Source: a virus. Taken from it: a stretch of 64,000 nucleotides of DNA. Shown one piece after another: positions 1 to 64,000 of the stretch; the first letter of the stretch is position 1, and each line of letters starts with the position of its first letter. A program made the position numbers and the translations under genes. The notes below the pieces were generated by a model. That model had not been told where the DNA came from. It saw nothing but the letters and a program-made list of their open reading frames with translations, and ran no database searches. The stretch is taken from the IMG/VR virus record IMGVR_UViG_3300001533_003623, positions 1-64,000 of that record; one strand, written 5' to 3'.

Positions 1-1011
1 ATGCCGATAATCCTACCACAAAACCAACAATTAGTACAGACACGCCAGATGACAACGCCTAAGATTGATGTAGTAGACCTAACTGGTACATTGTGTTGTA
101 TCAGTAGTTATTTTAATCCAATTGGTTGGAAAAGTAGATATGATAATTTTTGCATATTCTATGAACGCATGCTGCGTCAAAACGTCAATCTGTTAATTGG
201 TGAAGTAGCATTACATGATAGAGGTTTTCAACTACAAAATATTGTCAACGAAGAGCACCTAGCTTTTCAATTATGTGCACCAAATATATTGTGGCACAAA
301 GAAAGCGTTTTGTCCTTACTATTGGGGCACCTTCCTGCTAATTGTGATAAAGTATGTTGGATAGACGCAGATATTTTAGTACAAAACAATGATTGGGTAG
401 AACAAATAAACAATGCGCTCAATATGTATCGCGTTGTACAAGGCTTTAATTGGTGTGGAATGCTGCCTCACGGAGTAGAAGACGTTGACCGCATCGGAAT
501 TCATAGTTTTCCCACGGGTTTTCAAGACTGTCATAAATGCTATAGCTACATCAATGGCTTATTGAATAATGAACCGAAGTATTATAGTGGACAGCCAGGA
601 ATAATGTGGGCAGCTCGACGCTCTGTGTTAGAACGCATAGGATTCTATAAACATTGCGTCCTTGGTGGGGCAGACTATCTAACGGCGCGAGCGATGGCAT
701 ACAAACATTATGACCCAAAAACATGTGAATTATTTAGTAAATTTAATTTAGCAACATATTTTCCATGGGCGCAAAACTGTGCGGAACAAGTAGACTTTAG
801 CATTAACTATGTGTCTAATGTGGTATATCATTTGTATCATGGTCATATAGACGATAGAGGACACAACCATAGGCTACAACTACTTCGTGAGCTAGAGTTT
901 GACCCACGAATAGATATCAATGAACTAGAGAATGGTCTATGTAACTTCACAGATATTGGGGAAAGATTCATGGAGCCAACCAAACAGTTTTTTATACAAA
1001 GGAAAGAATAA
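1..1011 (+). CDS. Glycosyltransferase-like protein (GT-A type), 336 aa
   Basis: Probable sugar transferase. The signature is a hydrophobic strand ending in WIDADI at about residues 120-125, a DxD-like metal/nucleotide-sugar site of GT-A folds, followed by an aromatic-rich region. An upstream Cys/aromatic segment (FNPIGWKSR) resembles phage and bacterial glycan-modifying enzymes. The gene starts exactly at base 1, so the true start may lie outside the window; an in-frame ATG at residue 17 is an alternative. It overlaps the next glycosyltransferase by one base (TAATG), so the two are translationally coupled. The sugar and acceptor cannot be told from sequence. Confidence 0.6.
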   Translation: MPIILPQNQQLVQTRQMTTPKIDVVDLTGTLCCISSYFNPIGWKSRYDNFCIFYERMLRQNVNLLIGEVALHDRGFQLQNIVNEEHLAFQLCAPNILWHKESVLSLLLGHLPANCDKVCWIDADILVQNNDWVEQINNALNMYRVVQGFNWCGMLPHGVEDVDRIGIHSFPTGFQDCHKCYSYINGLLNNEPKYYSGQPGIMWAARRSVLERIGFYKHCVLGGADYLTARAMAYKHYDPKTCELFSKFNLATYFPWAQNCAEQVDFSINYVSNVVYHLYHGHIDDRGHNHRLQLLRELEFDPRIDINELENGLCNFTDIGERFMEPTKQFFIQRKE

Positions 1012-2075
1012 TGGACCTTAACTATATGGCACCAATCAATCCTCTGGGATATGGCAATGTGGGTGTAAATATTCTATATGCGCTTGTTCAGCAAAATGTA
1101 GACGTAAAACTATGGCCAATTGGTAAGGTATACTGTGCTAAACAATATTCGGCTATCGTAGAACATGCTAGAGATACACGCCATTGGTATAATGTATCAG
1201 CAACTAGTCTAAAACTATGGCATCAGTTTGATTTAGCTCAACATGTTGGCCATGGCATGCACATCGGATTTCCTATTTTTGAACTCGATAATTTCACAGA
1301 CCAAGAATATCGAGAGCTTGACGGTGTGGATATGTTATTTGTGTGTTCGCAGTGGGCTAAGAGTGTAATAGAAAAAAGATTACCCCATACTAAGTCTAAG
1401 GGCAACGTAGTTGTTGTGCCACTAGGAGTAGACCGCAATATATTTCATGAAAATATAGGCACGCCAGAACCACAGTGGACTACATTTCTCAATATTGGTA
1501 AATGGGAATACCGTAAGGGACATGACGTAATATGTGAAGCATTTTCTAAAGCATTTGAACCAAAAGACCGAGTACGGTTATGGATGATGAATCACAATCC
1601 ATTTTTAACCACAGAACAAACACTCAAGTGGCATCAGACATATAAAAAATCCCGCATGGGACACCGCATTAGTTTTCTCAGTCGCGTGGAAACGCAAGAA
1701 CAAGTGGCGAAAATTATGTCAGAAGCTGATTGCGGCGTATTTCCTGCCAGAGCCGAAGGATGGAACCTAGAATTACTAGAAATGATGTCATTGGGTAAGC
1801 CTGTAATTACTACGAACCTAGCTGGACACACAGAGTTTTGTAATCATAATAACGCACTGCTAATTGACGTAACCGAACAAGAAATTGCGCATGATGGTGT
1901 ATTTTTCGTGGAGCCTGTGGGTAGCTGGGGAAAGTTTGAGAAAAAAGATATAGACCAACTAGTAGAATACATGCGATATGTTCATCTACATAAACCTGAC
2001 AACACCAACGGTATCACTACTGCTAAACAATTTTCTTGGCAAAACACAGCCTCAATTATCAAAACCCATATTTAG
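1011..2075 (+). CDS. GT4-family glycosyltransferase, 354 aa
   Basis: GT-B fold retaining glycosyltransferase. The N-terminal domain has the glycine-rich acceptor-side loop (PLGYGNVG, about residues 11-18). The second Rossmann domain begins near FLNIGKWEYRKG, and the donor-binding E-x7-E motif is in EGWNLELLEMMSLGKPVI (about residues 249-266). Length is normal for GT4. The start ATG overlaps the stop of the preceding transferase. Together with the genes at 12.5 kb and 39-47.6 kb it belongs to an extensive phage glycan-modifying repertoire. Substrate is unknown. Confidence 0.8.
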   Translation: MDLNYMAPINPLGYGNVGVNILYALVQQNVDVKLWPIGKVYCAKQYSAIVEHARDTRHWYNVSATSLKLWHQFDLAQHVGHGMHIGFPIFELDNFTDQEYRELDGVDMLFVCSQWAKSVIEKRLPHTKSKGNVVVVPLGVDRNIFHENIGTPEPQWTTFLNIGKWEYRKGHDVICEAFSKAFEPKDRVRLWMMNHNPFLTTEQTLKWHQTYKKSRMGHRISFLSRVETQEQVAKIMSEADCGVFPARAEGWNLELLEMMSLGKPVITTNLAGHTEFCNHNNALLIDVTEQEIAHDGVFFVEPVGSWGKFEKKDIDQLVEYMRYVHLHKPDNTNGITTAKQFSWQNTASIIKTHI

Positions 2076-2084
2076 GAGAAACAA

Positions 2085-2264
2085 GTGTTTGTATTAGATA
2101 GAGCACGTAAAAAAAAGACGGTCCATAAGCTACAATCCAAACAAATAGCAGAAATTATCGACAATAATGGTAAACATAGCATTATAAGAGACCATCAAAA
2201 TAAACACTGGATGACAGTTCCTAGTGCTAGCGGCGTAGATTTATATCCAATGGAACAAATATAG
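2085..2264 (+). CDS. Small basic hypothetical protein, 59 aa
   Basis: GTG start preceded by an AGGAGA ribosome site about 7 bases upstream; stop TAG. The N-terminal third is very basic (a run of RARKKK near residue 6). No family is recognised. It sits 9 bases after the GT4 gene and 10 bases before the next small gene, with the same spacing and ribosome-site pattern, which supports it as a real operon member. Confidence 0.55.
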   Translation: MFVLDRARKKKTVHKLQSKQIAEIIDNNGKHSIIRDHQNKHWMTVPSASGVDLYPMEQI

Positions 2265-2274
2265 GAGAATACAT

Positions 2275-2418
2275 ATGTCTGTAGAATTTCCAAGAGATGA
2301 CATTGTAACCGAAGTGATTAGCCCTAGTGTAGGGCAAGAAAATGAATTGGAAGCTGGCGAATATATAATTATTGTACCCGAAGGTCAGAAAGCTATAATT
2401 AGATATGAAAAAATCTAA
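2275..2418 (+). CDS. Small acidic hypothetical protein, 47 aa
   Basis: ATG start with the ribosome site AGGAGA at 2263-2268, overlapping the stop of the gene before. The product is acidic, with a hydrophobic stretch (EYIIIVPEGQK) resembling a single beta strand. No family is recognised. Its last 14 bases overlap the next small gene, typical of compact phage early operons. Confidence 0.5.
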   Translation: MSVEFPRDDIVTEVISPSVGQENELEAGEYIIIVPEGQKAIIRYEKI

Positions 2419-2572
2419 TGATATACCAGAATGGATGAAAGAACGTACTATACATGTGATATACTTACGTGATATAGGATATGATTCAAGTACTTTATCA
2501 AATGCAACTAACAGTGATGTAAAGAAATGGTACGAAGCAGAGAAAACTAAGCAGGGAAGCCCACCCTGCTAA
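2405..2572 (+). CDS. Small hypothetical protein, 55 aa
   Basis: ATG lies inside the previous gene's 3' end (overlap 14 bp). The product has a weak helical pattern (DIPEWMKERTIHVIYLRDIG). Its last codons (K-Q-G-S-P-P-C) are written by the stem of the terminator hairpin at 2550-2577, so the C-terminus is dictated by an RNA signal. No family is recognised. Confidence 0.45.
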   Translation: MKKSNDIPEWMKERTIHVIYLRDIGYDSSTLSNATNSDVKKWYEAEKTKQGSPPC

Positions 2573-2577
2573 TTTTT
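2550..2577 (+). terminator. Rho-independent terminator
   Basis: Perfect 7-bp stem AGCAGGG (2550-2556) / CCCTGCT (2564-2570) with a 7-base loop, followed by AATTTTT. It overlaps the stop codon of the small gene before it and immediately precedes the tRNA-Ala promoter, so it separates two transcription units. The left arm is a copy of the dispersed GCAGGGAAG motif. Confidence 0.7.
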
Positions 2578-2581
2578 CGTC

Positions 2582-2609
2582 TTGACTTTTGTGTATTTTG
2601 GTGTATAAT
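2582..2609 (+). promoter_or_regulatory. Sigma70-type promoter for tRNA-Ala group
   Basis: TTGACT (2582-2587), 16-base spacer, TATAAT (2604-2609) preceded by TGG TG. Transcription would start near 2616, just ahead of tRNA-Ala at 2622. The same architecture recurs at 11835, 22675, 31863 and 51798(-). Confidence 0.75.
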
Positions 2610-2621
2610 ATGGTTGTCTGG

Positions 2622-2697
2622 GGGCCAAGGGATACTGTTGGGAGTATCACTAGTCTTGCAAACTAGGTTTTCGCCGGTTCGATTCCGGCTTGGTCCA
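2622..2697 (+). tRNA. tRNA-Ala (TGC)
   Basis: Acceptor GGGCCAA/TTGGTCC (one G-T), D-stem GATAC/GTATC, anticodon stem CTAGT/ACTAG with loop CTTGCAA (anticodon TGC), T-arm GCCGG-TTCGATT-CCGGC. Discriminator A; CCA is not encoded (A-CTA follows). Confidence 0.92.
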
Positions 2698-2699
2698 CT

Positions 2700-2873
2700 A
2701 TGCTAATGAAAAAAATAGTCATTACACACATAAAAGACCATAGATTAGAAGAAATTGGTCTGTGTGTTGGCCAAGTAGTTTGGTTATTGCAAAAGAACCC
2801 ATTGATTATTAAGGTCAATCACTATAGTAAGTTGTGCTTAAGAGACTTGATAGAATATGAGTATCAACAATAA
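2700..2873 (+). CDS. FeoA/SH3-like small protein, 57 aa
   Basis: The reading frame starts 2 bases after tRNA-Ala (ATG at 2700, second ATG at 2706). The pattern RLEEIGLCVGQVV followed by NPLIIKV and CLRDLI matches the compact beta-barrel of FeoA-type domains (R-L-E-G-L..G..V, P-L..I.V, L-R...I). In bacteria such domains regulate FeoB or the DtxR family by binding proteins. No strong ribosome site is visible, so expression is uncertain. A FeoA assignment is inference from a short pattern. Confidence 0.35.
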   Translation: MLMKKIVITHIKDHRLEEIGLCVGQVVWLLQKNPLIIKVNHYSKLCLRDLIEYEYQQ

Positions 2874-3045
2874 TGATGTGTCACCTACATACTAGCTATA
2901 GATGGTAAAGTGGTGAGGTAATCAGGATAAGCTTAATCCTGGCGAGTAGTGGTTTAGCGGCCATGAAGCGCGACACATGCTACAGAACAGCCCGACTATG
3001 AATCGGTAACTGAAAGTTGTGTGACACGAGGGAGAGACCCGACAT
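2874..3045 (+). other. Non-coding, potentially structured stretch between FeoA-like gene and tRNA-Gly
   Basis: 172 bases with no credible gene. ATGTGTC (2876-2882) can pair with GACACAT (2972-2978). Within this lies a hairpin CAGGAT/ATCCTG with a 7-base loop (2923-2941), and further on CCGA/TCGG with a 7-base loop. The arms do not assemble into a tRNA (no T-arm before the closing stem). It could be leader/processing RNA of the tRNA transcript or a separate small RNA. Confidence 0.35.
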
Positions 3046-3116
3046 GCGGGTGTCGTATAATGGTAATACTTTTGGCTTCCAACCAAATGATGCCCGTTCG
3101 ATTCGGGTCACCCGCA
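3046..3116 (+). tRNA. tRNA-Gly (TCC)
   Basis: Acceptor GCGGGTG/CACCCGC, D-stem GTAT/ATAC with a loop containing GG, anticodon stem TTTGG/CCAAA with loop CTTCCAA (TCC), T-loop TTCGATT. Discriminator A followed by CTA; no CCA encoded. Confidence 0.92.
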
Positions 3117-3132
3117 CTAAATTGATACAAAT

Positions 3133-3204
3133 GGCTCGTTGGTGTCAAAGTAGCATACTTCTCTCTTAAAGAAGTTGGTCTCAGTGCAAGTCTGGGGCGG
3201 GCCA
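3133..3204 (+). tRNA. tRNA-Lys (CTT)
   Basis: Acceptor GGCTCGT/GCGGGCC (with G-T pairs), anticodon stem CTTCT/AGAAG with loop CTCTTAA (CTT), T-arm CTCAG-TGCAAGT-CTGGG. The D-loop (CAAAGTA) lacks the usual GG pair, so the elbow contact may be weak. Discriminator A, then CTA. Confidence 0.75.
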
Positions 3205-3228
3205 CTATTTATACCTGGACGTTATTAT

Positions 3229-3298
3229 GGCCCCTCCGAGGGATTGCGGCTTGATGACTACGAATCATTGATGGGCGGTTCAACTCCGTTAGGGGCTA
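3229..3298 (+). tRNA. tRNA-Arg (ACG)
   Basis: Acceptor GGCCCCT/AGGGGCT, anticodon stem GATGA/TCATT with loop CTACGAA (ACG, normally edited to inosine by host TadA), T-arm GGCGG-TTCAACT-CCGTT. Discriminator A followed by CTT. Confidence 0.8.
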
Positions 3299-3318
3299 CT
3301 TGCGGTAGCTGAATGACG

Positions 3319-3400
3319 GCACCGGTCGCGCGATGCACCTGTCGTGCGATGCACCTGTCGTGCGAGGCTCCAAATGGTATGTGCGCACCGGTCGTGCGAT
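3319..3400 (+). repeat. 16-bp repeat, three tandem copies plus one inside tRNA-Ile
   Basis: Copies at 3319-3334, 3335-3350, 3351-3366 (tandem) and 3385-3400, consensus GCACCKGTCGTGCGAT. Each copy folds as GCAC-loop-GTGC. The fourth copy is the D-arm of tRNA-Ile (3376-3447). Either the tRNA D-arm was amplified upstream, or a small palindromic element has replaced the D-arm. Confidence 0.8.
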
Positions 3401-3447
3401 TTTGCCTGATAAGCAAAATGTGTAGAGTTCGACTCTCTAACATACCA
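3376..3447 (+). tRNA. tRNA-Ile (GAT)
   Basis: Acceptor GGTATGT/ACATACC, T-arm TAGAG-TTCGACT-CTCTA, anticodon loop CTGATAA (GAT) on a stem that can extend to 7 bp (ATTTTGC/GCAAAAT). The D-arm is GCAC-CGGTC-GTGC with only a 5-base loop and is identical to the neighbouring 16-bp repeat. Discriminator A then CTT. Confidence 0.8.
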
Positions 3448-3471
3448 CTTCACTATGTATGAAAGGTTAGC

Positions 3472-3906
3472 ATGTATATAAATCATTGGCGACACAAAAT
3501 TAACATTGACTCGTACGCTCATATGAAAGCAGTACGTTATTGTGTAAAGCATTATGTGTCTGGTGACCCAGAGGCGTTGGAAGCGTACTATTTTCCTTTG
3601 GGAACACAAAATAATGAAATACGCTTGGTGGTTGTAAGTGAATCGCGAACCAAACCACAATATAGTTCAGAAAACGCTACAATAAATTTTGGCGTTAGAG
3701 TTAAGGGCTTTCTATATACATTGATAATCATAGACTTAAATGAAACAGAGTGGCGACATGTTTTAGACGAAACGTTATCACTACCTATTGCATTTAATAT
3801 GAACTATGTTCAACAAGTGTACAATAGAGACATTGTTAAAATTGACAATAAAAACGACATCATCAGTACTCGTTATAGATATAATACAACTAGTTTGTTG
3901 GAATAG
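3472..3906 (+). CDS. Hypothetical protein, 144 aa
   Basis: ATG preceded by GAAAGG about 8 bases upstream. Mixed alpha/beta composition, with a hydrophobic strand (GFLYTLIIIDL) in the middle and a basic, aromatic N-terminus. No family recognised. It is the first protein gene after the tRNA group. Confidence 0.6.
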   Translation: MYINHWRHKINIDSYAHMKAVRYCVKHYVSGDPEALEAYYFPLGTQNNEIRLVVVSESRTKPQYSSENATINFGVRVKGFLYTLIIIDLNETEWRHVLDETLSLPIAFNMNYVQQVYNRDIVKIDNKNDIISTRYRYNTTSLLE

Positions 3907-3954
3907 ACATAAAGATTCTGTATATACTATGTTTTATGTTAGGAGAATAACGCG

Positions 3955-4251
3955 ATGAAAGTTCGTCAAGGGTTTGTGAGTAACAGCTCTACTACTAGTT
4001 TTTGTATTTATGGTGTTGGCACAAATGAACCTGTTTCTGCCTCAGATATTAAAAAGGCAGGTCTGTCCTATGAGTATTTTCAAGAATATTCAGAGCATAA
4101 ATTGGCAATAGGATTACCATTTACAGACATAGAAAACCATGAAACCGGCGCTGAATTTAAAAGTCGCGTAAGAACAGCGGTGCGCAAGGTATTGCCAACT
4201 GTATCAGACGATGACTTTGGTGTGCAAGAAGACGCATATAGAGATGGTTAA
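3955..4251 (+). CDS. Phage protein with RQGFVSNSS N-terminal motif, 98 aa
   Basis: Strong ribosome site (AGGAGA, 3941-3946) before ATG. The N-terminus MKVRQGFVSNSSTTSF carries the R-x-G-F-V-S-N-S-S-S/T motif seen at the start of many phage and some bacterial proteins of unknown function. The rest is acidic and probably helical. Function unknown. Confidence 0.65.
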   Translation: MKVRQGFVSNSSTTSFCIYGVGTNEPVSASDIKKAGLSYEYFQEYSEHKLAIGLPFTDIENHETGAEFKSRVRTAVRKVLPTVSDDDFGVQEDAYRDG

Positions 4252-4257
4252 TCAGCC

Positions 4258-4530
4258 ATGTTAAAGAAGAGCGACATTAAGATAGAATACACCAAGGGCA
4301 AAGGCCCAGGCGGTCAACATAAAAACAAAGTGGAGACCATGGTAGTCGCTACACATATTCCGACTGGAATTAAGGCAAGCGTAGACGGTCGAAGTCGCAA
4401 GGCTAATCAAGTTGCGGCTCTTAAAGAACTAGAGTACAGAGTACGACAAAAAGGATTGGAACTACAAGCTAAAGCCAACAGTTGCCCCATCAGATATTGT
4501 GCGGACTTTCAAGAGCATATCAGCCATTGA
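4258..4530 (+). CDS. Release-factor-like GGQ protein, interrupted by IS element
   Basis: Class-I release factor catalytic domain without codon-recognition domains (ArfB/PrfH type). These hydrolyse peptidyl-tRNA on stalled or cleaved ribosomes. KGPGGQHKNKVET (about residues 15-27) holds the GGQ motif, followed by the typical THIPTGI and GRSRKAN segments. The family should continue into a basic tail with a TDHR motif, but around residue 71-74 the frame runs into transposase sequence and stops at 4530. The missing tail is found intact after the element at 5914-6012. The truncated protein keeps GGQ but lacks the ribosome-binding tail, so it is probably inactive. Confidence 0.75.
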   Translation: MLKKSDIKIEYTKGKGPGGQHKNKVETMVVATHIPTGIKASVDGRSRKANQVAALKELEYRVRQKGLELQAKANSCPIRYCADFQEHISH

Positions 4531-4684
4531 GTTGTTCAAGAAGTTCTATGCACTTAAAAACTTCTACTCTCGTTGTGGTTCATTGTGGTCGGAAGGAAAA
4601 TTCATTAGCACTATTGGTTTTGTCAGTGCTGATACAATTAAAAGATACATTCAAGAGCAAAAAGAGTTTGATGAGGACGAGTGA
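4475..4684 (+). pseudogene. tnpA: IS200/IS605 tnpA 3' remnant
   Basis: In the frame ending at 4684 the sequence reads PTVAPSDIVRTFKSISA..., then SLWSEGKFISTIG and TIKRYIQEQ. This is the C-terminal part of Y1 (IS200-type) transposases, including the helix with the catalytic tyrosine (K-R-Y-I). The HUH half and the element's left end are missing. The remnant abuts release-factor sequence near 4470. It overlaps tnpB by GTGA at 4681, the junction expected in a native tnpA-tnpB pair. No start codon with a ribosome site is visible. Confidence 0.7.
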
Positions 4685-5886
4685 AGATATTAAGAGCATA
4701 CAGATATAGGTTGTATCCAACGAAAAAACAGGAACAACAATTAAAACAACAATGTGGAAACTGCCGTTTCCTTTGGAATAGGTTTCTTGACATGAACCAA
4801 CGGCAGTATGAAAATACAGGCAAGTTTGTGTTTGCTTATGAACTCATTACTTCCATTCCCGAACTCAAAAAAGAACATGACTTCCTCGGACTTACGTTTA
4901 GCCAATCGCTTCAACAAGTAGGTCGTTTTTTTGACAGAGCATTAAAAGACTTTATCGCAGGCATCCGTGAGTTTCCAAAGCACAAGAAAAAGAAGTATCA
5001 AGACGGATTGACCGTTCCACAAAAGTTCCGCTTAAACAAAAAGTTTGTGTTCATTCCAAAGATTGGTGAAGTTCAATGGGTTAAACACAGACCATATAAA
5101 GGTAAAGTCAAAAGTATCACCGTTAAGCAAGATGGCGACCAGTGGTATTGCTCGGTTTTGTGTGAACTAAGAATTAAACAACCAAAAACAAATACAGATA
5201 ATGTTGTTGGCATAGATGTAGGTCTGAAAACATTTGCCACATTGTCCGATGGGACAACAGTTGAAAACGAACGAGTATTAAGAAAGCACGAAAGAAGGTT
5301 GAACAAAGCCCAACGCATACTTTCTCGGAGAAAGAAAGGTGGGCAAAACAGAAACAAACAACGGGTCAAGGTTGCGAAACTTCATCGTAAAGTCCGACAT
5401 GTAAGAAGTAATTTCCAACATCAAATCACAAGTCGTATGATAGCCAAATATGATGGATTTGCTTTGGAAACACTGAACATTGAAGGTATGATGAAGAACC
5501 ACAATCTTGCTAAAAGTATAGCCGATGTTGGTTGGTATAGTTTTAAGCAAAAATTGAAGTATAAGTCAGAGTGGAGTGGCAAAGTGTTTCTTGAAATAGG
5601 AACATTTGAGCCGAGTAGCAAAACTTGTCATTGTTGTGGATGGAAGGACACAGACCAAATGCTTCAAGACCGAACATTCTGTTGTGAACAATGCGGAATG
5701 GATATGGACAGAGACTTGAATGCCGCTATCAACATTAGGAATATAGCGATTAAAGATATACCGTGGGACGCACGGGAATTTACGCTTGGGGATGATAAGA
5801 GGTTGCAGTCAGATAATGACAGTGCTTGTCGTAGAGCCAAGAAAAAACAATGCTTAGCCCTAACCGAACTTGCATCGGTTAGATAG
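4681..5886 (+). CDS. tnpB: IS605-family TnpB RNA-guided nuclease, 401 aa
   Basis: TnpB is the ancestor of Cas12 and cuts DNA next to a TAM, guided by an RNA from the element's right end. Visible: N-terminal AYRYRLYPTKKQ (OrfB helix-turn-helix), RuvC-I GIDVGLKTFATLS (catalytic Asp), RuvC-II with Glu in FALETLNI, zinc finger CHCCGW...CCEQCG, and RuvC-III Asp in DRDLNAAINI. All three acidic residues are present, so it may be active. GTG start overlaps the tnpA remnant stop. It ends in a Lys/Arg-rich tail. Without TnpA it cannot transpose alone, but could still act as a homing-type nuclease. Confidence 0.9.
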   Translation: MKILRAYRYRLYPTKKQEQQLKQQCGNCRFLWNRFLDMNQRQYENTGKFVFAYELITSIPELKKEHDFLGLTFSQSLQQVGRFFDRALKDFIAGIREFPKHKKKKYQDGLTVPQKFRLNKKFVFIPKIGEVQWVKHRPYKGKVKSITVKQDGDQWYCSVLCELRIKQPKTNTDNVVGIDVGLKTFATLSDGTTVENERVLRKHERRLNKAQRILSRRKKGGQNRNKQRVKVAKLHRKVRHVRSNFQHQITSRMIAKYDGFALETLNIEGMMKNHNLAKSIADVGWYSFKQKLKYKSEWSGKVFLEIGTFEPSSKTCHCCGWKDTDQMLQDRTFCCEQCGMDMDRDLNAAINIRNIAIKDIPWDAREFTLGDDKRLQSDNDSACRRAKKKQCLALTELASVR

Positions 5887-5887
5887 G

Positions 5888-5921
5888 CACGAAGCCACGG
5901 GGCTTGCCCCGCGGTGCGTCA
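5888..5921 (+). mobile_element. IS605 right end / likely omega-RNA 3' region
   Basis: Directly after tnpB lies GCACGAAGCC followed by the hairpin CGGGGC-TT-GCCCCG and GTGCGTCAC. This is the layout of IS200/IS605 right ends: imperfect palindrome just before the cleavage site, with the tnpB 3' end plus this region forming the guide RNA scaffold. The guide would come from the next bases, which are release-factor gene sequence. The exact end was not determined. Confidence 0.6.
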
Positions 5922-6012
5922 CAGTAGAGGTGTCGTGACAGACCATAGAACTGGCAAAAAAGCATCATTAAAGCAAATTTTGCAAAAAGGTAAATTAGAC
6001 CTTTTGCAATAA
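5914..6012 (+). pseudogene. 3' fragment of the interrupted release-factor-like gene
   Basis: After the IS right end the frame reads VRHSRGVVTDHRTGKKASL, then QILQKGKLDLLQ and stop at 6010-6012. TDHR followed by a short helix and a G-x-L-D-x-L ending is the C-terminal signature of class-I release factors. This piece is in the same frame modulo 3 as the 5' part at 4258, consistent with insertion into one original gene of roughly 100 codons. Confidence 0.7.
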
Positions 6013-6013
6013 T

Positions 6014-6083
6014 GGCTCGGCCACCGGATGTGGAGGAAATTCTTCTAAAGTTTCCGTGGTGAGTTCGACTCTCACACGAGCTA
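6014..6083 (+). tRNA. tRNA-Arg (TCT)
   Basis: Anticodon loop CTTCTAA (TCT) on a stem extendable to 7 bp (GGAAATT/AGTTTCC), T-arm GTGAG-TTCGACT-CTCAC, acceptor GGCTCG/CGAGCT with a G-A mismatch at the seventh position. D-arm CCAC-CGGAT-GTGG has a 5-base loop, the same compact form as tRNA-Ile. It begins 1 base after the release-factor fragment's stop. Confidence 0.78.
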
Positions 6084-6131
6084 CATACAGACTTAACTCA
6101 ATCACAACAATTTTTTCACACAGGCTCAACA

Positions 6132-6746
6132 ATGACAGTAGTATTATGGGACATTAACGTATCTAAGCGACAACAAAACCCAATGTCACAACAATGCCCA
6201 AATGACTGGACACTAAATGATTACTACACTATAGCACAGCGATGTATTGGTGCTTTTGCTTCATCATCATTAGCAAATAATATGCTACACAACGAAGATG
6301 CTGTGTCGTTTGTTGCAGAACATCTGATGTATGCTGCGTATCGTTGGGACGAAAAACGTGGTAGAACACTGTATAGCTATATGAATCAATGTGCATGTTG
6401 GAGTATCAAACGATGGATTAATTTATATAAAAAATCTAATTGTGGTGCTATCATATCACTTAATGACACCCTAACTGACCAACACAAGCCACTTTACGCT
6501 ATTACACCCATAGACGTAGACGCCCCAGATAAAAACCTAGACGACACAGAAAGTCAACAGGCATTAGCAACCCTATTCAATAAAGCAAAGTTGACTGACA
6601 AACAACATTATTGCGTTGAGCATATTTATATACATGGAATCAAGCCGTCTGAAGTCGCACGTAGACTTGGTGTTACACGACAAGCAGTACACCAATGTTT
6701 ACGCAAGGGTATATCGAAATTAAAATTGGTAATAAATGAAAATTGA
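6132..6746 (+). CDS. Sigma70-like RNA polymerase sigma factor, 204 aa
   Basis: Redirects host RNA polymerase to phage promoters. Region 2 is recognisable (AAYRWDEKRGRTLYSYMNQ, then CWSIKRWIN, about residues 65-97), matching the core-binding and -10 recognition helices. Region 4 follows at the C-terminus: LTDKQHY..., then a helix-turn-helix PSEVARRLGVTRQAVHQCL. Regions 1.1 and most of 3 are absent, as in small alternative sigmas. The ribosome site before ATG is weak. Stop overlaps the TTG start of the next gene. A second sigma-like gene is at 10275. Confidence 0.75.
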   Translation: MTVVLWDINVSKRQQNPMSQQCPNDWTLNDYYTIAQRCIGAFASSSLANNMLHNEDAVSFVAEHLMYAAYRWDEKRGRTLYSYMNQCACWSIKRWINLYKKSNCGAIISLNDTLTDQHKPLYAITPIDVDAPDKNLDDTESQQALATLFNKAKLTDKQHYCVEHIYIHGIKPSEVARRLGVTRQAVHQCLRKGISKLKLVINEN

Positions 6747-7243
6747 GTAATTTCATTAAAGACAAAAAAAATGGTCAACACGCCGAAGCGATAGTGTTGA
6801 ATCTAATGAATAACGCTGGGTTTAGCAGTAAGGGCGGCGTTGCAACAGATAGAAGATGGGATATAATTTCGCACTATGGATTAAATCAAATTACGATAGA
6901 AGTCAAATATGATATCTATGAACAACGTAGTGGTAACATAGCCATAGAAGTTTATAATCCTAAATCCAATATTCCCTCTGGTATTACTGCGACAAAAGCA
7001 TTTATATGGGCACATGTTTTAGCAGAAAACGCAGTATGGTTTACTGTAGTTAATACTCTTAAGCAATATATGGACCATAAACCACCGGCAAAAATCATAG
7101 ATATTGGCGGTGATAAAAACGCGACGTTATATCTATATCCAAGCCACGAAATTCTAGTGGATATATTTATCAGAGTAGATAACATACCTTCTAACGATTT
7201 ACGTAATTGGGTAATTCAACAATGGGAACAACAATATGAGTGA
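6743..7243 (+). CDS. PD-(D/E)XK nuclease-like protein, 166 aa
   Basis: RRWDI (about residue 38-42) followed by ITIEVKYD supplies the D...E-x-K catalytic core of PD-(D/E)XK nucleases. The later segment GNIAIEVYN...PSGITATKAFIW is typical of phage Holliday-junction/recombination nucleases of this fold. TTG start overlaps the sigma factor stop (TTGA). Role in DNA processing is inferred. Confidence 0.6.
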   Translation: MSNFIKDKKNGQHAEAIVLNLMNNAGFSSKGGVATDRRWDIISHYGLNQITIEVKYDIYEQRSGNIAIEVYNPKSNIPSGITATKAFIWAHVLAENAVWFTVVNTLKQYMDHKPPAKIIDIGGDKNATLYLYPSHEILVDIFIRVDNIPSNDLRNWVIQQWEQQYE

Positions 7244-7697
7244 CGATACTTATAACTGGGAAAAGGACAATAGATTGTGGGAGCGTGTTCTTAATATAGA
7301 TGTTGTCGCAACAATATATGTGTGTGGCGTAGGTGATGACGGTAGTCCAGAAATTACGTGTGGGTTTTTAGACATGGATGATAAGCTTTGCTTACCAAAC
7401 GCGCCAGTTACACCAAAATATCATGCAGCAGAAGTGGCGATACAATTATTTAGGGAATACATGGGTGTTGACCTAAATACAATCGACATAGTTCCTTATG
7501 GATTTTTTGACCCAATACACCCACCATTACATGATAAACTTAACCGTAATATCATTTTATCTTATGCAACTCGTATTCATCCTGGTACACCCGTACACCA
7601 TGATTTAAGGTTTATGAACTATGAAGAAATCAACATCGCTAGAGAAAGAATTGAACGAGGTCATTACGAAGCATATAGAGCAGGCTTTAGTGGATAA
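7236..7697 (+). CDS. Nudix-like hydrolase, degenerate, 153 aa
   Basis: Fold pattern resembles Nudix enzymes that cleave nucleoside-diphosphate compounds such as ADP-ribose: a first strand ATIYVCGVG, then a helix AAEVAIQLFREYMGVDL in the place of the Nudix box (A-A-x-R-E-L-x-E-E-x-G). The usual Glu pair is degenerate, leaving R-E-Y-M-G. A C-terminal helix follows (EINIARERIERGHYEAYR). Catalysis is therefore doubtful. Overlaps the previous gene by 8 bp. Confidence 0.45.
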   Translation: MSDDTYNWEKDNRLWERVLNIDVVATIYVCGVGDDGSPEITCGFLDMDDKLCLPNAPVTPKYHAAEVAIQLFREYMGVDLNTIDIVPYGFFDPIHPPLHDKLNRNIILSYATRIHPGTPVHHDLRFMNYEEINIARERIERGHYEAYRAGFSG

Positions 7698-8022
7698 TCA
7701 AGACGTTGCTTTAGCTGGATGCCCATTCCAAGTACTTTTCACTGCTGATAAAGATAGCAACGTAAAAATAAATGTACGTTGGCCAGTAGATGACAATGTT
7801 CAGTATAACGGTGAAATTATAGCCCGTATGTTAGAATCAATATTCAGCACAGAATGGCTCCAGCCTACTATAGATGCCGTACAGCGTTTTGCTGTAAGTA
7901 ATAAACAAAAGTTGACTGCTACTAACATTATGCAACGACTAAACGAATTACAACAAGAACGCAACATAATGAATCAAGTGTGTGTTAGACCACTAGAAGT
8001 TTTCCATAAGACACAAAAATGA
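7621..8022 (+). CDS. Hypothetical protein, up to 133 aa
   Basis: Acidic, mainly helical, no recognised family. The upstream ATG (7621) would overlap the Nudix-like gene by 77 bp. A GTG at 7690 with AGG upstream sits at the stop of that gene and gives a 110-aa product, and may be the real start. The stop overlaps the thyX start (ATGA). Confidence 0.55.
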   Translation: MKKSTSLEKELNEVITKHIEQALVDNQDVALAGCPFQVLFTADKDSNVKINVRWPVDDNVQYNGEIIARMLESIFSTEWLQPTIDAVQRFAVSNKQKLTATNIMQRLNELQQERNIMNQVCVRPLEVFHKTQK

Positions 8023-8969
8023 TAGAATTCAAAGACAAATATTTTCCAGTGTTAGACCATGGTTTTTGTGCACTCGTAGATTACATGGGTGACGATACAG
8101 CTATTACAAGAGCGGCACGGTGTAGTTATGGTGCTGGTAATAGAAGTGTATCTGATGACCGAGGTTTAATACGCACATTGATAAGGGAAAAGCATACTAG
8201 TCCATTTGAAATGTGTGAAGTTGTATTGCATGTTGGCTTACCAATATTCGTTGCGCGTCAATGGATAAGACATAGAACGGCAAGTCTAAATGAATATAGT
8301 GGTAGATATAGTATAATGCCGTCTATATACTACACGCCAGATAATGATAGACTACAAGTGCAACACGCTAAGAATAAGCAGGGAAGTGGGCCTGTATGTA
8401 TTGACGAAGACGCAAAGACCGAAATCAGCACACGGCGTGATGCGCTACGTCATTTTATTACTAACCACTATAATCAATGTCTAGAATTTGACCTTGCGCG
8501 TGAATTATCTCGTATTGACCTACCTCTTAGTACATATACTTTTTGGTATTGGAAGATTGACCTAAAAAACCTACTACATTTCTTACGGCTTAGGCTTGAC
8601 CAACACGCTCAGTGGGAAATTCAACAATACGCTAAAGTCATAGCTGGTCTAGTAGCAAAGTGGGTGCCATTAACATGGGAGGCGTTTGTTGATTATGAGT
8701 TATGTAGTACAACATTCAGCAGACCAGAATTAAAAATACTTGATATTTTGTTCTACGCGCAAGAATTAGATATTGGCACATTAACAAACGAGCACATGTA
8801 TTATATTCGTGGTTTATGTGATAAAAATGGTCTTACAGGTAGAGAACAAGATACATTTATAGAAAAGCTCAAATGTCAACCAAACCTCCCAGCTCATATT
8901 GAACTAAACGTTAATAACGCGAAGACCCCAGAATTTTACCAACAAATGATAAATCAAGGTGTAGTATGA
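8019..8969 (+). CDS. thyX: Flavin-dependent thymidylate synthase ThyX, 316 aa
   Basis: Makes dTMP from dUMP using FAD, NADPH and methylenetetrahydrofolate. The signature RHRTASLNEYSGRYS (about residues 85-99) is the ThyX motif RHR-x7-S with the following conserved Ser-Gly-Arg-Tyr. The second half carries the substrate-binding region (ARELSRIDLPLSTYTFWYWK...). About 90 residues longer than minimal ThyX, with an extra C-terminal helical domain. ATGA overlap with the previous gene. Works with the dCMP deaminase, NrdJ and dNMP kinase encoded further on. Confidence 0.93.
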   Translation: MIEFKDKYFPVLDHGFCALVDYMGDDTAITRAARCSYGAGNRSVSDDRGLIRTLIREKHTSPFEMCEVVLHVGLPIFVARQWIRHRTASLNEYSGRYSIMPSIYYTPDNDRLQVQHAKNKQGSGPVCIDEDAKTEISTRRDALRHFITNHYNQCLEFDLARELSRIDLPLSTYTFWYWKIDLKNLLHFLRLRLDQHAQWEIQQYAKVIAGLVAKWVPLTWEAFVDYELCSTTFSRPELKILDILFYAQELDIGTLTNEHMYYIRGLCDKNGLTGREQDTFIEKLKCQPNLPAHIELNVNNAKTPEFYQQMINQGVV

Positions 8970-9580
8970 CAAAAAAAGTAGTGTGGGAACAATGGAAAGA
9001 CCCATTGATGTCTAATCAAACTGAAGACGTTATACCTGAATATGATAATGACTATAACAGTGGATTAAATAAACCAGTTCCTCAACCGTTCATACATACG
9101 CAATTTGGATTGCTGGCTATTATGAATCACATGTCAGCAAGTAATCACTTTGATTTTTGGATGATGCATACTAATTTTAATATAACTCATGATTTTGCTA
9201 TTATGATTGAGGCATTGCCGGGCGTAGAAACAATTGAAGTTTACACTAGATATCGAATGCGTCTTGGTTTTCCAAAGTCTGGTCTATTTAAGTCTAATGA
9301 AATCATGAACCACATAACAGAAATCATTAAACAGTTAGACACAGAAAAGACTAAACTGTTATTATCAGGTTTTGAAGAACAAATACAACAAAAGGTATTA
9401 GAAACTACAGGTCAAGTCTCAGAAAAATATCCTATATGGGCTATCTGGGTTGCGCCAAATGGCAAGATTGATATAATTGGTGCGGAGGTAAAAGATGAGA
9501 TTTATGAGCATCAATTTAGTGTAATAACCAATGCACAAGAAGAGGTTGGTGGCACCATTTTAACATCAGAGGAATATTAA
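8966..9580 (+). CDS. Conserved-looking hypothetical phage protein, 204 aa
   Basis: Contains a well-formed aromatic core (NHFDFWMMHTNFNIT) and a YRMRLGFPKSGLF motif, then an acidic helical C-terminus. No family named. Sits between thyX and the ClpP-like gene with one-base overlaps on both sides, so it is co-translated with them. Confidence 0.55.
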   Translation: MTKKVVWEQWKDPLMSNQTEDVIPEYDNDYNSGLNKPVPQPFIHTQFGLLAIMNHMSASNHFDFWMMHTNFNITHDFAIMIEALPGVETIEVYTRYRMRLGFPKSGLFKSNEIMNHITEIIKQLDTEKTKLLLSGFEEQIQQKVLETTGQVSEKYPIWAIWVAPNGKIDIIGAEVKDEIYEHQFSVITNAQEEVGGTILTSEEY

Positions 9581-10272
9581 TGCCTAGTCCAAAACGTAGA
9601 AACATATCTCAACGTAGTGAGATGATATATGATGTACATAACTTTGGTATTATACTTGATACTAGAGAGATTTTTATTTCACCACCATTAGATGAATCAT
9701 TAGAAGTAGCTTGTATCGACCACAGGGTATATCATCAGTTTATTCGTAATCTACAGATTCTGAATAGTATAGGCAACGAACCAATTTTAGTACATATAGG
9801 TAGTTGTGGCGGTGATTGGCACTATGGTTTAGGTATATATGATGCTATTTATGCTAGTTGTCAAGATGAAAGGTCTTCAGATATTGTTGTTTTATCGCAT
9901 GTTCATGCGCGCAGTATGTCATCCGTTATTCCCCAAGCAGCCACGTGGCGTGTTTTGATGCCCAACATAGATTATCTCGTTCATTATGGTTCGTATGGGG
10001 ATGAAGGTAATTACACAAATGTGATGGCTAACATGGAGTGGTATAAAAAGGCCAATGAAGTAATGTTGTCTATATATCTTAAACGTATTCGTGAGGGACA
10101 GTTTTTCAAGAGAGAGGGCTTGGACGACAAACAAATTTTGACATGGTTGCGTCAGACAATCGACCAACGCCAAGAGTTTTATATGACACCTAGAGAAGCT
10201 GTGGATAAGGGGTTCGCAGACGCTATCCTTGGCGATGAAGGATTCGAAACCATTGATAAACTACGAGAATAA
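9580..10272 (+). CDS. ClpP-like serine protease, 230 aa
   Basis: ClpP/crotonase-fold peptidase. GSCGGDW at about residue 74 forms the oxyanion region, HARSMSS carries the probable nucleophile Ser112, and LVHYGS carries the probable catalytic His135. The third acidic residue is less obvious. ClpP-like proteins in phages act as head maturation proteases or as partners of host Clp ATPases. No head genes surround it here (neighbours are thyX and a sigma-like factor), so a regulatory or host-takeover role is as likely as head maturation. Confidence 0.75.
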   Translation: MPSPKRRNISQRSEMIYDVHNFGIILDTREIFISPPLDESLEVACIDHRVYHQFIRNLQILNSIGNEPILVHIGSCGGDWHYGLGIYDAIYASCQDERSSDIVVLSHVHARSMSSVIPQAATWRVLMPNIDYLVHYGSYGDEGNYTNVMANMEWYKKANEVMLSIYLKRIREGQFFKREGLDDKQILTWLRQTIDQRQEFYMTPREAVDKGFADAILGDEGFETIDKLRE

Positions 10273-10274
10273 TA

Positions 10275-10760
10275 ATGAGAAGAAATAAAAAACAAATTAC
10301 AAATGATGAATTATATGAAGCTAAACAAAAATATGCGTACACAATAAAAAGAACAACAGAACAATATAGGCATGTATTATCTATTGAGGTAAGAGAAGCA
10401 TGTGGGGATATGGCTTTATGGAAATGCCTTCAATGCTATGACCCAAGCTTTAACCAGTCTGTGTCGTCATCATTATTTCGCTTTATACATTGGGAATGTC
10501 GTAGAGCACTAAGAGACCTTAGACCAAAAACACCACACAGTCAATTACATGAAAACGTAACACAAGACGAGACACAGTATTTAAACATGATTATAAATGA
10601 CTGTTTAGGTGTCTTATGTAGTAGAGATAGACGTATAATAGAAGACAGATACCTATATCAATACACTTTACAAGAGATAGCAAATAAAGAAGGATGTTCC
10701 AGACAGGGTGTTAAGCATATTATTGACCGTTGCTTAAATCGAATGTCTAAAGCATCTTAA
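10275..10760 (+). CDS. Second sigma-like factor, 161 aa
   Basis: Short protein with region-2-like sequence (ALWKCLQCYDPSFNQSVSS, then LFRFIHWECRRALRD) and a region-4 helix-turn-helix (RDRRIIEDRYLYQYTLQEI, then CSRQGVKHIIDRCLNRM). This matches the layout of minimal sigma70-family factors. It lies directly upstream of an extended -10 promoter and a stand-alone glycine-rich gene. Whether it binds RNA polymerase is inference. Confidence 0.6.
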   Translation: MRRNKKQITNDELYEAKQKYAYTIKRTTEQYRHVLSIEVREACGDMALWKCLQCYDPSFNQSVSSSLFRFIHWECRRALRDLRPKTPHSQLHENVTQDETQYLNMIINDCLGVLCSRDRRIIEDRYLYQYTLQEIANKEGCSRQGVKHIIDRCLNRMSKAS

Positions 10761-10820
10761 TTTTGGTGTATGTACTGTATGGATAGTGGAATCTTTATTG
10801 TGGGACACAGGAAAGTATTG

Positions 10821-10829
10821 TGATATAAT
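10821..10829 (+). promoter_or_regulatory. Extended -10 promoter
   Basis: TGATATAAT (TGn-TATAAT) with no good -35 at standard spacing. Transcription would start near 10836, giving a very short leader containing AGAGG before ATG at 10845. Differs from the TTGACA-type promoters elsewhere and may be read by another sigma. Confidence 0.5.
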
Positions 10830-10844
10830 AAAAAGAGGTAAAAA

Positions 10845-11393
10845 ATGTCTAACAACAAAGCGCACACAGACCTATATAGCAAAGCTATAACAGCAAATGA
10901 TTTACATGATAATGGTGCTACTGTTCTAATGGGTGGTGATATTGATAGCTCAAAGACCGTAACAAATGCACCAGACTTAGCTATTACAGGCGCTGGTCGT
11001 AAAGCTCAGCCTGGACCAGTACAAAGCGCACATACTGGCGCAACATACGCTAATATAAACGGCATATTTGCTAAATTAACAGCGGGTCAATATGCAGTAA
11101 AGGGTGGAAACATTACTACACAACTTGCTGGTGTAGCATATCGTGGTCTACGAGGCGGCGGTAACGCTAACCAAATTCGCAGCATACACACGCTATTGAC
11201 ACGTTCTACAGTCATTATTGATTCTTGGAATTACGCAACTGGTGTTGCAACTATAAATGAAGGTAGCCCAAGTTCAGACGATTTTGATTCTGGTAGTTAC
11301 GCAACACCAACACGTGCCCTACCCGGTAATTTAATCGTTAATGAAACAGGTGGTACACCAAGCACAGAAGCTTATCAAGAAAAAACTGGGTGA
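10845..11393 (+). CDS. Glycine/alanine-rich protein, possible virion protein, 182 aa
   Basis: Low-charge, Gly/Ala/Thr-rich protein without cysteine, with beta-prone stretches (STVIIDSWNYATGVATINEG). This composition is typical of phage capsid decoration or similar structural proteins, but no family is recognised. It has its own promoter in front and a strong GAAA-tetraloop hairpin behind, so it is a single-gene transcription unit. Unlike the other likely structural genes it lies on the rightward strand. Confidence 0.5.
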   Translation: MSNNKAHTDLYSKAITANDLHDNGATVLMGGDIDSSKTVTNAPDLAITGAGRKAQPGPVQSAHTGATYANINGIFAKLTAGQYAVKGGNITTQLAGVAYRGLRGGGNANQIRSIHTLLTRSTVIIDSWNYATGVATINEGSPSSDDFDSGSYATPTRALPGNLIVNETGGTPSTEAYQEKTG

Positions 11394-11410
11394 ACTATGA
11401 TTTAAAATCT

Positions 11411-11428
11411 GGGGTGGGAAACCACCCT
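11411..11428 (+). terminator. GAAA-tetraloop hairpin terminator
   Basis: GGGGTGG / CCACCCT stem (7 bp, last pair G-T) closed by a GAAA tetraloop, followed by a loose T-rich tract (ATATTTATTTA). Placed 18 bases after the stop of the glycine-rich gene. Confidence 0.65.
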
Positions 11429-11476
11429 AGATATTTATTTATAGTATCTACCAGTAACACCACGGAGTAACCACCA

Positions 11477-11854
11477 ATGAATGAACATAATGAATGCCCA
11501 TTAACAACTCAAGAAATATGTATTATGAAATTTCGTAATATTAAAGGTGCTTTAGCTGCTATACTTGGGTTGTTTACTGTACTTTTGGCTCTTGTAATAT
11601 ATGCCAGTAATCAAGCTTCTGGAGCAACAAATCAGTATATCAACGTAAAAGAGCGTATGAATACGTTATCGCTAGAAGTCAATACACAAACTATCGAACG
11701 CAAAGTTTCTGATAAAGTAATAATGACAAAAATGGCAGAGCTACAAGAAGAACTAGTGGCACAGAGGCATGAGCAAAGGCAACTACTAGAACGTATTTTA
11801 TCACTACAGATAGAATTTGCTAAACAAATGCGACTTGACAGCAGTCAAAATTAG
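11477..11854 (+). CDS. Single-pass membrane protein with coiled coil, 125 aa
   Basis: One transmembrane helix (about residues 25-44, ALAAILGLFTVLLALVIYAS) is followed by a long heptad-rich helix (EELVAQRHEQRQLLERILS). Topology and size fit an inner-membrane anchored phage protein such as an i-spanin or a superinfection/lysis accessory. No lysis gene is adjacent, so the role is unknown. GGAG lies about 10 bases before the ATG; an internal ATG at residue 17 is an alternative. Its 3' end contains the tRNA promoter at 11835. Confidence 0.55.
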   Translation: MNEHNECPLTTQEICIMKFRNIKGALAAILGLFTVLLALVIYASNQASGATNQYINVKERMNTLSLEVNTQTIERKVSDKVIMTKMAELQEELVAQRHEQRQLLERILSLQIEFAKQMRLDSSQN

Positions 11855-11862
11855 TGTATAAT
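11835..11862 (+). promoter_or_regulatory. Consensus sigma70 promoter for second tRNA group
   Basis: Perfect TTGACA (11835-11840), 16-base spacer, perfect TATAAT (11857-11862) preceded by TTAGTG. Overlaps the 3' end of the membrane-protein gene. A hairpin GCGACA/TGTCGC follows before tRNA-Thr. Confidence 0.85.
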
Positions 11863-11897
11863 ACAAGTACCCCGGCGACAGGGATAATTGTCGCGCC

Positions 11898-11965
11898 GCC
11901 GATGCGAACGGGTTCGGGTCTGGTCTTGTAAACCGGACTACTGGGGTCAGCACCCAGCTTCGGCT
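11898..11965 (+). tRNA. tRNA-Thr (TGT), atypical
   Basis: Anticodon stem CTGGT/ACCGG with loop CTTGTAA (TGT), T-stem CTGGG/CCCAG with the non-standard loop GTCAGCA, acceptor GCCGATG/CTTCGGC with a T-T mismatch at the sixth pair, and a tiny D-arm CGAA-CGGG-TTCG. The degenerate T- and D-loops lower confidence that it is functional. Discriminator T. Confidence 0.55.
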
Positions 11966-11967
11966 CT

Positions 11968-12044
11968 GACGAATGCGGTGATGCATACATAAACCAATGA
12001 CATCGTTTATACGAAGTGCATCACATCACTAGTCGTCGTTTTTA
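11968..12044 (+). other. Long multi-segment hairpin with T-run, between tRNA genes
   Basis: Nested pairing GACGA/TCGTC, GTGATGCA/TGCATCAC and ATAAAC/GTTTAT forms one extended stem (11968-12037), followed by GTTTTTA and then directly by tRNA-Met. Looks like an attenuator/terminator, a processing signal, or a small structured RNA. Confidence 0.5.
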
Positions 12045-12115
12045 GGCAGTGTGTGTTTGGTAACACAGTATCCCTCATAAGGATATCATGGTCAGTTCGA
12101 TTCTGCCCTCTGCTA
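12045..12115 (+). tRNA. tRNA-Met (CAT)
   Basis: Anticodon stem TATCC/GGATA with loop CTCATAA (CAT), T-loop TTCGATT, D-arm GTGT-TTGGTA-ACAC, acceptor GGCAGTG/CTCTGCT with G-T first pair and T-T sixth pair, the same mismatch position as tRNA-Thr. T-stem has one mismatch. Could be elongator Met or lysidine-modified Ile. Discriminator A then CTA. Confidence 0.75.
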
Positions 12116-12117
12116 CT

Positions 12118-12191
12118 AGCGGGTGGTAGGCGTGGTCGCCTTTCTGGTCTCATAAGCCAGAGTTTCAGAGGTTCGATTCCCTGGCCCGCCA
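12118..12191 (+). tRNA. Second CAT tRNA (Met, initiator-like or Ile2)
   Basis: Loop CTCATAA (CAT) on stem CTGGT/GCCAG, D-arm AGGC-GTGGTC-GCCT, T-loop TTCGATT with a bulged A in its stem, acceptor GCGGGT/GCCCGC. If it begins at A12118, pair 1-72 is an A-C mismatch, reminiscent of the unpaired 1-72 of initiator tRNAs, but the three G-C pairs of initiator anticodon stems are missing. Two bases separate it from the previous tRNA. Confidence 0.75.
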
Positions 12192-12194
12192 CTT

Positions 12195-12267
12195 AGGCAC
12201 ACAGAACTTGAAAGACCGAATGTGGTTACATCGGTACGGTGGCAGAGAGTTCGTGTGTCTTTTATTT
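12195..12267 (+). other. Second long hairpin with T-run in the tRNA group
   Basis: AGGCACAC (12195-12202) plus GAACT pairs with AGTTC plus GTGTGTCT (12248-12260), with a bulged A. Inside sits a smaller hairpin, ACCGA...TGT-GGTT-ACA-TCGGT. TTTTATTT follows. Possible terminator or processing structure. The remaining 40 bases to tRNA-Glu hold nothing recognisable. Confidence 0.5.
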
Positions 12268-12307
12268 AGTCGGGTTCGGGTTAACATTTATTAATACTGC
12301 CACCGAA

Positions 12308-12379
12308 GACCCTATAGTCTAAAGGTTAGGACAGCAGACTCTCAATCTGCAAATCGGAGTTCGATTCTCCGTAGGGTCA
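12308..12379 (+). tRNA. tRNA-Glu (CTC)
   Basis: Fully canonical: acceptor GACCCTA/TAGGGTC, D-stem AGTC/GGAC with GG in the loop, anticodon stem GCAGA/TCTGC with loop CTCTCAA (CTC), T-arm CGGAG-TTCGATT-CTCCG. Discriminator A; no CCA. Confidence 0.94.
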
Positions 12380-12392
12380 CTGTGTGTATTAT

Positions 12393-12476
12393 GGCGTTGT
12401 GTCGAAATTGGTATACGAGCCTGTCTCAAAAACAGGTGGGTATTAGCCCGTGCGGGTTCGACTCCCGCCAACGCTA
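12393..12476 (+). tRNA. tRNA-Leu (CAA)
   Basis: Class II tRNA: acceptor GGCGTTG/CAACGCT, anticodon stem CCTGT/ACAGG with loop CTCAAAA (CAA), long variable arm (GGGTATTAGCCC), T-arm GCGGG-TTCGACT-CCCGC. Discriminator A then CTT. Confidence 0.93.
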
Positions 12477-12511
12477 CTTATGGTAAAGAGCCACTATTAT
12501 TAACAAAAAAC

Positions 12512-13225
12512 ATGAAGTTAATTTTTAGCGTACTAGACCGAACGGACCTATGGCCTCATTTTCAGGCTCATTATCAAGCACAAGGCGTAACTCAGTTTTT
12601 GTGTATTACTTATGGTCCTAAGCTAGACGGCGCAATAATGATTCCCGCCTCTATTTCTAGTCAATCTTTCACAGGTGTAAATGACGCCAACCAACACAAT
12701 CGAGTTATTCAGCAGTTTGTGTCTCAAAATGAATGGTGTGTAATAGCAGACCTAGACGAGTTTGCTATAGTTAATGATGGAAGTTCAACATTAATAGACG
12801 CATGTACACAAGCACAAAAACAGCATTATAATGTAATTACTGGTGTAATGCTGGATAGAGTAACACGAGACGGGCACTTCCCTGCTAACTTGGAAGAGAA
12901 CATATGGCAACAGTTTCCCATAGGTATGAATGTCACAGGTAGTATAGTTGGTGGGTGCATAGATAAGGTTGTGTGTTTGCAAGGAAATATTAGAGTGGGT
13001 GGTGGTCATCACTATCCACTGCAAAATGCTCATGTGCGTCAATGGCACAAGAAAATAAACGTACATCACTTTAAGTGGTGGGGTACAAACCCAACACAAT
13101 TCTTTCTTAAACGTATTCACGAAGGAAAAGAACAGCCATACACACAGGAACTAAATCGTTTGAATGAATACTTATGTAACAATAACAACCACATCGATGT
13201 ATGTATAGAGCAAGATAATGTCTAA
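12512..13225 (+). CDS. Glycosyltransferase (GT2/GT92-like), 237 aa
   Basis: Starts MKLIFSVLDRTDLWPHF. A clear metal/nucleotide-sugar site lies in VIADLDEFA (about residues 76-84), and His-rich HHYPLQNAHVRQW plus NVHHFKWWG in the second half match family-92/family-2-like transferases that act on protein- or lipid-linked glycans. Length is short but complete. The first gene after the tRNA cluster. Acceptor unknown. Confidence 0.65.
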   Translation: MKLIFSVLDRTDLWPHFQAHYQAQGVTQFLCITYGPKLDGAIMIPASISSQSFTGVNDANQHNRVIQQFVSQNEWCVIADLDEFAIVNDGSSTLIDACTQAQKQHYNVITGVMLDRVTRDGHFPANLEENIWQQFPIGMNVTGSIVGGCIDKVVCLQGNIRVGGGHHYPLQNAHVRQWHKKINVHHFKWWGTNPTQFFLKRIHEGKEQPYTQELNRLNEYLCNNNNHIDVCIEQDNV

Positions 13226-13520
13226 GGTAAACGTTCGTTTTCTGAGCAACTTTATAACACGTGTCGTTCGCACACAAGTAAATGGCGACGGCAACCTATC
13301 AGTAAAGACCATAGATAAGCATATTGGTGTGGGTGAAATTTATAGACTGGAACAGTATGAACGTAATGCTGCCGGTAAACTTGACCTACATCTTAGTGAT
13401 GGTGTTGTAATGCGTAATCTAGAGCCAGAGTGTTGTGAAATAATTGATGCTCAAGCCAACGCTGATAAAAAAGCATCTACTAGTGGTGGGTGCGGTTGTG
13501 GTGGTACAGGTAAAAAATAA
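13218..13520 (+). CDS. Small beta-rich protein, paralogue A, 100 aa
   Basis: Begins VRFLSNF and reads as a run of short beta strands, ending in a Cys/Gly tail (GGCGCGGTG). It shares the pattern V-R-F-L ... G-(E/D)-I-Y ... D-G-x-V with the next gene, so the two look like diverged duplicates. No known family. Start overlaps the previous gene by 8 bp. Confidence 0.5.
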   Translation: MSKVNVRFLSNFITRVVRTQVNGDGNLSVKTIDKHIGVGEIYRLEQYERNAAGKLDLHLSDGVVMRNLEPECCEIIDAQANADKKASTSGGCGCGGTGKK

Positions 13521-13532
13521 AGGAGATAAAAT

Positions 13533-13862
13533 ATGGGTTCAGTTCGTTTTCTAGATGACATGGAGTTAATTGTTAATAAAGACGGGCAAGATATGCCAGT
13601 AAAAATTAACGCTGGAGATATTTATGGTGCTACTTCAATCACAGTAGACTCAGATGGTTATTCAGACATATCGCTTAAAGACGGTAGGGTTTTTATGGGT
13701 GTTCTGTCATCGTTGTTTGAAAATATGGGTAACAAAGTAAAATGTATATATGTTGAAGAAGTAGAGCCGCCAAACGTTGAAGAGTTTACAAATGAAGACC
13801 TTTTGGATTTAAACGCAGAGGAATATGATGAACCAGATGCAAGTACGTTTAGAGGATATTAA
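13533..13862 (+). CDS. Small beta-rich protein, paralogue B, 109 aa
   Basis: Good ribosome site (AGGAGA) before ATG. VRFLDDMEL, then NAGDIYGATS and LKDGRVFMG, parallels paralogue A. The C-terminus is strongly acidic instead of Cys-rich. May be a small SH3-like or OB-like regulator; function unknown. Confidence 0.5.
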   Translation: MGSVRFLDDMELIVNKDGQDMPVKINAGDIYGATSITVDSDGYSDISLKDGRVFMGVLSSLFENMGNKVKCIYVEEVEPPNVEEFTNEDLLDLNAEEYDEPDASTFRGY

Positions 13863-14037
13863 AACTAACACACATCTTTTACAGTTTTACGCAAAAGCTA
13901 GCTGTAAAAAATGTCGTGGTCGTGGCGTGAATGAATTTAGTGTTTCTAGAGGTAAACAGGTTCATAATTATGTGTTGTTATGTGACTGTGTCATCAAAGC
14001 AGTACGCCGTGAGGTAAACGAGTTACAAAATGGGTAG
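13825..14037 (+). CDS. Zinc-finger protein, DnaJ-type CxxCxGxG, 70 aa
   Basis: GAGGAA sits just before ATG inside the 3' end of paralogue B (38-bp overlap). CKKCRGRG plus a later CDC form one half of a DnaJ-like zinc-binding module. A protein/nucleic acid binding adaptor is plausible. Stop overlaps the start of the next tiny gene (ATGGGTAG). Confidence 0.55.
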   Translation: MMNQMQVRLEDIKTNTHLLQFYAKASCKKCRGRGVNEFSVSRGKQVHNYVLLCDCVIKAVRREVNELQNG

Positions 14038-14164
14038 AACATTTCGTAAAAAAGATAGAGAACAACACCGTAAACAAAGGAAACGTGAAAAACGTCGCAC
14101 CAAAGATGACAAAACAAATGAAGAGTGGGGTAAACCACAACGACGCTCCCCAAGAAGTCCGTGA
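14030..14164 (+). CDS. Very basic 44-aa protein
   Basis: ATG overlaps the previous stop by 8 bases. About 19 of 44 residues are Lys/Arg (for example RKKDREQHRKQRKREKRR), so it would bind nucleic acid or be disordered. It overlaps the 5' end of the dCMP deaminase gene in another frame by up to 80 bp, which limits confidence. Confidence 0.4.
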   Translation: MGRTFRKKDREQHRKQRKREKRRTKDDKTNEEWGKPQRRSPRSP

Positions 14165-14642
14165 ATACATTGCACAGATGTCCCAGTATCATGTTGAAAA
14201 TCAACGTCCATGCTGGGATATTACTTTTATGAATATAGCGCATGAAATAGCTAAACGTAGTCCAGATACACAAACGAAAGTTGGAGCAGTAATCGTCAAT
14301 GCTGCTAAGCATATCATTAGTGTTGGGTATAATGGTTGGATGCCTGGCATAGACGATGACGTTATTCCAAATATCCGGCCATATAAACATGACTGGGTCA
14401 TTCATGCGGAACTCAACGCTATTCTAAATTGTGAGCATCGACCTCATAACGCAACACTGTATTGTACGCATCAACCTTGTATTCATTGCTTCAGCGCTAT
14501 TGTAGTTGCAGGTATCACCGAACTGGTGTATATTGATTCTAGCACTACAAATACTCAAGACAAAAAGATTGAGTGGAAAACAGCAAAATACTTAGTTAAG
14601 GACAAGATATCAATACGTAAATTAGAGTTGGAGAATATATAG
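14085..14642 (+). CDS. Deoxycytidylate (dCMP) deaminase, up to 185 aa
   Basis: Converts dCMP to dUMP, the substrate for ThyX. The zinc site is complete: HAELNAI (His and catalytic Glu) and PCIHC (two Cys). The deaminase core starts at CWDITFMNIAHEIAKRS. Start is ambiguous: GTG 14085 has AAAGGA upstream, while ATG 14106, 14118 and 14178 are also in frame; only residues from about 14178 on are conserved family sequence. It ends one base before nrdJ. Confidence 0.88.
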   Translation: MKNVAPKMTKQMKSGVNHNDAPQEVREYIAQMSQYHVENQRPCWDITFMNIAHEIAKRSPDTQTKVGAVIVNAAKHIISVGYNGWMPGIDDDVIPNIRPYKHDWVIHAELNAILNCEHRPHNATLYCTHQPCIHCFSAIVVAGITELVYIDSSTTNTQDKKIEWKTAKYLVKDKISIRKLELENI

Positions 14643-14643
14643 A

Positions 14644-17097
14644 ATGCCTAGTTATAAAGAAGCGCTGAAGGCTAGTTTAGAATACTTTGATGGTGATGAG
14701 TTAGCAGCAAAAGTATTTGTAGATAAGTACGCCTTAAGAACAATTGATAATGAATTAGTTGAGCTTACACCTACAGATATGCATAGACGTATAAGTAAGG
14801 CATTGTATGATGTTGAGGTACAGAAGTTTGGACAAGACGCACTGTCTGAACAAACTATTTTTGATGCTTTGGACAAATTTCGGTACATCATTCCGCAAGG
14901 CGGCTGTATGTCAGGTATCGGTAGTCCTAGCTTTGTCACATTGAGTAATTGCTATGTCGTAGACCCGCCAAAAGACTCTTATGGCGGCATCATGCTCACT
15001 GATGAACAAATTGTACAGATAAGTAAGAGAAGAGGCGGTTGTGGAACCGATATTTCTAAACTACGACCAAGAGGCGCTGTAACACATAATTCTTCTCGGA
15101 CAAGTACTGGTCCTGTGTGTTTCGCTGATAGATTCTCTCATTCTATTAGAGAAGTCGGCCAAAACGGAAGGCGTGGCGCGTTAATGTTAACTATGGATGT
15201 ACATCATCCAGATATTCTTGATTTCATTAACAGCAAAACAGACAAAACGCGACTTACTGGTGCTAATCTATCTGTGCGTTTGTCAGACGAATTCCTTTGT
15301 GCTGTGCGTGACAATACCACATATGAACAAAGATGGCCGGTAGATAGTGATAAGCCACAAATAAGCAGGGAAGTGTGTGCCGCTGATGTGTGGGAGGCGA
15401 TTACAAAGAATGCTCACGAACATGCAGAACCGGGGGTGTTGTTTTGGGATAAGATTCTAAGTGAAAGCCCAGCAGATTGCCATAAGGAATTCAAAACCGA
15501 GGGCGTTAACCCATGCTCAGAACTAAGTTTGTCAATCTTGGATAGTTGTCGTTTGTTGTTGATTAATGCATTTAGTTTTGTTGAAAAGCCATTTAGTAAA
15601 AAGCCTGTATTTAATTGGCGTAAGTTCTATGAATATGCTCGTATGGCCCAGCGTCTCATGGATGACATTATAGACTTGGAGCTTTACTATATTAAACGTA
15701 TAATTACAAAAATACAAAACGATGACGAATCATTAGAACTCAAACACCGTGAATTAGATATGTGGTGGCGCGTATACAATAATTGTGAGACTGGTCGTCG
15801 TACTGGTACTGGCATCACTGCGTTAGCTGATACACTTGCGGCCCTAAACCTACCATACGCATGTAAAAAGTCATTAAAGTTTGTAGACCGCATATACAAA
15901 ACCTTGAAATTCGGATGCTACACTGCATCTATTGACATGGCTAAAACTATCGGCCCATTTGCTGTGTGGAATGCAGAGAATGAAAGTCGGTGTCCATTCT
16001 TTTTGCGTTTCGCTGAAGAAACATGTGATATAGAAGATACTATTATTGATGGTAGTAGTGTAATGGCAGATATGATGAAATACGGCAGACGTAATATTGG
16101 GCTTTTAACTAGCTCGCCTGCTGGCTCAACAAGTCTAGAAACACAGACTTCATCAGCCATAGAGCCAGTATTTGCTTTGTCAACAACTAGACGAAAAAAG
16201 GGTAATCCATCAGACGAAGATTTTCGAGTTGATTTCATAGACGCAAAAGGTGACCACTGGATGGAGTTTACTGTGCTACACCCAAAACTAAAGATGTGGT
16301 GTGATATAACAGGCGAACAAGATATAACTAAATCTCCATGGAACGGTAGTTGCGCCAAAGACTTAGACTATACATACAGAATTAAACTACAGGCTACTGC
16401 TCAACGCCACATAGACCATAGTATATCAAGCACAATTAATCTTCCTGCTGATACCACGGTCGAACAAGTACAAAAGATATACATGCTTGCATGGGAACTT
16501 GGATGCAAAGGTGTTACGGTATATCGTGATGGATGCAGGGATGGCGTTATTTTAGATAAGGTTGCAATTGACAAGCAAAAATCTTGTGGTACAATACAAG
16601 ATAAGCGACCACGGATATTGCCGTGCGACGTACATCATACTTCTGTACAAGGCCAAAGCTACTTTGTTCTTGTGGGGTTGCTCGACGGGAAACCATATGA
16701 GGTTTTTGCTGGAAAAAACGGATTTATTCCTAGTAAAGTCAAATCAGGAACTATTACTAGAAAACGAAAGAACTTTTATATAGCGCATTTTGATGATACG
16801 GATGACGAATTGTCACCTATTACTGCCGCAACTACTGAGATGGAAGAAATGATAACTAGGCTTACTTCATTAGGGTTGAGGTATGGCGCGGATATGCACA
16901 AGGTTGTGCAACAACTAGAAAAGGTTGGGGAAAGAAAGGCTATGAATAGCTTTGCTAGGGGTGTAGCTCGCGTATTGAAGAAATACATAGTAGATGGCAC
17001 ATCGGAGAATGAGCAGTGCCCTGAATGCAAGTCGGATATGATTAGGCAAGAAGGTTGTGTAAAATGCACTAGTTGTGCTTGGACACGATGCTTATAA
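14644..17097 (+). CDS. nrdJ: Adenosylcobalamin-dependent (class II) ribonucleotide reductase NrdJ, 817 aa
   Basis: Reduces ribonucleotides to deoxyribonucleotides with vitamin B12 as radical source. Visible: N-terminal ALRTIDNELVELTPTDMHRR, the CxxxG region SNCYVVDPPKDS, RRGGCGTDIS, the active-site loop NPCSELSLS with DSCRLL, and GCKGVTVYRDGCRDG. The C-terminus carries a zinc-finger-like CPECKSDM...CVKCTSC motif with redox-type cysteines. Full length for class II. No thioredoxin or class I subunit gene is seen, so the enzyme needs host B12. Confidence 0.92.
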   Translation: MPSYKEALKASLEYFDGDELAAKVFVDKYALRTIDNELVELTPTDMHRRISKALYDVEVQKFGQDALSEQTIFDALDKFRYIIPQGGCMSGIGSPSFVTLSNCYVVDPPKDSYGGIMLTDEQIVQISKRRGGCGTDISKLRPRGAVTHNSSRTSTGPVCFADRFSHSIREVGQNGRRGALMLTMDVHHPDILDFINSKTDKTRLTGANLSVRLSDEFLCAVRDNTTYEQRWPVDSDKPQISREVCAADVWEAITKNAHEHAEPGVLFWDKILSESPADCHKEFKTEGVNPCSELSLSILDSCRLLLINAFSFVEKPFSKKPVFNWRKFYEYARMAQRLMDDIIDLELYYIKRIITKIQNDDESLELKHRELDMWWRVYNNCETGRRTGTGITALADTLAALNLPYACKKSLKFVDRIYKTLKFGCYTASIDMAKTIGPFAVWNAENESRCPFFLRFAEETCDIEDTIIDGSSVMADMMKYGRRNIGLLTSSPAGSTSLETQTSSAIEPVFALSTTRRKKGNPSDEDFRVDFIDAKGDHWMEFTVLHPKLKMWCDITGEQDITKSPWNGSCAKDLDYTYRIKLQATAQRHIDHSISSTINLPADTTVEQVQKIYMLAWELGCKGVTVYRDGCRDGVILDKVAIDKQKSCGTIQDKRPRILPCDVHHTSVQGQSYFVLVGLLDGKPYEVFAGKNGFIPSKVKSGTITRKRKNFYIAHFDDTDDELSPITAATTEMEEMITRLTSLGLRYGADMHKVVQQLEKVGERKAMNSFARGVARVLKKYIVDGTSENEQCPECKSDMIRQEGCVKCTSCAWTRCL

Positions 17098-17122
17098 TCT
17101 ATTATTTAAGGAAATAAACACA

Positions 17123-17392
17123 ATGACACACCCATTAGGAACACGTACTGATGAACCAGTTGATGAACAACTACGGGAGTTCACTATCTGGTTGGAAGGC
17201 TATCTCATCACCGGTGGTGGTGGGGGAGCAGTGTTTGAGGGAACATGGAAGGGGAAAGACTTCCGTGATGCTGTGTTGAGAATGGTGAAAGCCAAGGGTC
17301 TTGACGACAGCAACTTCAACGAGGAACGACTTTCATATTGGGGGTGTCGCTACTTCGATAATGAGGCTGACGCCCGCCGGACTTTTGGATAA
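17123..17392 (+). CDS. Hypothetical protein, 89 aa, high local GC
   Basis: AAGGAA ribosome site 9 bases before the ATG. Soluble, with a Gly-rich segment (TGGGGGAVFEGTW) and a WGCRYFDNEADARR tail. No family recognised. Base composition appears near 50% GC against about 40% in neighbours, so the gene may be a recent arrival. Confidence 0.55.
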   Translation: MTHPLGTRTDEPVDEQLREFTIWLEGYLITGGGGGAVFEGTWKGKDFRDAVLRMVKAKGLDDSNFNEERLSYWGCRYFDNEADARRTFG

Positions 17393-17403
17393 GGATTGAA
17401 GCG

Positions 17404-18507
17404 ATGTTTTTAGACATGGAAAAGGTGCGACAGTTGGTCGCGGATGGTTACATATCTGTTCGTAAACATCCAAACGCTCCACTATTTATCTACAACTACA
17501 CACCTAAATGTCAGTACGAATGGCACTGGACACCTGAAACAATAGCGTGTCGCGGTCTCATATTAGACGACCGTGATAATGTGGTTGCCCGTCCATTTCC
17601 TAAGTTCTTTACGCCAGACCAATATCGTGACTTACGTAATAACGTACATAATCTCTTTGGTATTTGTTATAAAGACCTTTATCAGGGTGGATTTAAGGTT
17701 ACTGAGAAGGTAGATGGCTCAATGGGTGTATTGTATCATTACAACGGAGCTTTGGCTATTGCCTCACGTGGCTCCTTTGAGTCAGAGCAAGCAGTACATG
17801 CCACCAAAATACTTCAAGAAAAATACGGCGAATTTCCTTTTGTTGTAGACCCTGATTGTACCTACATCTTTGAGATAGTGTATCCAGATAATCGTATTGT
17901 AGTTGACTATGAAGGATTAGACGACATTGTTTTGTTAACAGTATTAAACAATGAAAATGGTGAAGATTTACCAGACCTTGTTCGTCAATGGCAAGACGCT
18001 GGTGGGCTAGCCGCAAAGTCGTATTGCTTTGCGTTTTTTGACAATGTCTTGAATGAGCAGCAAGTAGGCAGGGAAGGGTTCGTTGTGAAGTTTGATAGCG
18101 GCCTGCGAGTGAAGGTCAAGTTTGAAGACTACATACGATTACACCGTATTCTAACTAATATGTCTGCTCGTGATATTTGGGAGCGATTACGCAATAACGA
18201 ACCGCTTGACGATTTGCTAGAAGTGGTTCCTGACGAATTCTATAATTGGGTTCGTAAGATTGAACGTGACCTAACAAACAAATATAGAGAGATTGAGCAA
18301 CATGCACAAGGCGTGATTCAACGTGATGTAGTTAAGTGCAACACGCCTCTTACGCGCAAGCAACTAGCTATCAAGCACAAGAACTACCAGTATAAAGGCA
18401 TCATGTTTAATATGCTAGACAACAAAGAGTATGCAGACTCAATATGGCGTATTATTCGACCAAAAGCAGAATTACCGTTCTCAACGACTGACGAAAAGGA
18501 TAGATAA
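17404..18507 (+). CDS. rnlA: T4 Rnl1-type RNA ligase, 367 aa
   Basis: ATP-dependent RNA ligase that seals tRNA anticodon breaks. Motif I is EKVDGSMG with nucleophile Lys102. RGLILDD before it, ASRGSF (motif III region), FEIV (motif IIIa/IV) and the late GFVVKF...VKVKFEDY (motifs IV-V) complete the nucleotidyltransferase core. A helical C-terminal domain follows, as in T4 RnlA. Together with the PNKP gene at 18817 it forms the RNA repair pair that reverses host anticodon-nuclease damage; eleven phage tRNA genes are nearby. Confidence 0.9.
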   Translation: MFLDMEKVRQLVADGYISVRKHPNAPLFIYNYTPKCQYEWHWTPETIACRGLILDDRDNVVARPFPKFFTPDQYRDLRNNVHNLFGICYKDLYQGGFKVTEKVDGSMGVLYHYNGALAIASRGSFESEQAVHATKILQEKYGEFPFVVDPDCTYIFEIVYPDNRIVVDYEGLDDIVLLTVLNNENGEDLPDLVRQWQDAGGLAAKSYCFAFFDNVLNEQQVGREGFVVKFDSGLRVKVKFEDYIRLHRILTNMSARDIWERLRNNEPLDDLLEVVPDEFYNWVRKIERDLTNKYREIEQHAQGVIQRDVVKCNTPLTRKQLAIKHKNYQYKGIMFNMLDNKEYADSIWRIIRPKAELPFSTTDEKDR

Positions 18508-18911
18508 TGGTACGGCTTATTGGCGGCATCACAGTGCCTAGAACTAAATTATTGGAGTTCAAGACTCAGGCGTTTAAACAAATGCTCAATGGATTATTGG
18601 TCAACACTAAACTTAGTACTCGTAAGATTAAATATGGGTTAAATCGATACCTAATGTCTAAGGGTATATTGCCTAAAGACGAAAGCATAATGATGTGGTT
18701 GCAGGAAAACCCAGGAGACACTATAGGTCTATTTATGTTTGAAATTCGCCCACACTCTATAGGATTTTTTATTAAGGCGGGTTCTAGCGAAGAACTGAAA
18801 CGATTAGGAGAACAATATGGTACAGTCAGTAACAATACTAAAAGGATTACCGGCCAGCGGAAAATCGACATGGGCCAAAGAACAGGTGTTGAAAAACCAA
18901 GGGCATACTAA
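18507..18911 (+). CDS. Hypothetical protein, 134 aa, between RNA repair genes
   Basis: Start overlaps the RNA ligase stop (TAATG). Basic N-terminal half (LSTRKIKYGLNRYLM), then a beta-type segment (DTIGLFMFEIRPHSIGFFI). The last 95 bp overlap the PNKP start in another frame, which is unusually long. Function unknown; position suggests a link to RNA repair. Confidence 0.5.
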   Translation: MVRLIGGITVPRTKLLEFKTQAFKQMLNGLLVNTKLSTRKIKYGLNRYLMSKGILPKDESIMMWLQENPGDTIGLFMFEIRPHSIGFFIKAGSSEELKRLGEQYGTVSNNTKRITGQRKIDMGQRTGVEKPRAY

Positions 18912-19713
18912 ACGCATCAACAAGGATGACTTGCGTTCAATGTTAGACGCTGGAAAGTACAGCAAGGACAATGAAAAGCTTGTCCTACTTCTACGTGATA
19001 TGCTCATACTTGAAGCTTTAAGGACGGGTAAGAATGTTATTGTTGATGATACCAACCTAAATCCTCAACACGAAAAAGATATTCGTACGCTTGTAAAGAC
19101 TCATATCAGTAGACCAATACAATTTATAGTCAAAACATTTGATACACATATGGACGAATGCATAGAACGTGATTTGAAGCGTGCAAAATCTGTTGGTGCA
19201 GATGTCATAATACAAATGGCAAAACGATGGCTTAAACCATACAAGGTATGCATACCGGAATTAAACCACAGCGAAATTATTACATCAAATAAGCCCTTGT
19301 GTATAATATATGACTTAGATGGCACAGCAGCGATTATGGGAGACCGTTCTCCTTATGACGCCAGTAAATGTTATGAAATAGATAGACCAAACTATGCTTT
19401 ATTAAGCGTGTTATTGTGTATGACATACGCAGAGAAACCATTTACCTTTATAGCATTATCTGGTCGAAGCAGCAAATATCGCGATACTACTGTGCGTTTT
19501 CTAGACACATACGGTTTTCCGTACAGCGCATTATTTATGCGCCAAGATGAAGATAGTCGTAAAGACGCAGTGGTGAAAAAAGAACTGTACGAAAAACACA
19601 TACAAGGTAAGTATAATGTATTGGTTGTGTTTGATGACCGTGACCAAGTAGTAGATATGTGGCGTAAGGAACTAAACGTACCTTGTTTTCAAGTAAATTA
19701 TGGAGATTTCTGA
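18817..19713 (+). CDS. pseT: Polynucleotide kinase 3'-phosphatase (T4 PseT type), 298 aa
   Basis: Prepares broken RNA ends for ligation: the kinase adds 5'-phosphate and the phosphatase removes 2',3'-cyclic phosphate. Kinase P-loop GLPASGKST at residues 10-18, followed by VIVDDTNLN. The HAD phosphatase begins at IIYDLDGTA with the Asp pair near 166/168 and ends with VVFDDRDQVVDMW. Length and order match T4 Pnkp. Strong AGGAGA site before ATG. Stop overlaps the next gene (TGATG). Confidence 0.92.
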   Translation: MVQSVTILKGLPASGKSTWAKEQVLKNQGHTKRINKDDLRSMLDAGKYSKDNEKLVLLLRDMLILEALRTGKNVIVDDTNLNPQHEKDIRTLVKTHISRPIQFIVKTFDTHMDECIERDLKRAKSVGADVIIQMAKRWLKPYKVCIPELNHSEIITSNKPLCIIYDLDGTAAIMGDRSPYDASKCYEIDRPNYALLSVLLCMTYAEKPFTFIALSGRSSKYRDTTVRFLDTYGFPYSALFMRQDEDSRKDAVVKKELYEKHIQGKYNVLVVFDDRDQVVDMWRKELNVPCFQVNYGDF

Positions 19714-20387
19714 TGTCTGTTCCAAAAGGAACTAGAGTGCTAGTATTAGGCGATGACTATGTTCCTATAAATATCGTGGGATGGAAAAAGGCCATGAAGA
19801 GGTTGTTTGAATCGCCATGCCAAAAATGCAAACAATACGGACACATAATGTTTAATGGTAGACCTCAAGAATGCAATCGGTGTAAAGGTACGGGTCTATT
19901 ACCAGCAGCAATTCCAGTGGAATACTTTAACGAGTGTTATGTAGTGCGCGACGGGCGTGGTAATGAGCATTTAGTACCTGCTGTTATTGCAAACTCTCAT
20001 CATATTCAGCGTAAATACCGTAAAGTACCATTTTCTAGACATAATGTGTTACGTAGGGATGGGTTTAGATGCCAATATTGTGGTAATAAATTTCCACCAC
20101 AAGAGCTTTCGTTTGACCATGTTATTCCACGTAGCATGTGGAATGGGTCTACTACGCCTACATGTTGGCAAAATATTGTCACTGCATGTTTAAAGTGTAA
20201 CAGAAAAAAATCGAACAGAACACCAGAACAAGCCGGTATGCCATTAATCAAATTGGTGCGTGGCACGTTCGTAGAATACAAAAAACCGAAGGTTCCGAAC
20301 TCGCATGAGCTTTTGTTGGGCGTGGCATACAAACATATTCCAGTAGAATGGGAACCATATATTGCATATTTGCGCGATAAGCATTGA
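19713..20387 (+). CDS. HNH endonuclease with N-terminal zinc finger, 224 aa
   Basis: Core RRDGFRCQYCG, then LSFDHVIPRS, ending TACLKCNRKKSNRTP, is the HNH domain of the bacterial/phage family whose N-terminus reads VP(I/L)N(I/V)xxWKKA, here VPINIVGWKKA. Unusually, a DnaJ-like CQKCKQYG...CNRCKGTG module is inserted after that strand. Could be a restriction-like, packaging-linked or homing nuclease. GGAG precedes the ATG by 7 bases. Confidence 0.8.
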   Translation: MSVPKGTRVLVLGDDYVPINIVGWKKAMKRLFESPCQKCKQYGHIMFNGRPQECNRCKGTGLLPAAIPVEYFNECYVVRDGRGNEHLVPAVIANSHHIQRKYRKVPFSRHNVLRRDGFRCQYCGNKFPPQELSFDHVIPRSMWNGSTTPTCWQNIVTACLKCNRKKSNRTPEQAGMPLIKLVRGTFVEYKKPKVPNSHELLLGVAYKHIPVEWEPYIAYLRDKH

Positions 20388-20393
20388 TTTTAG

Positions 20394-20423
20394 TTGCCAA
20401 AACATGGTAGTAAAGGTTATAAT
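20394..20423 (+). promoter_or_regulatory. Probable promoter before FmdB-like gene
   Basis: TTGCCA (20394-20399), 18-base spacer, TATAAT (20418-20423). Leader of about 33 bases with AAGGACGAC before ATG 20463. Starts the 20.5-22.7 kb gene group. Confidence 0.55.
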
Positions 20424-20462
20424 GTACTAGCGTTAATTATACCATAATATAAGGACGACACC

Positions 20463-20873
20463 ATGATAACATACGTATATGAATGTACGAATTGCGGCAG
20501 TAATATAGAAATACAGCAAAGCATAAAAGATGATGCGCTAGTCTTATGTCCAGAATGTAATACGAACTCTTTACGAAGAGTGATATTTAATCCAATGTAT
20601 GTTCGTGTGATACAAGAACCAACGACCCTTGGACAAATAGCTGAACGCAATGCCAAATCAATGTCTCGGGATGAAAAAAGCTTAAGGCTTGAGGATGACA
20701 AAACAAAGAAGACCATAAATAGAATACCAGAAGACATGCGTCCCAAAACTGTCGAACCGAAAGATTCTGGCCCACTACCAGATTGGATGGAAAAACCTCG
20801 CACAAAGACACATACAGAAATCAACAAGTTGTCGCCAGAAAATGTCGAGCGATATGTATATACCGGAGACTAA
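20463..20873 (+). CDS. FmdB-type zinc-ribbon protein, 136 aa
   Basis: YVYECTNCGSNIEIQQSI, then CPECNTNSLRRVI, is the FmdB/CxxC_CxxC_SSSS-type zinc ribbon at the N-terminus. The rest is charged and probably disordered, with a Pro-rich middle. Phages often encode such ribbons; the job is unknown, perhaps nucleic acid binding. The next gene starts 1 base later. Confidence 0.65.
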   Translation: MITYVYECTNCGSNIEIQQSIKDDALVLCPECNTNSLRRVIFNPMYVRVIQEPTTLGQIAERNAKSMSRDEKSLRLEDDKTKKTINRIPEDMRPKTVEPKDSGPLPDWMEKPRTKTHTEINKLSPENVERYVYTGD

Positions 20874-20874
20874 A

Positions 20875-21240
20875 ATGCCAGAACATAAAATAACAAAACC
20901 AAATAAAACAGAAGTGGTTGAACGTGTTGCTGAAGTTGTGCCAGATTTGCAGAACGCATGTGAAGCAATAGTAACAACGCAAGTGATTATTTGTGAGCCT
21001 ATGACTGATGGTACGTGGCGTCTAATTACATCATTTCAAGACAATTACAATATAGTGCTGGAAGAGCGCGACCCAGATAAAGCACGTAACGAAGTTACCA
21101 ATAGATTGATGGAGATAAAGAAAAAATGGCACAAAAAAGGTTTGATAATAGCGTTAGAGAATTTGCTAAACAAAGAGAGTCAAATATCCAAGATGGCAAA
21201 CACAACAACATCTCCTGCTCAGCCTGTGGAGAGTCCTTAG
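20875..21240 (+). CDS. Hypothetical protein, 121 aa
   Basis: ATG has GGAGA 6 bases upstream and sits just after the FmdB-like stop. Lys-rich N-terminus, then a helix/strand domain (TWRLITSFQDNYNIVLEERD), with a helical Lys-rich stretch near the end. No family recognised. Its last 115 bp overlap the next gene. Confidence 0.5.
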   Translation: MPEHKITKPNKTEVVERVAEVVPDLQNACEAIVTTQVIICEPMTDGTWRLITSFQDNYNIVLEERDPDKARNEVTNRLMEIKKKWHKKGLIIALENLLNKESQISKMANTTTSPAQPVESP

Positions 21241-21446
21241 TAGAAATATGGGTCATTAGACCAGAGGCTGAGGTCACTACAGACATCATTGTGGAATGCC
21301 CATTCTGTGGTGATGCATCTTTCCCGGTAAGAATTACTGGACAGTATTGTATAGGCTATGCAGAGGGCAGTAAAGCCAGAATGACCAACATGACAATCGA
21401 TGGCGACACACTACAAAAAGTTCGTGTCCATACAGAAATGAGGTAA
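21126..21446 (+). CDS. Zinc-ribbon protein, 106 aa
   Basis: Two CxxC pairs (CSACGESL and CPFCGDAS) about 30 residues apart form a treble-clef/zinc ribbon. GGAG precedes ATG within the previous gene. The 115-bp overlap between two genes in different frames is notable. Possibly DNA or protein binding. Confidence 0.55.
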   Translation: MAQKRFDNSVREFAKQRESNIQDGKHNNISCSACGESLVEIWVIRPEAEVTTDIIVECPFCGDASFPVRITGQYCIGYAEGSKARMTNMTIDGDTLQKVRVHTEMR

Positions 21447-21448
21447 TT

Positions 21449-21889
21449 ATGAAAGAATTCGCAATTAGAAAAAATGAATCACAACGTAGTGGTTTTGTTG
21501 CAACTGTCACAAACTCCATTGGTTATGGATTAGAAATAGACAAAGACCCTAAGACTGGTACGTTGGGTTTAGTCCCAATTCCTGCTTTTATAGACAATGG
21601 ATATGGCGGTCACGATGATAACCCAGATTGTTACGCTAAAGCTATACAATATGACAATGAAGAAACTTGGGTATACTATTTACGTATGAATTCTATTGGT
21701 GACCTATCTGACCCCTGGGGATTATTTGCGGATAGCGCACAAAACGCTAGGGTTGCCAAACATAAAGGCATTCCTAAATGGTCGTTTAATCGTGTGACAG
21801 AAGAACAGTTTCTTGTATATTTACGATACTTATGTAGTCGCAACAAAGCATTGTTGCGTATATGCGAAAGGAGCATTAAGGATGCCTAG
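21449..21889 (+). CDS. Hypothetical protein, 146 aa
   Basis: Follows the zinc-ribbon gene by 2 bases. Mixed beta then helical protein with a Gly/Asp-rich centre (DNGYGGHDDNPDCYAKAIQY) and a Trp-rich segment. No family. Its last 8 bases overlap the next gene. Confidence 0.5.
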   Translation: MKEFAIRKNESQRSGFVATVTNSIGYGLEIDKDPKTGTLGLVPIPAFIDNGYGGHDDNPDCYAKAIQYDNEETWVYYLRMNSIGDLSDPWGLFADSAQNARVAKHKGIPKWSFNRVTEEQFLVYLRYLCSRNKALLRICERSIKDA

Positions 21890-22244
21890 ACAACTTAGCA
21901 AAGCAGAACAAGAGTACATTGTTAACCACAGCAAAGACTTGACAGCAGCAGAAATCGCGTCTGATATGCCTGGGGTTGGTGCTAAAACAATACAAAAGTT
22001 CATTGACGAAAGCGTATTAGAAGACCAACGTAGCGACGAAACGCAACAACAGCGACAAGCTACGTTACAAAAAAAAACAAAGCTGACCGCAGGCAAGTTA
22101 ATGGGTAGAGACCCATCAAGAGGTATAACTGTTATGACTGAAGCTGCATCAGAACTATCTGATTCTCGTAGACCAGTTCACCAAAAAACAGCTATTAGAA
22201 GTGAACGTATTCACGTTATTGACAAAAACAGAAAGTCTCCGTAA
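21882..22244 (+). CDS. Helix-turn-helix protein, 120 aa
   Basis: N-terminal LSKAEQEYIVNHSKDLTAAE, then IASDMPGVGAKTIQKFI, is a homeodomain-like helix-turn-helix. The remainder is Gln/Lys-rich and low complexity (a Q-rich run near residue 50), probably a disordered tail. AAAGGAG site before ATG. Likely a DNA-binding regulator or accessory factor; target unknown. Confidence 0.55.
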   Translation: MPRQLSKAEQEYIVNHSKDLTAAEIASDMPGVGAKTIQKFIDESVLEDQRSDETQQQRQATLQKKTKLTAGKLMGRDPSRGITVMTEAASELSDSRRPVHQKTAIRSERIHVIDKNRKSP

Positions 22245-22688
22245 ATGCAATCATACGATATATGTAGACATATAGATGAATACATTGAAGATAAATGTAT
22301 ATGGATAGCTACATTAAATGATGGTACCAAGGTATTTCAAGATGATGATAGAGAAGGAGCTTGGCATCCTAGTGCATGGATAAGGCTTGGTCGTTATATT
22401 AATGACCACGCCGGTAGTAAAATCATTGCAATGAGGCTTAAGTTTGGTACACATATTGTTGAGCTACCATCAAATAAAAAAGCCTATATGTATTCACATG
22501 GATTATTACAGGCGTTTAATCAAAAGTACGGCTTAAATTTTCATGTCGTTGGTTGGTCAATCAGTGATAAAACTATGTTATGCAGATGGTACAAATCTCC
22601 AGAACTAATAATTACCAAAGAGTTTCGGAGAGAAATCGGTACCCTAAACGCCGAACAAATTATAGGAATGCGGGTTGACAAAACCTAA
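22245..22688 (+). CDS. Hypothetical protein, 147 aa
   Basis: Aromatic-rich alpha/beta protein (IWIATLNDGTKVFQDDDREG, later FHVVGWSISDKTMLCRWY). No family recognised. ATG directly follows the previous stop. Its 3' end contains the TTGACA of the promoter at 22675. Confidence 0.5.
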   Translation: MQSYDICRHIDEYIEDKCIWIATLNDGTKVFQDDDREGAWHPSAWIRLGRYINDHAGSKIIAMRLKFGTHIVELPSNKKAYMYSHGLLQAFNQKYGLNFHVVGWSISDKTMLCRWYKSPELIITKEFRREIGTLNAEQIIGMRVDKT

Positions 22689-22702
22689 TCTTGGGATATA
22701 AT
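22675..22702 (+). promoter_or_regulatory. Consensus promoter, apparently giving a leaderless mRNA
   Basis: Perfect TTGACA (22675-22680), 16-base spacer, perfect TATAAT (22697-22702). The next ATG is at 22708, at or before the expected start of transcription (about 22709), leaving no room for a ribosome site. Drives the recombination operon with recA. Confidence 0.75.
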
Positions 22703-22707
22703 TATCT

Positions 22708-23139
22708 ATGGCAAAGCAAAGAACTGATACCAGCCGTTATCCATCTAATTATGGTGGCGGCTGGATATCTGAATCCCAATATCTAACTGAATGCTTATGC
22801 GTATTGATAGCTAAGCAGGAAGGTAAGGGGTTGGAAGACAGATTCTGGCAAAAAGAGCCTTGGACACGCATATTCAGAAGACAGGTTCCACTAGCGTTGG
22901 CTCTTCTCAAAGAATATCCTTCTAAGGTCATTCTCAATGCTTTGCGTGATAGACGATGTTGGAAAATCAGGTCGTTTGGCGCAAAGTGGCTGTTGGAACC
23001 GTTACTTAAACAGTATAAGAGAACTTATGATGCAGAAATAATGCAACAATCTAATAAGATTATGACTCGTACTTCTACGACACAAACGCCTAGAAGGTCA
23101 CCCAACAAGAAGAAATCATTATTTGAGCACTTGAAATGA
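22708..23139 (+). CDS. Hypothetical protein, 143 aa, first gene of recA operon
   Basis: Starts MAKQRTDTSRYPSNYGGGWI immediately after the promoter -10 box, so it is either leaderless or begins further in. Helical middle (AKWLLEPLLKQYKR), basic C-terminus. The sequence pattern suggests a replication/recombination accessory but no family is recognised. Stop overlaps recA start (ATGA). Confidence 0.5.
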   Translation: MAKQRTDTSRYPSNYGGGWISESQYLTECLCVLIAKQEGKGLEDRFWQKEPWTRIFRRQVPLALALLKEYPSKVILNALRDRRCWKIRSFGAKWLLEPLLKQYKRTYDAEIMQQSNKIMTRTSTTQTPRRSPNKKKSLFEHLK

Positions 23140-24176
23140 GCATTAGTAAAGACATGATTAAGCAATACGGCGCTGATGCATTTATCAGTGGCGATAATTT
23201 AGAAAAACATACCAACGACTTAGTTCATGTGAGTCCAGCCATCGACCTTATACTAGGTGGTGGTATTCCTGGTGGTTCTATTGTTAGTTTATTGGGCGAC
23301 CCAAAGTGTGGTAAGACACTCCTATCTTTACACATTGCTGGTAAGGGACAACAATTAGGTAGAGAGGTATACTACCTCAATATTGAGGGAAGACTAAAGC
23401 CCCGTGACATTAATGGCATAAAATGCCTAGACTCTTCAAAGATGCAAATTATTCGGTCTTATCGTAATGATAATGGAGAAAGCAAAATTCTCAAAGCAGA
23501 TGAATTCCTATCTATTGCCGAACAAATTGCGCACAGTCGCCCTGGCTCAATCATTATTGTTGATTCTATATCACAATTAGTAACTAGTGGAGAAATGACA
23601 AATGAACTATCCGTTAGAGACCGTGCCCCAGGAGCAACTCTCATGGCAAAGTTTTGTCGTCGTCTATCAAACGTAGTGCCAGTTAATGACATTATTCTAA
23701 TAGGAATTCTGCACTTTATATCCAATACTAGCGGATATGGTAAGTCTAAGGTAGCAAGTGGCGGTAATAAAATCAAGTATGCTGTAGATATTGGATTGGA
23801 ATGTCGCAAATTTAATCTAGTCCGTGAGAATGGTGCTGAAGATGGTCGTGTTATCGGACAAGAAGTAGAGTGGATAACAACATCTACTGCATTTGCACCA
23901 CCAGGACAAATAGGTAAATCTATGATAACGTTTGGTGTTGGCATTGATGAACTATATGAGATGGTAGGTTTATCTGTAGAGCTTGGTCTAATACAACAAT
24001 CGGCGTCATGGTATAAAATGAACTATATGGAAGACCATGTAGATGCGTCTGATTGGGATATTAAAAAATATCAAGCACAAGGCAAACCCAAACTTATACA
24101 ACGTCTACATGACAATGAACAAGAACGCAACTTATTGATGCAAGACTTTAACAACCTTATAGGGAGCGTGGCGTGA
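23136..24176 (+). CDS. recA: RecA/UvsX-like recombinase, 346 aa
   Basis: ATP-dependent strand-exchange protein. Walker A GDPKCGKT near residue 54-61 after GGGIPGGSIVSLL, Walker B in SIIIVDSIS, and the L2-like FISNTSGYGKSKVASGGN segment followed by the second ATPase half. The C-terminal acidic tail is short. First base pairs overlap the upstream gene, and the following nuclease gene overlaps its stop (GTGA), so they form one translation unit for recombination-dependent replication and repair. Confidence 0.88.
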   Translation: MSISKDMIKQYGADAFISGDNLEKHTNDLVHVSPAIDLILGGGIPGGSIVSLLGDPKCGKTLLSLHIAGKGQQLGREVYYLNIEGRLKPRDINGIKCLDSSKMQIIRSYRNDNGESKILKADEFLSIAEQIAHSRPGSIIIVDSISQLVTSGEMTNELSVRDRAPGATLMAKFCRRLSNVVPVNDIILIGILHFISNTSGYGKSKVASGGNKIKYAVDIGLECRKFNLVRENGAEDGRVIGQEVEWITTSTAFAPPGQIGKSMITFGVGIDELYEMVGLSVELGLIQQSASWYKMNYMEDHVDASDWDIKKYQAQGKPKLIQRLHDNEQERNLLMQDFNNLIGSVA

Positions 24177-24580
24177 GTGTAGTAGATTTTGATGGTAGGA
24201 CGCACTCGTGGCCACCCAACGGGCATGAAGTAAGCCTAGACGATATTCGCCCCAGGTCTAGTCTACACATAAGATGTCGCGAATTGTTACGAAAAATGTA
24301 TCCTACGCAGACAGTCTTAGAAGAAGTTCCTATTCCAGGTGAGCGTCTATTTTGTGACTTTTATTTGCCAATGCGTAAAGTAGTCATAGAATGCCAAGGT
24401 CAGCAACACGATGTATTCACCCCTCACTTTCATAAGACCAAATCCGAATTTCGATTAGCGCGAAACAGAGACAGACGTAAGATAGATTGGTGTCACATGA
24501 ATAATATACGTGTAGCAATATTACCACACACGGAGAACGATGATGAGTGGAGAGAACGCATCGAAAACGCAAACGATTGA
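24173..24580 (+). CDS. DUF559/Vsr-like PD-(D/E)XK endonuclease, 135 aa
   Basis: GTG start overlapping the recA stop. LFCDFYLPMRKVVIECQG (about residues 59-76) supplies D...E-x-Q/K of a Vsr/DUF559-type nuclease fold, followed by the conserved RNRDRRKIDWCHMNNIRVA helix-strand. Probably a single-strand or mismatch/recombination nuclease working with RecA; could also be a freestanding mobile nuclease. Confidence 0.65.
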   Translation: MSVVDFDGRTHSWPPNGHEVSLDDIRPRSSLHIRCRELLRKMYPTQTVLEEVPIPGERLFCDFYLPMRKVVIECQGQQHDVFTPHFHKTKSEFRLARNRDRRKIDWCHMNNIRVAILPHTENDDEWRERIENAND

Positions 24581-25043
24581 TGAAAAGCACAGCAAATTAC
24601 AACAACTGATTAAAGACTACCCAACAGTCATAGGTATTGGTAAACTACAACCACCTAATGAAGTTAACCGTTTTCTTACTATAAGTATATCTGAAATCAG
24701 ACGAATGGATGCAGAAGAGTGTGGGGAAGCCGCTGTTATACTCAATCAAGCGGCTACATACGTGCAACTTGAAGCCAACTCTATACAGGCAGACATACGT
24801 TGGTGTGAAGAATATATAGCATTTATTATAGCGGAAACCATATCTGGGTGCGGCACACAATACACACCATTTGAATATCGGCAAAAAATTGCTATCAAAC
24901 AAAATGATGTAGCCAAACAATTGCAAGCTATCATTATGAATGCCAATGTAAGACTACAGCTATTGTCGTATGTGCCTAACCAACTTAGGGCAACAGCGAC
25001 GGCGTTTTCCGATTTACAACAAACAAAAAGGTCACAAAGATGA
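24540..25043 (+). CDS. Hypothetical helical protein in recombination operon, 167 aa
   Basis: GGAG site 5 bases before the ATGATG. All-helical (AECGEAAVILNQAATYVQLE), slightly acidic, ending in a basic tail. Its position after recA and a nuclease would suit a recombination mediator, but there is no motif to prove it. Overlaps both neighbours. Confidence 0.5.
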   Translation: MMSGENASKTQTIDEKHSKLQQLIKDYPTVIGIGKLQPPNEVNRFLTISISEIRRMDAEECGEAAVILNQAATYVQLEANSIQADIRWCEEYIAFIIAETISGCGTQYTPFEYRQKIAIKQNDVAKQLQAIIMNANVRLQLLSYVPNQLRATATAFSDLQQTKRSQR

Positions 25044-25639
25044 AGACAGTAAAAGATGTATTCTATGATGCAATTAAACATGGAAACTGGGATAATGTCT
25101 GTAGGGTATACGAAAAGATTACTGGAGAAGAGGCACCCCCCTTCCCTGCTCAGAATAACATCCTTGATACAGCAATGGTCGAATCTCAACCAACTAACAT
25201 CATGGATGAATCCATGGTAGAAGATGAACACGATATTGTAACTAGCACAACAGAAGACCCGCAGCAAAATGGCGATGTAGACTTCACTATGCCACAAAAG
25301 CCACGCACGCATACTGATGGCCAAACAAGACAATGTCGCCGTGAACCTATTGGAAAACCTAAAAACACTTGGGTAGACGACGGTACCGAACACGCAGATG
25401 AAAGCGTAAAGATTAGACCTGAGCTTGGTGTTCCGCACGTACGAAAGCGTGATGATAGCAGAGACCCAAATATTGGTATAGATACAGGTAAAAAAACACT
25501 AGTAATGTGCGCTTTGTGTGGTAGGGAAGAAGTAGTTTCATCAAGATTAGCTATTGGTTATAATCCAGACCCAGAAGAAAATACGTATCGTTGCAACAAT
25601 TGTCTATCCCCAACATCACGGACAATGAGGAATCGATAA
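25040..25639 (+). CDS. Hypothetical protein with C-terminal zinc finger, 199 aa
   Basis: Short N-terminal helical domain, a long acidic/polar linker, then CALCGREEV...CNNC near the C-terminus, a four-cysteine zinc finger. ATGA overlap with the previous gene. Ends 2 bases before dnaB. May be a helicase or primase accessory; function unknown. Confidence 0.5.
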   Translation: MKTVKDVFYDAIKHGNWDNVCRVYEKITGEEAPPFPAQNNILDTAMVESQPTNIMDESMVEDEHDIVTSTTEDPQQNGDVDFTMPQKPRTHTDGQTRQCRREPIGKPKNTWVDDGTEHADESVKIRPELGVPHVRKRDDSRDPNIGIDTGKKTLVMCALCGREEVVSSRLAIGYNPDPEENTYRCNNCLSPTSRTMRNR

Positions 25640-25641
25640 TA

Positions 25642-28203
25642 ATGATAGAAGAACCTATTCATCCGTTTTTATTAAAAGATGAAAAGATGTCTGATAAAGC
25701 TGCTGAACGAGCAGTTTTGGTGGGGTTATTGCAATATGGTGAAGACGCATACTTAGACATTGCAGATTTTCTTGATACAGGTAGCTTTACTGACCCGGTT
25801 AATCAAGCAGTGTATAAATGCATACGTCATCTATATGAAGAGCAAAACATCAAGCAATTCGACCAATCATCTTTGTTGGCGTGTGCTAATATGCTTGGGT
25901 ATGGTGTGTTCTTCGAAAAGCCATCCGATATACAGCATTTGCGAAGCTTATTAAATGGTAGAGTATTGCTGGAAAATGTACGCACGTGGGCAGCGCAAAT
26001 ACGTAAGTTACAAGTTGGAAGACTATTGCGTGACCAATTGCAGCAAGCAGCCATAGATATTGAGGAAATAAGAGGCACGGAATCTATTGAGTCTATATTG
26101 GGTGTTGCAGAAAGCGTGGTGTTCGATTTCAGCAACTTGCTACACTCAAGCGAAACTTCTAATCCATCATCTATTGGCGATGGTGTAGATGAATACTTAG
26201 ACAATATCGAAAGCAATCCAGTAAGTATCGTTGGTATTAGTAGCGGCATGTCATATTACGACCAAGCGATTGGTGGTGGGTTTCGACGTAAGACTGTATC
26301 ATTGATTGGGGCACGCCCCAAAGCATTGCGTTATGGGTCTTTGGTTTACACAATAAATGGACCAGTACCGATTGAAAAAATTCGCGTTGGTGATATGGTA
26401 TCACATCCATTTGATGGACCAAAAGTTGTTAGTGGTGTATACGACCACCCAAATACTAAAATATATCGAGTTCACTTCAAAGATGGTGACTATGTAGATT
26501 GTTGTGGTGACCACTTATGGGAAGTTTACAAAAGATATCCATATGGTTTTCTTAATAACAAAAAATCTGAACAGAAGACAACAAAAGAATTGATAAATAA
26601 CTTAACTATTGGTAGTGGCCACGAATATAAATGGGACGTTCCACTTAGTTACCCATTGTATTTTTCTGCACAATCCATAGAACTTAATGCATATGTTCTT
26701 GGCTTGTTGATTGGAGATGGTTCATTCCGTAACGCTATAACATTTTCTACAGCAGATGTAGAACTAATAGAATGTATAAAATCATCATTACCAGGTTATA
26801 GTATCAAATTAGAAATAGACACAGGAACATGTCAAACATATAGAATCAACGGTCTTCAAGATACAATTCGCTCACTAGGTTTATACAAACATAAAGCATG
26901 TGATAAGTTCATTCCAAAACACTATATCTACAACTCCGAACGGGTAAGATTAGATATACTACGTGGACTAATGGATACAGATGGCGATTGTACAATCAAT
27001 CATAATAATGGTAGTTCTAGGTCTAGATTTTCTACAATATCAAAGCAATTGGCAATAGATGTAAAAACAATAGTGCAATCTTTAGGTGGGTTGTGTAGTA
27101 TTACCATACAAAATGGAAACTACGATGGTAAACCACATAAGTCATATAGATGTGAAATAAGATTGCCATCAAACATAAATCCATTCAAGTTGCAGCGCAA
27201 AGCAAAAAGACACAACTCACGACAACATGGTGAACTAAAAAGAACCATTGTTAAAATTGAAGACCTTAACATAACAGATAATGCAAGATGTATTACAATT
27301 GATTGTGAAGATGGATTATTTATAACAGATAACTTCGTGGTTACCCACAACACCGGCAAGTCGATGCTATCAGTCAATATTGGTTTGCACATATCTAAAG
27401 AATTAGGTATACCAGTGTTGTATCTTGATACAGAAATGTCCAAAGAAGACCATTGGTCTCGTATGTTGTCGAATCTATGTCAAACTAAAGTAACAATCAA
27501 TGATTTAGAAGCAGGTAAGTATGCTAGCAACAAACTATATAAACAGTCTGTTAGACAAGCCGCCGACATATTGAAGAAATTACCATTAGATTATCTCAAT
27601 GTTTCTGGTAAACCATTTGAGGAAATTATCTCTATTATGAGACGATGGGTAACGAAAAACGTTGGTTTTGATGAAACTGGCAAACGCAAAGACTGTGTCA
27701 TTATATTTGATTACATGAAGATGATGAGCGGAGAAGGTCTAAATGATAGCTTAAAAGAATACCAAGTTCTTGGCTTTATGATGACTGCGCTACATAACTT
27801 TGCGGTACGCTATGATATGCCTATCGTTAGCTTTATACAACTAAATCGTGATGGAATAGACAAAGAGTCTACAGATGTCATAGCTGGTAGTGACAGGGTT
27901 TTGTGGCTGGTAACTAACTTCACGGTCTATAAGGCCAAGACCGCCGAAGAAATTGCAGACACAGGTCCGCAGCACGGCAATCGCAAATTAGTGCCTATTA
28001 GTGCTAGGCATGGTGAAGGATTAGAGCCTGGAGACTATATTAATGTTATGTTTACGGGTCAGTTTGGTAGAATAACTGAAGGAGAGACCAAACTTAATTT
28101 ACAAAGAAAACATCATGACGATATCGTAGATGATGTAAATGACGTACCGTTTAATGGAGACGCTGATGAAAATGAGTCAAGCGGTAGTCAACCAGATAAC
28201 TAA
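25642..28203 (+). CDS. dnaB: Replicative DNA helicase DnaB with intein, 853 aa (510 aa after splicing)
   Basis: Hexameric 5'-3' helicase. The N-terminal domain starts KAAERAVLVGLLQYGEDAY. The RecA-like motor has Walker A GARPK-TGKS, interrupted after Lys by the intein (residues 228-570). After the intein come LYLDTEMSKEDHW, VIIFDYMKMM (Walker B), and RHGEGLEPG near the C-terminus. GAGGAA lies 9 bases before the chosen ATG at 25642. Active helicase requires protein splicing because the P-loop is split. The primase gene overlaps the 3' end. Confidence 0.92.
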   Translation: MIEEPIHPFLLKDEKMSDKAAERAVLVGLLQYGEDAYLDIADFLDTGSFTDPVNQAVYKCIRHLYEEQNIKQFDQSSLLACANMLGYGVFFEKPSDIQHLRSLLNGRVLLENVRTWAAQIRKLQVGRLLRDQLQQAAIDIEEIRGTESIESILGVAESVVFDFSNLLHSSETSNPSSIGDGVDEYLDNIESNPVSIVGISSGMSYYDQAIGGGFRRKTVSLIGARPKALRYGSLVYTINGPVPIEKIRVGDMVSHPFDGPKVVSGVYDHPNTKIYRVHFKDGDYVDCCGDHLWEVYKRYPYGFLNNKKSEQKTTKELINNLTIGSGHEYKWDVPLSYPLYFSAQSIELNAYVLGLLIGDGSFRNAITFSTADVELIECIKSSLPGYSIKLEIDTGTCQTYRINGLQDTIRSLGLYKHKACDKFIPKHYIYNSERVRLDILRGLMDTDGDCTINHNNGSSRSRFSTISKQLAIDVKTIVQSLGGLCSITIQNGNYDGKPHKSYRCEIRLPSNINPFKLQRKAKRHNSRQHGELKRTIVKIEDLNITDNARCITIDCEDGLFITDNFVVTHNTGKSMLSVNIGLHISKELGIPVLYLDTEMSKEDHWSRMLSNLCQTKVTINDLEAGKYASNKLYKQSVRQAADILKKLPLDYLNVSGKPFEEIISIMRRWVTKNVGFDETGKRKDCVIIFDYMKMMSGEGLNDSLKEYQVLGFMMTALHNFAVRYDMPIVSFIQLNRDGIDKESTDVIAGSDRVLWLVTNFTVYKAKTAEEIADTGPQHGNRKLVPISARHGEGLEPGDYINVMFTGQFGRITEGETKLNLQRKHHDDIVDDVNDVPFNGDADENESSGSQPDN
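26323..27351 (+). mobile_element. Class 3 intein with LAGLIDADG endonuclease in DnaB P-loop, 343 aa
   Basis: The intein starts with Ala (ALRYGSLVYT) instead of Cys/Ser and ends VVTHN before Thr+1. All three residues of the class 3 WCT set are visible: Trp in GDHLWEVY (block B), Cys in ITIDCEDG (block F) and Thr in VVTHN (block G). Two LAGLIDADG-type helices, YVLGLLIGDGSF and LRGLMDTDGDC, indicate a homing endonuclease that may still be active. Insertion lies exactly inside the Walker A motif, between K and TGKS. Confidence 0.9.
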
Positions 28204-29161
28204 TGAATGCTGCGACAATATTGGGGATATGCTAGATACATTAGATGTTAAGTATACTCAAAGTCATCGACGCATATTTGGTCCATGTCCAATTCATGGT
28301 GGAGACAATCCAGTAGCCTGGAATCTGTATCCAGAAGGTGAGTCGGTACGTGGAATTTGGTATTGCTACACGCAAAACTGTCAAGAAAAATGGCGTAAAA
28401 CACTTGTAGGGTTTGTTCATGCTTTATTGACCGTGAGAGGTAGCGAACCTAAGTCATGGCAAGATGCCGTATTATGGATGTCTGAATTTCTTGGATACAA
28501 GGATATTGCAGATGTAAAAACGCCCGACGCAGGAACATTAGAACGTCAAGGGTTCAATAATGTGATGCGTAGATTAAGTATTAAGCCTAACACTAACGTA
28601 GTACGCACATGGACACCAAAATCATATCGCAAAGCGATGCAAATTCCGTCTCAATATTACATTGACCGAGGGTATAGCGCCGAAATATTGCAAAAGTATG
28701 ATGTCGGGTATGCGCCGCGAACCAACAGGTCAGTAGTGCCGATATATGATGACTCGCATACAACAATTGTTGGTATGACAGGTAGAACGCATTGGCCACA
28801 ATGTCCTCTGTGTAAATACTATCATGCTGCCGATAAAGAATGTCCTACGACAACGGGTGACAAGATTAACTCGTGTAAATGGAAAAACTCGCCTGGGTTT
28901 GAAGCATCTAGTTATTTATATAATTTTTGGTTTGCCAAACCACATATTGAAAGTACCGGCACCATTATATTGGTTGAAGGACCGGGCGATGTTTGGAGGC
29001 TAGAAGAAGCAGGAATTAAAAACAGCGTGGCAATTTTTGGTACAGTACTGAATGAAGAGCAATTAGTTCTATTAGAGTCATCATGGGCAATGAACGCTGT
29101 TGTTTTGACAGACAACGATAAGGGCGGGCAATTAGCCGCAATAGACATAAAAAAAAACTAG
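28166..29161 (+). CDS. DNA primase (DnaG/TOPRIM type), frame 0 part, 331 aa
   Basis: Makes RNA primers for replication. N-terminal zinc-binding domain with CPIHGGDNP and a later CYTQNC. The TOPRIM core starts at TIILVEGPGDVWRLEEAG (catalytic Glu) and continues with VLTDNDKGGQ (the acidic D-x-D site). ATG at 28166 has GGAGA 5 bases upstream inside dnaB. Frame 0 ends at 29161 right after the TOPRIM D-x-D, too early for the fold. The missing end is present in the -1 frame up to 29304, giving about 379 aa. Confidence 0.85.
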   Translation: MKMSQAVVNQITNECCDNIGDMLDTLDVKYTQSHRRIFGPCPIHGGDNPVAWNLYPEGESVRGIWYCYTQNCQEKWRKTLVGFVHALLTVRGSEPKSWQDAVLWMSEFLGYKDIADVKTPDAGTLERQGFNNVMRRLSIKPNTNVVRTWTPKSYRKAMQIPSQYYIDRGYSAEILQKYDVGYAPRTNRSVVPIYDDSHTTIVGMTGRTHWPQCPLCKYYHAADKECPTTTGDKINSCKWKNSPGFEASSYLYNFWFAKPHIESTGTIILVEGPGDVWRLEEAGIKNSVAIFGTVLNEEQLVLLESSWAMNAVVLTDNDKGGQLAAIDIKKN

Positions 29162-29304
29162 ATAGAACACACAGATTATACTTCCCAAAGTTTCATACCA
29201 AAGATATCGGTGGATTACAAACCGACCAAATCACCGACGATATACAACCAATACTACAACAAATCAATACCGTACATAAACAACAATTAGGAGCAAAGAA
29301 ATGA
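29149..29304 (+). other. Slippery site and -1 frame extension of primase
   Basis: Nine A's (29149-29157), then C and an in-frame TAG. In the primase frame this reads AAA-AAA-AAC-TAG, so A-AAA-AAC is a perfect -1 slippery heptamer. After a -1 shift the frame continues LDRTHRLYFPKFHTKDIGGL, a typical end of primase TOPRIM domains, and stops with TGA at 29302-29304, overlapping the next gene's ATG as ATGA. Programmed frameshifting or a one-base homopolymer error could both explain it. Confidence 0.75.
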
Positions 29305-30101
29305 CGTATATACTAGGGTTGTCAGGTAAAAAACAAAGTGGCAAAACCATGACAGCAAATTGGATTATAGGACAACAGATGTGTGCTATGAATATGGTGT
29401 CGTGGATAAAAATCAATAGTAAGGGCAATCTTGTGGTTCCTGCTGTTGTCAACGATGAACTTATAGAGGGTGTATTTGACCCGCTAAGTCAAAACCCAGA
29501 TGTACAAAACATGTTGTCTCAATATGTCTGGCCGGTTGTAAAGCTATATTCATTTGCTGAGATTCTGAAAATGTCAGTAGCGGCGATTTTTGGACTATCG
29601 TACGAGCAAGTAAACGGTAGTAATGAAGATAAAAACCGACCGACAAAATTCACGTGGGAAATGTTTAAGCCATTCTTAACCGCAAATATTAAACGAGACA
29701 TATCACAACAAAATGCGTGGTCAGAACATTTGTCTGGTCGTAATTTACTACAGATAGTCGGCACTGAAATATTTAGACGTATACACGGAGACATATGGGT
29801 TGACGCCTGTATGAATGAAATAGCTAATGATAAACCTGGGCTTGCTATAATAACAGATTGTAGATTTCCGAATGAAGTAGATGGTGTGCATAATGCTGGC
29901 GGTAAAGTCATAAGATTTACGCGCTCACCATTCACGGAACAAGACCAACACGAAAGCGAAACAGCGCTTGATGATTATAGTGCTTCACAGTTTGACTTCG
30001 TGCTGGACAATGCTAATATGAGTATTGAAGAACACAATAAAGCGATTAACGAAAAGTTGACAGAATGGGGATACAATACTTGGAAATGGCGTATAGCATG
30101 A
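29301..30101 (+). CDS. Deoxynucleoside monophosphate kinase, 266 aa
   Basis: Phosphorylates dNMPs to dNDPs, as T4 gp1 does. P-loop GLSGKKQSGKT at residues 6-16. LIIVGTE-like (NLLQIVGTEIFRRI), then WVDACM and IITDCRFPNEVDGV, are diagnostic of phage dNMP kinases, as is VIRFTR near residue 210. Full length for the family. ATGA overlap with the -1 frame of primase. Confidence 0.88.
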   Translation: MTYILGLSGKKQSGKTMTANWIIGQQMCAMNMVSWIKINSKGNLVVPAVVNDELIEGVFDPLSQNPDVQNMLSQYVWPVVKLYSFAEILKMSVAAIFGLSYEQVNGSNEDKNRPTKFTWEMFKPFLTANIKRDISQQNAWSEHLSGRNLLQIVGTEIFRRIHGDIWVDACMNEIANDKPGLAIITDCRFPNEVDGVHNAGGKVIRFTRSPFTEQDQHESETALDDYSASQFDFVLDNANMSIEEHNKAINEKLTEWGYNTWKWRIA

Positions 30102-30129
30102 AATTCAAAATTTCAAACAGGAATATATA

Positions 30130-31152
30130 ATGATAACAACCTACTTTCGTAGTTCCTCATATAACTGCTGGGGTCTATGTCAACAACAGTATCTGTTAAC
30201 TTACGTTTTGGGTATACCAGCGCCATCTGGGAAAAAAGCAGAAATGGGAACTACGCTCCATAAGGTAATGGAGTGCCTAGCCAACTGCAAGCTATGTATC
30301 CAAAATGGTACGGCATCGTTTGAAGATGATGCTTTGGGTACTGTACCAGTAACGCCCGACACGTTGACTGACCCGCGATTCGTAGAGAAGGTGTTTGATA
30401 AGGCATATGCCCACTACACCTCTCCTGCTAAGAGCATTCACAAATATACTGAGGCAGATAAACGCGATATACGTCAGTGGTGTTGGGATGCGCTACAGTT
30501 TCAAAATGGCGCGTTTGACCCTCGTAAACTAACGATTGTAGCCACAGAACCGTTTTTCGACTTTCCAATAGATGAACCGTGGGCAAAATACAGCTATGTT
30601 TTACCTGACGGCAAAGAACTAACTGGACAATTGCGCGTTAAAGGTACGGTAGACCTTATTACAAAAGTAAGCGATACGCATTATGAAGTAATAGATTGGA
30701 AATCTGGAGAGTGTAAAGATTGGGGCACGGGAGCCGCCAAAGACTATGTTGACTTCTGTAAAGACCCTCAACTTAGAATCTACCACTGGGCTCTTAGTCA
30801 AATGTATAAAGAAGCGAAAACATTTGCTATGACTATCAACTATGTGCGTACTGCTGGGCCGTTCACAGTAGCATATTCTGACGATGATATCAAAGCTACA
30901 ATGGCAATGTTACGCAAAAGGTTTGAGCATATTAAGTCAACGATTATACCAAAGCTTAAGTCACCAACCAATCAACATTGGTTTTGTAAGAGAGTGTGTT
31001 GGTATGGTAAAACCATACACCCAAAAGATGGCACCAAAACTATATGTCAATACATTGCTGATAAAACTAGGCGATGTGGTTTGAACACGGTGATACTAGA
31101 AGAAACAGACCCAGGTCATACTGTTGGGTATTACCATAATCCAGGTAGTTAA
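30130..31152 (+). CDS. RecB/Cas4-like PD-(D/E)XK exonuclease, 340 aa
   Basis: N-terminal SSSYNCWGLCQQQYLL and late cysteines (FCKRVCWYG ... TICQYIADKTRRCG) resemble the Cys set of iron-sulphur Cas4/AddB-type nucleases. The catalytic core is GTVDLITKV...YEVIDWKSGE (D...E/D-x-K), followed by PQLRIYHWAL with the conserved Q/Y helix. Likely 5'-3' or single-strand DNA exonuclease in replication/recombination. AGGAA site before ATG. Confidence 0.75.
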   Translation: MITTYFRSSSYNCWGLCQQQYLLTYVLGIPAPSGKKAEMGTTLHKVMECLANCKLCIQNGTASFEDDALGTVPVTPDTLTDPRFVEKVFDKAYAHYTSPAKSIHKYTEADKRDIRQWCWDALQFQNGAFDPRKLTIVATEPFFDFPIDEPWAKYSYVLPDGKELTGQLRVKGTVDLITKVSDTHYEVIDWKSGECKDWGTGAAKDYVDFCKDPQLRIYHWALSQMYKEAKTFAMTINYVRTAGPFTVAYSDDDIKATMAMLRKRFEHIKSTIIPKLKSPTNQHWFCKRVCWYGKTIHPKDGTKTICQYIADKTRRCGLNTVILEETDPGHTVGYYHNPGS

Positions 31153-31168
31153 ACAACGGAGAATACTG

Positions 31169-31585
31169 ATGCCAAAAGGTAAGAAGATTTGCCCACAATG
31201 CCAAGCTGAATTAGGTGTGCGTACTAAGGTCTGCGAATGCGGCCACGAGTTCGTGATTAAAAGTAGTAAGCAGGGAAGGGCTCATGGACCTCCCATTAAA
31301 ACAAAGACTCACCCGTTAGCACAAACGTATGTTCCCACGCCGGGTTTGTGGGTGTTCGACCGTCCTCAGGATATGCCGAAGGTGCAGGCTCCCGGTCAAC
31401 TACCAGATGGTCTTATGACTAATCAGGAAATACATGAATATGTTACTTACAATGGTTTGGGTGATTGTATATTTGAATACATAATACCCGCTAAGATAGC
31501 AGACCCTAAACTGAGAAAAAAGTGGGAAAAAGCAAAGAAATATATAGAAGAAGCATGGGGTTATCTAATCAATGAAGACGATTAA
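31169..31585 (+). CDS. Zinc-ribbon protein, 138 aa
   Basis: CPQCQAELGVRTKVCECG forms an N-terminal zinc ribbon of the type found in many phage proteins, followed by a basic linker and an alpha-helical C-terminus. CGGAGA lies 6 bases before the ATG. The GCAGGGAAG motif lies in its linker. Function unknown. Confidence 0.6.
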   Translation: MPKGKKICPQCQAELGVRTKVCECGHEFVIKSSKQGRAHGPPIKTKTHPLAQTYVPTPGLWVFDRPQDMPKVQAPGQLPDGLMTNQEIHEYVTYNGLGDCIFEYIIPAKIADPKLRKKWEKAKKYIEEAWGYLINEDD

Positions 31586-31802
31586 TATAAATTTAAATAG
31601 AAAGCTAATGACACATGCAATCATAGACCAATTACGTGATACAGCCAAATCGAACGATATGATAAGCGGAAGTGCTATTATTGATGTATTGAATGAGTAT
31701 GATAGATTGCGTTATTTAGTTGAGGGAATAACTACAGCATATATGCGTGGAGACGAACAAAAGATTAGACAGGTTCTAGACACATTTCAAATACTATTAT
31801 GA
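31572..31802 (+). CDS. Hypothetical helical protein, 76 aa
   Basis: Overlaps the previous stop by 14 bp and the next start by 4 bp (ATGA). Helical, charged, no known family. Part of the tightly coupled set upstream of dnaE. Confidence 0.45.
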   Translation: MKTININLNRKLMTHAIIDQLRDTAKSNDMISGSAIIDVLNEYDRLRYLVEGITTAYMRGDEQKIRQVLDTFQILL

Positions 31803-32167
31803 ATACATTCGACCAATTAGTGTGGCAACAGGTCCAGACTGTGCGACCTTCATCTATCGTACTTGACAAATTACACGCTCGCGCTATAATACAGGATAGG
31901 GTGGACGCGCTACGTTCCGATAAAATGGACGTTTTAGATACGCTCGTACAAATTGCGGCGGCTGCGCAAATATGTGCAGAGCAACTATTATTGCTAAGAC
32001 AGCAAGAAGAAGCTCCAAAACAAAGCGACTTACAGCATGAGTTGGAATCTATTGTGCAGCATATATTGGACAACATAACAGTAGCACAGCCTAAACAGCG
32101 CGGTGTATCTAGGCAGGTGTGTGAAATAGATACAGAGTTTTTGGAAAAATTGAAGGATATTGTATGA
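31799..32167 (+). CDS. Hypothetical helical protein, 122 aa
   Basis: Ala/Leu/Gln-rich helices with coiled-coil character (AAAAQICAEQLLLLRQQEEA). ATGA overlaps on both sides, the downstream one with dnaE. Contains a consensus promoter in its coding sequence (31863-31890). No family recognised. Confidence 0.5.
   Translation: MNTFDQLVWQQVQTVRPSSIVLDKLHARAIIQDRVDALRSDKMDVLDTLVQIAAAAQICAEQLLLLRQQEEAPKQSDLQHELESIVQHILDNITVAQPKQRGVSRQVCEIDTEFLEKLKDIV
31863..31890 (+). promoter_or_regulatory. Consensus promoter inside gene, upstream of dnaE
   Basis: Perfect TTGACA (31863-31868), 16-base spacer, perfect TATAAT (31885-31890). Lies about 270 bases before the dnaE N-terminal gene and could drive the polymerase operon separately. 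Confidence 0.65.
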
Positions 32168-34137
32168 CGACATACTTTCCTCTGCATGTGCATTCTCATT
32201 ACTCATTACTTGATGGATTAAGTAAACCATCACAAATAGCACGTAGATGTAAGGAACTAAATTTACCGGGCTCAGCTATTACTGACCATGGCAACATTTC
32301 TGGTGCTATTTCTTTTATGAAGGCTATGAAGGGACTTCAGCCAATTATTGGGTGTGAACTATACATAAGTCCAAACGATGCTACTATTAAAGATGGAGAC
32401 CGTACTTTATACCATCTTTGTGTTTTAGCAAAAAATATGGAAGGATGGCGCAGATTAGTACAAATCACAAGCGAATCCAATAAACCAGAGCACTTCTACT
32501 ATAAACCGAGATTGGATTTAGACCGATTAGCTAAATATGCAGATGGCAACTTAATTGCATTCAGCGGACACTTAGGCTCACATTTATCACACTGCATTTT
32601 TAAGGACATGGCGGTACATGACTGTAAAACCGCCGAAGAAGCCAAAGCCCTTACGTACCCTGATTGGGTACAACGCACTACAGATGCGGCTATGCGTCTA
32701 CGTGATATTTTTGGTAAAGATAATTTCTTTATAGAGATACAAGTTATTGATAGCAAGAATATGCCAGCGTGTGCCTTGCTTGCTACAGGTCTAAGGTATA
32801 TCTCTAAAAAAACAGGCATTCCCTGCATAGCAACACCAGATGCGCATTATGCAAAACCAGAAGATGCGTACGACCAAAGAATATTGTTGTGTAATGCCAT
32901 AAATACAAATTTCCAAACTATAGAAGAAAAGAAGGTAAGTGGTGAAAATATTGGAATGGGAGCGTTCTTTCGTTCACGCCAATATCATATACCATCTTAC
33001 GAAACAATGATTCAGTATGGTAATACCGAAGAAGAACTTGCTAATACTATGGTCGTTGCTCAAATGTGTGAGTCTTATGACCTGACATCACCACCTAAAC
33101 TACCTAAATTTCCATGTCCCGATGGAATGACTTCGCGACAGTACCTAACGAAGTTATTACACCAAGGCTGGATAGACCGACAACCGCAAATTCAGAACAC
33201 AATCAACAGAACACATCATACTGAACAAGAATACAAAGACAGACTTAATGAAGAATATAAGATTCTAACAGATGTGGGTCTATCAGATTATTTTCTAATT
33301 GTTAATGATATTATCCAATGGGCACGTAGCCAAGGTCAGCTTACCGGCGCTGGTCGTGGTAGTGCTGCTGGTTCATTAATTCTATACATACTTGGCGTTA
33401 CTCACGTGGACCCAATTGAGTTTGACCTGTTGTTTTCAAGGTTTTATAACGCTGGTCGTAATACAGCCGAACGTATCTCTTTGCCGGATGTTGATATGGA
33501 TTTTGAAATTCAACAACGGTTTAAAATATTAGACTATATACGTCAAAGGTATGGGCGTGAACACGTTGCGCAAATGCTCACGTTTACCAGACTACAGGGG
33601 CGTGGTGCATTAAAAGATGTCATGCGTGCTCATTCTGCTATGTCATTTGAAGAAATGAATCGTGTGACAGCATTTATACCAGATGAAGCTGAAATCAGCG
33701 ACCAATTACAAGCAGTTAAAGAGTTAGATAAGCAGGAAGGTGGGGATGGTGAAGCGTCTATTATACGCTGGGCATTAGAACATCACGCCGACGACCTTAA
33801 ACAATGGGCGTATATTGATGATGACGGCAACATACAAGGACCATACGCTAAGCTGTTTGAACAGGCTATTAGAATAGAAGGCACTAAAAAATCACAAAGC
33901 AAACACGCCGCTGGTATTATTATCGCTCAAGATGTATTATCTGATATATGTCCAATGGTATATGACAAATCTTCTGGTGAGACAATATGTGGAATGGAAA
34001 TGAATGACTTAGAAGATATGGGCAATGTAAAGATAGATATATTGGGCGTAGCAATGTTGGATAAATGCCACGGAATACTCAATTTACTAAAATATGGAAC
34101 TCTATGTAAGGAAAATAATGAATCAACCAACAGTTGA
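32164..34137 (+). CDS. dnaE: DNA polymerase III alpha (DnaE), N-terminal part, 657 aa
   Basis: Replicative C-family polymerase, first of two genes. PHP domain at the N-terminus (FPLHVHSHYSLLDG with metal-ligand His residues). Palm-domain glycine loop GAGRGSAAGSLI, catalytic acidic motif LPDVDMDFE with Asp442 and Asp444, and a further conserved HAAGIII block near residue 580. The gene stops just after KIDILGVAMLDKCHGIL, where ordinary DnaE continues into the finger region. The continuation (DVDIYN ... VFQLEG) begins the gene at 36685. ATGA overlap with the upstream gene. Confidence 0.9.
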   Translation: MTTYFPLHVHSHYSLLDGLSKPSQIARRCKELNLPGSAITDHGNISGAISFMKAMKGLQPIIGCELYISPNDATIKDGDRTLYHLCVLAKNMEGWRRLVQITSESNKPEHFYYKPRLDLDRLAKYADGNLIAFSGHLGSHLSHCIFKDMAVHDCKTAEEAKALTYPDWVQRTTDAAMRLRDIFGKDNFFIEIQVIDSKNMPACALLATGLRYISKKTGIPCIATPDAHYAKPEDAYDQRILLCNAINTNFQTIEEKKVSGENIGMGAFFRSRQYHIPSYETMIQYGNTEEELANTMVVAQMCESYDLTSPPKLPKFPCPDGMTSRQYLTKLLHQGWIDRQPQIQNTINRTHHTEQEYKDRLNEEYKILTDVGLSDYFLIVNDIIQWARSQGQLTGAGRGSAAGSLILYILGVTHVDPIEFDLLFSRFYNAGRNTAERISLPDVDMDFEIQQRFKILDYIRQRYGREHVAQMLTFTRLQGRGALKDVMRAHSAMSFEEMNRVTAFIPDEAEISDQLQAVKELDKQEGGDGEASIIRWALEHHADDLKQWAYIDDDGNIQGPYAKLFEQAIRIEGTKKSQSKHAAGIIIAQDVLSDICPMVYDKSSGETICGMEMNDLEDMGNVKIDILGVAMLDKCHGILNLLKYGTLCKENNESTNS

Positions 34138-34303
34138 AGAAGTAGTTAATAAGCTTGGAGAACCAACGCGTGGATTGGTCACGAGAGCATTCGCATGGTT
34201 AGATAAGAAAGACAAGCATTTTCAAAATAAGTCACAAGTAGATAGATGGCAATTTATTGAGCGTTTGCTTGAGCAACATAGTACAGAACAGGAAACTTCA
34301 TAA
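34118..34303 (+). CDS. Hypothetical small protein, 61 aa
   Basis: AAGGAAA precedes ATG within the 3' end of the dnaE N-part (20-bp overlap). Charged helical protein (EEVVNKLGEPTRGLVTRAF). The stop overlaps the exonuclease start. May be a small polymerase accessory; no family. Confidence 0.45.
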   Translation: MNQPTVEEVVNKLGEPTRGLVTRAFAWLDKKDKHFQNKSQVDRWQFIERLLEQHSTEQETS

Positions 34304-34977
34304 TGGACAACAGGCACTTTTTATGTTTTGATTTTGAAACCGGCGGCAAATCTACGGAAACCGCCGAGGTACTACAAATAGGTGCGTGTGTAGTTCACCG
34401 TAACTCTCTTACTATTGTAGATAGTTTTGAAAGCCTAATGAGGCCAAAAGACTTTGATGCACTAGAGGATGAGGCACTAGCTATCAATGGGCTCACACGT
34501 GAAGAACTTAGAGAAGCACCTGAACCAGATTTGGTATGGCCAACTTGGGCCAAATGGATTCAGAGATACAATATTAATAAGAATAAGAACTCGTTCGGTG
34601 CACCAATAGCCATGTATTACAATGGCGATAATTTTGATATGGCTTTCATGAAAAGGTATTGCAAACAATATGGATACTGGGATAATAAATGGGACAACCA
34701 AACACTTGTCAACCCTATTCACACTTTCGATGTCATGAAGCATATATGGTTTTGGTTTAGGTCAGTATCAGATGGTCCTAGTAATCTCAAGCTTACTACT
34801 ATATTAGAGTATATGGGTGTACCAAAATCAGAGATTGATAAAGGTGCCCACAATGCATTATGGGATGTTACCTGGACAGCTAAGATTGGTGTACGTCTAT
34901 TGAATGTTGGTAGTTATTTAACAACTCCTAACGATGATGGTAAGAGACGGCTGGAAATGAAAGACTGTTTTTGTTAA
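34303..34977 (+). CDS. DnaQ-like 3'-5' exonuclease (proofreading epsilon type), 224 aa
   Basis: DEDDh exonuclease. Motif I LCFDFETGG (Asp and Glu), motif II region YYNGDNFDMAFM, motif III GAHNALWDV with the catalytic His and final Asp. Sits directly between the two polymerase halves, fitting a proofreading subunit for the split DnaE. Overlaps the previous stop by one base. Confidence 0.88.
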   Translation: MDNRHFLCFDFETGGKSTETAEVLQIGACVVHRNSLTIVDSFESLMRPKDFDALEDEALAINGLTREELREAPEPDLVWPTWAKWIQRYNINKNKNSFGAPIAMYYNGDNFDMAFMKRYCKQYGYWDNKWDNQTLVNPIHTFDVMKHIWFWFRSVSDGPSNLKLTTILEYMGVPKSEIDKGAHNALWDVTWTAKIGVRLLNVGSYLTTPNDDGKRRLEMKDCFC

Positions 34978-34990
34978 ATAGGACAACACA

Positions 34991-35329
34991 ATGAAATCAA
35001 ACATAATAGAAAAAATGCTGCGTGAAGCTGCGAACGTAAATAAAAACCACACAACGCAAGAAATAGCTGAGTTTATCGCAAAGGAAATACAACAACACAC
35101 ATTAATTTGTCACAAAATGCAGAACATAAGACATGCGCTAGTAGCAGAGGAAGATAGATATAAAAAAAATATAGACGCCATCAAGAAGGCAGCAATAAAA
35201 ATTCGTACTGAAGAATGTAAGCATTGGGATGTGGAATATTTTCCTGATGCATCTGGTGGTAATGACTCTGTTTATATCTGCAATGATTGCGGATTATCAA
35301 AAAAAACACCATTTGGAAAACAACAATGA
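34991..35329 (+). CDS. Hypothetical protein with C-terminal zinc knuckle, 112 aa
   Basis: Helical coiled N-terminal two thirds (RHALVAEEDRYKKNIDAIKK) and a C-terminal ECKHWDVEYF...YICNDCG, a Cys-His-Cys-Cys metal site. Possibly binds nucleic acid. ATGA overlap with the next gene. No family recognised. Confidence 0.5.
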   Translation: MKSNIIEKMLREAANVNKNHTTQEIAEFIAKEIQQHTLICHKMQNIRHALVAEEDRYKKNIDAIKKAAIKIRTEECKHWDVEYFPDASGGNDSVYICNDCGLSKKTPFGKQQ

Positions 35330-35526
35330 AAACCTCTATGCTGATAAACAAGCTACAGAAACTACAATCATTATACGGTAACCTTGAGGTTGTTGTTGCT
35401 GGTGTGTTCACTGGCGGCGCACACAAGTTTGACGTATGTCCACCATCCGATTACTACGACCCACAGGAAGTGCTGATGATGAACGCAACGGATGTACAGG
35501 AAAAGTTTGTTATTGACCAAGTATGA
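35326..35526 (+). CDS. Hypothetical small protein, 66 aa
   Basis: Pattern INKLQKLQSLYGNLEVVVAG resembles the small phage proteins that begin with a helix followed by a beta hairpin containing a GNLEV motif. ATGA overlap on both sides. No function known. Confidence 0.5.
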   Translation: MKTSMLINKLQKLQSLYGNLEVVVAGVFTGGAHKFDVCPPSDYYDPQEVLMMNATDVQEKFVIDQV

Positions 35527-35798
35527 CTACCATATTTGAAGTCATTGGATGGATAGGTGCAATTCTATTCTGTCTTTGTGGAGTTCCACAAGCACTAAGA
35601 ACATACCGCACAAAAAGCACCACAGATATTTCTTGGTGGTTTCTATGGATGTGGTATATAGGTGAGATACTAACGTTAATATACGTTATGTATACAAGTA
35701 TTAGTAATGAATACTGGCAGGCTTCCCTGCTTACAAACTACATTTTCAACATTTGTATAATTACATATATCATTGCTATGAAATGGAGATATGAATAA
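35523..35798 (+). CDS. PQ-loop / SemiSWEET-like membrane protein, 91 aa
   Basis: Three predicted membrane helices in about 90 residues. Helix 1 (IGWIGAILFCLCGVPQ) ends in the PQ motif and is followed by ALRTYRTKSTTDISWW, the classic PQ-loop T-K-S/D-I-S pattern of SemiSWEET sugar transporters and lysosomal/tRNA-related PQ-loop proteins. Homodimers of such units form the channel. Size fits a bacterial SemiSWEET. Its presence in a phage replication operon is unexpected; it may alter host uptake or membrane function. Confidence 0.7.
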   Translation: MTTIFEVIGWIGAILFCLCGVPQALRTYRTKSTTDISWWFLWMWYIGEILTLIYVMYTSISNEYWQASLLTNYIFNICIITYIIAMKWRYE

Positions 35799-36277
35799 TG
35801 TATGAATTGACCAATGACTTTTGGGCTGAAGCAGAACAAAGTGATGTATGTGCAATAGTTTGTACTATTAATACTGTCTGTAAAAAAGACGGCACGTTAG
35901 TAATGGGTGCTGGTATAGCAAAAGACTTTGCTGAGCGCATTGAATGGCTGCCAGAAAGATGGGGTGTGCGCACAGCACGAATGTCCAATGGTCCTACTTA
36001 TCCATTCGTGGAAATTATGCAGGGAAACCATCCTGATATTGTAGGCATCCACACAAAACTTGATTGGCGAGACCCCTCTCCTTTGAATCTGGTTGACAGA
36101 AGCATTAAACAGTTGTATATTGTGTCTATGGCTCTTGAATGGCGGTGGGGTGCACAAAAACGCATTTTGATGACTAGACCGGGCTGCGGTCATGGAGGGT
36201 TGTCGTGGTCTAAGCAAATTAAGCCTTTGATGGATAAAATTCTGGACGATAGATTTGTGGTTATAAATCAACAATAA
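35798..36277 (+). CDS. Macro-domain protein, 159 aa
   Basis: Macro domains bind or hydrolyse ADP-ribose groups. The N-terminal strand VCAIVCTINTVCKKDGTLVMGAGIAK resembles the ADP-ribose loop with the G-A-G-I-A-K stretch; the second loop is RPGCGHGGLSWS, matching the C-G-x-G-G-L-x-W consensus. Length is minimal for a single domain. In phages such enzymes could remove ADP-ribose from DNA or protein (for example against DarT-type defences) or handle ADP-ribose 1''-phosphate from tRNA repair. Confidence 0.75.
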   Translation: MYELTNDFWAEAEQSDVCAIVCTINTVCKKDGTLVMGAGIAKDFAERIEWLPERWGVRTARMSNGPTYPFVEIMQGNHPDIVGIHTKLDWRDPSPLNLVDRSIKQLYIVSMALEWRWGAQKRILMTRPGCGHGGLSWSKQIKPLMDKILDDRFVVINQQ

Positions 36278-36293
36278 CTTTCAGGTAAAAATT

Positions 36294-36680
36294 ATGAATA
36301 TTGATGAAGCTCGTGAGACTATGAAATGTGTACAACAGCATTTATCGGCAGGTCGTTGTGTAGATAGACACATTACACAATGTCTAACGGACGTAATTGT
36401 TTTTTTATTGTATCAATTACATGAAACACCTGAACAACCCAGCAAAGATAACGATATACACCAACCAGCAACCAGGATTCTGTTGACTGAATATATTGGA
36501 GACGCACCAGGGCGACCTATATCTATTAACCCTGAAGAAATCTCATGTATCCGTTCGTATTCTTATCATTCATTTCGTCCATATATTGGTGAAGTTATTC
36601 TGTCTAATGGTGTCAAAATTCGTACGTGGGAAACAGCCGAAGATATAGATAAGTTAGTACAACGCTCTACAGAAAGTTGA
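36294..36680 (+). CDS. Hypothetical protein with FlbD-like C-terminal segment, 128 aa
   Basis: N-terminal helical half; C-terminal INPEEISCIRSYSYH, then IGEVILSNGVKIRTWETAED, has the short beta-pattern of FlbD-like/small phage regulators. No clear function. Ends 4 bases before the second polymerase gene. Confidence 0.45.
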   Translation: MNIDEARETMKCVQQHLSAGRCVDRHITQCLTDVIVFLLYQLHETPEQPSKDNDIHQPATRILLTEYIGDAPGRPISINPEEISCIRSYSYHSFRPYIGEVILSNGVKIRTWETAEDIDKLVQRSTES

Positions 36681-36684
36681 GATT

Positions 36685-38790
36685 ATGAGTAAGTTAGTGT
36701 TTGGATGTGGTTGTGAATTTCCAATTGCGAACTGTGAACAAGACATATATGCTGACCATCATACTGGCCCACTCCCGTTAGGCATTGATGTGGATATTTA
36801 CAATATTTCACACACATGTCCAAGAACGTGGGCGTTATTTTCCGAAGGTCACACAAAGGGGGTATTTCAGTTAGAGGGTAACTTAGGTAGAACGTGGGCA
36901 CGTAAGATACAACCAGAAAACTTAGAAGAGTTGTCTGCATTAATTGCACTTATAAGACCAGGATGTCTCAAGGCATTATCCGGTAACCCACCTAAATCTA
37001 TGACTCAAAGATTTAAGGACCGCAAACATAAACTAGAAGATATAGAATATATGCATCCTGCGCTTGAGTCAGTGCTTGATACAACGTACGGGGTTCTGGT
37101 ATACCAAGAACAAAGTATGAAACTAGCCGTGACTCTTGCGGGTTTTGATTTGCAACAAGCAGATGTGCTTAGAAAAAGTATAGGCAAGAAAAAAGCTGAC
37201 ATCATGATTAAAGTTCGTGATGAATTTATAGGTGGTTGTACCACAACAGAAATTGTGACCAAAGAACAAGCAGAAGAGATATTCGGCTGGATACAAGAAA
37301 GCCAAAAATACAGTTTTAACAAGTGCTTATCACCAACAACCGTGGTAGAAACTATTGATGGCAAATACTACACATTAGAAGACGTAGATATTGGAACACA
37401 AATTACTTCACCAAATGGTCCAACAACCATTATTAACAAATATGATAATGGAATACAGGATGTATTTGAAATTACTCTTGAGTCTGGTAAGACAATTCAA
37501 TGTACTATGTCACATGAGTTTTTATGTAAAGACGGTCTAAAACACACGCTATCCGAAATTTTGGAACACGAACTTAAGATTGTGTGTCAAGACCAAGCAT
37601 TATCTCAAGCAGCACAACGGCGCATCATTCATGGCCATACTGGATGTAGTCATTCAACTGAAAAAGTAATTTCAGTACGAAAAATTGGTAAAATGCGCAC
37701 GGTAGATATTGAGGTTGACAATCCATCTCATGTGTTTTATGCCAATGGTGGTGTCGCAACTTCCAATTCACACGCCGTATCCTATGCAGAAGGGGGATAC
37801 TGGACCGCCTATCTCAAGGCACACTTCCCTGCTCAATTCTATTGCTCATTTCTACACGGCGCACAATGGAAACAAGATACTAGTGAAGAAGTATATGAAT
37901 TGGTGAATGATGCCAAACTGAATGATATAGTTGTACGAGTACCAGATTTTAGAGACCAGCAAACAGTACCATATCTCAACGGTACCGAGGTGTGTTTTGG
38001 TATTGGTGATATCAAAAATATTGGTAAGGCCGCTCTACAAAAACTTTACGTCGCTATAAACGACATTGATAAGCCCGTACGAGAGTGGTCGTGGATGGAC
38101 TACATTGCACTATTCTCTAGTCGTGTATCAAGTACAGTCAATGAGGCATTGGTATGTTGTGGTGCTTTGGATTATTACGGCAAGCCTCGTACTACCATGA
38201 TGTATGAGATAAACTTATGGAAAGAGTTGACCAATAAAGAAAAAGAGTGGATAGTAGAACACATGCCGTATGCAGACATGATAACGGCGCTGCGTGAATG
38301 TGCTCATACAAAGAAAGAAGGCGGTGGATGTCACTCAGTTAAAAGGGTGCAGGCAGTAGAAAACATTATTGCCATGATAGAAAAACCACCGCACTCTCTT
38401 TATGATACGGCAGACTTTATAGCGTGGTGTGAAGATAAATATCTAGGTGCATCTCTAACATGTAGCCGTGTAGATGGCTGTATTAAAGCTGTTGAAGCTA
38501 ATGTTACATGTAAAGACGTTGTAAAAGGTTATACTGGATATACAGTTATAGCTGTTGAGGTTACTAGAATAAAACAAGTGAAGACTAAAAAGGGCAAAAC
38601 ACCAGGACAAAACATGGCGTTTATGAGTGTAGCGGATAGCTCATGCTCATTAGATGATGTAGTAGTGTTTCCAGATAAGTGGCGTGAATACAAAGACATA
38701 CTATATGAGGGTAATACAGTTTTGATGCAAGGAGAACCATCACATAAAAAGGGTGGCGGTTTTACTGCGAAAAAGTTTTGGCAGATTTGA
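36685..38790 (+). CDS. dnaE: DNA polymerase III alpha (DnaE), C-terminal part with mini-intein, 701 aa
   Basis: Second half of the split polymerase. It begins with a Cys-rich VFGCGCEFPI region, then resumes the DnaE sequence at DVDIYN, SEGHTKGVFQLEGN, LIRPG and YQEQSMKLAVTLAGFDLQQA, followed by RKSIGKKKAD (fingers). The intein (residues 214-361) splits FNK-SHAVSYAEG. After it come the helix-hairpin-helix region and an OB-like MAFMSVADSSCSLDDVVVF. Summed length of both genes without intein is about 1,210 aa, normal for DnaE. Weak ribosome site. Confidence 0.9.
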   Translation: MSKLVFGCGCEFPIANCEQDIYADHHTGPLPLGIDVDIYNISHTCPRTWALFSEGHTKGVFQLEGNLGRTWARKIQPENLEELSALIALIRPGCLKALSGNPPKSMTQRFKDRKHKLEDIEYMHPALESVLDTTYGVLVYQEQSMKLAVTLAGFDLQQADVLRKSIGKKKADIMIKVRDEFIGGCTTTEIVTKEQAEEIFGWIQESQKYSFNKCLSPTTVVETIDGKYYTLEDVDIGTQITSPNGPTTIINKYDNGIQDVFEITLESGKTIQCTMSHEFLCKDGLKHTLSEILEHELKIVCQDQALSQAAQRRIIHGHTGCSHSTEKVISVRKIGKMRTVDIEVDNPSHVFYANGGVATSNSHAVSYAEGGYWTAYLKAHFPAQFYCSFLHGAQWKQDTSEEVYELVNDAKLNDIVVRVPDFRDQQTVPYLNGTEVCFGIGDIKNIGKAALQKLYVAINDIDKPVREWSWMDYIALFSSRVSSTVNEALVCCGALDYYGKPRTTMMYEINLWKELTNKEKEWIVEHMPYADMITALRECAHTKKEGGGCHSVKRVQAVENIIAMIEKPPHSLYDTADFIAWCEDKYLGASLTCSRVDGCIKAVEANVTCKDVVKGYTGYTVIAVEVTRIKQVKTKKGKTPGQNMAFMSVADSSCSLDDVVVFPDKWREYKDILYEGNTVLMQGEPSHKKGGGFTAKKFWQI
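37324..37767 (+). mobile_element. Mini-intein in DnaE C-terminal gene, 148 aa
   Basis: Begins with Cys (CLSPTTVVETIDG, block A), block B TMSHEFL with the Thr-x-x-His pair, block F TVDIEVDNPSHVF, and ends GVATSN before Ser+1 of the extein. No endonuclease domain, so it is too small to home. The penultimate residue is Ser where most inteins have His. Its insertion is between FNK and SHAV of the polymerase, a few residues from the site used by cyanobacterial DnaE split inteins. Confidence 0.88.
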
Positions 38791-38791
38791 C

Positions 38792-38821
38792 TTGACAACT
38801 AGCAGGTTTGGAAGTTATAAT
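38792..38821 (+). promoter_or_regulatory. Promoter at start of the glycan island
   Basis: TTGACA (38792-38797), 18-base spacer, TATAAT (38816-38821). The next ATG is at 38826, again at the predicted transcription start, so the first gene would be leaderless. TTGACT overlaps 5 bases earlier. Confidence 0.6.
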
Positions 38822-38825
38822 AGGT

Positions 38826-39353
38826 ATGAATTCAGACATCAAAAAACTATTAGATAAATTAGATTATCGTGTGGTAGCATGCGCTACGAATAATGGTTGT
38901 GTGGTTTCTTTTCCTAATCGCAAACAAGAACCATTGCTCATGACATCACTCATATCTATGCAGTACACAAGTGAAGGAGTGCATGTACAACATGTAGATG
39001 ATACTAGTGTTGAGATATATTCTACAACGTACAGATGCCCGCCATATGCACAAAGACTATTGTTGAATTTTTATATTATGTATATGTGTATAACCATACA
39101 ATATTCGTTACATTACATTAAATTTACTGATAGTCAAGACATAGAAATTACTGAACAGGAATTCTTTGAGGCAGTAAATAGTCCAAATATAACAAGTGGC
39201 ATGATTGACAAAGAAAACATATTAGGACAAATTCTAATGCCTTGTGTTGCAATAGGATTCAATGAAAAATATAAGCAATTGGCAAAAAGCAATAATGTAC
39301 TAGACGGATTCTTAGCTATACAAAATGCATTAGGTGGTGATAATGAAAAATAA
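38826..39353 (+). CDS. Hypothetical protein, 175 aa, first gene of glycan island
   Basis: Starts MNSDIKKLLDKLDYRVV directly after the -10 box. No typical ribosome site. Beta-rich first half, hydrophobic centre (LLLNFYIMYMCITIQYSLHY) that might be a membrane segment, then acidic helical end. No family. Overlaps the next gene by 11 bp. Confidence 0.5.
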   Translation: MNSDIKKLLDKLDYRVVACATNNGCVVSFPNRKQEPLLMTSLISMQYTSEGVHVQHVDDTSVEIYSTTYRCPPYAQRLLLNFYIMYMCITIQYSLHYIKFTDSQDIEITEQEFFEAVNSPNITSGMIDKENILGQILMPCVAIGFNEKYKQLAKSNNVLDGFLAIQNALGGDNEK

Positions 39354-41022
39354 AATTAAGATATTGTGGATGGGAGAAGCAACGTTCCTAAATACAGGCT
39401 ACGGTGTATACGGCAAAGAATTACTGACAAGACTACATCAAACTGGAAAGTATGATATTGCTGAACTAGGAGGGTATGGTAAATGCAACGATGCGCACAG
39501 CTTAGATATACCGTGGACATACTACGGATGTATGCCCGATGACGAAACACAAAACGCTGAGTATAGTAAAGAAATCGCAAACCAATGGGGTATGTGGAGA
39601 TTTGAAGAAATATGCTTAGACTTTCAACCTGATGTAGTACTGGATATTCGCGATATATGGATGTCTGATTTTGTTGGTAGGTCTCCTTATCGTAGATTGT
39701 TCTCATGGATTTTGATGCCAACGATAGATAGCGCGCCACAAATGGAACAATGGCTAGATACATATATAAATGCTGATGCAGTACTTACATACTCAGAGTT
39801 TGGTAGAGATATGCTACTCAAGGAAACCGGTGGACAGATAGAATTTATGGGTATCGCTTCACCAGCAGCAGACTATACATTATTTAAGCCAGTCTCCAAT
39901 AAACAAGCACACAAATCTAGCATGGGTTTAGATGAAGATACGCTAATAGTTGGTACTGTGATGCGTAACCAAAAACGTAAATTATACCCAGACCTCATTA
40001 GTGGATTTAAGTCTTACTTAGAGCAGCACACACGCCTTGCTGACAAAACCTTCTTGTATATACACACTGGATATCCTGATATCGGATGGGATTTGCCTCG
40101 CTTGATTCGTGAGTCTGGCATAGGGCACAAGATACTATGTACGTATATGTGCGTATCTTGCCATAATGTATTTCCATCTTTCTTTCAGGACGCTCGTAGG
40201 ACATGTCCTAAGTGTGGGGCTCCACACGCTAAAATGCCGTCTGGAACAATGGGGGTTACTACGGCAAATTTGGCAGATATTATGAACACATTTGATGTGT
40301 ATGTTCAATACTCTACTTGCGAAGGTTTTGGAATGCCGCAAATAGAAGCTGCCGCATGTGGCGTTCCAATTATGTCTGTTGATTATTCAGCTATGTCATC
40401 CGTAGTAAAAAACTTAGGAGGCACCCCAATTAAGGTGCAACGTCTGTTTCGAGAGGCTGAAACTCACGCATATCGCGCATATCCAGACAATAAAGACTTT
40501 GCTAATAAATTAGGTAAAATTCTTAGTAAATCCAATGCTGAAAGAAAAAAAATAGCTAGAGACACATATTTGGCGTGTCGTAAGCATTATGATTGGGAAA
40601 GAGCAACTAATATATGGATTAATGCACTAGATATTGTACAACCCAGTGACTGGAATGTACCGCCACGATTAACACAACCTAACCTCAATATACCACAGGG
40701 CATGTCTGACCAATCATTTGTTAATTGGTGCATAGCAAATATATGGGGTGAGCCCGATAAGATAAATTCATATTTTGCGTTACGTATGGCGAGAGACCTA
40801 CATTACGGCGAAGCTATCAGTGGATATGGCGGTGTTTATTACTCAGAAGATAGCCTACTTATAGACAAGCCTAAGTACCGGACTTTTAATCGCGGCGACG
40901 TAATTGAAGCAATGATAGAGTTAAATAAGCACAGAAATTATTGGGAGCAACGTCGTGCTGGTATCTTAGATGTTGAAACGCCAATGTATATTCAATTAGC
41001 AAGACATAGGAGAAGCACATGA
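39343..41022 (+). CDS. GT4-like glycosyltransferase with embedded zinc ribbon, 559 aa
   Basis: GT-B fold: NTGYGVYGKELLTRL near the N-terminus, nucleotide-sugar domain after GTVMRNQKRK, donor-site E-x7-E in CEGFGMPQIEAAACGVPI. Between the two lies CVSCHNVFPSFF...TCPKCG (about residues 267-287), a four-cysteine zinc ribbon inserted into the second domain, which most GT4 enzymes lack. A C-terminal extension of about 130 residues follows. ATG 39343 chosen because the upstream GTG codons lack a better site. Confidence 0.75.
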   Translation: MKNKIKILWMGEATFLNTGYGVYGKELLTRLHQTGKYDIAELGGYGKCNDAHSLDIPWTYYGCMPDDETQNAEYSKEIANQWGMWRFEEICLDFQPDVVLDIRDIWMSDFVGRSPYRRLFSWILMPTIDSAPQMEQWLDTYINADAVLTYSEFGRDMLLKETGGQIEFMGIASPAADYTLFKPVSNKQAHKSSMGLDEDTLIVGTVMRNQKRKLYPDLISGFKSYLEQHTRLADKTFLYIHTGYPDIGWDLPRLIRESGIGHKILCTYMCVSCHNVFPSFFQDARRTCPKCGAPHAKMPSGTMGVTTANLADIMNTFDVYVQYSTCEGFGMPQIEAAACGVPIMSVDYSAMSSVVKNLGGTPIKVQRLFREAETHAYRAYPDNKDFANKLGKILSKSNAERKKIARDTYLACRKHYDWERATNIWINALDIVQPSDWNVPPRLTQPNLNIPQGMSDQSFVNWCIANIWGEPDKINSYFALRMARDLHYGEAISGYGGVYYSEDSLLIDKPKYRTFNRGDVIEAMIELNKHRNYWEQRRAGILDVETPMYIQLARHRRST

Positions 41023-41477
41023 ATGACCTAAACCACAAATTACAAGAAATACTTTGGGGAGTTGGATGTGGCAATACAGAAACAATATCACAGCTTACTG
41101 AAGTAATTCGTGATGTCATACATCACATACTTAGACAACACGTAACATACACAGCCATTGATGATAACGCACAATTACCACAAAACACAAAAACACATGT
41201 TATATATCACAGTGTTGAGGCCGCACGGAGACATTTCAAAGATTCTCGTGTAGACATAATAACTCGCATGGTCTCATTATTGGAAAACAATATAATTAAA
41301 GACCTAAGTAGCTTAAACGAAACAAATGAAACTCTATTAAATGAATTTCATATAGAGATAGCCGATGACTATACGCCAGCTAACGAGAACCACGCACAAG
41401 CCCAAGACCTCATACAAATTAAGTGCTCAGTCGATATTACAGTATTGCCAAGGACCAATGATGACACCGTGGCATAG
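41019..41477 (+). CDS. Hypothetical protein, 152 aa
   Basis: ATGA overlap with the glycosyltransferase. Helical, acidic, without recognisable motifs. Its 3' end overlaps the sulfotransferase-like gene start by 17 bp. Confidence 0.5.
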   Translation: MNDLNHKLQEILWGVGCGNTETISQLTEVIRDVIHHILRQHVTYTAIDDNAQLPQNTKTHVIYHSVEAARRHFKDSRVDIITRMVSLLENNIIKDLSSLNETNETLLNEFHIEIADDYTPANENHAQAQDLIQIKCSVDITVLPRTNDDTVA

Positions 41478-42120
41478 TCCTAATTCTGACAATTTAGTAT
41501 TGTCGTTTGAAAGAAGCGGACTAAATTGGTTTATGCATTGTGTAGAAGTGCTAACAGGTTATCCAACACCAAGCGGTAAATTTCACCCAGAAAGATATGT
41601 GACTAATAGACTAGCATTCTTACGTTGTCATAAGATATTTAAACTAAATAGTCCAGGTGAATTAGCACGCAACAATATATGGCCAGACAATAATAACGGA
41701 TGCTGGAAACGCGTACTTTTAATATTACGAGACTATAAAGATAGTTACAATAGAAGTGGAGTACCGTTGCAGTTTCGCGGATATGCACATAATATTATGT
41801 ATTTTGAGCAACTCACTATACCAAAACTGGTTGTATATTACGACGACATAATCAACTCACTAACAATGGTAGGACACGCACTCAAATTTTTGCGACTACC
41901 ATGCTTACAACATAGATTAAAGGGGTTCGTATGGTATATTGAAAAAGCAAAATCAATAAAACAATATCATACGATATGGAGAAAACCAACAGACGAAGGC
42001 ACTGGAAAGATATATCCGTGTGATAATGCTAGTAGAGACATAGCGAAGAATGAATTGTTAAATACACTACCAATATCATTGTATGAAAAATACCTAAGTA
42101 GATACGAGAACGCAGAATGA
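41461..42120 (+). CDS. Sulfotransferase-like protein, 219 aa
   Basis: Pattern LVLSFERSGLNWFMHCVE near the N-terminus matches the 5'-phosphosulfate loop of PAPS sulfotransferases (S-F-x-R-S-G-x-x-W). LRDYKDSYNR matches the 3'-phosphate region (R-D-x-x-D), and KLVVYYDDIIN the later Y-E-D-L box. AAGGA lies 6 bases before ATG 41461. Could add sulfate to a phage or host glycan made by neighbouring transferases. Confidence 0.65.
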   Translation: MTPWHSPNSDNLVLSFERSGLNWFMHCVEVLTGYPTPSGKFHPERYVTNRLAFLRCHKIFKLNSPGELARNNIWPDNNNGCWKRVLLILRDYKDSYNRSGVPLQFRGYAHNIMYFEQLTIPKLVVYYDDIINSLTMVGHALKFLRLPCLQHRLKGFVWYIEKAKSIKQYHTIWRKPTDEGTGKIYPCDNASRDIAKNELLNTLPISLYEKYLSRYENAE

Positions 42121-43250
42121 AAGTATTGTTTATAGGAGTTTGGAAAGACGGGTCTGGGTGGGGCAACGCTACTCAAAACTACATACTCGCTTTAGATAGC
42201 GTTGGTATAGAAGTAGTCCCTCGCGCCATTAAGCTAAATGACGTAGAAGCAGAAGTACCAGAACGTATTCTAGAACTTGAGCAAAACAACGAACGCAATT
42301 GTGATGCATGCATACAGCATATACTTCCGCATATGATGACGTATGATAGTCGCGTAGGAGTAAATGTCGGTGTGTTTGACTATGAAACCACTAATTTTCG
42401 ACGCACTAATTGGGCAACGTATCTAAATACCATGGACCAAGTTTGGGTTCCAAATAATGCTATGGTACAGTATACTACAGATAGCTACGTTAACAAACCG
42501 ATACATGTAGTGCCACACTGTACAGACATATCGAAATACAGCCAAAGATACGAGCCATATCCTATACCTGAAGTAAATGACAACTTTACCTTCTATACAA
42601 TATCTACATTAATGCGTAGAAAGAATCTACCTGCTTTAATAAAAGCTTTTCATTTAGAATTTCAGCCACATGAACCAGTGAAGTTGATGCTCAAGGTAAG
42701 TGGTGCGCGTACTCATATCGTACAACAAATAAAAGAAATGACCATGGAAATCAAACGTGGGCTAAGACTATATCCAAATTTATCAGACTATAATTCAGAA
42801 ATAATCATAACACAATGGATGAACAATAATGAAATAATGAGACTACATCAAACTGGCGATTGTTTTGTATTGCCGTCATATGGTGAAGCATGGTGTATTC
42901 CAGGGTTCGACGCGATGGCGTTAGGTAATCCTGTGATTCTTACGCGGGAAGGTGGGCCAAAAGATTACATTAGAGATAATGAAAACGGTATATTGGTAGA
43001 CTGTCGTTTAGAACCAGCGTTTATAAGACCGGAAGAAGTACCCATAGAAAACATATGGACAGGACACGAAAATTGGCACGCTGTTGATATTGACGACCTA
43101 CGAAAGAAAATGCGCATGGTATATGAAGACAAGGCCTTACGTACAAAGCTAAGCAACAACGGCATAGATTCCTCATATGACTATCATCATAATGTAATCG
43201 GTAAAAGGATGGTGTCGCTCATTGAACAACAAATTTCTGGAGAACAATAA
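42117..43250 (+). CDS. GT4-family glycosyltransferase, 377 aa
   Basis: Starts MKVLFIGVWKDGSGWGNAT, a glycine-rich GT-B acceptor loop. GVNVGVFDYETT and QVWVPNNA follow; FYTISTLMRRKNLPALIKAF opens the donor domain; donor motif YGEAWCIPGFDAMALGNPVI (E-x7 pattern). Overlaps on both sides by 1-4 bases. Sugar unknown. Confidence 0.8.
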   Translation: MKVLFIGVWKDGSGWGNATQNYILALDSVGIEVVPRAIKLNDVEAEVPERILELEQNNERNCDACIQHILPHMMTYDSRVGVNVGVFDYETTNFRRTNWATYLNTMDQVWVPNNAMVQYTTDSYVNKPIHVVPHCTDISKYSQRYEPYPIPEVNDNFTFYTISTLMRRKNLPALIKAFHLEFQPHEPVKLMLKVSGARTHIVQQIKEMTMEIKRGLRLYPNLSDYNSEIIITQWMNNNEIMRLHQTGDCFVLPSYGEAWCIPGFDAMALGNPVILTREGGPKDYIRDNENGILVDCRLEPAFIRPEEVPIENIWTGHENWHAVDIDDLRKKMRMVYEDKALRTKLSNNGIDSSYDYHHNVIGKRMVSLIEQQISGEQ

Positions 43251-44266
43251 TGTCGTCCGCAATACAAAGTATTATCAGAAGAGCCACAAGAAATCCAAAT
43301 AGCCCATGGAATATTCTCACGTTTCCAACCCACGAAAGATATGAAACTTCATTAGCTGCTACTGGACACAACTTCTACGGTATTAGAAGGCCAAACAGTA
43401 AAGAATGGAAGACGCACTATGCTCCAGTGCCAGATAACTATCATTTATTACCTGTGAGCGAAGGTCTTGAATTGCCACCATGGGTAGATTTTGATATGAT
43501 ATTAAGCCAAAATAAGGTGTCACAATTTCGAATAGCGCAAATAGTTGCACATCAATTACATATACCGCTAATTAATTTAGAGCACACCCTACCGCCTAAT
43601 GAATGGACGCCGGGTAAAATAGCTAACTTTAGAAGTTTGCAGGGAAGCATCAATGTGTTTGTTTCTGAATATCAAAAACAAATGTGGGGAATAGACGGCA
43701 TAGTCAACCCAACCGGCATAGACACAGATGTGTTTTGTCCACCTACTACGCCAGAGCGCGAACCGTGGGCATTATCTGTTGTTAACGATTGGATAAATAG
43801 AGACTGGTGTTGTGGATTTTCTTTATGGAGAGAAGTAACAGGATTTCCTAGTCCCGCCCCACTAATCCCTTGTAAGGTTTTGGGCGATACTCCTGGTTTG
43901 TCTCAATCAGCGCCTGATATTCCAACTTTGGTGAAGTTTTATCAAACTGCCGGTGTTTACCTAAATACGACCCTGGTATCATCATTACCGACCGTGATAC
44001 TAGAGGCTATGGCGTGTGGTTGTCCTGTTGTAAGTACTGATACTTGCTTAATTCCAAAAAATATTATTGAACATGGTGTGAATGGGTTTGTAGGTAGTAA
44101 TGTAGATGAACTTAAAGGCTACACCCTGGAAATACTGAATAATCCAACACTTGCTAAACAAATAGGGGATGCGGGGCGACAGACAATACTTGAAAAATTC
44201 TCAAAACAAATATTTACAGACCAGTGGAATAACATATTCAAACAGGCGACGGAGATTCATATATGA
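43250..44266 (+). CDS. Glycosyltransferase (GT1/GT4-like), 338 aa
   Basis: NILTFPTHERYETSLAATGH resembles the first strand/helix of GT-B enzymes found in phages and cyanobacteria. PTGIDTDVFCPP opens the second domain; LEAMACGCPVVSTDT gives the donor-site motif, followed by a NGFVG loop and the C-terminal helix. One-base overlap with the previous gene and ATGA with the next. Confidence 0.78.
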   Translation: MSSAIQSIIRRATRNPNSPWNILTFPTHERYETSLAATGHNFYGIRRPNSKEWKTHYAPVPDNYHLLPVSEGLELPPWVDFDMILSQNKVSQFRIAQIVAHQLHIPLINLEHTLPPNEWTPGKIANFRSLQGSINVFVSEYQKQMWGIDGIVNPTGIDTDVFCPPTTPEREPWALSVVNDWINRDWCCGFSLWREVTGFPSPAPLIPCKVLGDTPGLSQSAPDIPTLVKFYQTAGVYLNTTLVSSLPTVILEAMACGCPVVSTDTCLIPKNIIEHGVNGFVGSNVDELKGYTLEILNNPTLAKQIGDAGRQTILEKFSKQIFTDQWNNIFKQATEIHI

Positions 44267-44709
44267 ATATATATATCAGTGCTAATAAAGACACACAAGA
44301 TAATGGTTATGTCAATATCAACTTCAATAATGGCATAAACAACTGGAAAGAAACATTAGATGTTACAGTAAGTGATGCTGAAGCAACAGTAATTATCATA
44401 GATGGATTGCTATCATGTCTGCCTATGGAAGAAGCTATTTTGTTTCTACGCACTGTATCGACTAAATTAAGACATGGCGGTACTCTCATTATACATAGCG
44501 TGAATATATATGAAGTAGCCAAAGATTTCTATCAGTATAAGCTAACCGTTCAACAATTCAATGAATTAATATACGGCGTGCAAAGTAACCACAAATTTGG
44601 CATTACGTTAGCTGCATTAGAAAAATTCTGCTCAGCAGAACTTGGTCTAAATGTTGTAAGAAAGACAATTAATAACTATCATTATGTACTGGAGGTACAA
44701 AGACCATGA
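44263..44709 (+). CDS. Methyltransferase-like protein, 148 aa
   Basis: Reads like the second half of a small SAM-dependent methyltransferase: LLSCLPMEEAILFLRTVSTK, then LRHGGTLIIHSVN and FNELIYG, as in class I proteins used in glycan islands. The glycine-rich SAM loop at the N-terminus is reduced, so activity is uncertain. Overlaps neighbours by 4 bp. Confidence 0.5.
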   Translation: MNIYISANKDTQDNGYVNINFNNGINNWKETLDVTVSDAEATVIIIDGLLSCLPMEEAILFLRTVSTKLRHGGTLIIHSVNIYEVAKDFYQYKLTVQQFNELIYGVQSNHKFGITLAALEKFCSAELGLNVVRKTINNYHYVLEVQRP

Positions 44710-45317
44710 ATCGTTCTGTAGACACTATATGTTTAGGGTGTTGTTTTGCACAAGGACAAAGCAAAGATGGATTATTTGAACAAAAACACAACGGATGTAG
44801 TTTACGTATTCTAGATAAATTACGCAAACTAGATGCTAACATTGAGTACGTATACGACGAAAACGATAATCAGTTTCATGTAATATATGGTAGACTATGT
44901 CCTTTCCACAGACCAAATCGCTGGCTACAAAAAGATGAATCTGTTGATGAAAGCCACAAACGAGTTAGAAAAGAAATTAAGTTACAACCAGATGTTGTTA
45001 TATATTGTAATGAAGAAACTAGCATTGATGACTTAAGCGCAACTCTAGATAGCTTACAAAACGGTAGTACTAAACCTGTATGCATCTATGTGATAAACCA
45101 TATGACCAAGATTAAGCCTAGTGAATTCATAGCATTAATGAAACGATATCCATTTCAATGGCGTCTTGAAAGCATATTAGAAGAATGTGATACTAATCGC
45201 ACATTAGATATCGTTACAAAAAAATGTAAAGGTATCTTCGTATCGTATTTTCGTGCGGGTTTTCACGTACCGCAAGAATTTTTCACTAATATAGATGAAG
45301 TATTACAGTGGAAATAA
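44706..45317 (+). CDS. Glycosyltransferase-associated hypothetical protein, 203 aa
   Basis: N-terminal CLGCCFAQG motif resembles the Cys segment preceding family-2 glycosyltransferases. DVVIYCNEETSIDDLSATLD looks like a degenerate GT-A strand-helix, but no DxD follows. Probably an inactive or divergent transferase. A 48-base spacer with AAGGA follows before the next gene. Confidence 0.4.
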   Translation: MNRSVDTICLGCCFAQGQSKDGLFEQKHNGCSLRILDKLRKLDANIEYVYDENDNQFHVIYGRLCPFHRPNRWLQKDESVDESHKRVRKEIKLQPDVVIYCNEETSIDDLSATLDSLQNGSTKPVCIYVINHMTKIKPSEFIALMKRYPFQWRLESILEECDTNRTLDIVTKKCKGIFVSYFRAGFHVPQEFFTNIDEVLQWK

Positions 45318-45365
45318 AAACACAAATATTATAGAAAAAGCAAAACATATAAGTAAGGAACAAGA

Positions 45366-46202
45366 ATGTCCAAATCTAGTACAACCAGTAACGCAACTAG
45401 TTCCCCAGTTGTTGCAGTAATTATACCATGCCACAATCATGCGTGTTATCTACCTCGCGCCATGGCTAGTGTATCACAACAAGACTATGAAAACAAAATG
45501 ATAGTGATTGTAGATGATGGCTCGGATGATAATTCGTTCGAAGTGGCAAAATCATCTATGACACATATTTCAGAAGAAAGTTTAGATAAATCTAACGATA
45601 CACACCTATTATTTGGTGTATACAATGATACACCTGTTATTATTAGCAGTTACCCAATATCAAAAAAACAAGCCCATGCCAGAAACATTGCTATACAATT
45701 AGCGTGGCAACATGCAGAATTGTTTTGTCAATTAGATGCTGATGACTTGTATCTACCTAAAAAGTTAAGTATGTCTGTTGACACATGGAAACAGAACCCA
45801 AACTTCATAGGATTAGTATATAGCGACGCATTAATATATGATGAGCGTGACCAAACAACCATACATGAATTTAGACCCCCATACGATAGAGACTTATTAG
45901 AACAGCGCAACATAATATCTAACGCGCCGCTTATCAGTAAGATGGCTTTAGGATACAGTGGTTTGTATGATGTGGAGTTGCCGCCGTGTGAAGACTGGGA
46001 TTTATGGCTAAGAATCACCGAGAATTTTTTGGCCGTGCATATTCCAGAACCGCTACAACAATATACTGTTACTGGTCAAAATTGTACTTTTACCGTTTCT
46101 AATGAACACTGGCAAAAACAGTGGTCAAGAGTACAAGAAAAATTGCAACTAAGAAAAAGGGATAGATATGGCCAAAGCGCAACGACACATAGCTCCAGCT
46201 AA
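45366..46202 (+). CDS. GT2-family glycosyltransferase, 278 aa
   Basis: VVAVIIPCHNHACYLPRAMASV is the GT2 opening. IVIVDDGSDDNS is the nucleotide-binding loop, FCQLDADDLYLPKKL holds the DxD metal site, and CEDWDLWLRI the catalytic acidic/aromatic motif. Complete domain. AAGGA before ATG. Overlaps the nucleotidyltransferase gene by 35 bp. Confidence 0.88.
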   Translation: MSKSSTTSNATSSPVVAVIIPCHNHACYLPRAMASVSQQDYENKMIVIVDDGSDDNSFEVAKSSMTHISEESLDKSNDTHLLFGVYNDTPVIISSYPISKKQAHARNIAIQLAWQHAELFCQLDADDLYLPKKLSMSVDTWKQNPNFIGLVYSDALIYDERDQTTIHEFRPPYDRDLLEQRNIISNAPLISKMALGYSGLYDVELPPCEDWDLWLRITENFLAVHIPEPLQQYTVTGQNCTFTVSNEHWQKQWSRVQEKLQLRKRDRYGQSATTHSSS

Positions 46203-46890
46203 ACAGATAAGTAATGACGACTTGCTTAATGTGATTATAACAGCGGCTGGTATCGGTCGTAGAATGAAATCTCACGGACCAAAAAGTCTACTAAAGTTAT
46301 ATCGTGGTATGACTTTAATCGAACACCAAGTTCGCACGATACTATCGGTATATCCAAACGCAAATATACTCGTCGTATGTGGGTTTAAGGGCTGTAAAAT
46401 CAGAGATGAACTATATGGACAATTTCCAGTCAGGTTTGTTTATAATAACGAATATGAAACCAGCAATATAGTACATAGTATATCGTTGGGTATGGATGCA
46501 TGTTTACCCGGTAATACACTTATCATACATGGAGACATACTATTTAATCAATACGCTATCAAAATGACAGATAAGTCAAGCATATTAGTAGCACAACCAG
46601 GACAAATAGACAAAAATAAAGTTGGTCTCATAACACAAAATCAAAATGTCACGATGTTATCCTATGGTTTAGAAACTCAATGGGGGCAAATTGTATACTT
46701 AACTGATAAAGAAAGAAAAATACTAAGAGACATAACCATACAAAAGAAAATAACAAAACAGTGGTTCTTGTATGAAGCCCTAAACTATATACTGCATATG
46801 GGTGGTAGTTTTATCGGTTATAATGACAATAGAACTTATGTGTTCGAAATCAATAAACCAAACGACATTAAAAAGGCTATAACAAAATGA
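46168..46890 (+). CDS. Sugar nucleotidyltransferase-like protein, 240 aa
   Basis: VIITAAGIGRRMKSHGPKSL is the NTP-transferase signature (A-A-G-x-G-x-R-M...P-K) of sugar-1-phosphate or MobA/LicC-like nucleotidyltransferases. LIEHQVRTIL and LIIHGDILF (metal Asp) follow. Likely makes an NDP-sugar or CDP-activated headgroup for the neighbouring transferases. Overlaps both neighbours. Confidence 0.8.
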   Translation: MAKAQRHIAPAKQISNDDLLNVIITAAGIGRRMKSHGPKSLLKLYRGMTLIEHQVRTILSVYPNANILVVCGFKGCKIRDELYGQFPVRFVYNNEYETSNIVHSISLGMDACLPGNTLIIHGDILFNQYAIKMTDKSSILVAQPGQIDKNKVGLITQNQNVTMLSYGLETQWGQIVYLTDKERKILRDITIQKKITKQWFLYEALNYILHMGGSFIGYNDNRTYVFEINKPNDIKKAITK

Positions 46891-47609
46891 AAATTTTAGC
46901 ACAGGCAATACCAAATAATACAATTAGTGGGTTCGCAAAAGCTGCCGTAGAATTAGGTCATGACTGGATTTGGTGGGAAGAGTCTCATGTACCAGCATTT
47001 GACGCGTTTGATGAACTAAAGCCAGACATGTTTATTGGTATGCAAATAACACTAGCTCTAGCTAAATGTTTACAAACAGCTCAAATTCCCATAGTGATTG
47101 GCTCAGTAGACAAACCATTTGTATTTAAACTTACGACACAATCTAAAACACAAGAGTTTGACTTCAAATACTTAGTAGACCACCATAACTTTTATGTTGA
47201 TGATATGGATGATGCCCTGCGATGCGACTTCGGAATTGTATGCGGACCATGTCCAGAGGGATTGAATATATGTAGAGAACCACTGAATGTAAAAATCCTA
47301 AGTGAGCTACCTTGGTCCGTGTCTCAATATCTTGGTGTTGGTTCATTAAACGATAAACGGCGACTTTATTGTTCTACTAAGAAAGTGTTGGTAGATAACA
47401 TTATAGAGGTTCTACGTGTTATAGCATGTGGTAGTATGCCAATATATTGTGGTGAAGATGACAAACTGCCAACCCCATGGAATAAATTCCATAATACATG
47501 TATACCAGAAGAACAATACGCAACAGTGATACAAGAACACCAAGAGCTATTACATAATCATACCTATGAAAACGCCCTCAAAAAAATTATCTCACAAACG
47601 GACAATTAA
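46887..47609 (+). CDS. Glycosyltransferase-like protein (CgeB-like), 240 aa
   Basis: Short GT-B-like protein: FAKAAVELGHDWIWWEE at the N-terminus, later RVIACGSMPIYCGEDD with the conserved G-x-P-x-Y/G pattern of CgeB/family-4-like C-terminal domains. Lacks a full first domain. Start overlaps the previous gene (ATGA). Function inferred only from position and this motif. Confidence 0.5.
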   Translation: MKILAQAIPNNTISGFAKAAVELGHDWIWWEESHVPAFDAFDELKPDMFIGMQITLALAKCLQTAQIPIVIGSVDKPFVFKLTTQSKTQEFDFKYLVDHHNFYVDDMDDALRCDFGIVCGPCPEGLNICREPLNVKILSELPWSVSQYLGVGSLNDKRRLYCSTKKVLVDNIIEVLRVIACGSMPIYCGEDDKLPTPWNKFHNTCIPEEQYATVIQEHQELLHNHTYENALKKIISQTDN

Positions 47610-47642
47610 AAATTCGCGTAAAAAAGTGATAGGATAAACACA

Positions 47643-48128
47643 ATGACAATTCCAGTGAACTTTTTAGTTAATCATGTCGGCGCTAGTCAAATGATGTTCT
47701 ACTTGATTGAGCAAGCCAACGAAATAAATAAGCAGGGAAGCCTGCATGCCTCTCTCTTTTATTCCGACCTACATAGACCATGTCGCCAGCTAGAACTACC
47801 AACGTTTTTAATGATAGAGGCTTGGGCGCAGCCTGGGGTGTCTATTTCAACCTCTATCCCAACCACCCTTTCCCTGCTTAGATTTCCTGGTCCTAACGTA
47901 CGTATGTTTTATGTTTGGGATATGTCTTGGATGGATAATCCAAAAAGATATGGAGTGATGACATCATTATTTAGACATCCGTCATTACATATAATAGCGC
48001 GTTGTAATCACCACGCACAAATCATAAGCAATAACTTCAACATAGAAGTTAAGCATATCGTAGAGAATTTTCAACATCAAAACCTATCAGAGGTAATACA
48101 TCATGAGTATTCATTACTTAAAAAATAG
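47643..48128 (+). CDS. Hypothetical protein resembling a glycosyltransferase N-terminal domain, 161 aa
   Basis: Alpha/beta protein (VNFLVNHVGASQMMFYLIE, later NVRMFYVWDMSWM) similar to the acceptor domain of phage GT-B enzymes, but the donor domain is missing. It holds one exact GCAGGGAAG motif and one near copy on opposite strands. It runs into the start of the nuclease gene, so it may have been cut short by that insertion. Confidence 0.45.
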   Translation: MTIPVNFLVNHVGASQMMFYLIEQANEINKQGSLHASLFYSDLHRPCRQLELPTFLMIEAWAQPGVSISTSIPTTLSLLRFPGPNVRMFYVWDMSWMDNPKRYGVMTSLFRHPSLHIIARCNHHAQIISNNFNIEVKHIVENFQHQNLSEVIHHEYSLLKK

Positions 48129-48888
48129 AGATTGGCTATTGGAGCAATACAGTGAAAAAAATCGTTCAATGCAAGATATTGCTAATGAGCTAAATACCAA
48201 CAGACAACGTATACGCAGAGCATTAATCAGATTAGGCATTCCTCCGCGAGATAAATCAGAAGCACAAAAAGCAGCCCTAGAGGCAGGGCGCTCACAACAT
48301 CCAACATTAGGACAAGCGAGGTCAGACACAGTTAAGCAACGTATTGCTGAAAGCGTAGAAAAAAGCTGGGCCGAAGCATCCGAAGCAACCTTGTTGGCCC
48401 GCTCCCAAAAGGCAAAAGAACAATGGGAACGTATGACTCCACAGGCCAAATCTAATTTGTTAAAGAAGGCACAGGACGCCGTGCGTGTCGCTTCTCGCGA
48501 GGGCTCGAAATTAGAGCGTTATATGCGTGACGAATTGACAAAAGCCGGTTATGAGTTAAGATACCACGTAATGGATGTGATTCCAAATCAAAAACTGGAA
48601 GTAGACTTGCTAATCCCATCACTGTCGGTTGCGATAGAAATTGATGGACCGTCGCATTTTCTTCCTATCTGGGGCGATGACAATTTACAGCGTAATATAA
48701 GGTCAGACCTAGAAAAAAACGGATTGTTGCTGGGACACGGATTTGTTGTCATTCGTATCAAGCAAATGAATAATCACGTATCTAAGCTAAAGCAACGCAA
48801 AATATTGGCGCAAACCATCAAAGCGCTGGAAAGTGTACAAACAGAATTTCCAAAAAAGAATGACAGATTAATTGAAATTGAGGTATAA
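48103..48888 (+). CDS. Probable mobile endonuclease: HTH plus Vsr/DUF559-like nuclease, 261 aa
   Basis: N-terminal helix-turn-helix (SMQDIANELNTNRQRIRRAL), a charged helical linker (about residues 50-130), then a PD-(D/E)XK core: KLEVDLLIPSLSVAIEIDG with the catalytic D and E-x-D, and HGFVVIRIKQMNN. This layout is typical of freestanding phage homing endonucleases. AGAGG lies 9 bases before ATG; overlaps the truncated-looking gene upstream by 26 bp. Confidence 0.65.
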   Translation: MSIHYLKNRDWLLEQYSEKNRSMQDIANELNTNRQRIRRALIRLGIPPRDKSEAQKAALEAGRSQHPTLGQARSDTVKQRIAESVEKSWAEASEATLLARSQKAKEQWERMTPQAKSNLLKKAQDAVRVASREGSKLERYMRDELTKAGYELRYHVMDVIPNQKLEVDLLIPSLSVAIEIDGPSHFLPIWGDDNLQRNIRSDLEKNGLLLGHGFVVIRIKQMNNHVSKLKQRKILAQTIKALESVQTEFPKKNDRLIEIEV

Positions 48889-48889
48889 T

Positions 48890-49786
48890 ATGGCGACTGG
48901 ATATGAACAAACGAGCATTGAAGAAGTACGGAATATATTACGTAATGAGCACGGATTTACAGATGAAGAGTTCATGAAAAATACAAAGACGGTATTGGTG
49001 CAAAAATTGGTAGAATTAAACGATAAGAAAGCTCAAGAACTATCCGATACTTTGGACGCCGCCGAAGAAGAACCAGATAAGTCCATGGTACCATATTCGG
49101 AAGAAGAAGCAATGGAATCACTACCAGCTTATGGTTCTGAATTATGGCACGAATTTGTTATGAAACATTTTCGTGATGATGAACTGATGGATGGTGCACC
49201 AACATGTGATGGGTGCCGCCGTGTTATAGAAGTAGTCTTGGGTCCAATTATTGCGTCAGAAATAACGCACATAACACCACCAAGCGTTAATAATAACGGT
49301 ACTGCTACAGTTGGAGTTCAATTACGAATTCTTATACAAAATGCCGACCATCCGCTGTGCCGTCAAGTGGTGCAATGTGCTGAAGTGGCAGATGTGAATA
49401 AGGACAACTGTGACCACCCATACCATAAATATGCGTCAGCCACCGCTGCTTCTCGTGCTGAAGGACGAGCTTTGAGAAAACTATTGCGACTTCGTAATAT
49501 CGTAACTGCTGAAGAAGTAAGCGAAAAGGCAGAAGTCACAGATAGTGAGTGCGAATGGCATGTTGACGAGCCTATCTCTGATGCACAAATCAATGTCATA
49601 GATACAATGTGTAAGAGATTAAATATCTCTGTATTAGACTTTGTTAACTCTGGAAAGCGCATATATACTGAAATAGAAAGTATCACGAAAAGTGTTGCGC
49701 AACGCATGTTGCAAGAACTTAATAAGATACAACGTGGTGTAAAACCAAAACCAACAACCGTAGGCAACTATAAGCAATGGAGATAA
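48890..49786 (+). CDS. Possible recombination/ssDNA annealing protein, 298 aa
   Basis: The central segment CDHPYHKYASATAASRAEGR, then ALRKLLRLRN, resembles the conserved core of phage annealing proteins (A-T-A-x-x-R-A-x-x-R-A-L). The C-terminal helical domain INVIDTMCKRLNISVLDFVN resembles their small C-terminal domains. CDGCRR adds a possible metal site. GAGGT 6 bases before ATG. Homology not proven; could be another DNA-binding replication protein. Confidence 0.4.
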   Translation: MATGYEQTSIEEVRNILRNEHGFTDEEFMKNTKTVLVQKLVELNDKKAQELSDTLDAAEEEPDKSMVPYSEEEAMESLPAYGSELWHEFVMKHFRDDELMDGAPTCDGCRRVIEVVLGPIIASEITHITPPSVNNNGTATVGVQLRILIQNADHPLCRQVVQCAEVADVNKDNCDHPYHKYASATAASRAEGRALRKLLRLRNIVTAEEVSEKAEVTDSECEWHVDEPISDAQINVIDTMCKRLNISVLDFVNSGKRIYTEIESITKSVAQRMLQELNKIQRGVKPKPTTVGNYKQWR

Positions 49787-49790
49787 TTAA

Positions 49791-50168
49791 ATGAAAGTAC
49801 AGATTAGAATATCACCCAAGGTATTTATTGAAGGACAGGGAGACACACACACATCCGTTTTTGAAGAACTAGCTGCTTTGCAGGAAGTGTTCGGTGAATT
49901 TCACAAATGCAGGAAATGTGGTTGTGAAGAACTAAGACTGATAGTTAGAACTGATAAGGACGACAATAAGTATTATGAAATTCATTGTCAAAATCGTAGC
50001 TGTAGAGCAAAGCTTAGCTATGGTCAGCAAAAGAAGGGCGGTGGACTGTATCCTAGACGCAAAGAAACGGACAAGCAAAGCGTTATGGGAGGGGTTTTAG
50101 AATCTGGTGCTTATCTGCCTGACGGTGGTTGGGTTAGATGGAATAAAGAAAAGAAAGCAACCGAATAA
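49791..50168 (+). CDS. Zinc-ribbon phage protein, 125 aa
   Basis: CRKCGCEELRLIVRTDKDDN...IHCQNRSCRAKL is a zinc ribbon seen in a family of small phage proteins often next to ssDNA-binding or annealing genes. Starts 4 bases after the previous gene. Last rightward gene before the strand switch; it ends 6 bases from the stop of the leftward gene with no clear terminator between. Confidence 0.55.
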   Translation: MKVQIRISPKVFIEGQGDTHTSVFEELAALQEVFGEFHKCRKCGCEELRLIVRTDKDDNKYYEIHCQNRSCRAKLSYGQQKKGGGLYPRRKETDKQSVMGGVLESGAYLPDGGWVRWNKEKKATE

Positions 50169-50174
50169 TATCTG

Positions 50175-51773
50175 TCAAACGTTGTACACAAATCGTTTTT
50201 TACCACAATCCCAAATACGCGCATACCCATGCTGTAAACACCATTCTTTTTCAGTGATGTTACTAGGGCACCCAGTCTTAGACTTCATCATAGATTGCTT
50301 ACTAATCCTTTGACGGGGTTGGCTAATCTTTACATAAGAATAGTCAGCCCCTATTTCTTTATCTAAAACAAATCCCATTTTGTGATACACAGTTCCAGAT
50401 GACCATCTGTTATCAGACCACGTAGTAATTTTATGAATGCTGTTTTGCTTACACCATTGTATGGCATACTTCAATAGTTTGGACGCGCCACCAAGCACAG
50501 ACACACCACGAACAAACGCTAATCTATCCAATACTATATCTTCAGTCATCCTATGATGATTATTGAGAGACAGCACACCACATAATTCATCCTGGTAGTA
50601 TAATCCAAAATATACAAGAGCAGCTCTACGACATCCTTGTATATGGAATTGCTGTATAAAATTTTTACCAATACTTGAATCAATTATATCTACGTAGCAC
50701 TTTCTACCATAAACAGACTTATTTTTGTGTAGGACTGCGTCTAAGTAACCTTGTACCTGCGGCTGACGTAATAACCACTCGTCTGAAAAAATAGTTATCA
50801 AGCGGATATCTTGTTCTAGACATTGTTTATATTTATCATAATGATAGTTTCTTAATCTTGGTTCTAGCGAAAGTTCATGATGCCAATGTAGTCCGCAGTA
50901 TTCAATACCTAATCGTAAATCGTCATCATAGAAGTCTATTTCTTTACCATTTAGGATGGTTCGATTAGGTTGAAAAGAGTCTCCTAAAAATACGCCTAGA
51001 CTATCCTGTTCAACAAAAGAAGACATATGATATGATTCAGCACCATACCTTTCCATACACGTTTGAATAGCTTTGTTTTTAATAGCTTGGTCTTGTAGTG
51101 TACATGAAACACCATATTTCTTTAAGCACGTTTCACGTATTCTGTTTTGTACTTTAGGTGATTTTGCAGCATATTCAAAACCATATCGTTGCAAATTTGT
51201 GTCCCTAATCTTTTGTTTAACTTCTTCTGATTGAGATGGGTGACTAGTGCCATATTTATTAATAGACGTAGCCTTTACTCTGGCTTTATGTTCGTCGGAT
51301 TGTGTGTAAGACTCTACTCCATACTTTTTCAAACAAGTCGCTCTACGTTTAGCAATGTTTTGGTTTATCTTAGGGCGTTGACCCCAATAACAGTTAGCAG
51401 GAGAACAGGGGGCGGTATTATCTCGTCTACGTAACACCAAGCCCTTACTCCATCCGTTTTGAATAGACCAATCATAAAAAGCTTGATAATCACTAGACCA
51501 TTCTTTGGAAGCTATCCTACGAGTCTTCATGGATTTCCAACTATTATAGACTGGGTGTTTAATTGGCGCAGTATACTTATCATTATACCTATGCATTCTT
51601 TGACTAGCGGCTTTGCGATTATAACACCCACAACTTTTAGTTCTGCCAGAAGTTACACTAGTTGTTCTTATGCTTTTGACAGTACCACAATCACATTTGC
51701 ATGACACCTTACCATTACATGGTAATTCTAATACAGTTAGGTAGTTAAACTTTTGTCCGATATGAATTTTCAT
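50175..51773 (-). CDS. Hef/NUMOD-type homing endonuclease with acetyltransferase-like C-terminus, 532 aa
   Basis: N-terminal zinc motif (CKCDCG...SCGCYNRK) followed by four or more NUMOD-like DNA-binding repeats of form (T)CLKKYGV... (about residues 140-275). A PD-(D/E)XK nuclease core then reads NGKEIDFYDDDLRLGIEYCG with WHHE. The C-terminal part (YQDELCGVLSLNN, then LDRLAFVRG and ITTWSDNRWSSG) is like a GNAT fold. Start ATG 51773 has a perfect AGGAGG. Own promoter at 51798-51825, so it is an independently expressed mobile gene between the two gene blocks. Confidence 0.75.
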   Translation of the reverse strand: MKIHIGQKFNYLTVLELPCNGKVSCKCDCGTVKSIRTTSVTSGRTKSCGCYNRKAASQRMHRYNDKYTAPIKHPVYNSWKSMKTRRIASKEWSSDYQAFYDWSIQNGWSKGLVLRRRDNTAPCSPANCYWGQRPKINQNIAKRRATCLKKYGVESYTQSDEHKARVKATSINKYGTSHPSQSEEVKQKIRDTNLQRYGFEYAAKSPKVQNRIRETCLKKYGVSCTLQDQAIKNKAIQTCMERYGAESYHMSSFVEQDSLGVFLGDSFQPNRTILNGKEIDFYDDDLRLGIEYCGLHWHHELSLEPRLRNYHYDKYKQCLEQDIRLITIFSDEWLLRQPQVQGYLDAVLHKNKSVYGRKCYVDIIDSSIGKNFIQQFHIQGCRRAALVYFGLYYQDELCGVLSLNNHHRMTEDIVLDRLAFVRGVSVLGGASKLLKYAIQWCKQNSIHKITTWSDNRWSSGTVYHKMGFVLDKEIGADYSYVKISQPRQRISKQSMMKSKTGCPSNITEKEWCLQHGYARIWDCGKKRFVYNV

Positions 51774-51780
51774 AAAAAAA

Positions 51781-51818
51781 ACCTCCTCATGTGATATATT
51801 ATACACCACATGGGAGGT
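51781..51818 (-). promoter_or_regulatory. Inverted repeat spanning -10 box and ribosome site
   Basis: ACCTCC-T-CATGTG (51781-51793) mirrors CACATG-GGAGGT (51807-51818), with one extra base, around ATATATTATACAC. The repeat covers the -10 box and the AGGAGG of the homing endonuclease gene. Candidate operator, or an RNA hairpin that hides the ribosome site. Confidence 0.55.
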
Positions 51819-51825
51819 TTGTCAA
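51798..51825 (-). promoter_or_regulatory. Consensus promoter of homing endonuclease gene
   Basis: On the minus strand: perfect TTGACA (51825-51820), 16-base spacer, perfect TATAAT (51803-51798) preceded by TGGTG, followed by AGGAGG and ATG at 51773. Same design as the tRNA promoters. Confidence 0.8.
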
Positions 51826-51851
51826 TGTCTTCATCTGACTTAACTTATAAA

Positions 51852-52490
51852 TCAAAGATATTCAAGAGCAAAATACAAGCCAAACTGAGTTTTGGAACCT
51901 ATGGAGTCGGGTCGAGCAGACAAACACACATACCAATCGTGTCTGTCGTCTTGTCTAGTAGAGCTGCCACCGTTCCCTGCATACAATCCAGATTCTCCTG
52001 GTGACTGTGCTAAACTCAAGGTAACGCCAGACCCTGCTGGAGTTGTCCAAGAAGTTTCACCGGAGCCTAAAAGCCCAGATTGTACAGCGGATGGATGCAA
52101 GGTTTCGTATGCCTTGGTAGTAACGCCAGACGCACCAACATCAGTGCTAACGCGGTCGTAAATACGCATTTCTACGTTTTGAACTTGCACAGCAGAACTG
52201 TGAGTAAAACGAGGATTTAAAGTGGCATTACCATTAGGAATATCTCGTAGGTATAGGTTGGTTGCACCAGAGAGTTCACCACTATTAGCGTGTGTCCATT
52301 TCACATTATTAGATTGTGGGCCTTGTACGGCACCAGCACCGTCAGTAATATAAGTGTTCTCTTGGTAGGCACCAACCGCAACAGATGCACCAAATCCACC
52401 AGAGCCAAAAAAACCAAGCCCTGAACCTGCCATGTCAACACTAAAAGCACCGCCTAAACCATTGGCGGCATAAAATTTGATTTCTGCCAT
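51852..52490 (-). CDS. Probable virion/tail protein, Gly-rich N-terminus, 212 aa
   Basis: Starts MAEIKFYAANGLGGAFSVD and has a Gly/Phe-rich segment (GSGLGFFGSGGFG), then beta-rich sequence to the end (TQFGLYFALEYL). Low cysteine and charge suit a virion surface protein. AGGAGATTT before the ATG. Last gene of the leftward structural group. Confidence 0.55.
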   Translation of the reverse strand: MAEIKFYAANGLGGAFSVDMAGSGLGFFGSGGFGASVAVGAYQENTYITDGAGAVQGPQSNNVKWTHANSGELSGATNLYLRDIPNGNATLNPRFTHSSAVQVQNVEMRIYDRVSTDVGASGVTTKAYETLHPSAVQSGLLGSGETSWTTPAGSGVTLSLAQSPGESGLYAGNGGSSTRQDDRHDWYVCLSARPDSIGSKTQFGLYFALEYL

Positions 52491-52534
52491 GTTTTTAAAT
52501 CTCCTGTAATAGGGTCATTGGTATATACACCAAT

Positions 52535-52837
52535 TCATTGTTTTGGCCATAGGTTCATTGGACAGTCTTCAGACGCCCACCACGCTTTCTTATCTAGAAA
52601 ACACCCACAGTCTTCATGTGTACATCTATTCTTCACTCTCATACCACACTTATTGGTATTACATATACGTAAGCGTTCTACATATTCATCTATTTCAACT
52701 TTCTTTAAACCGTCAGCTACATGCTTTACTAATGCTTTGGTAAGGTTTTTTACTAGCGATGTTTTTGAAGGAAGAGGTCGTGAATTACTAATAATCTCAT
52801 CCCTCTCTTGTGGTGAAATATCTCCCCTTGGTTTCAT
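52535..52837 (-). CDS. Cys-rich zinc protein (DUF6171-like), 100 aa
   Basis: Helical N-terminus then CNTNKCGMRVKNRCTHEDCG, CFLDKKAW and SEDCP: the spacing of a small phage family with two zinc sites (C-x4-C...C-x4-C-G-C-x5-K...C-P). Commonly found among tail genes. AGGAG 7 bases before ATG. Role unknown. Confidence 0.6.
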   Translation of the reverse strand: MKPRGDISPQERDEIISNSRPLPSKTSLVKNLTKALVKHVADGLKKVEIDEYVERLRICNTNKCGMRVKNRCTHEDCGCFLDKKAWWASEDCPMNLWPKQ

Positions 52838-52849
52838 AGTATGCTCCTT

Positions 52850-55800
52850 TTATGGCGATGCAATATGGTCTGCCGCATCATCTGCTATAAAGTTAAAAAT
52901 TCCTAATTCATAATCTCTGAGAAATGGTTTCCAATCTAAGTAACCATCAGGACAATATGAGGTGAGGTCGCCTGGGTTTACACTCTGCCATGCTCTGTCA
53001 CCAGCATCTTCTTCGCCACCCAATTTACTAATTGTGGCACCATTACACGTAACGCAACAATCGCTCAAAGATATAGATTCGCATTGTGCAGATGCACTAA
53101 CTGCGCCTGGGTTGTGTTCCACGCAATTGGTCTCAGTATTAAGCAATGTAGTGTCAGTATCAAAACCAAACCAACTAACATCTTCACCATACGCTAAACT
53201 ATATTGATTACGTTCAGCTACAGGACAATCATAAGTTGGTTCATCGCATGTAATATCTGCGCAATCAGTACTACATGGTGGTGTAGTATTTAACGCAGTT
53301 GATGCTGGACCCATCTCGCCTTGATGCCACAATGCTCTAGTACCAACGCATAATGCGTACCAATAATATTCCCAGAAATTTTTATTTAGTACAGCAACAC
53401 GTAATGTACAATACCCAGGGATAAATTTAGTATCGATATCTAAATCAAAGCTCGCGTCAGAATTCACGCACGCTTCTTTACAAGGAATCTCTACTGTGTG
53501 CTTGTGTGTATTTGTATCTGTAACAGCACTGATATTAACAGAATCAGTAAACGAAGCTGCAAACGGGTGTTGATGATTAAGGGTGATTTCACTGACAAAA
53601 CTGTATGACGATATCTCAGCAGAAAATGGGTGGGTGTGTTCACACAACTCACCAGATACTATTACAGTACCACTATTATAATAAACAGTCATATCAATCA
53701 AACTAAGTATATCCGTAGAATTGATATTGACAGTTCCACCAGATAAAGTAACATCACATTCACAGTAGCAATTACTACCACTGCAATTTACAGTACCAGT
53801 CATATCAGTAACAGATTTATCAACACCGATACCATCATCAATTCCAAGTAGATAACCAGTTATAGTAGGTGGTGTTCCAGTAGATTCTATTACGCAAGAA
53901 GTATTTACGTCAGTTTCGCCAATAATGACACGAGAAGGTAAGTCAATCTCTATCGTTACTGTGTCGGTAGTCGTATCTGTGACTCCGCTAATCTCACCAC
54001 TAATCTCTACTGTATCGGTGATAATGTGAGAGTGCGACACTTCATTTGTGTCTACTGTAAAACTCGGCACACAACTGACCGTGTCCATATTAAAACACCA
54101 ATCCCATGCCACATCTACGTCGCCCTGAGACCACAATTCTATATCTTCTTCGTCGCACGAAACATCATAGCCCCAACAATAATACTCTAATAGCTCTACA
54201 TGTGTTACGACACAATCAGGGTGGAATTCGGCTTGTACGATAACCCCTTTTGCTTTCTTAATTTTTTGACATTTATGTTCACAATCATCAAGAGTCTTAC
54301 TTGATTCGTCTTCGCCGCCATCCTCACACTCAAATCCACAAATCCATACTAGGGCTTTACGAGGGGCACAAATTGGTTGATTCATAGGGTTTTGTAAATC
54401 AATAGGCATTCCAGTAAGTGAGCCACATGGGTCCAACGAGCAGTCTCCAGCAGGACCGACAATAACAGCACCGTCAACTAAATCTTCATCACAACGCATA
54501 TCTTGTAAAATGTTAACTTCAACCAACGGCAATGGGTCGTGATTAATCATTTCGTATCTATTAAGCGTAGTATCATAATGCGCCATAATACGCCAACCCT
54601 TAGGGACAGCATACATAGCCTCACTAAATACAGTAACTTCATACCCACTCTTACGACAAGCAACAACCTCATCAATAGGTGTACCGTCTTTATCATACTG
54701 GCGTTGGTCGTCATAGATTATGGCTTTAGCACATTTTTGTGGACATAAGTCAGCGGCCAACTCCATCTTCACAATCTTCATAGGAGAAGGAGCAACCCAC
54801 ACATGTCGCTTATAATCCCAGCGCAAGTCTACTGGACCACACACCCACTTCTGAGGTTTTCTTAGCCAATCCTGTTCAAACTCCATTTTAGGAGAATTAG
54901 GATATTCTGTAGAGGCATTAGGAACTGGCTTATTGTCAATATCAAATCCCCAACCCGCTAATACCAATGGTCCTTTCAACGCCATGGCGCGATACCAATG
55001 GTTTTCGCTATAACCACCTACTCTTACGCTTAAATGAGTAGGATAAACACCGTCTCTAGCAATGTATGAAATGTCGTGACCAACTGATGATTTGCTAGTA
55101 AGTGGTGCGCCACCGCCACCCCAACCATCGCTGCCTTTAGTCAACGAGCCACCACTGTCTAAAAATGGAGATAGCGTTGTGATATTGATAGGAAGATGGT
55201 CTTCTAAACAGAACAATGGAGGAACTTGGTCGTGTGAGAAAAACGAAACATTGCGCTTAGACTTTGATGAAGTACCGCCAGATGACATAAACCACTGTGA
55301 GCTTTCGTCACCAAATTTTGGATGTAGTAAATCTCCGTTTTGAGACAAATCACGATTAATCTCATTACGCCAGTGAGGTAAAAAATATGCATCGTCCTTA
55401 TCGGCTTTTTGAGTATGTGGCAAAGTAGAGAAACCGCGAAACATACCGATAGTATCCATATACGCTCTACGTCTCCAAAAATGCGGATTATCAGCACGCA
55501 TACCACGTAATTCTTTACGCCCCTCAGTAATACCCATAACGCTTTCACCGTGCGGCTCGTCTGCTTGGCTAGTTTCTTCATATCTTTGAGCCACGTGTGT
55601 CGTCAATGTTTCAGAAGGCTTCATATGATAGGTTTGGATTGTAGTTCCGGTATTATATTCAAGTCCTGGCCCATCAAAATCTATACCTGCTTGAGCAGAC
55701 ATAAAATCGTGTGATGAACTACCAGATTCGCCCTTACTGGTAGTCCACGCCAATATCTCTTGGTCTAGCTTATTATCCCATTCATTACGTAACCGTTCAA

Positions 55801-58423
55801 GAGTATATTTGCGGAACATGCGCTCTGCTTTAATAGCAACCTGTGCATTATGACGCATTTGGTCAATACGCTGCTTAGCCATCTGACCCATCTGTGGTGT
55901 ATGGGTGCGCATTCTATATGTAGTCAACACAGCACCATCACCACGACCAATTTGTACATCAATATTCGATACCGCTGGACCACCAGCATCAATAAGACTA
56001 CCTAAGGAGCCAACAGGAGCACCTGGGAATGTAATATCGCCCATCTCCAAAACATACTTATCGCCCAGCATGGCACTCGCCGTATTATATGCGGCCCAAT
56101 CCATAAGAGCCCAACTGCCAAAGTTCCATGGTGCAAAACCTGCTTCTCTCTGATATTCTGTGCGACCGTTATCACTGCCGCTAAACAATGAGCCACCGCC
56201 AAAGAAGTTGAATCCAGTAAAGTCAGACTTCTTAGCAAACCAAGGGCCATATACTAAACGTGTACTCTGTAGTGGTATAGCAGCAGCAACAGGCATAAGA
56301 AATGGGTCTAACATACCTAAGGCAAACTTATCATTAGTGACACTCTTCATCAATGTCATGAACGCCTTTTTGTCGTTATTATGCAAAGCACTGGTTATAG
56401 CAAAACCCAATAGCCACTCTGGTTTGATATCGTGCTTATTATATTGTTGAATTGGACCACTCAAAGTAACTACAGCACGTGCGTCATTAGGACCAACCCA
56501 CACAATTCCATCGTCACACGACCCAGACACAAACACAGTATACATGTCACAAGCAAAATAATCTTTGCGACTAAGATTATCAAGCATCATAGGTCGTTCA
56601 CTTACAAACTTCATAAAACAACGAATCTTGCCATCATCAGCACGAAACTGGTCTAATATCCAATGTTGATTAGGAATACCCAACACAGGCCACTCTGTCC
56701 AACCACTATCTGTAGTTTCCCAGTTGGTTTGAATTGTCCATGGTGTATCCGTATTATACCTCTTACATAAGAACGGAAGCCGTACCATAAACTTTCTACC
56801 ATAAAATTCCTGAGCAAACTTACGTACGAAATCAAAGAGCTTTGCATTTTTACGTAGCTGTTCGTCGTCTGGCGCACCAAGATTCTCAACATTTTCCTTC
56901 CACATATTAACGAAATCTTTGGCGTTTAATACCGCACCTTCCGCATTGCCTGCTTGTGCGTCAGCTAACTTCTGCTTGATTGTGTTAGCCATAGCCATGC
57001 CCAAAGCATGTGTTTTGTCTAAGAGTTTATCGTTCTGTTCATTCTCACCAGAAATTTTCGCATATTTCTCCTTTTCGTAAAACGCAAGCCATGCTTCCCA
57101 ACTGTGTTGACTCACTAAAGCAGCGTGAAGTTCATGTAATGTTACTTCCCATTCTTCAACACCTACCCCAAGATGGTCTGTTTTAATCACAAAAGTGTGA
57201 CCTTCATTTAATTCGTCTGGAGCAGACGGCAAATCTAAGCTAGAACATCCCTTACCTAATATCACTGTTCCATCTGGATTTTTTCCCCAATATGGCCATA
57301 TTGTCGCCATGCCTTCACATGCATCTTCGCCTTCTTCGTCTTCATACTGAGTCTGCCAAATTTCTTGACGAAACTCACCTGTTAGAAACGCGTTTGTTAC
57401 ATCAGAACGTAGTTCAAGACCTCGACCATATCGAGTAATACACGTAGATGCTCCAATAGCATGACTAATAGTTCCTAAACTTAATCGCGCATCAATTTGC
57501 GAACTACAAGCACTATCTACAAGCTGAGCAGATTGGTCAAAGGCTTGCCACGAACCAGAGCTAGTGCGTACTTTGATGATGCTTAGTGTACTACCACCAC
57601 ACGTAGCACCAGTTGTGTATAAATCATAGAAGTAGTCTACTCCACCCAAAGCACAAACTCTAGCTATTAAAGCTTCTAAAGACATGTTCTCACCACCAAT
57701 ACGAATCTCCGCATTAATGGGCGGCAAGTCAGATATATCTACAATATACTCATGCCCACGAAACTTTAGTCTTCCACCATATGCGCCTCCACCAGTACCT
57801 AATAATGTACTAAGGGCTCGTTTGATAAGTTGCCATTGAATACCGACTTCATTATTGAAAGCACCGCCAAAACCTGGGGCTGGAGGATACGTCAAATTAG
57901 AACTAAATCTTGGTGTCTCAACGGTTGCAGAACGCACTTCTTTGCACGGTGTATCATCATCGTCTGTAGAATCATTGTCTTCGTCTTCTATAACGCTACC
58001 TGTAAAACCAACTTCTCCACATAAACTACCATAGTTTGCCTCTAACCAACCATATACATTAACTAGATTAGGTACACCAAAAGTTGGGCCGTTATAGCTA
58101 CTGAGAATTATCTGACAGCCATCTATAATATCACGAGGACTCATAACATTAACTGTATAGTGTTTAGGCCCATCCGATGCGTCATTTTGTTTCCAGTTTT
58201 GCAGAATACCACCATGAGTAAAGCCACCCATTCTAAAAAATACGGGCATACCAACTCCAGGTGGTTCAAACGAATCACCATTGCATGGGTCTTCAACTAA
58301 CTCTACCTGCATACCGCCACCAGTTCCATTCCAGTCTACCTGGGCAGAAAATCTAGTAATACTAGCACCTAAGAATGTAGTCTGTATAAATGGTGTTCCA
58401 CTACTTCCACAGCATAATGCCAT
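52850..58423 (-). CDS. Large tail protein (hub/baseplate-fibre type), about 1857 aa
   Basis: N-terminal 700 residues resemble tail-hub/minor tail proteins (FFRMGGFTHGGILQNWKQN, then SPRDIIDGCQIIL, FLTGEFRQEIWQ). The central part is rich in aromatics and Gly. The distal 450 residues contain repeated HxH/HTHPF-like sites (SHSHIITDT, CEHTHPFS, NHQHPFA, THKHTVE), known in phage fibres for metal-stabilised trimers, plus many cysteines. ATGATG start with AGGAG; the second ATG has better spacing. Contact with the host surface is likely. Confidence 0.65.
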   Translation of the reverse strand: MALCCGSSGTPFIQTTFLGASITRFSAQVDWNGTGGGMQVELVEDPCNGDSFEPPGVGMPVFFRMGGFTHGGILQNWKQNDASDGPKHYTVNVMSPRDIIDGCQIILSSYNGPTFGVPNLVNVYGWLEANYGSLCGEVGFTGSVIEDEDNDSTDDDDTPCKEVRSATVETPRFSSNLTYPPAPGFGGAFNNEVGIQWQLIKRALSTLLGTGGGAYGGRLKFRGHEYIVDISDLPPINAEIRIGGENMSLEALIARVCALGGVDYFYDLYTTGATCGGSTLSIIKVRTSSGSWQAFDQSAQLVDSACSSQIDARLSLGTISHAIGASTCITRYGRGLELRSDVTNAFLTGEFRQEIWQTQYEDEEGEDACEGMATIWPYWGKNPDGTVILGKGCSSLDLPSAPDELNEGHTFVIKTDHLGVGVEEWEVTLHELHAALVSQHSWEAWLAFYEKEKYAKISGENEQNDKLLDKTHALGMAMANTIKQKLADAQAGNAEGAVLNAKDFVNMWKENVENLGAPDDEQLRKNAKLFDFVRKFAQEFYGRKFMVRLPFLCKRYNTDTPWTIQTNWETTDSGWTEWPVLGIPNQHWILDQFRADDGKIRCFMKFVSERPMMLDNLSRKDYFACDMYTVFVSGSCDDGIVWVGPNDARAVVTLSGPIQQYNKHDIKPEWLLGFAITSALHNNDKKAFMTLMKSVTNDKFALGMLDPFLMPVAAAIPLQSTRLVYGPWFAKKSDFTGFNFFGGGSLFSGSDNGRTEYQREAGFAPWNFGSWALMDWAAYNTASAMLGDKYVLEMGDITFPGAPVGSLGSLIDAGGPAVSNIDVQIGRGDGAVLTTYRMRTHTPQMGQMAKQRIDQMRHNAQVAIKAERMFRKYTLERLRNEWDNKLDQEILAWTTSKGESGSSSHDFMSAQAGIDFDGPGLEYNTGTTIQTYHMKPSETLTTHVAQRYEETSQADEPHGESVMGITEGRKELRGMRADNPHFWRRRAYMDTIGMFRGFSTLPHTQKADKDDAYFLPHWRNEINRDLSQNGDLLHPKFGDESSQWFMSSGGTSSKSKRNVSFFSHDQVPPLFCLEDHLPINITTLSPFLDSGGSLTKGSDGWGGGGAPLTSKSSVGHDISYIARDGVYPTHLSVRVGGYSENHWYRAMALKGPLVLAGWGFDIDNKPVPNASTEYPNSPKMEFEQDWLRKPQKWVCGPVDLRWDYKRHVWVAPSPMKIVKMELAADLCPQKCAKAIIYDDQRQYDKDGTPIDEVVACRKSGYEVTVFSEAMYAVPKGWRIMAHYDTTLNRYEMINHDPLPLVEVNILQDMRCDEDLVDGAVIVGPAGDCSLDPCGSLTGMPIDLQNPMNQPICAPRKALVWICGFECEDGGEDESSKTLDDCEHKCQKIKKAKGVIVQAEFHPDCVVTHVELLEYYCWGYDVSCDEEDIELWSQGDVDVAWDWCFNMDTVSCVPSFTVDTNEVSHSHIITDTVEISGEISGVTDTTTDTVTIEIDLPSRVIIGETDVNTSCVIESTGTPPTITGYLLGIDDGIGVDKSVTDMTGTVNCSGSNCYCECDVTLSGGTVNINSTDILSLIDMTVYYNSGTVIVSGELCEHTHPFSAEISSYSFVSEITLNHQHPFAASFTDSVNISAVTDTNTHKHTVEIPCKEACVNSDASFDLDIDTKFIPGYCTLRVAVLNKNFWEYYWYALCVGTRALWHQGEMGPASTALNTTPPCSTDCADITCDEPTYDCPVAERNQYSLAYGEDVSWFGFDTDTTLLNTETNCVEHNPGAVSASAQCESISLSDCCVTCNGATISKLGGEEDAGDRAWQSVNPGDLTSYCPDGYLDWKPFLRDYELGIFNFIADDAADHIASP

Positions 58424-58432
58424 CATAATCTC

Positions 58433-61400
58433 CTAACAATATTCGCATACAAATGTTACATCTCTAGTATATCGTCCTGTCGAAGGATTCCAAGACTCGC
58501 GGTCGCTTTCCACATAAGTATTCAGAGCGCTACCACTACAACTAACCCCACTAATTATATCCTCAACCTCAGTGGTAATGCCACTAGGTTTTGAAGTCAG
58601 CACACCACACTCTTTAGGAAAAGTTGCTTGTATACTAACTGAAAATTTCTCGGCTGTTTTTGTGCCCTTATCTTGAATTAATGGACCATTAGCTCGACCA
58701 AGAATTGGTACTATGGCAATGACATCAGCGCCATATTCACGACTAATAGTTATTGACTCATCAAATACACCGGACAAAATAGTATCACAACACTTATAAG
58801 TATAGGTATAAGTCAATTGACCATTATACTTATTAGCTGTTACTTGTGTACCAGATAATCTAATAGTTTCACTACACAAACCAGATGCAGTACTAGATAA
58901 AGATGCTGCAATAGTAGACCACGCAGCTTCAGTAACTGCAATCTGACCAGCTCTACCAGTAGATGCATCACAATATGGAGTAATAGTTCCAGAAACAACT
59001 ATTTCTGAACAGCAACCTTGTTCATCATGGCGTACCGACACAGTTTGCTCATGCTTATAACCACTTGTACAATCCTTAAAGTCATATGTAAAATTAATAA
59101 TACCATTTCGTTCATTTTTTACCACACGAGAAGATACCATGCACCCATATGAAGAATAAGCACTGACTCCATGACTACCAAAAAGAGATTCAGCAGCAGC
59201 AAATGCTCCGCCAGTAGCAAAACACAAACCTTGTATTTGACCTTCTATATTGTATTGAGCCTCGCCACATTCTTCAGTGGTATAGGACTCTGTAATAGTT
59301 AAGTCAAGAGTCGCATCACATTCCGTACTAAAGGTATATGTTTTAGTAATCGAACCACGAGTTAAATTTTCGCGTACTTGTGTAGAAGTTTGACACGAAC
59401 CACTTGGCGCATAATCTGAAGCGTCTAGACTACTCAAAGCACCTCTAGCATTAGCTATCATAGTGTTGCTATCACAACCAGTGCCAGTTACAGAAAACTC
59501 TACCGTAGTATTAGTAACATCACAATTGTCAGGACCAACCGATGTATCGACTGTAATTTCAACCAAACCAAGTCCAGTATCACCGTCCCAATCATATTGC
59601 CATGAAATATGTTTTTTATCTGCGTCACTAGTAACAGAACGCGAGGTCAATACAGCATCAAAACCATAGGTAGATGGAGCGGGCGCTGATGGCATAGCTC
59701 CATCACAAGTGCCCTGAATACTACCAGATACACTATATTTAGTTTTACTTGTGCCGTCAGAAGCTAGGTCTCCACAAGACCACGACTCTGTAATCGTTTC
59801 TTCTTGTACATCAGTATCTTCACGAAAATCATACGTAAAAGAAATGGTCCCACTCTTCTCATTGCGTGATATACGTGAAGACGCTAAAGACCCATATGTT
59901 GCATAAGCGCCAACACCATAATTAGCAAACTCAGCCTCAGCAGCAACCATCGCTCCACCACTAGCAAAGCAATTACCAACGATATTGCCTTCAACAGTAG
60001 TAGATTCACGCTCATCACAATATTGATTATCTATAGCGGTAGTAATAGTGATATCAACAGAAGCATCACATTCAGTGGTAAAACCATATGTTTCTTCAAT
60101 AGTGCCTTGTGTGCGATTTGTTGATATGTTGTGGTATGTTTGACAAGACCCTGGTTCAGCATACAAACTAGCACTTAGACTACCAATAGCTGATTGTGCA
60201 TTTGCCAGCTTACTAACACTATCACAACCATTACCTTCTACAGAAAATGACACCTTTGTTTCTATAACATCACAGTTTTCAGGTCCGCTAGACTTTTCAA
60301 CTACGATATCAACCAAACCAAGACCGGTATCGTCATCCCACTCATACTGCCACGATACTGTACGATTCTCTTCATCTGTCGTAACCGACGTACTACGTAA
60401 TGTAGCATCAAAACCATAAGAGGCTGGAGTCGGTGCTTCAGGTATGTCTACATCAGAGCAATATGCTTGAATACTGCCATCAACTGAATACTTGTATTTG
60501 CTTTCACCGTCAGACCCTAACTCACCACAAGTCCAACTAATGGTTGTTTTCTCTTCTCTTAAACCATCCTCAGTACCACGGTCACTGAATTCACAAGAGA
60601 ATTCGATAATTCCATCAGTAACGTTCTGTGTATATGAGCTAGATGTTTTGATTAATGTACCACTACCAGAATATGCAGAAGTGGCTTCATCGTCACAATT
60701 TATATTATTATATGCTAATTGTGCTTGTTCAAACTTAGTCAGGTCACAACCACATGCATGACCTTGAATATTACCATTGATTACGACAGTAGTATTGCAA
60801 TCACCAATTAAACTAGTTTGTACATTAGTGGTCAAAGAAATATCAGCAGGAGAGGCAGCATCGCTAAACTCATATGAAAATTTCACCACACGAGACGCTT
60901 GCCCAAACGCCGTGTCTGCCCCTCTTAGTTCTGTAGTAGTAGTAATAGACCGCGATACAGGACAACTGCTTAAAGTAAGACATCCATGGCTTGCATATGC
61001 TGTGTTGGCAAGACTATACGCTGAATTTGCTGCATCCCATGAGTTGAATGCTGTTAGAGCTGCGTTGGCGTTTGTTGGGTCGGTTTCAGTATCAGAAACA
61101 CGGTTAAGAAAAGAACGAAATTCTCCTTCGATAGATACTGTAGTATCACCGTCACGAACCTGATTTAGTGTAGTAGTCCATATCTTGAACACTGGGTCTT
61201 TGGCTAAAGTCCATGTCTCTGAAATAGAATATGTTCCACCGATTTCATCAATTGAACGTTCTACAGTATAATCATATGCCGTATAATCAACAAGATTAAG
61301 ACCAGTACTACCAAACACTATGTCATTATTTATGGTGCTTGGGACATTTCCGGTATAATCAGAACCAGCTAATCTAGTGTCAACCCATGTTTTAGCGACT

Positions 61401-61981
61401 TGCCATCCAGCATGTACATTGCCATAGTCTTCGGCAAATTCTTGTGCTTGGGCAGATAATGTGTGCGTTAAACGATAAACGCCACCTTCTTCTTCTTCAA
61501 ACTTTACAGACCAGTTTTCGCTATGTTCAAGTTGTAAACTGTCGTCTTCTATTACAAGAGCATCCTGAAGTTCTAATTGTATGCTATATTGTGAAGTATG
61601 TGTCCAACGACCCGCTGGAAAATTCACACTAGTAACACGAGCACGCCATTTACGCACAACGCCGCTACAACCAACTACTTCAAACCAATGATAGTCTTGT
61701 CCAATAGCAAATAATTCCCTCATCCTATCTTGCATAGCCACAAGATTACTAAATGAATCACCACCAGTATCATCAGACGGATAGTCACTGCCTGTATAAA
61801 AATCTGGAGAAGAACTAAAGTCCCATCCTTTGGTGCCAACTAAAGTTCCGCTTAAAGTAACTGTATGAGATGAGCCAATAATAGAGCCATCAGCCGAACG
61901 AATAAAGCTCTTACCGAAATCTAATTCGGGCGCTGGAATAATTCGTTTGCCATTATATAGAATTGCTGTTTGTGCTGCCAT
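58433..61981 (-). CDS. Tail protein with ~250-aa tandem repeats, about 1182 aa
   Basis: The N-terminal 300 residues look like a phage tail/baseplate domain (LVAMQDRMRELFAIGQDYHW, then WRARVTSVNFPAGRWTH). The rest is a beta-rich, Cys-rich array: YGFDATLRSTSVT and YGFDAVLTSRSVT, followed by (W)QYEWDDDTGLGLV and QYDWDGDTGLGLV, lie exactly 750 bp apart. A partial third copy is further along. Paired cysteines are conserved between copies. ATGATG start after AGGGG. Probably an elongated virion fibre or tail spike component. Confidence 0.6.
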   Translation of the reverse strand: MAAQTAILYNGKRIIPAPELDFGKSFIRSADGSIIGSSHTVTLSGTLVGTKGWDFSSSPDFYTGSDYPSDDTGGDSFSNLVAMQDRMRELFAIGQDYHWFEVVGCSGVVRKWRARVTSVNFPAGRWTHTSQYSIQLELQDALVIEDDSLQLEHSENWSVKFEEEEGGVYRLTHTLSAQAQEFAEDYGNVHAGWQVAKTWVDTRLAGSDYTGNVPSTINNDIVFGSTGLNLVDYTAYDYTVERSIDEIGGTYSISETWTLAKDPVFKIWTTTLNQVRDGDTTVSIEGEFRSFLNRVSDTETDPTNANAALTAFNSWDAANSAYSLANTAYASHGCLTLSSCPVSRSITTTTELRGADTAFGQASRVVKFSYEFSDAASPADISLTTNVQTSLIGDCNTTVVINGNIQGHACGCDLTKFEQAQLAYNNINCDDEATSAYSGSGTLIKTSSSYTQNVTDGIIEFSCEFSDRGTEDGLREEKTTISWTCGELGSDGESKYKYSVDGSIQAYCSDVDIPEAPTPASYGFDATLRSTSVTTDEENRTVSWQYEWDDDTGLGLVDIVVEKSSGPENCDVIETKVSFSVEGNGCDSVSKLANAQSAIGSLSASLYAEPGSCQTYHNISTNRTQGTIEETYGFTTECDASVDITITTAIDNQYCDERESTTVEGNIVGNCFASGGAMVAAEAEFANYGVGAYATYGSLASSRISRNEKSGTISFTYDFREDTDVQEETITESWSCGDLASDGTSKTKYSVSGSIQGTCDGAMPSAPAPSTYGFDAVLTSRSVTSDADKKHISWQYDWDGDTGLGLVEITVDTSVGPDNCDVTNTTVEFSVTGTGCDSNTMIANARGALSSLDASDYAPSGSCQTSTQVRENLTRGSITKTYTFSTECDATLDLTITESYTTEECGEAQYNIEGQIQGLCFATGGAFAAAESLFGSHGVSAYSSYGCMVSSRVVKNERNGIINFTYDFKDCTSGYKHEQTVSVRHDEQGCCSEIVVSGTITPYCDASTGRAGQIAVTEAAWSTIAASLSSTASGLCSETIRLSGTQVTANKYNGQLTYTYTYKCCDTILSGVFDESITISREYGADVIAIVPILGRANGPLIQDKGTKTAEKFSVSIQATFPKECGVLTSKPSGITTEVEDIISGVSCSGSALNTYVESDRESWNPSTGRYTRDVTFVCEYC
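58930..60440 (-). repeat. Tandem coding repeat, period 750 bp
   Basis: The same short DNA string AGCATCA followed by AAAACCATA occurs at 60404 and 59654 (750 bp apart), and the encoded segments align over about 250 residues including Cys positions. A further degenerate copy continues towards 58930. Recent or selected duplication inside one tail gene. Confidence 0.7.
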
Positions 61982-61997
61982 CATAAACCCCTATGTC

Positions 61998-63101
61998 TTA
62001 CCATCCAAAAACATATAGTGCAGTTACGCCACTATCATAATCAATAGTATCAGGTATTGTCAATGTACAATTTGTAGATTCCACATATGCCCCAGATATA
62101 TATAGAGATGCATATGTATTAAGCAATGCATTGTTCTGTTGCATATACAACGGTATGCTATCTGATGCATCATATATTCCATTAATATATAGGTCTAGCT
62201 GTTCAGTGTCTAAATACATGCCTTTGATATACAGGTTGGCATAAGTATTTACTGAACCTATATTTGGATTCATTACTAATGTCAATATGTCAGAAGTATC
62301 ACCAACAGAAAGAGTATATAAAATAGATGAATTATCATCTGATATCATTCCATTGATATAACAACTAGCAAAAGTATTAGCAGGGAAGGTTGTGTGGGGA
62401 ATCACTAAAGTCAAAGACTCGTTAATATCAACCGTACTTAGAGTATACAGCGATATAAAAGTATTTAATTCACTTTTTCCACCAACAAATAAAGTACTAT
62501 GAATATCTACACCGTCTTGCTGCAAATACATAGGCATCGCTTGGCCGTACGGAACAAACCCACTCCAAAAACCAGGGGCCTTTACATATAGCGTTAAGCT
62601 CTCTGCTATTTGCTCATTGAAAATAAGTAGGTCTAAATGACCGCTCAAACGATTCATGCGCCCGTTCATAAAAAGCGTGTGCACACCGCTAAACGGAGCG
62701 GATGTTTGCGTGTTCATTAAAAACAGGGGCATCTCCTGCTCATATGATGGCGGTCCCATATACAGCGGTATGGATGACTGAACACCAAAAGTACCAGCGG
62801 TTCCAGTTTGCAAAAATAATGTAGCATAAGTATTGACTGCATTCACATGACCATGTATATAAAGCAAACAACTATTATTATGTATGCCTATACCATCTAC
62901 ATACAGAGACATAGACTCATTTATTGGTACTATTCCCTGCATATATAATGACATGAAAGAATTAAGTGCGCAGTGTGTTGCTATATACAAAGGTATGTCT
63001 TCAGAACTACCTGGAGACACCTGAATATACAAAGACATACTGTCATTGCATGAGTCTACACCAGATAGATATAGATTAAGTACATCGTTAATGTCTGCCA
63101 T
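61998..63101 (-). CDS. Tail protein with 17-18-residue LYxxG repeats, 367 aa
   Basis: The whole protein is a chain of short beta units of about 17-18 residues ending in L-Y-(I/M/V)-x-G or similar (for example ESMSLYVDG, NTYASLYISG, NTYANLYIKG, EQLDLYING), about 19 units. Such regular strands suggest a beta-solenoid or stacked-strand fibre. AGGAAAAC before ATG. Located between the tape-measure-like gene and the 1182-aa tail protein. Confidence 0.65.
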   Translation of the reverse strand: MADINDVLNLYLSGVDSCNDSMSLYIQVSPGSSEDIPLYIATHCALNSFMSLYMQGIVPINESMSLYVDGIGIHNNSCLLYIHGHVNAVNTYATLFLQTGTAGTFGVQSSIPLYMGPPSYEQEMPLFLMNTQTSAPFSGVHTLFMNGRMNRLSGHLDLLIFNEQIAESLTLYVKAPGFWSGFVPYGQAMPMYLQQDGVDIHSTLFVGGKSELNTFISLYTLSTVDINESLTLVIPHTTFPANTFASCYINGMISDDNSSILYTLSVGDTSDILTLVMNPNIGSVNTYANLYIKGMYLDTEQLDLYINGIYDASDSIPLYMQQNNALLNTYASLYISGAYVESTNCTLTIPDTIDYDSGVTALYVFGW

Positions 63102-63109
63102 GTGTTTTC

Positions 63110-64000
63110 CTATGCTATACCAAAACCAGTATCTCTAATTCTGTCACGTAAACGGTCAATCTCAGGACCAACAACTCCCATAACCATTTCACTAAATGCA
63201 TCACCGCTTTGTGTCAAGGTTTCGCCACCTTCTACCACAACAGTCACAGGTTGGTGAGTATGTGTTACTGAAATACGCACTTCTTGAGCCAACGCGTCAC
63301 GAATTTCTATGGCAGCACCACGCATTCTATCAGCAGCAACAGCAAATTCTGCCACAACCGTTGCAAGTTGAGTTGCACTTTGACCAAAGGAGGTTGCAGC
63401 GCTATTGAAATCACTCATTGCACCACTTAATGCGTTGGCAGACTCTATCATACCAGTGTTTGCAGTTCCGAAAGCGGCACTGATGTTTTCTGGCAAAGCT
63501 TCCGAACTAGCACTAAACTCTGACATGGTTTGTTGTAATGCGCCAACATTAGTAGCAAAATCAGATGAAAACTTGCTCAACATACTATTGACATCGGCAG
63601 TGTTCAGACTAAATTCAGTAGGCATACCACTAGTAGCAGTTTCCCATCGTGATATTGCATCATCTAAGGATGAAGTTAGGGCGTTTAAGTCAGCATCTAG
63701 TTTGATTTCTGTTGGGATAGTACTGATTGAATCTTCAAGTCTAGTAACCACACCATCAAAATTATCAGGAAAGGCTTCTAGTCGTTGTGCAGCATCGCTG
63801 AAGTCGTTTACGGTCTTCGTAAACTCTTGAGTAAAGTTCTTCATCGCGCTCTGAGCATCATCTGCCAGTAATAATGAGTATGAGCCACCCGCGCTTGTAG
63901 TATTGCTTTGGGCTACTCCACCGTCTTGATATCCTTGTACAACGCCACCTTTAGCAAGAGCTTGTACAACTGACCGAGACAATACAAATTCACCACCTTG
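63110..64000 (-). CDS. Tail tape-measure protein, C-terminal part (cut by window end)
   Basis: Reading in from the window edge the frame is open and starts with GGEFVLSRSVVQALAKGG, matching the conserved GGEFV-x-x-x-A/V-T/V tape-measure end motif. Then come about 200 residues of amphipathic coiled helix rich in Ala/Ser/Asp, and a last VTVVVEGGETL strand before the stop. A TTG at 63982 is not a plausible true start. The full protein extends beyond base 64000. Confidence 0.65.
   Translation of the reverse strand, partial: QGGEFVLSRSVVQALAKGGVVQGYQDGGVAQSNTTSAGGSYSLLLADDAQSAMKNFTQEFTKTVNDFSDAAQRLEAFPDNFDGVVTRLEDSISTIPTEIKLDADLNALTSSLDDAISRWETATSGMPTEFSLNTADVNSMLSKFSSDFATNVGALQQTMSEFSASSEALPENISAAFGTANTGMIESANALSGAMSDFNSAATSFGQSATQLATVVAEFAVAADRMRGAAIEIRDALAQEVRISVTHTHQPVTVVVEGGETLTQSGDAFSEMVMGVVGPEIDRLRDRIRDTGFGIA

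What the first reader, a model, noticed from the sequence alone, without database searches (positions are those of the whole stretch)
4258..6012. IS605-type tnpB element has split a phage release-factor-like gene
GGQ-domain sequence (4258 to about 4470) passes into the C-terminus of a tnpA, then a complete tnpB, then the element's right-end hairpin, then the missing TDHR tail of the same release factor, ending at 6012. The two release-factor pieces are in the same frame modulo 3. The tnpA is reduced to its catalytic-tyrosine helix. The element has therefore lost transposition but kept all RuvC residues of TnpB, so the nuclease may now protect this locus by cutting genomes that lack the insertion.
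Basis: partly seen in the sequence, partly recalled or inferred. Interest (0 to 1): 0.72.

Follow-up and report, generated by a model that had tools for sequence, protein, structure and literature searches.

The report
Broken jumping gene inside phage gene
A small bacterial jumping gene landed inside a virus gene for a mini release factor and then lost its left half, so it can no longer jump but still carries an intact-looking RNA-guided DNA-cutting enzyme; each part is of a known kind, and whether the enzyme still does anything is untested.

Summary
In an 84-kb virus contig, an ArfB-like (GGQ-only) release-factor gene is interrupted by the right-hand part of an IS200/IS605 element. Related phage contigs have the gene intact; in two of them the same neighbours (tRNA-Arg, sigma-like gene) follow it. 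Two other viral contigs carry the full-length element (143-aa tnpA plus tnpB), about 94% identical to the window copy.

The element's right end sits exactly where the release-factor tail resumes (5922/5923). On the left, a deletion removed the element's left end, tnpA codons 1-73 (with the HUH motif) and about 22 release-factor codons. The release factor is therefore truncated, not just split, and the shared reading frame means nothing.

TnpB keeps its three RuvC acidic residues and zinc-finger cysteines, and the presumed omega-RNA region is unusually conserved. However, the dead tnpA remnant shows the same low dN/dS (0.058) as tnpB (0.063), so TnpB's intactness reflects history before the deletion, not selection for a new role. 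A drive against uninserted sibling phages remains plausible and untested: no sibling with a matching empty site was found, and the nearest relatives match only 14 of 20 guide positions.

The parts
4258..4470 (+). N-terminal 71 codons of an ArfB-like/RF-1-domain (GGQ-only) release-factor gene
   Evidence: PF00472 57 bits, profile 7-80/116; 62% identical to the syntenic L030/L008 gene and 49% to L007; only RF-1 match in the 84-kb record
4466..4475 (.). left junction: deletion breakpoint joining release-factor codon ~71 to tnpA codon ~73/74, inside a short shared A-rich stretch (GCTAAAGCCAAC here, GCAAAACCAAC in L002)
   Evidence: blastn similarity to L002/L003 starts at 4471 = L002 2791; MAFFT alignment
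4471..4684 (+). tnpA (Y1/HUH transposase) remnant, about residues 74-143 of 143; keeps Tyr132-equivalent and YIxEQ, lacks the HVH motif (residues 66-68)
   Evidence: PF01797 positions 61-121/121; full-length L002 tnpA 2573-3004; L002 tnpA aligns with solved IS200/IS605 TnpAs; numbering
4681..5886 (+). tnpB, 401 aa, GTG start overlapping the tnpA stop; RuvC D179, E263, D345; zinc-finger CxxC at 316 and 335
   Evidence: only copy in the record
5756..5922 (+). presumed omega-RNA scaffold and right end of the element: 3' end of tnpB plus hairpins; only 2 differences from L002 in 167 nt against ~7% elsewhere
   Evidence: one difference from L002 (T there, C here at 5912) opens one pair of the right-end hairpin
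5895..5914 (+). right-end hairpin CCACGGGG-CTTG-CCCCGCGG
5923..5942 (+). presumed omega-RNA guide = first nucleotides of the interrupted target (AGTAGAGGTGTCGTGACAGA)
   Evidence: right end of element defined by L002 against L007/L008; rule from PMC8612924
5923..6012 (+). C-terminal 29 codons (S94 onward in L008 numbering) and stop of the release factor
   Evidence: alignment to L006/L007/L008/L018

Best explanation
An IS200/IS605 element carrying tnpA and tnpB inserted into a phage mini release-factor gene, immediately 5' of codon S94. A later deletion fused release-factor codon ~71 to tnpA codon ~74. It removed the left end, the N-terminal half of tnpA with its HUH motif, and ~22 release-factor codons. 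The remnant cannot move itself: it has no HUH site, and without a left end a TnpA supplied in trans is not expected to excise it either. The release factor loses part of its C-terminal region and is probably non-functional. TnpB and its right-end/omega-RNA region remain structurally intact, so TnpB may still be made and loaded with a guide that matches the uninterrupted release-factor site. Shown here: insertion, both junctions, truncation, intact catalytic residues. Inferred: order of events, loss of release-factor function, omega-RNA production, nuclease activity. The default reading is a recent, decaying selfish remnant.
For: Intact, continuous homologues in L006, L007, L008 and L018. Synteny: release factor, tRNA-Arg(TCT), sigma-like gene in L030 (same contig as L008) and L007, continuing through ThyX and ClpP in L030. 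Intact element in L002/L003, with similarity starting at 4471 and ending at 5922-5925. The right end falls exactly where the release-factor tail resumes. RuvC and zinc-finger residues are present. The omega-RNA/right-end block is conserved: 1/43 against 61/358 third-position differences, p = 0.007 (boundary 5756 chosen after seeing the differences, so the p-value is optimistic). No other TnpA, TnpB or RF-1 match in the 84-kb record. No Rfam intron match.
Against: The left end of the intact element, and hence its TAM, could not be located, because both full-length contigs share one insertion site. The nearest relatives are only ~50-62% identical in the release-factor protein, so the exact deleted release-factor sequence is inferred, not read. 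A metagenome assembly error at the left junction cannot be excluded without reads.
Confidence: 0.9

Rival explanations
1. The immobilised TnpB acts as a homing or drive nuclease: in co-infection it cuts the intact release-factor gene of sibling phages, and repair copies the remnant into them (or the uncut phage outcompetes), as TnpB does for IS605 elements in plasmids.
For: Intact RuvC and zinc-finger residues and conserved omega-RNA block. TnpB drive in plasmids was reported to need the TnpB RuvC site and not active TnpA (PMC11870625). The guide would match the uninterrupted site by construction, and the window itself holds only one exact copy of the seed.
Against: tnpB is no better conserved than the dead tnpA remnant. 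No viral contig has the exact 20-nt target. L007 and L008 match only 14/20 guide positions and 9/12 of the first twelve. One pair of the right-end hairpin is lost. No second phage with the same remnant was found.
Confidence: 0.3
2. IStron-like or intron-like element that is spliced out of the mRNA, restoring the release factor.
For: Insertion inside a gene, both parts in the same frame.
Against: No group I or II intron match in Rfam. About 22 release-factor codons, including the conserved RTY motif, are absent from both flanks, so splicing could not restore the protein. Only ~210 nt precede tnpB, and they are tnpA coding sequence.
Confidence: 0.02
3. The two release-factor pieces still work as two genes (GGQ protein and TDHR peptide), i.e. 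domesticated fragmentation.
For: Both fragments are free of stops and frameshifts; a GTG at 5935 could start a short tail peptide.
Against: The region around RTYDF is deleted. 9 of 37 columns invariant in three relatives are changed in the N-terminal piece. The fusion ORF ends in 19 out-of-frame residues.
Confidence: 0.05
4. Assembly chimera between the phage and another contig carrying the element.
For: Metagenomic contig; left junction not at an element end.
Against: The window copy differs from the only other known copies by 6-7%, and the right junction is an exact biological boundary in the release-factor reading frame.
Confidence: 0.04

Closest known systems
IS200/IS605-family element with tnpA and tnpB (full-length close relative in L002/L003; characterised members ISDra2 and IS608)
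   Same: Y1 transposase C-terminal half, complete TnpB with RuvC and zinc finger, right-end hairpin, tnpA/tnpB start-stop overlap
   Different: Left end, HUH motif and the first ~73 codons of tnpA deleted; transposition-dead
TnpB-driven gene drive of IS605 elements in plasmids (PMC11870625)
   Same: Multi-copy replicon, guide set by the insertion site, active TnpA reported not to be needed
   Different: Here a phage; activity not tested; no uninserted sibling known
RF-1-domain (ArfB-like, GGQ-only) release-factor genes of phages (phrog_20323, phrog_3122)
   Same: GGQ motif and KGPGGQHKNK context
   Different: Truncated and interrupted in the window

Membership tests
IS200/IS605 element | Y1 transposase with HUH and catalytic Tyr | tested here: not met
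   Only Y1_Tnp positions 61-121; HVH of L002 tnpA (66-68) is outside the retained part. The intact relative L002 meets it, so the window copy is a derived remnant of this family
IS200/IS605 element | TnpB with RuvC D-E-D and zinc finger | tested here: met
   D179, E263, D345, CxxC at 316 and 335; PDB TnpB matches
IS200/IS605 element | subterminal hairpin at the right end | tested here: met
IS200/IS605 element | left end with hairpin next to a TAM | tested here: not met
   No element similarity left of 4471; left end deleted in the window. Not located in L002 either
Active TnpB-omegaRNA nuclease or drive | guided cleavage of the empty site next to the TAM | not testable with these tools
   TAM unknown; L007 and L008 have GATTTT just 5' of the site
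ArfB-like release factor | GGQ domain plus C-terminal tail in one protein | tested here: not met
   GGQ present; ~22 codons and continuity with the tail lost. Met in L006-L008
IStron | group I intron ribozyme | tested here: not met
   No Rfam match except tRNAs in the window

The most novel reading that the evidence does not exclude
A transposition-dead TnpB, fixed in a phage gene, has become a homing nuclease of the phage: it drives its own inheritance at the release-factor locus during mixed infections without any transposase or left end.
Probability: 0.12. Interest if true: 0.6.

Novelty: new member of a known kind. Interest (0 to 1): 0.27.

Why it matters
If TnpB is still active here, it would be a natural test of whether an RNA-guided nuclease can persist by homing alone once its transposon is dead, and in a phage rather than a plasmid or chromosome. 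If not, it is a routine example of IS605 decay. The dN/dS comparison with the tnpA remnant shows why intact catalytic residues in a recent remnant are not evidence of domestication.

Tried and rejected
Group I intron/IStron: no Rfam match, and the missing codons rule out restoration by splicing. TAM by empty-site comparison of L002: its target gene has no uninserted homologue among viral contigs; hairpin inspection of L002 1980-2440 was inconclusive. Close bacterial hosts of the element: genome contigs gave only Methanococcoides TnpBs at 38-48% identity, and plasmids and phages gave none above 60%. Other copies of the right end: only L002/L003. Sibling phages through ThyX: nearest is L030 at 58% protein identity. 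Exact 20-nt target in viral contigs: none. Literature: no held paper found that describes TnpB interrupting a phage release factor.

Full report
What is there. The window is part of an 84,015-base virus record. At 4258 an RF-1-domain ORF starts (PF00472, 57 bits) but covers only profile positions 7-80 of 116. From about 4471 the DNA is the C-terminal half of an IS200-type tnpA (PF01797 positions 61-121), then a 401-aa TnpB (4681-5886), then hairpins, then codons SRGVVTDHRTGKKASLKQILQKGKLDLLQ ending at 6012.

Both junctions were defined with relatives. Intact release-factor genes: L006 (122 aa), L007, L008 (127 aa) and L018 carry GGQ, RTYDF/RTYNY and the D/NH tail motif in one continuous ORF. 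Synteny supports orthology. In L030 (same contig as L008) the gene is followed by tRNA-Arg(TCT), the sigma-like gene and the same run of genes through ThyX and ClpP; in L007 tRNA-Arg and the sigma-like gene follow it. Full-length element: L002 and L003, two viral contigs with identical flanks, carry a 143-aa tnpA and tnpB, 92-94% identical to the window at DNA level (L003 has a 16-bp frameshifting gap in tnpB). Similarity to the window starts at 4471 (L002 2791, tnpA codon 73/74) and ends at 5922-5925. The release-factor tail resumes at S94 (5923), so the right junction is the element's natural end. The left junction is not: the left end, tnpA codons 1-73 and release-factor residues ~72-93 are all missing. 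The simplest history (inference) is insertion followed by one deletion at a short A-rich stretch shared by the two sequences.

Consequences. The HVH metal-binding motif (residues 66-68 in L002 tnpA) is gone, while the Tyr132 helix remains, so the transposase is dead. Without a left end, trans-mobilisation is not expected either. The release factor lacks about 22 residues, and its ORF reads 19 out-of-frame residues before stopping at 4528-4530. The shared frame of the two pieces is incidental.

TnpB. RuvC D179, E263 and D345 and the two CxxC pairs are kept, and TnpBs of solved structure align over residues 5-357. The 3' block 5756-5922 is unusually conserved (third-position differences 1/43 against 61/358, p = 0.007; the boundary was chosen after seeing the data), as expected for an overlapping omega RNA and right end; RNA folding gives stable hairpins. 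One difference from L002 (C instead of T at 5912) opens a pair in the right-end hairpin.

Does this show a retained function? No. The tnpA remnant, which cannot work, has the same ratio of nonsynonymous to synonymous change as tnpB (NG86 0.0185/0.317 against 0.0189/0.298; codons 11:3 against 56:15, p = 1.0). Most divergence between the copies therefore probably predates the deletion, and there has been too little time to see selection on TnpB at this locus. The tnpA sample is small (14 codons), so this is absence of evidence for domestication rather than proof against it.

Could TnpB protect or drive the locus? By the known rule (guide = sequence flanking the right end, TAM = insertion motif; PMC8612924; PMC11870625) the guide would be AGTAGAGGTGTCGTGACAGA and would match the uninterrupted gene of siblings. 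Such a drive is reported for plasmids, and active TnpA is not needed for the advantage. But no viral contig holds that exact 20-nt site, and the two nearest relatives match 14/20 positions, 9/12 in the first twelve, probably too few for cutting (inference). L007 and L008 have GATTTT immediately 5' of the site, compatible with a T-rich TAM, but the TAM is not established.

Verdict. It is a decayed IS605 insertion in a phage gene: ordinary in kind, with a testable but unproven homing possibility.

Noticed in passing
window 6011-6085: Probable tRNA-Arg(TCT) that ARAGORN misses here (anticodon stem can extend to 7 bp around CTTCTAA), abutting the release-factor stop; ARAGORN calls a tRNA-Arg(TCT) in the same position in L030 and L007.
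   Followed up: partly
window 32164-34137 and 36685-38790: DNA polymerase III alpha is encoded in two separate genes (PHP+NTPase, then finger onward) 2.5 kb apart with several other ORFs between; the second carries a mini-intein-like insert between FNK and SHAVSY.
   Followed up: partly
window 25591-28203: DnaB-like helicase interrupted by an intein-like stretch with a LAGLIDADG domain.
   Followed up: partly
window 50175-51809 (-): Protein with DUF7487 and a Mom-like/GNAT acetyltransferase domain.
   Followed up: no
L003 around 3730: A 16-bp deletion breaks tnpB in a copy otherwise identical to L002 at the same site, showing ongoing decay of this element.
   Followed up: partly
L002 2422-2610: A 62-aa small ORF upstream of tnpA in the full-length element, no Pfam match; possible accessory gene.
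   Followed up: no

Follow-up and report, generated by a model that had tools for sequence, protein, structure and literature searches.

In dnaX, a replication gene, the product is recoded at a run of A's: nine A's support transcriptional slippage in Thermus thermophilus, and A_AAA_AAG directs ribosomal frameshifting in E. coli. A Shine-Dalgarno-like element ~10 bases upstream is common in bacterial −1 frameshift cases such as dnaX. The primase gene described here, which lies in a 64,000-nucleotide window (the whole stretch of DNA analysed) taken from a viral record of 84,015 bases, resembles dnaX in being a replication gene with an A-run and potential short and long products. It differs in that the zero frame of dnaX gives the long product and the shift leads to the short one, whereas here the domain is complete only after the shift, and in that neither conservation nor stimulators were found at the window site. 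The insertion sequence IS1 is similar at the sequence level, since the A6C motif between insA and insB' contains the same A-AAA-AAC heptamer with continuation in the −1 frame; the reported shift is ~2%, and a downstream pseudoknot is thought to help (PMC12428005). However, neither a counterpart of that structure, in modelling confined to stem-loops, nor the functional two-product logic reported for IS1 was found at the window site, which the relatives of the primase lack.

Two further precedents concern frames that are broken rather than programmed. The dnaG gene of Blochmannia vafer is likewise a primase gene with a short A-run indel, otherwise intact and without accelerated evolution, for which rescue through transcriptional slippage has been proposed; coding regions of that organism hold 153 polyA tracts of nine or more, and eight genes are broken in this way (PMC3017870). 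That gene belongs, however, to a cellular endosymbiont with an extremely AT-rich genome, whereas the present one is a phage gene in a genome of 39.5% G+C with one break. The other precedent is the singleton class of the GeneTack survey (PMC3711429), which the window primase matches in being one broken member of a large family, both halves of which are homologous to intact relatives, and in being interrupted close to the 3' end, at a polyA tract.

The primase gene and its frame break

The features needed to follow the argument are listed below, with coordinates in the window.

28139-29161, + strand: primase zero frame as sequenced, with a zinc-binding N-terminus and a TOPRIM domain that is cut short
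29149-29157, + strand: run of nine A's, the frame-break site and one of the window's two longest homopolymers
29152-29158, + strand: in-phase A-AAA-AAC heptamer, with the zero-frame stop TAG (29159-29161) directly 3'
29158-29304, + strand: strongly supported regular C-terminus of the primase, encoded in the −1 frame by 48 codons and closed by TGA, with homology to relatives
29301-30101, + strand: the next gene, dNMP kinase (deoxynucleoside monophosphate kinase; PF21448 / phrog_139)

The open frame of the primase has its first ATG at 28139, shows homology to relatives from 28178 on and ends at 29161 with ...GAC ATA AAA AAA AAC TAG. The protein matches phrog_47 (4e-27) and carries the hallmarks of a DnaG-type primase, namely the N-terminal zinc-binding Cys/His and the TOPRIM E and DxD residues, which are invariant across 30 relatives and have equivalents in the window primase. 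Its Pfam Toprim_4 match (8e-12) covers profile positions 1-72 of 85 only, and a complete DnaG-type C-terminus is present in the −1 frame only. There, 48 codons starting at 29158 (LDRTHRLYFPKFHTKDIGGLQTDQITDDIQPILQQINTVHKQQLGAKK) run to a TGA at 29302-29304 that overlaps the kinase ATG at 29301 in an ATGA junction. The first-pass annotation, made from the sequence alone, had described this layout correctly: a TAG after A-AAA-AAC, a cut TOPRIM domain, a 48-codon tail in the −1 frame and an ATGA overlap with the next gene. The gene content of the window, with a DnaB-type helicase, a DnaG-type primase and a bacterial-type DNA polymerase III alpha, points to a phage.

The A-AAA-AAC at 29152-29158 is an in-phase slippery heptamer of the form X_XXY_YYZ. 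Removal of one base from AAA AAA AAA CTA G necessarily gives AAA AAA AAC TAG; a one-base shortfall therefore creates the heptamer and the adjacent TAG together, and the two are not independent evidence. The heptamer is best read as a by-product of a missing base and is weaker evidence than it appears. There are 25 in-phase A6N heptamers in the window, and the four other in-phase copies of A-AAA-AAC (at 8564, 16713, 40407 and 48714) all lie in intact genes that align to relatives in their own frame; the copy at 8564, in a ThyX-family gene, is also followed by CTA. No stimulatory stem-loop beyond chance was found 3' of the heptamer (z −0.20 and +1.32, in modelling confined to stem-loops). Nor was there a well-spaced Shine-Dalgarno-like motif upstream, the nearest G-rich stretch, AAGGGCGGG at 29120-29128, being 23 bases from the heptamer. 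Among the papers searched, none joined a phage primase with programmed frameshifting at a slippery site.

Relatives across the break site

An alignment-based scan recovered 80 viral relatives of the primase at 38-44% identity. The set used here (n=85) adds to these L003, L084, a primase relative inside a metagenome-assembled bacterial genome, and L089, L090 and L092, which were found by neighbouring-gene searches and are the closest three, with 62-66% identity over the fused protein. All 85 cross the site in a single uninterrupted frame, including L054, whose contig stops within the primase tail beyond the break site; among the relatives other than the closest three, most of these frames end in an ATGA-type junction. 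The combination of a nine-A run and a stop at the site occurs in none of the 85, and L089, L090 and L092 have neither element. Where the window reads ATA AAA AAA AAC TAG ATA G, L089 reads ATT AAG GAT AAA CTT AAT CGT and L092 reads ATT AAA AAA CAG CTA CAA CGT. The first-pass annotation had asked whether homologous primases keep the heptamer or an intact frame; the intact frames found throughout count against its suggestion of programmed frameshifting with two primase forms, and exclude frameshifting as a conserved trait of the primase family. No second occurrence of the site turned up in an exact search of IMG/VR that let the length of the A-run vary. The −1 tail as a search query yielded no confirmed relatives and no second record of the virus, and the kinase gene as a query found no relatives.

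The 48-residue tail encoded in the −1 frame has matches at E<=0.01 in 64 of the 85 primases of the set; the best of these reaches 7e-15, and identity to the nearest is 61%. By contrast, neither the +1 frame nor the zero frame past the TAG matches any of the 85 at this threshold, and the +1 frame was rejected as the continuation of the primase. When the L089 primase is aligned to the window, the match switches within the A-run, leaving the zero frame for the −1 frame without loss of a residue, and both halves of the broken gene are homologous to one intact protein in relatives. Homology thus strongly supports the −1 frame as real coding sequence and the normal ending of the primase, as the first-pass annotation had proposed from the reading frames.

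The L089 primase was modelled with AlphaFold2 (mean pLDDT 88), and in a Foldseek search the model matched the DnaG proteins of Aquifex, Bacillus, Staphylococcus and E. coli. In this model the frame break maps to the end of helix 314-327, and truncation is predicted to remove strand 332-334 and helix 350-370 (L089 model numbering), so that the TOPRIM protein made as the short form would be incomplete. Window-specific changes are similarly frequent in the tail (6/45 positions) and the body (41/324) of the primase, as they are for L092 (5/45 and 35/324). The tail therefore diverges no faster than the body and bears no sign of decay, and thus the break is very recent, unreal or functionally compensated.

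We compared the open frames of the window with those in pieces of two related genomes, G001 (85.9 kb) and G002 (34 kb), to which 55 window genes (48.4 kb) align in their own frame; the primase site is the only one-base frame change among these 55 compared genes. The two longest homopolymers of the window are A9 runs, at 29149-29157 and at 22069. The latter is in frame, as are another twelve runs of A7-A8 in aligned genes, and the assembly is therefore not generally poor at A-runs. Apart from the primase site the compared sequence is clean, and the break sits in the kind of run at which polymerases and base-callers are least reliable.

Explanations for the frame break

We consider that this is very probably an ordinary single-frame DnaG-type phage primase whose record is one base short in the A-run near its 3' end. 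The base would be missing either because the metagenome assembly carries a consensus or base-call error, or because the virus recently lost it through replication slippage; the slippery heptamer with its adjacent TAG would follow in both cases. The break is unshared by relatives and is a single case among the compared genes, as expected of a singleton indel or error. A survey of prokaryotic frame transitions expects sequencing errors to account for most singletons confirmed by homology, and breaks close to the 3' end to lean towards indels (PMC3711429). Between error and true deletion we lean slightly to error, which takes about half of the probability, against about a quarter for a real deletion with some slippage rescue, about an eighth for plain loss of function and about a twentieth for programmed recoding. 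The one-base error that the first-pass annotation offered as an alternative thereby becomes the leading class, widened to include a recent real deletion. The frameshift signal is very probably not a real feature; the frame break itself is present in the sequence.

If the deletion is real, slippage of RNA polymerase or of the ribosome on the A-run could still give some full-length primase, and slippage of RNA polymerase on the nine A's would be the likeliest route to it. A real and persisting deletion whose frame is restored in some mRNAs by transcriptional slippage, a sub-case of the one-base shortfall, is a tentative reading that we would not put first. The run has the length of about nine or more A's or T's associated with such slippage: at nine, many bacterial genomes begin to show selection against it, and Thermus dnaX slips on nine A's (PMC1088944); the polyA frameshifts in dnaG and dnaX of Blochmannia vafer may be corrected in the same way (PMC3017870), and the tail shows no decay. 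On the other hand, the A-run is conserved in no relative and the base composition of the genome is not extreme. Less likely again is a genuine deletion whose only effect is a truncated primase; the allele would be loss-of-function or hypomorphic, or the genotype dead. A-runs are hypermutable through replication slippage (PMC1088944), and the break lies towards the 3' end, a position at which singleton breaks tend to be true indels (PMC3711429), but the loss would take in residues 332-370 of the L089 model, which hold the final TOPRIM strand and the C-terminal helix, the gene is intact in every relative seen and no other compared gene is broken.

Programmed −1 ribosomal frameshifting at A-AAA-AAC, yielding short and long primases that are both useful, is improbable, even though the heptamer is in phase with a stop directly after it, is the one used by IS1 (PMC12428005) and would give as its long form the conserved form. 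Against it stand the lack of conservation of the site in 85 relatives, the lack of a downstream stem-loop, the distance of the nearest Shine-Dalgarno-like stretch, the occurrence of four other in-phase copies in intact genes and the prediction that the short form would be incomplete; moreover, in E. coli A_AAA_AAC is far less shift-prone than A_AAA_AAG (PMC5009743). We regard as equally doubtful a recoding peculiar to this virus, in which slippage on the nine A's, whether in transcription or by the ribosome, would set the ratio of truncated to full-length primase; we found no positive support for it. Zero-frame readthrough of the TAG has next to no probability in our view: the frame beyond the TAG is open for 42 codons, but unlike the −1 frame it is similar to no relative, and we rejected readthrough on this homology.

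A one-base shortfall in the A-run, our preferred explanation, illustrates that a textbook-looking slippery site can arise wholly from one missing base. The annotation should treat the primase as a single gene and flag 29149-29157 as a possible frame error. Were the nine A's real, the gene would stand as a rare parallel in phages to Blochmannia dnaG.

Other genes in the window

A second candidate frame break, at ~45.3 kb, was rejected as a large-indel C-terminal divergence rather than a one-base homopolymer break. The frame concerned, 44706-45420, has a G001 homologue of 318 aa (its open frame counted stop to stop) that is about 115 residues longer; part of the C-terminus of this homologue aligns at 45298-45390 of the window, but in another frame and with large intervening indels, and the difference looks like ordinary divergence or truncation.

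The gene at 25591-28203 encodes the DnaB-type helicase and contains an in-frame insert with homing-endonuclease/LAGLIDADG matches that is absent from L089 and L092 and looks like an intein. DNA polymerase III alpha is encoded by two genes, one at 32164-34137 (PHP and NTPase part) and the other at 36685-38790 (finger part), separated by ~2.5 kb that hold an exonuclease gene and others, and a similar split is seen in G001. The second of these parts carries an intein-like insert that does not align to relatives. At 4681-5886 the phage genome has an IS605 OrfB/TnpB-type gene with a Cas12f1-like TNB domain and no match in G001 or G002. A gene at 50175-51809 (− strand), outside the coverage of G001 and G002, has DUF7487 and Mom-like/acetyltransferase matches and possibly has a DNA modification role. 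Among the relatives, L092 has a 409-aa open reading frame without a Pfam match (L092:5997-7226) between the primase and the kinase, which interrupts the usual ATGA junction.
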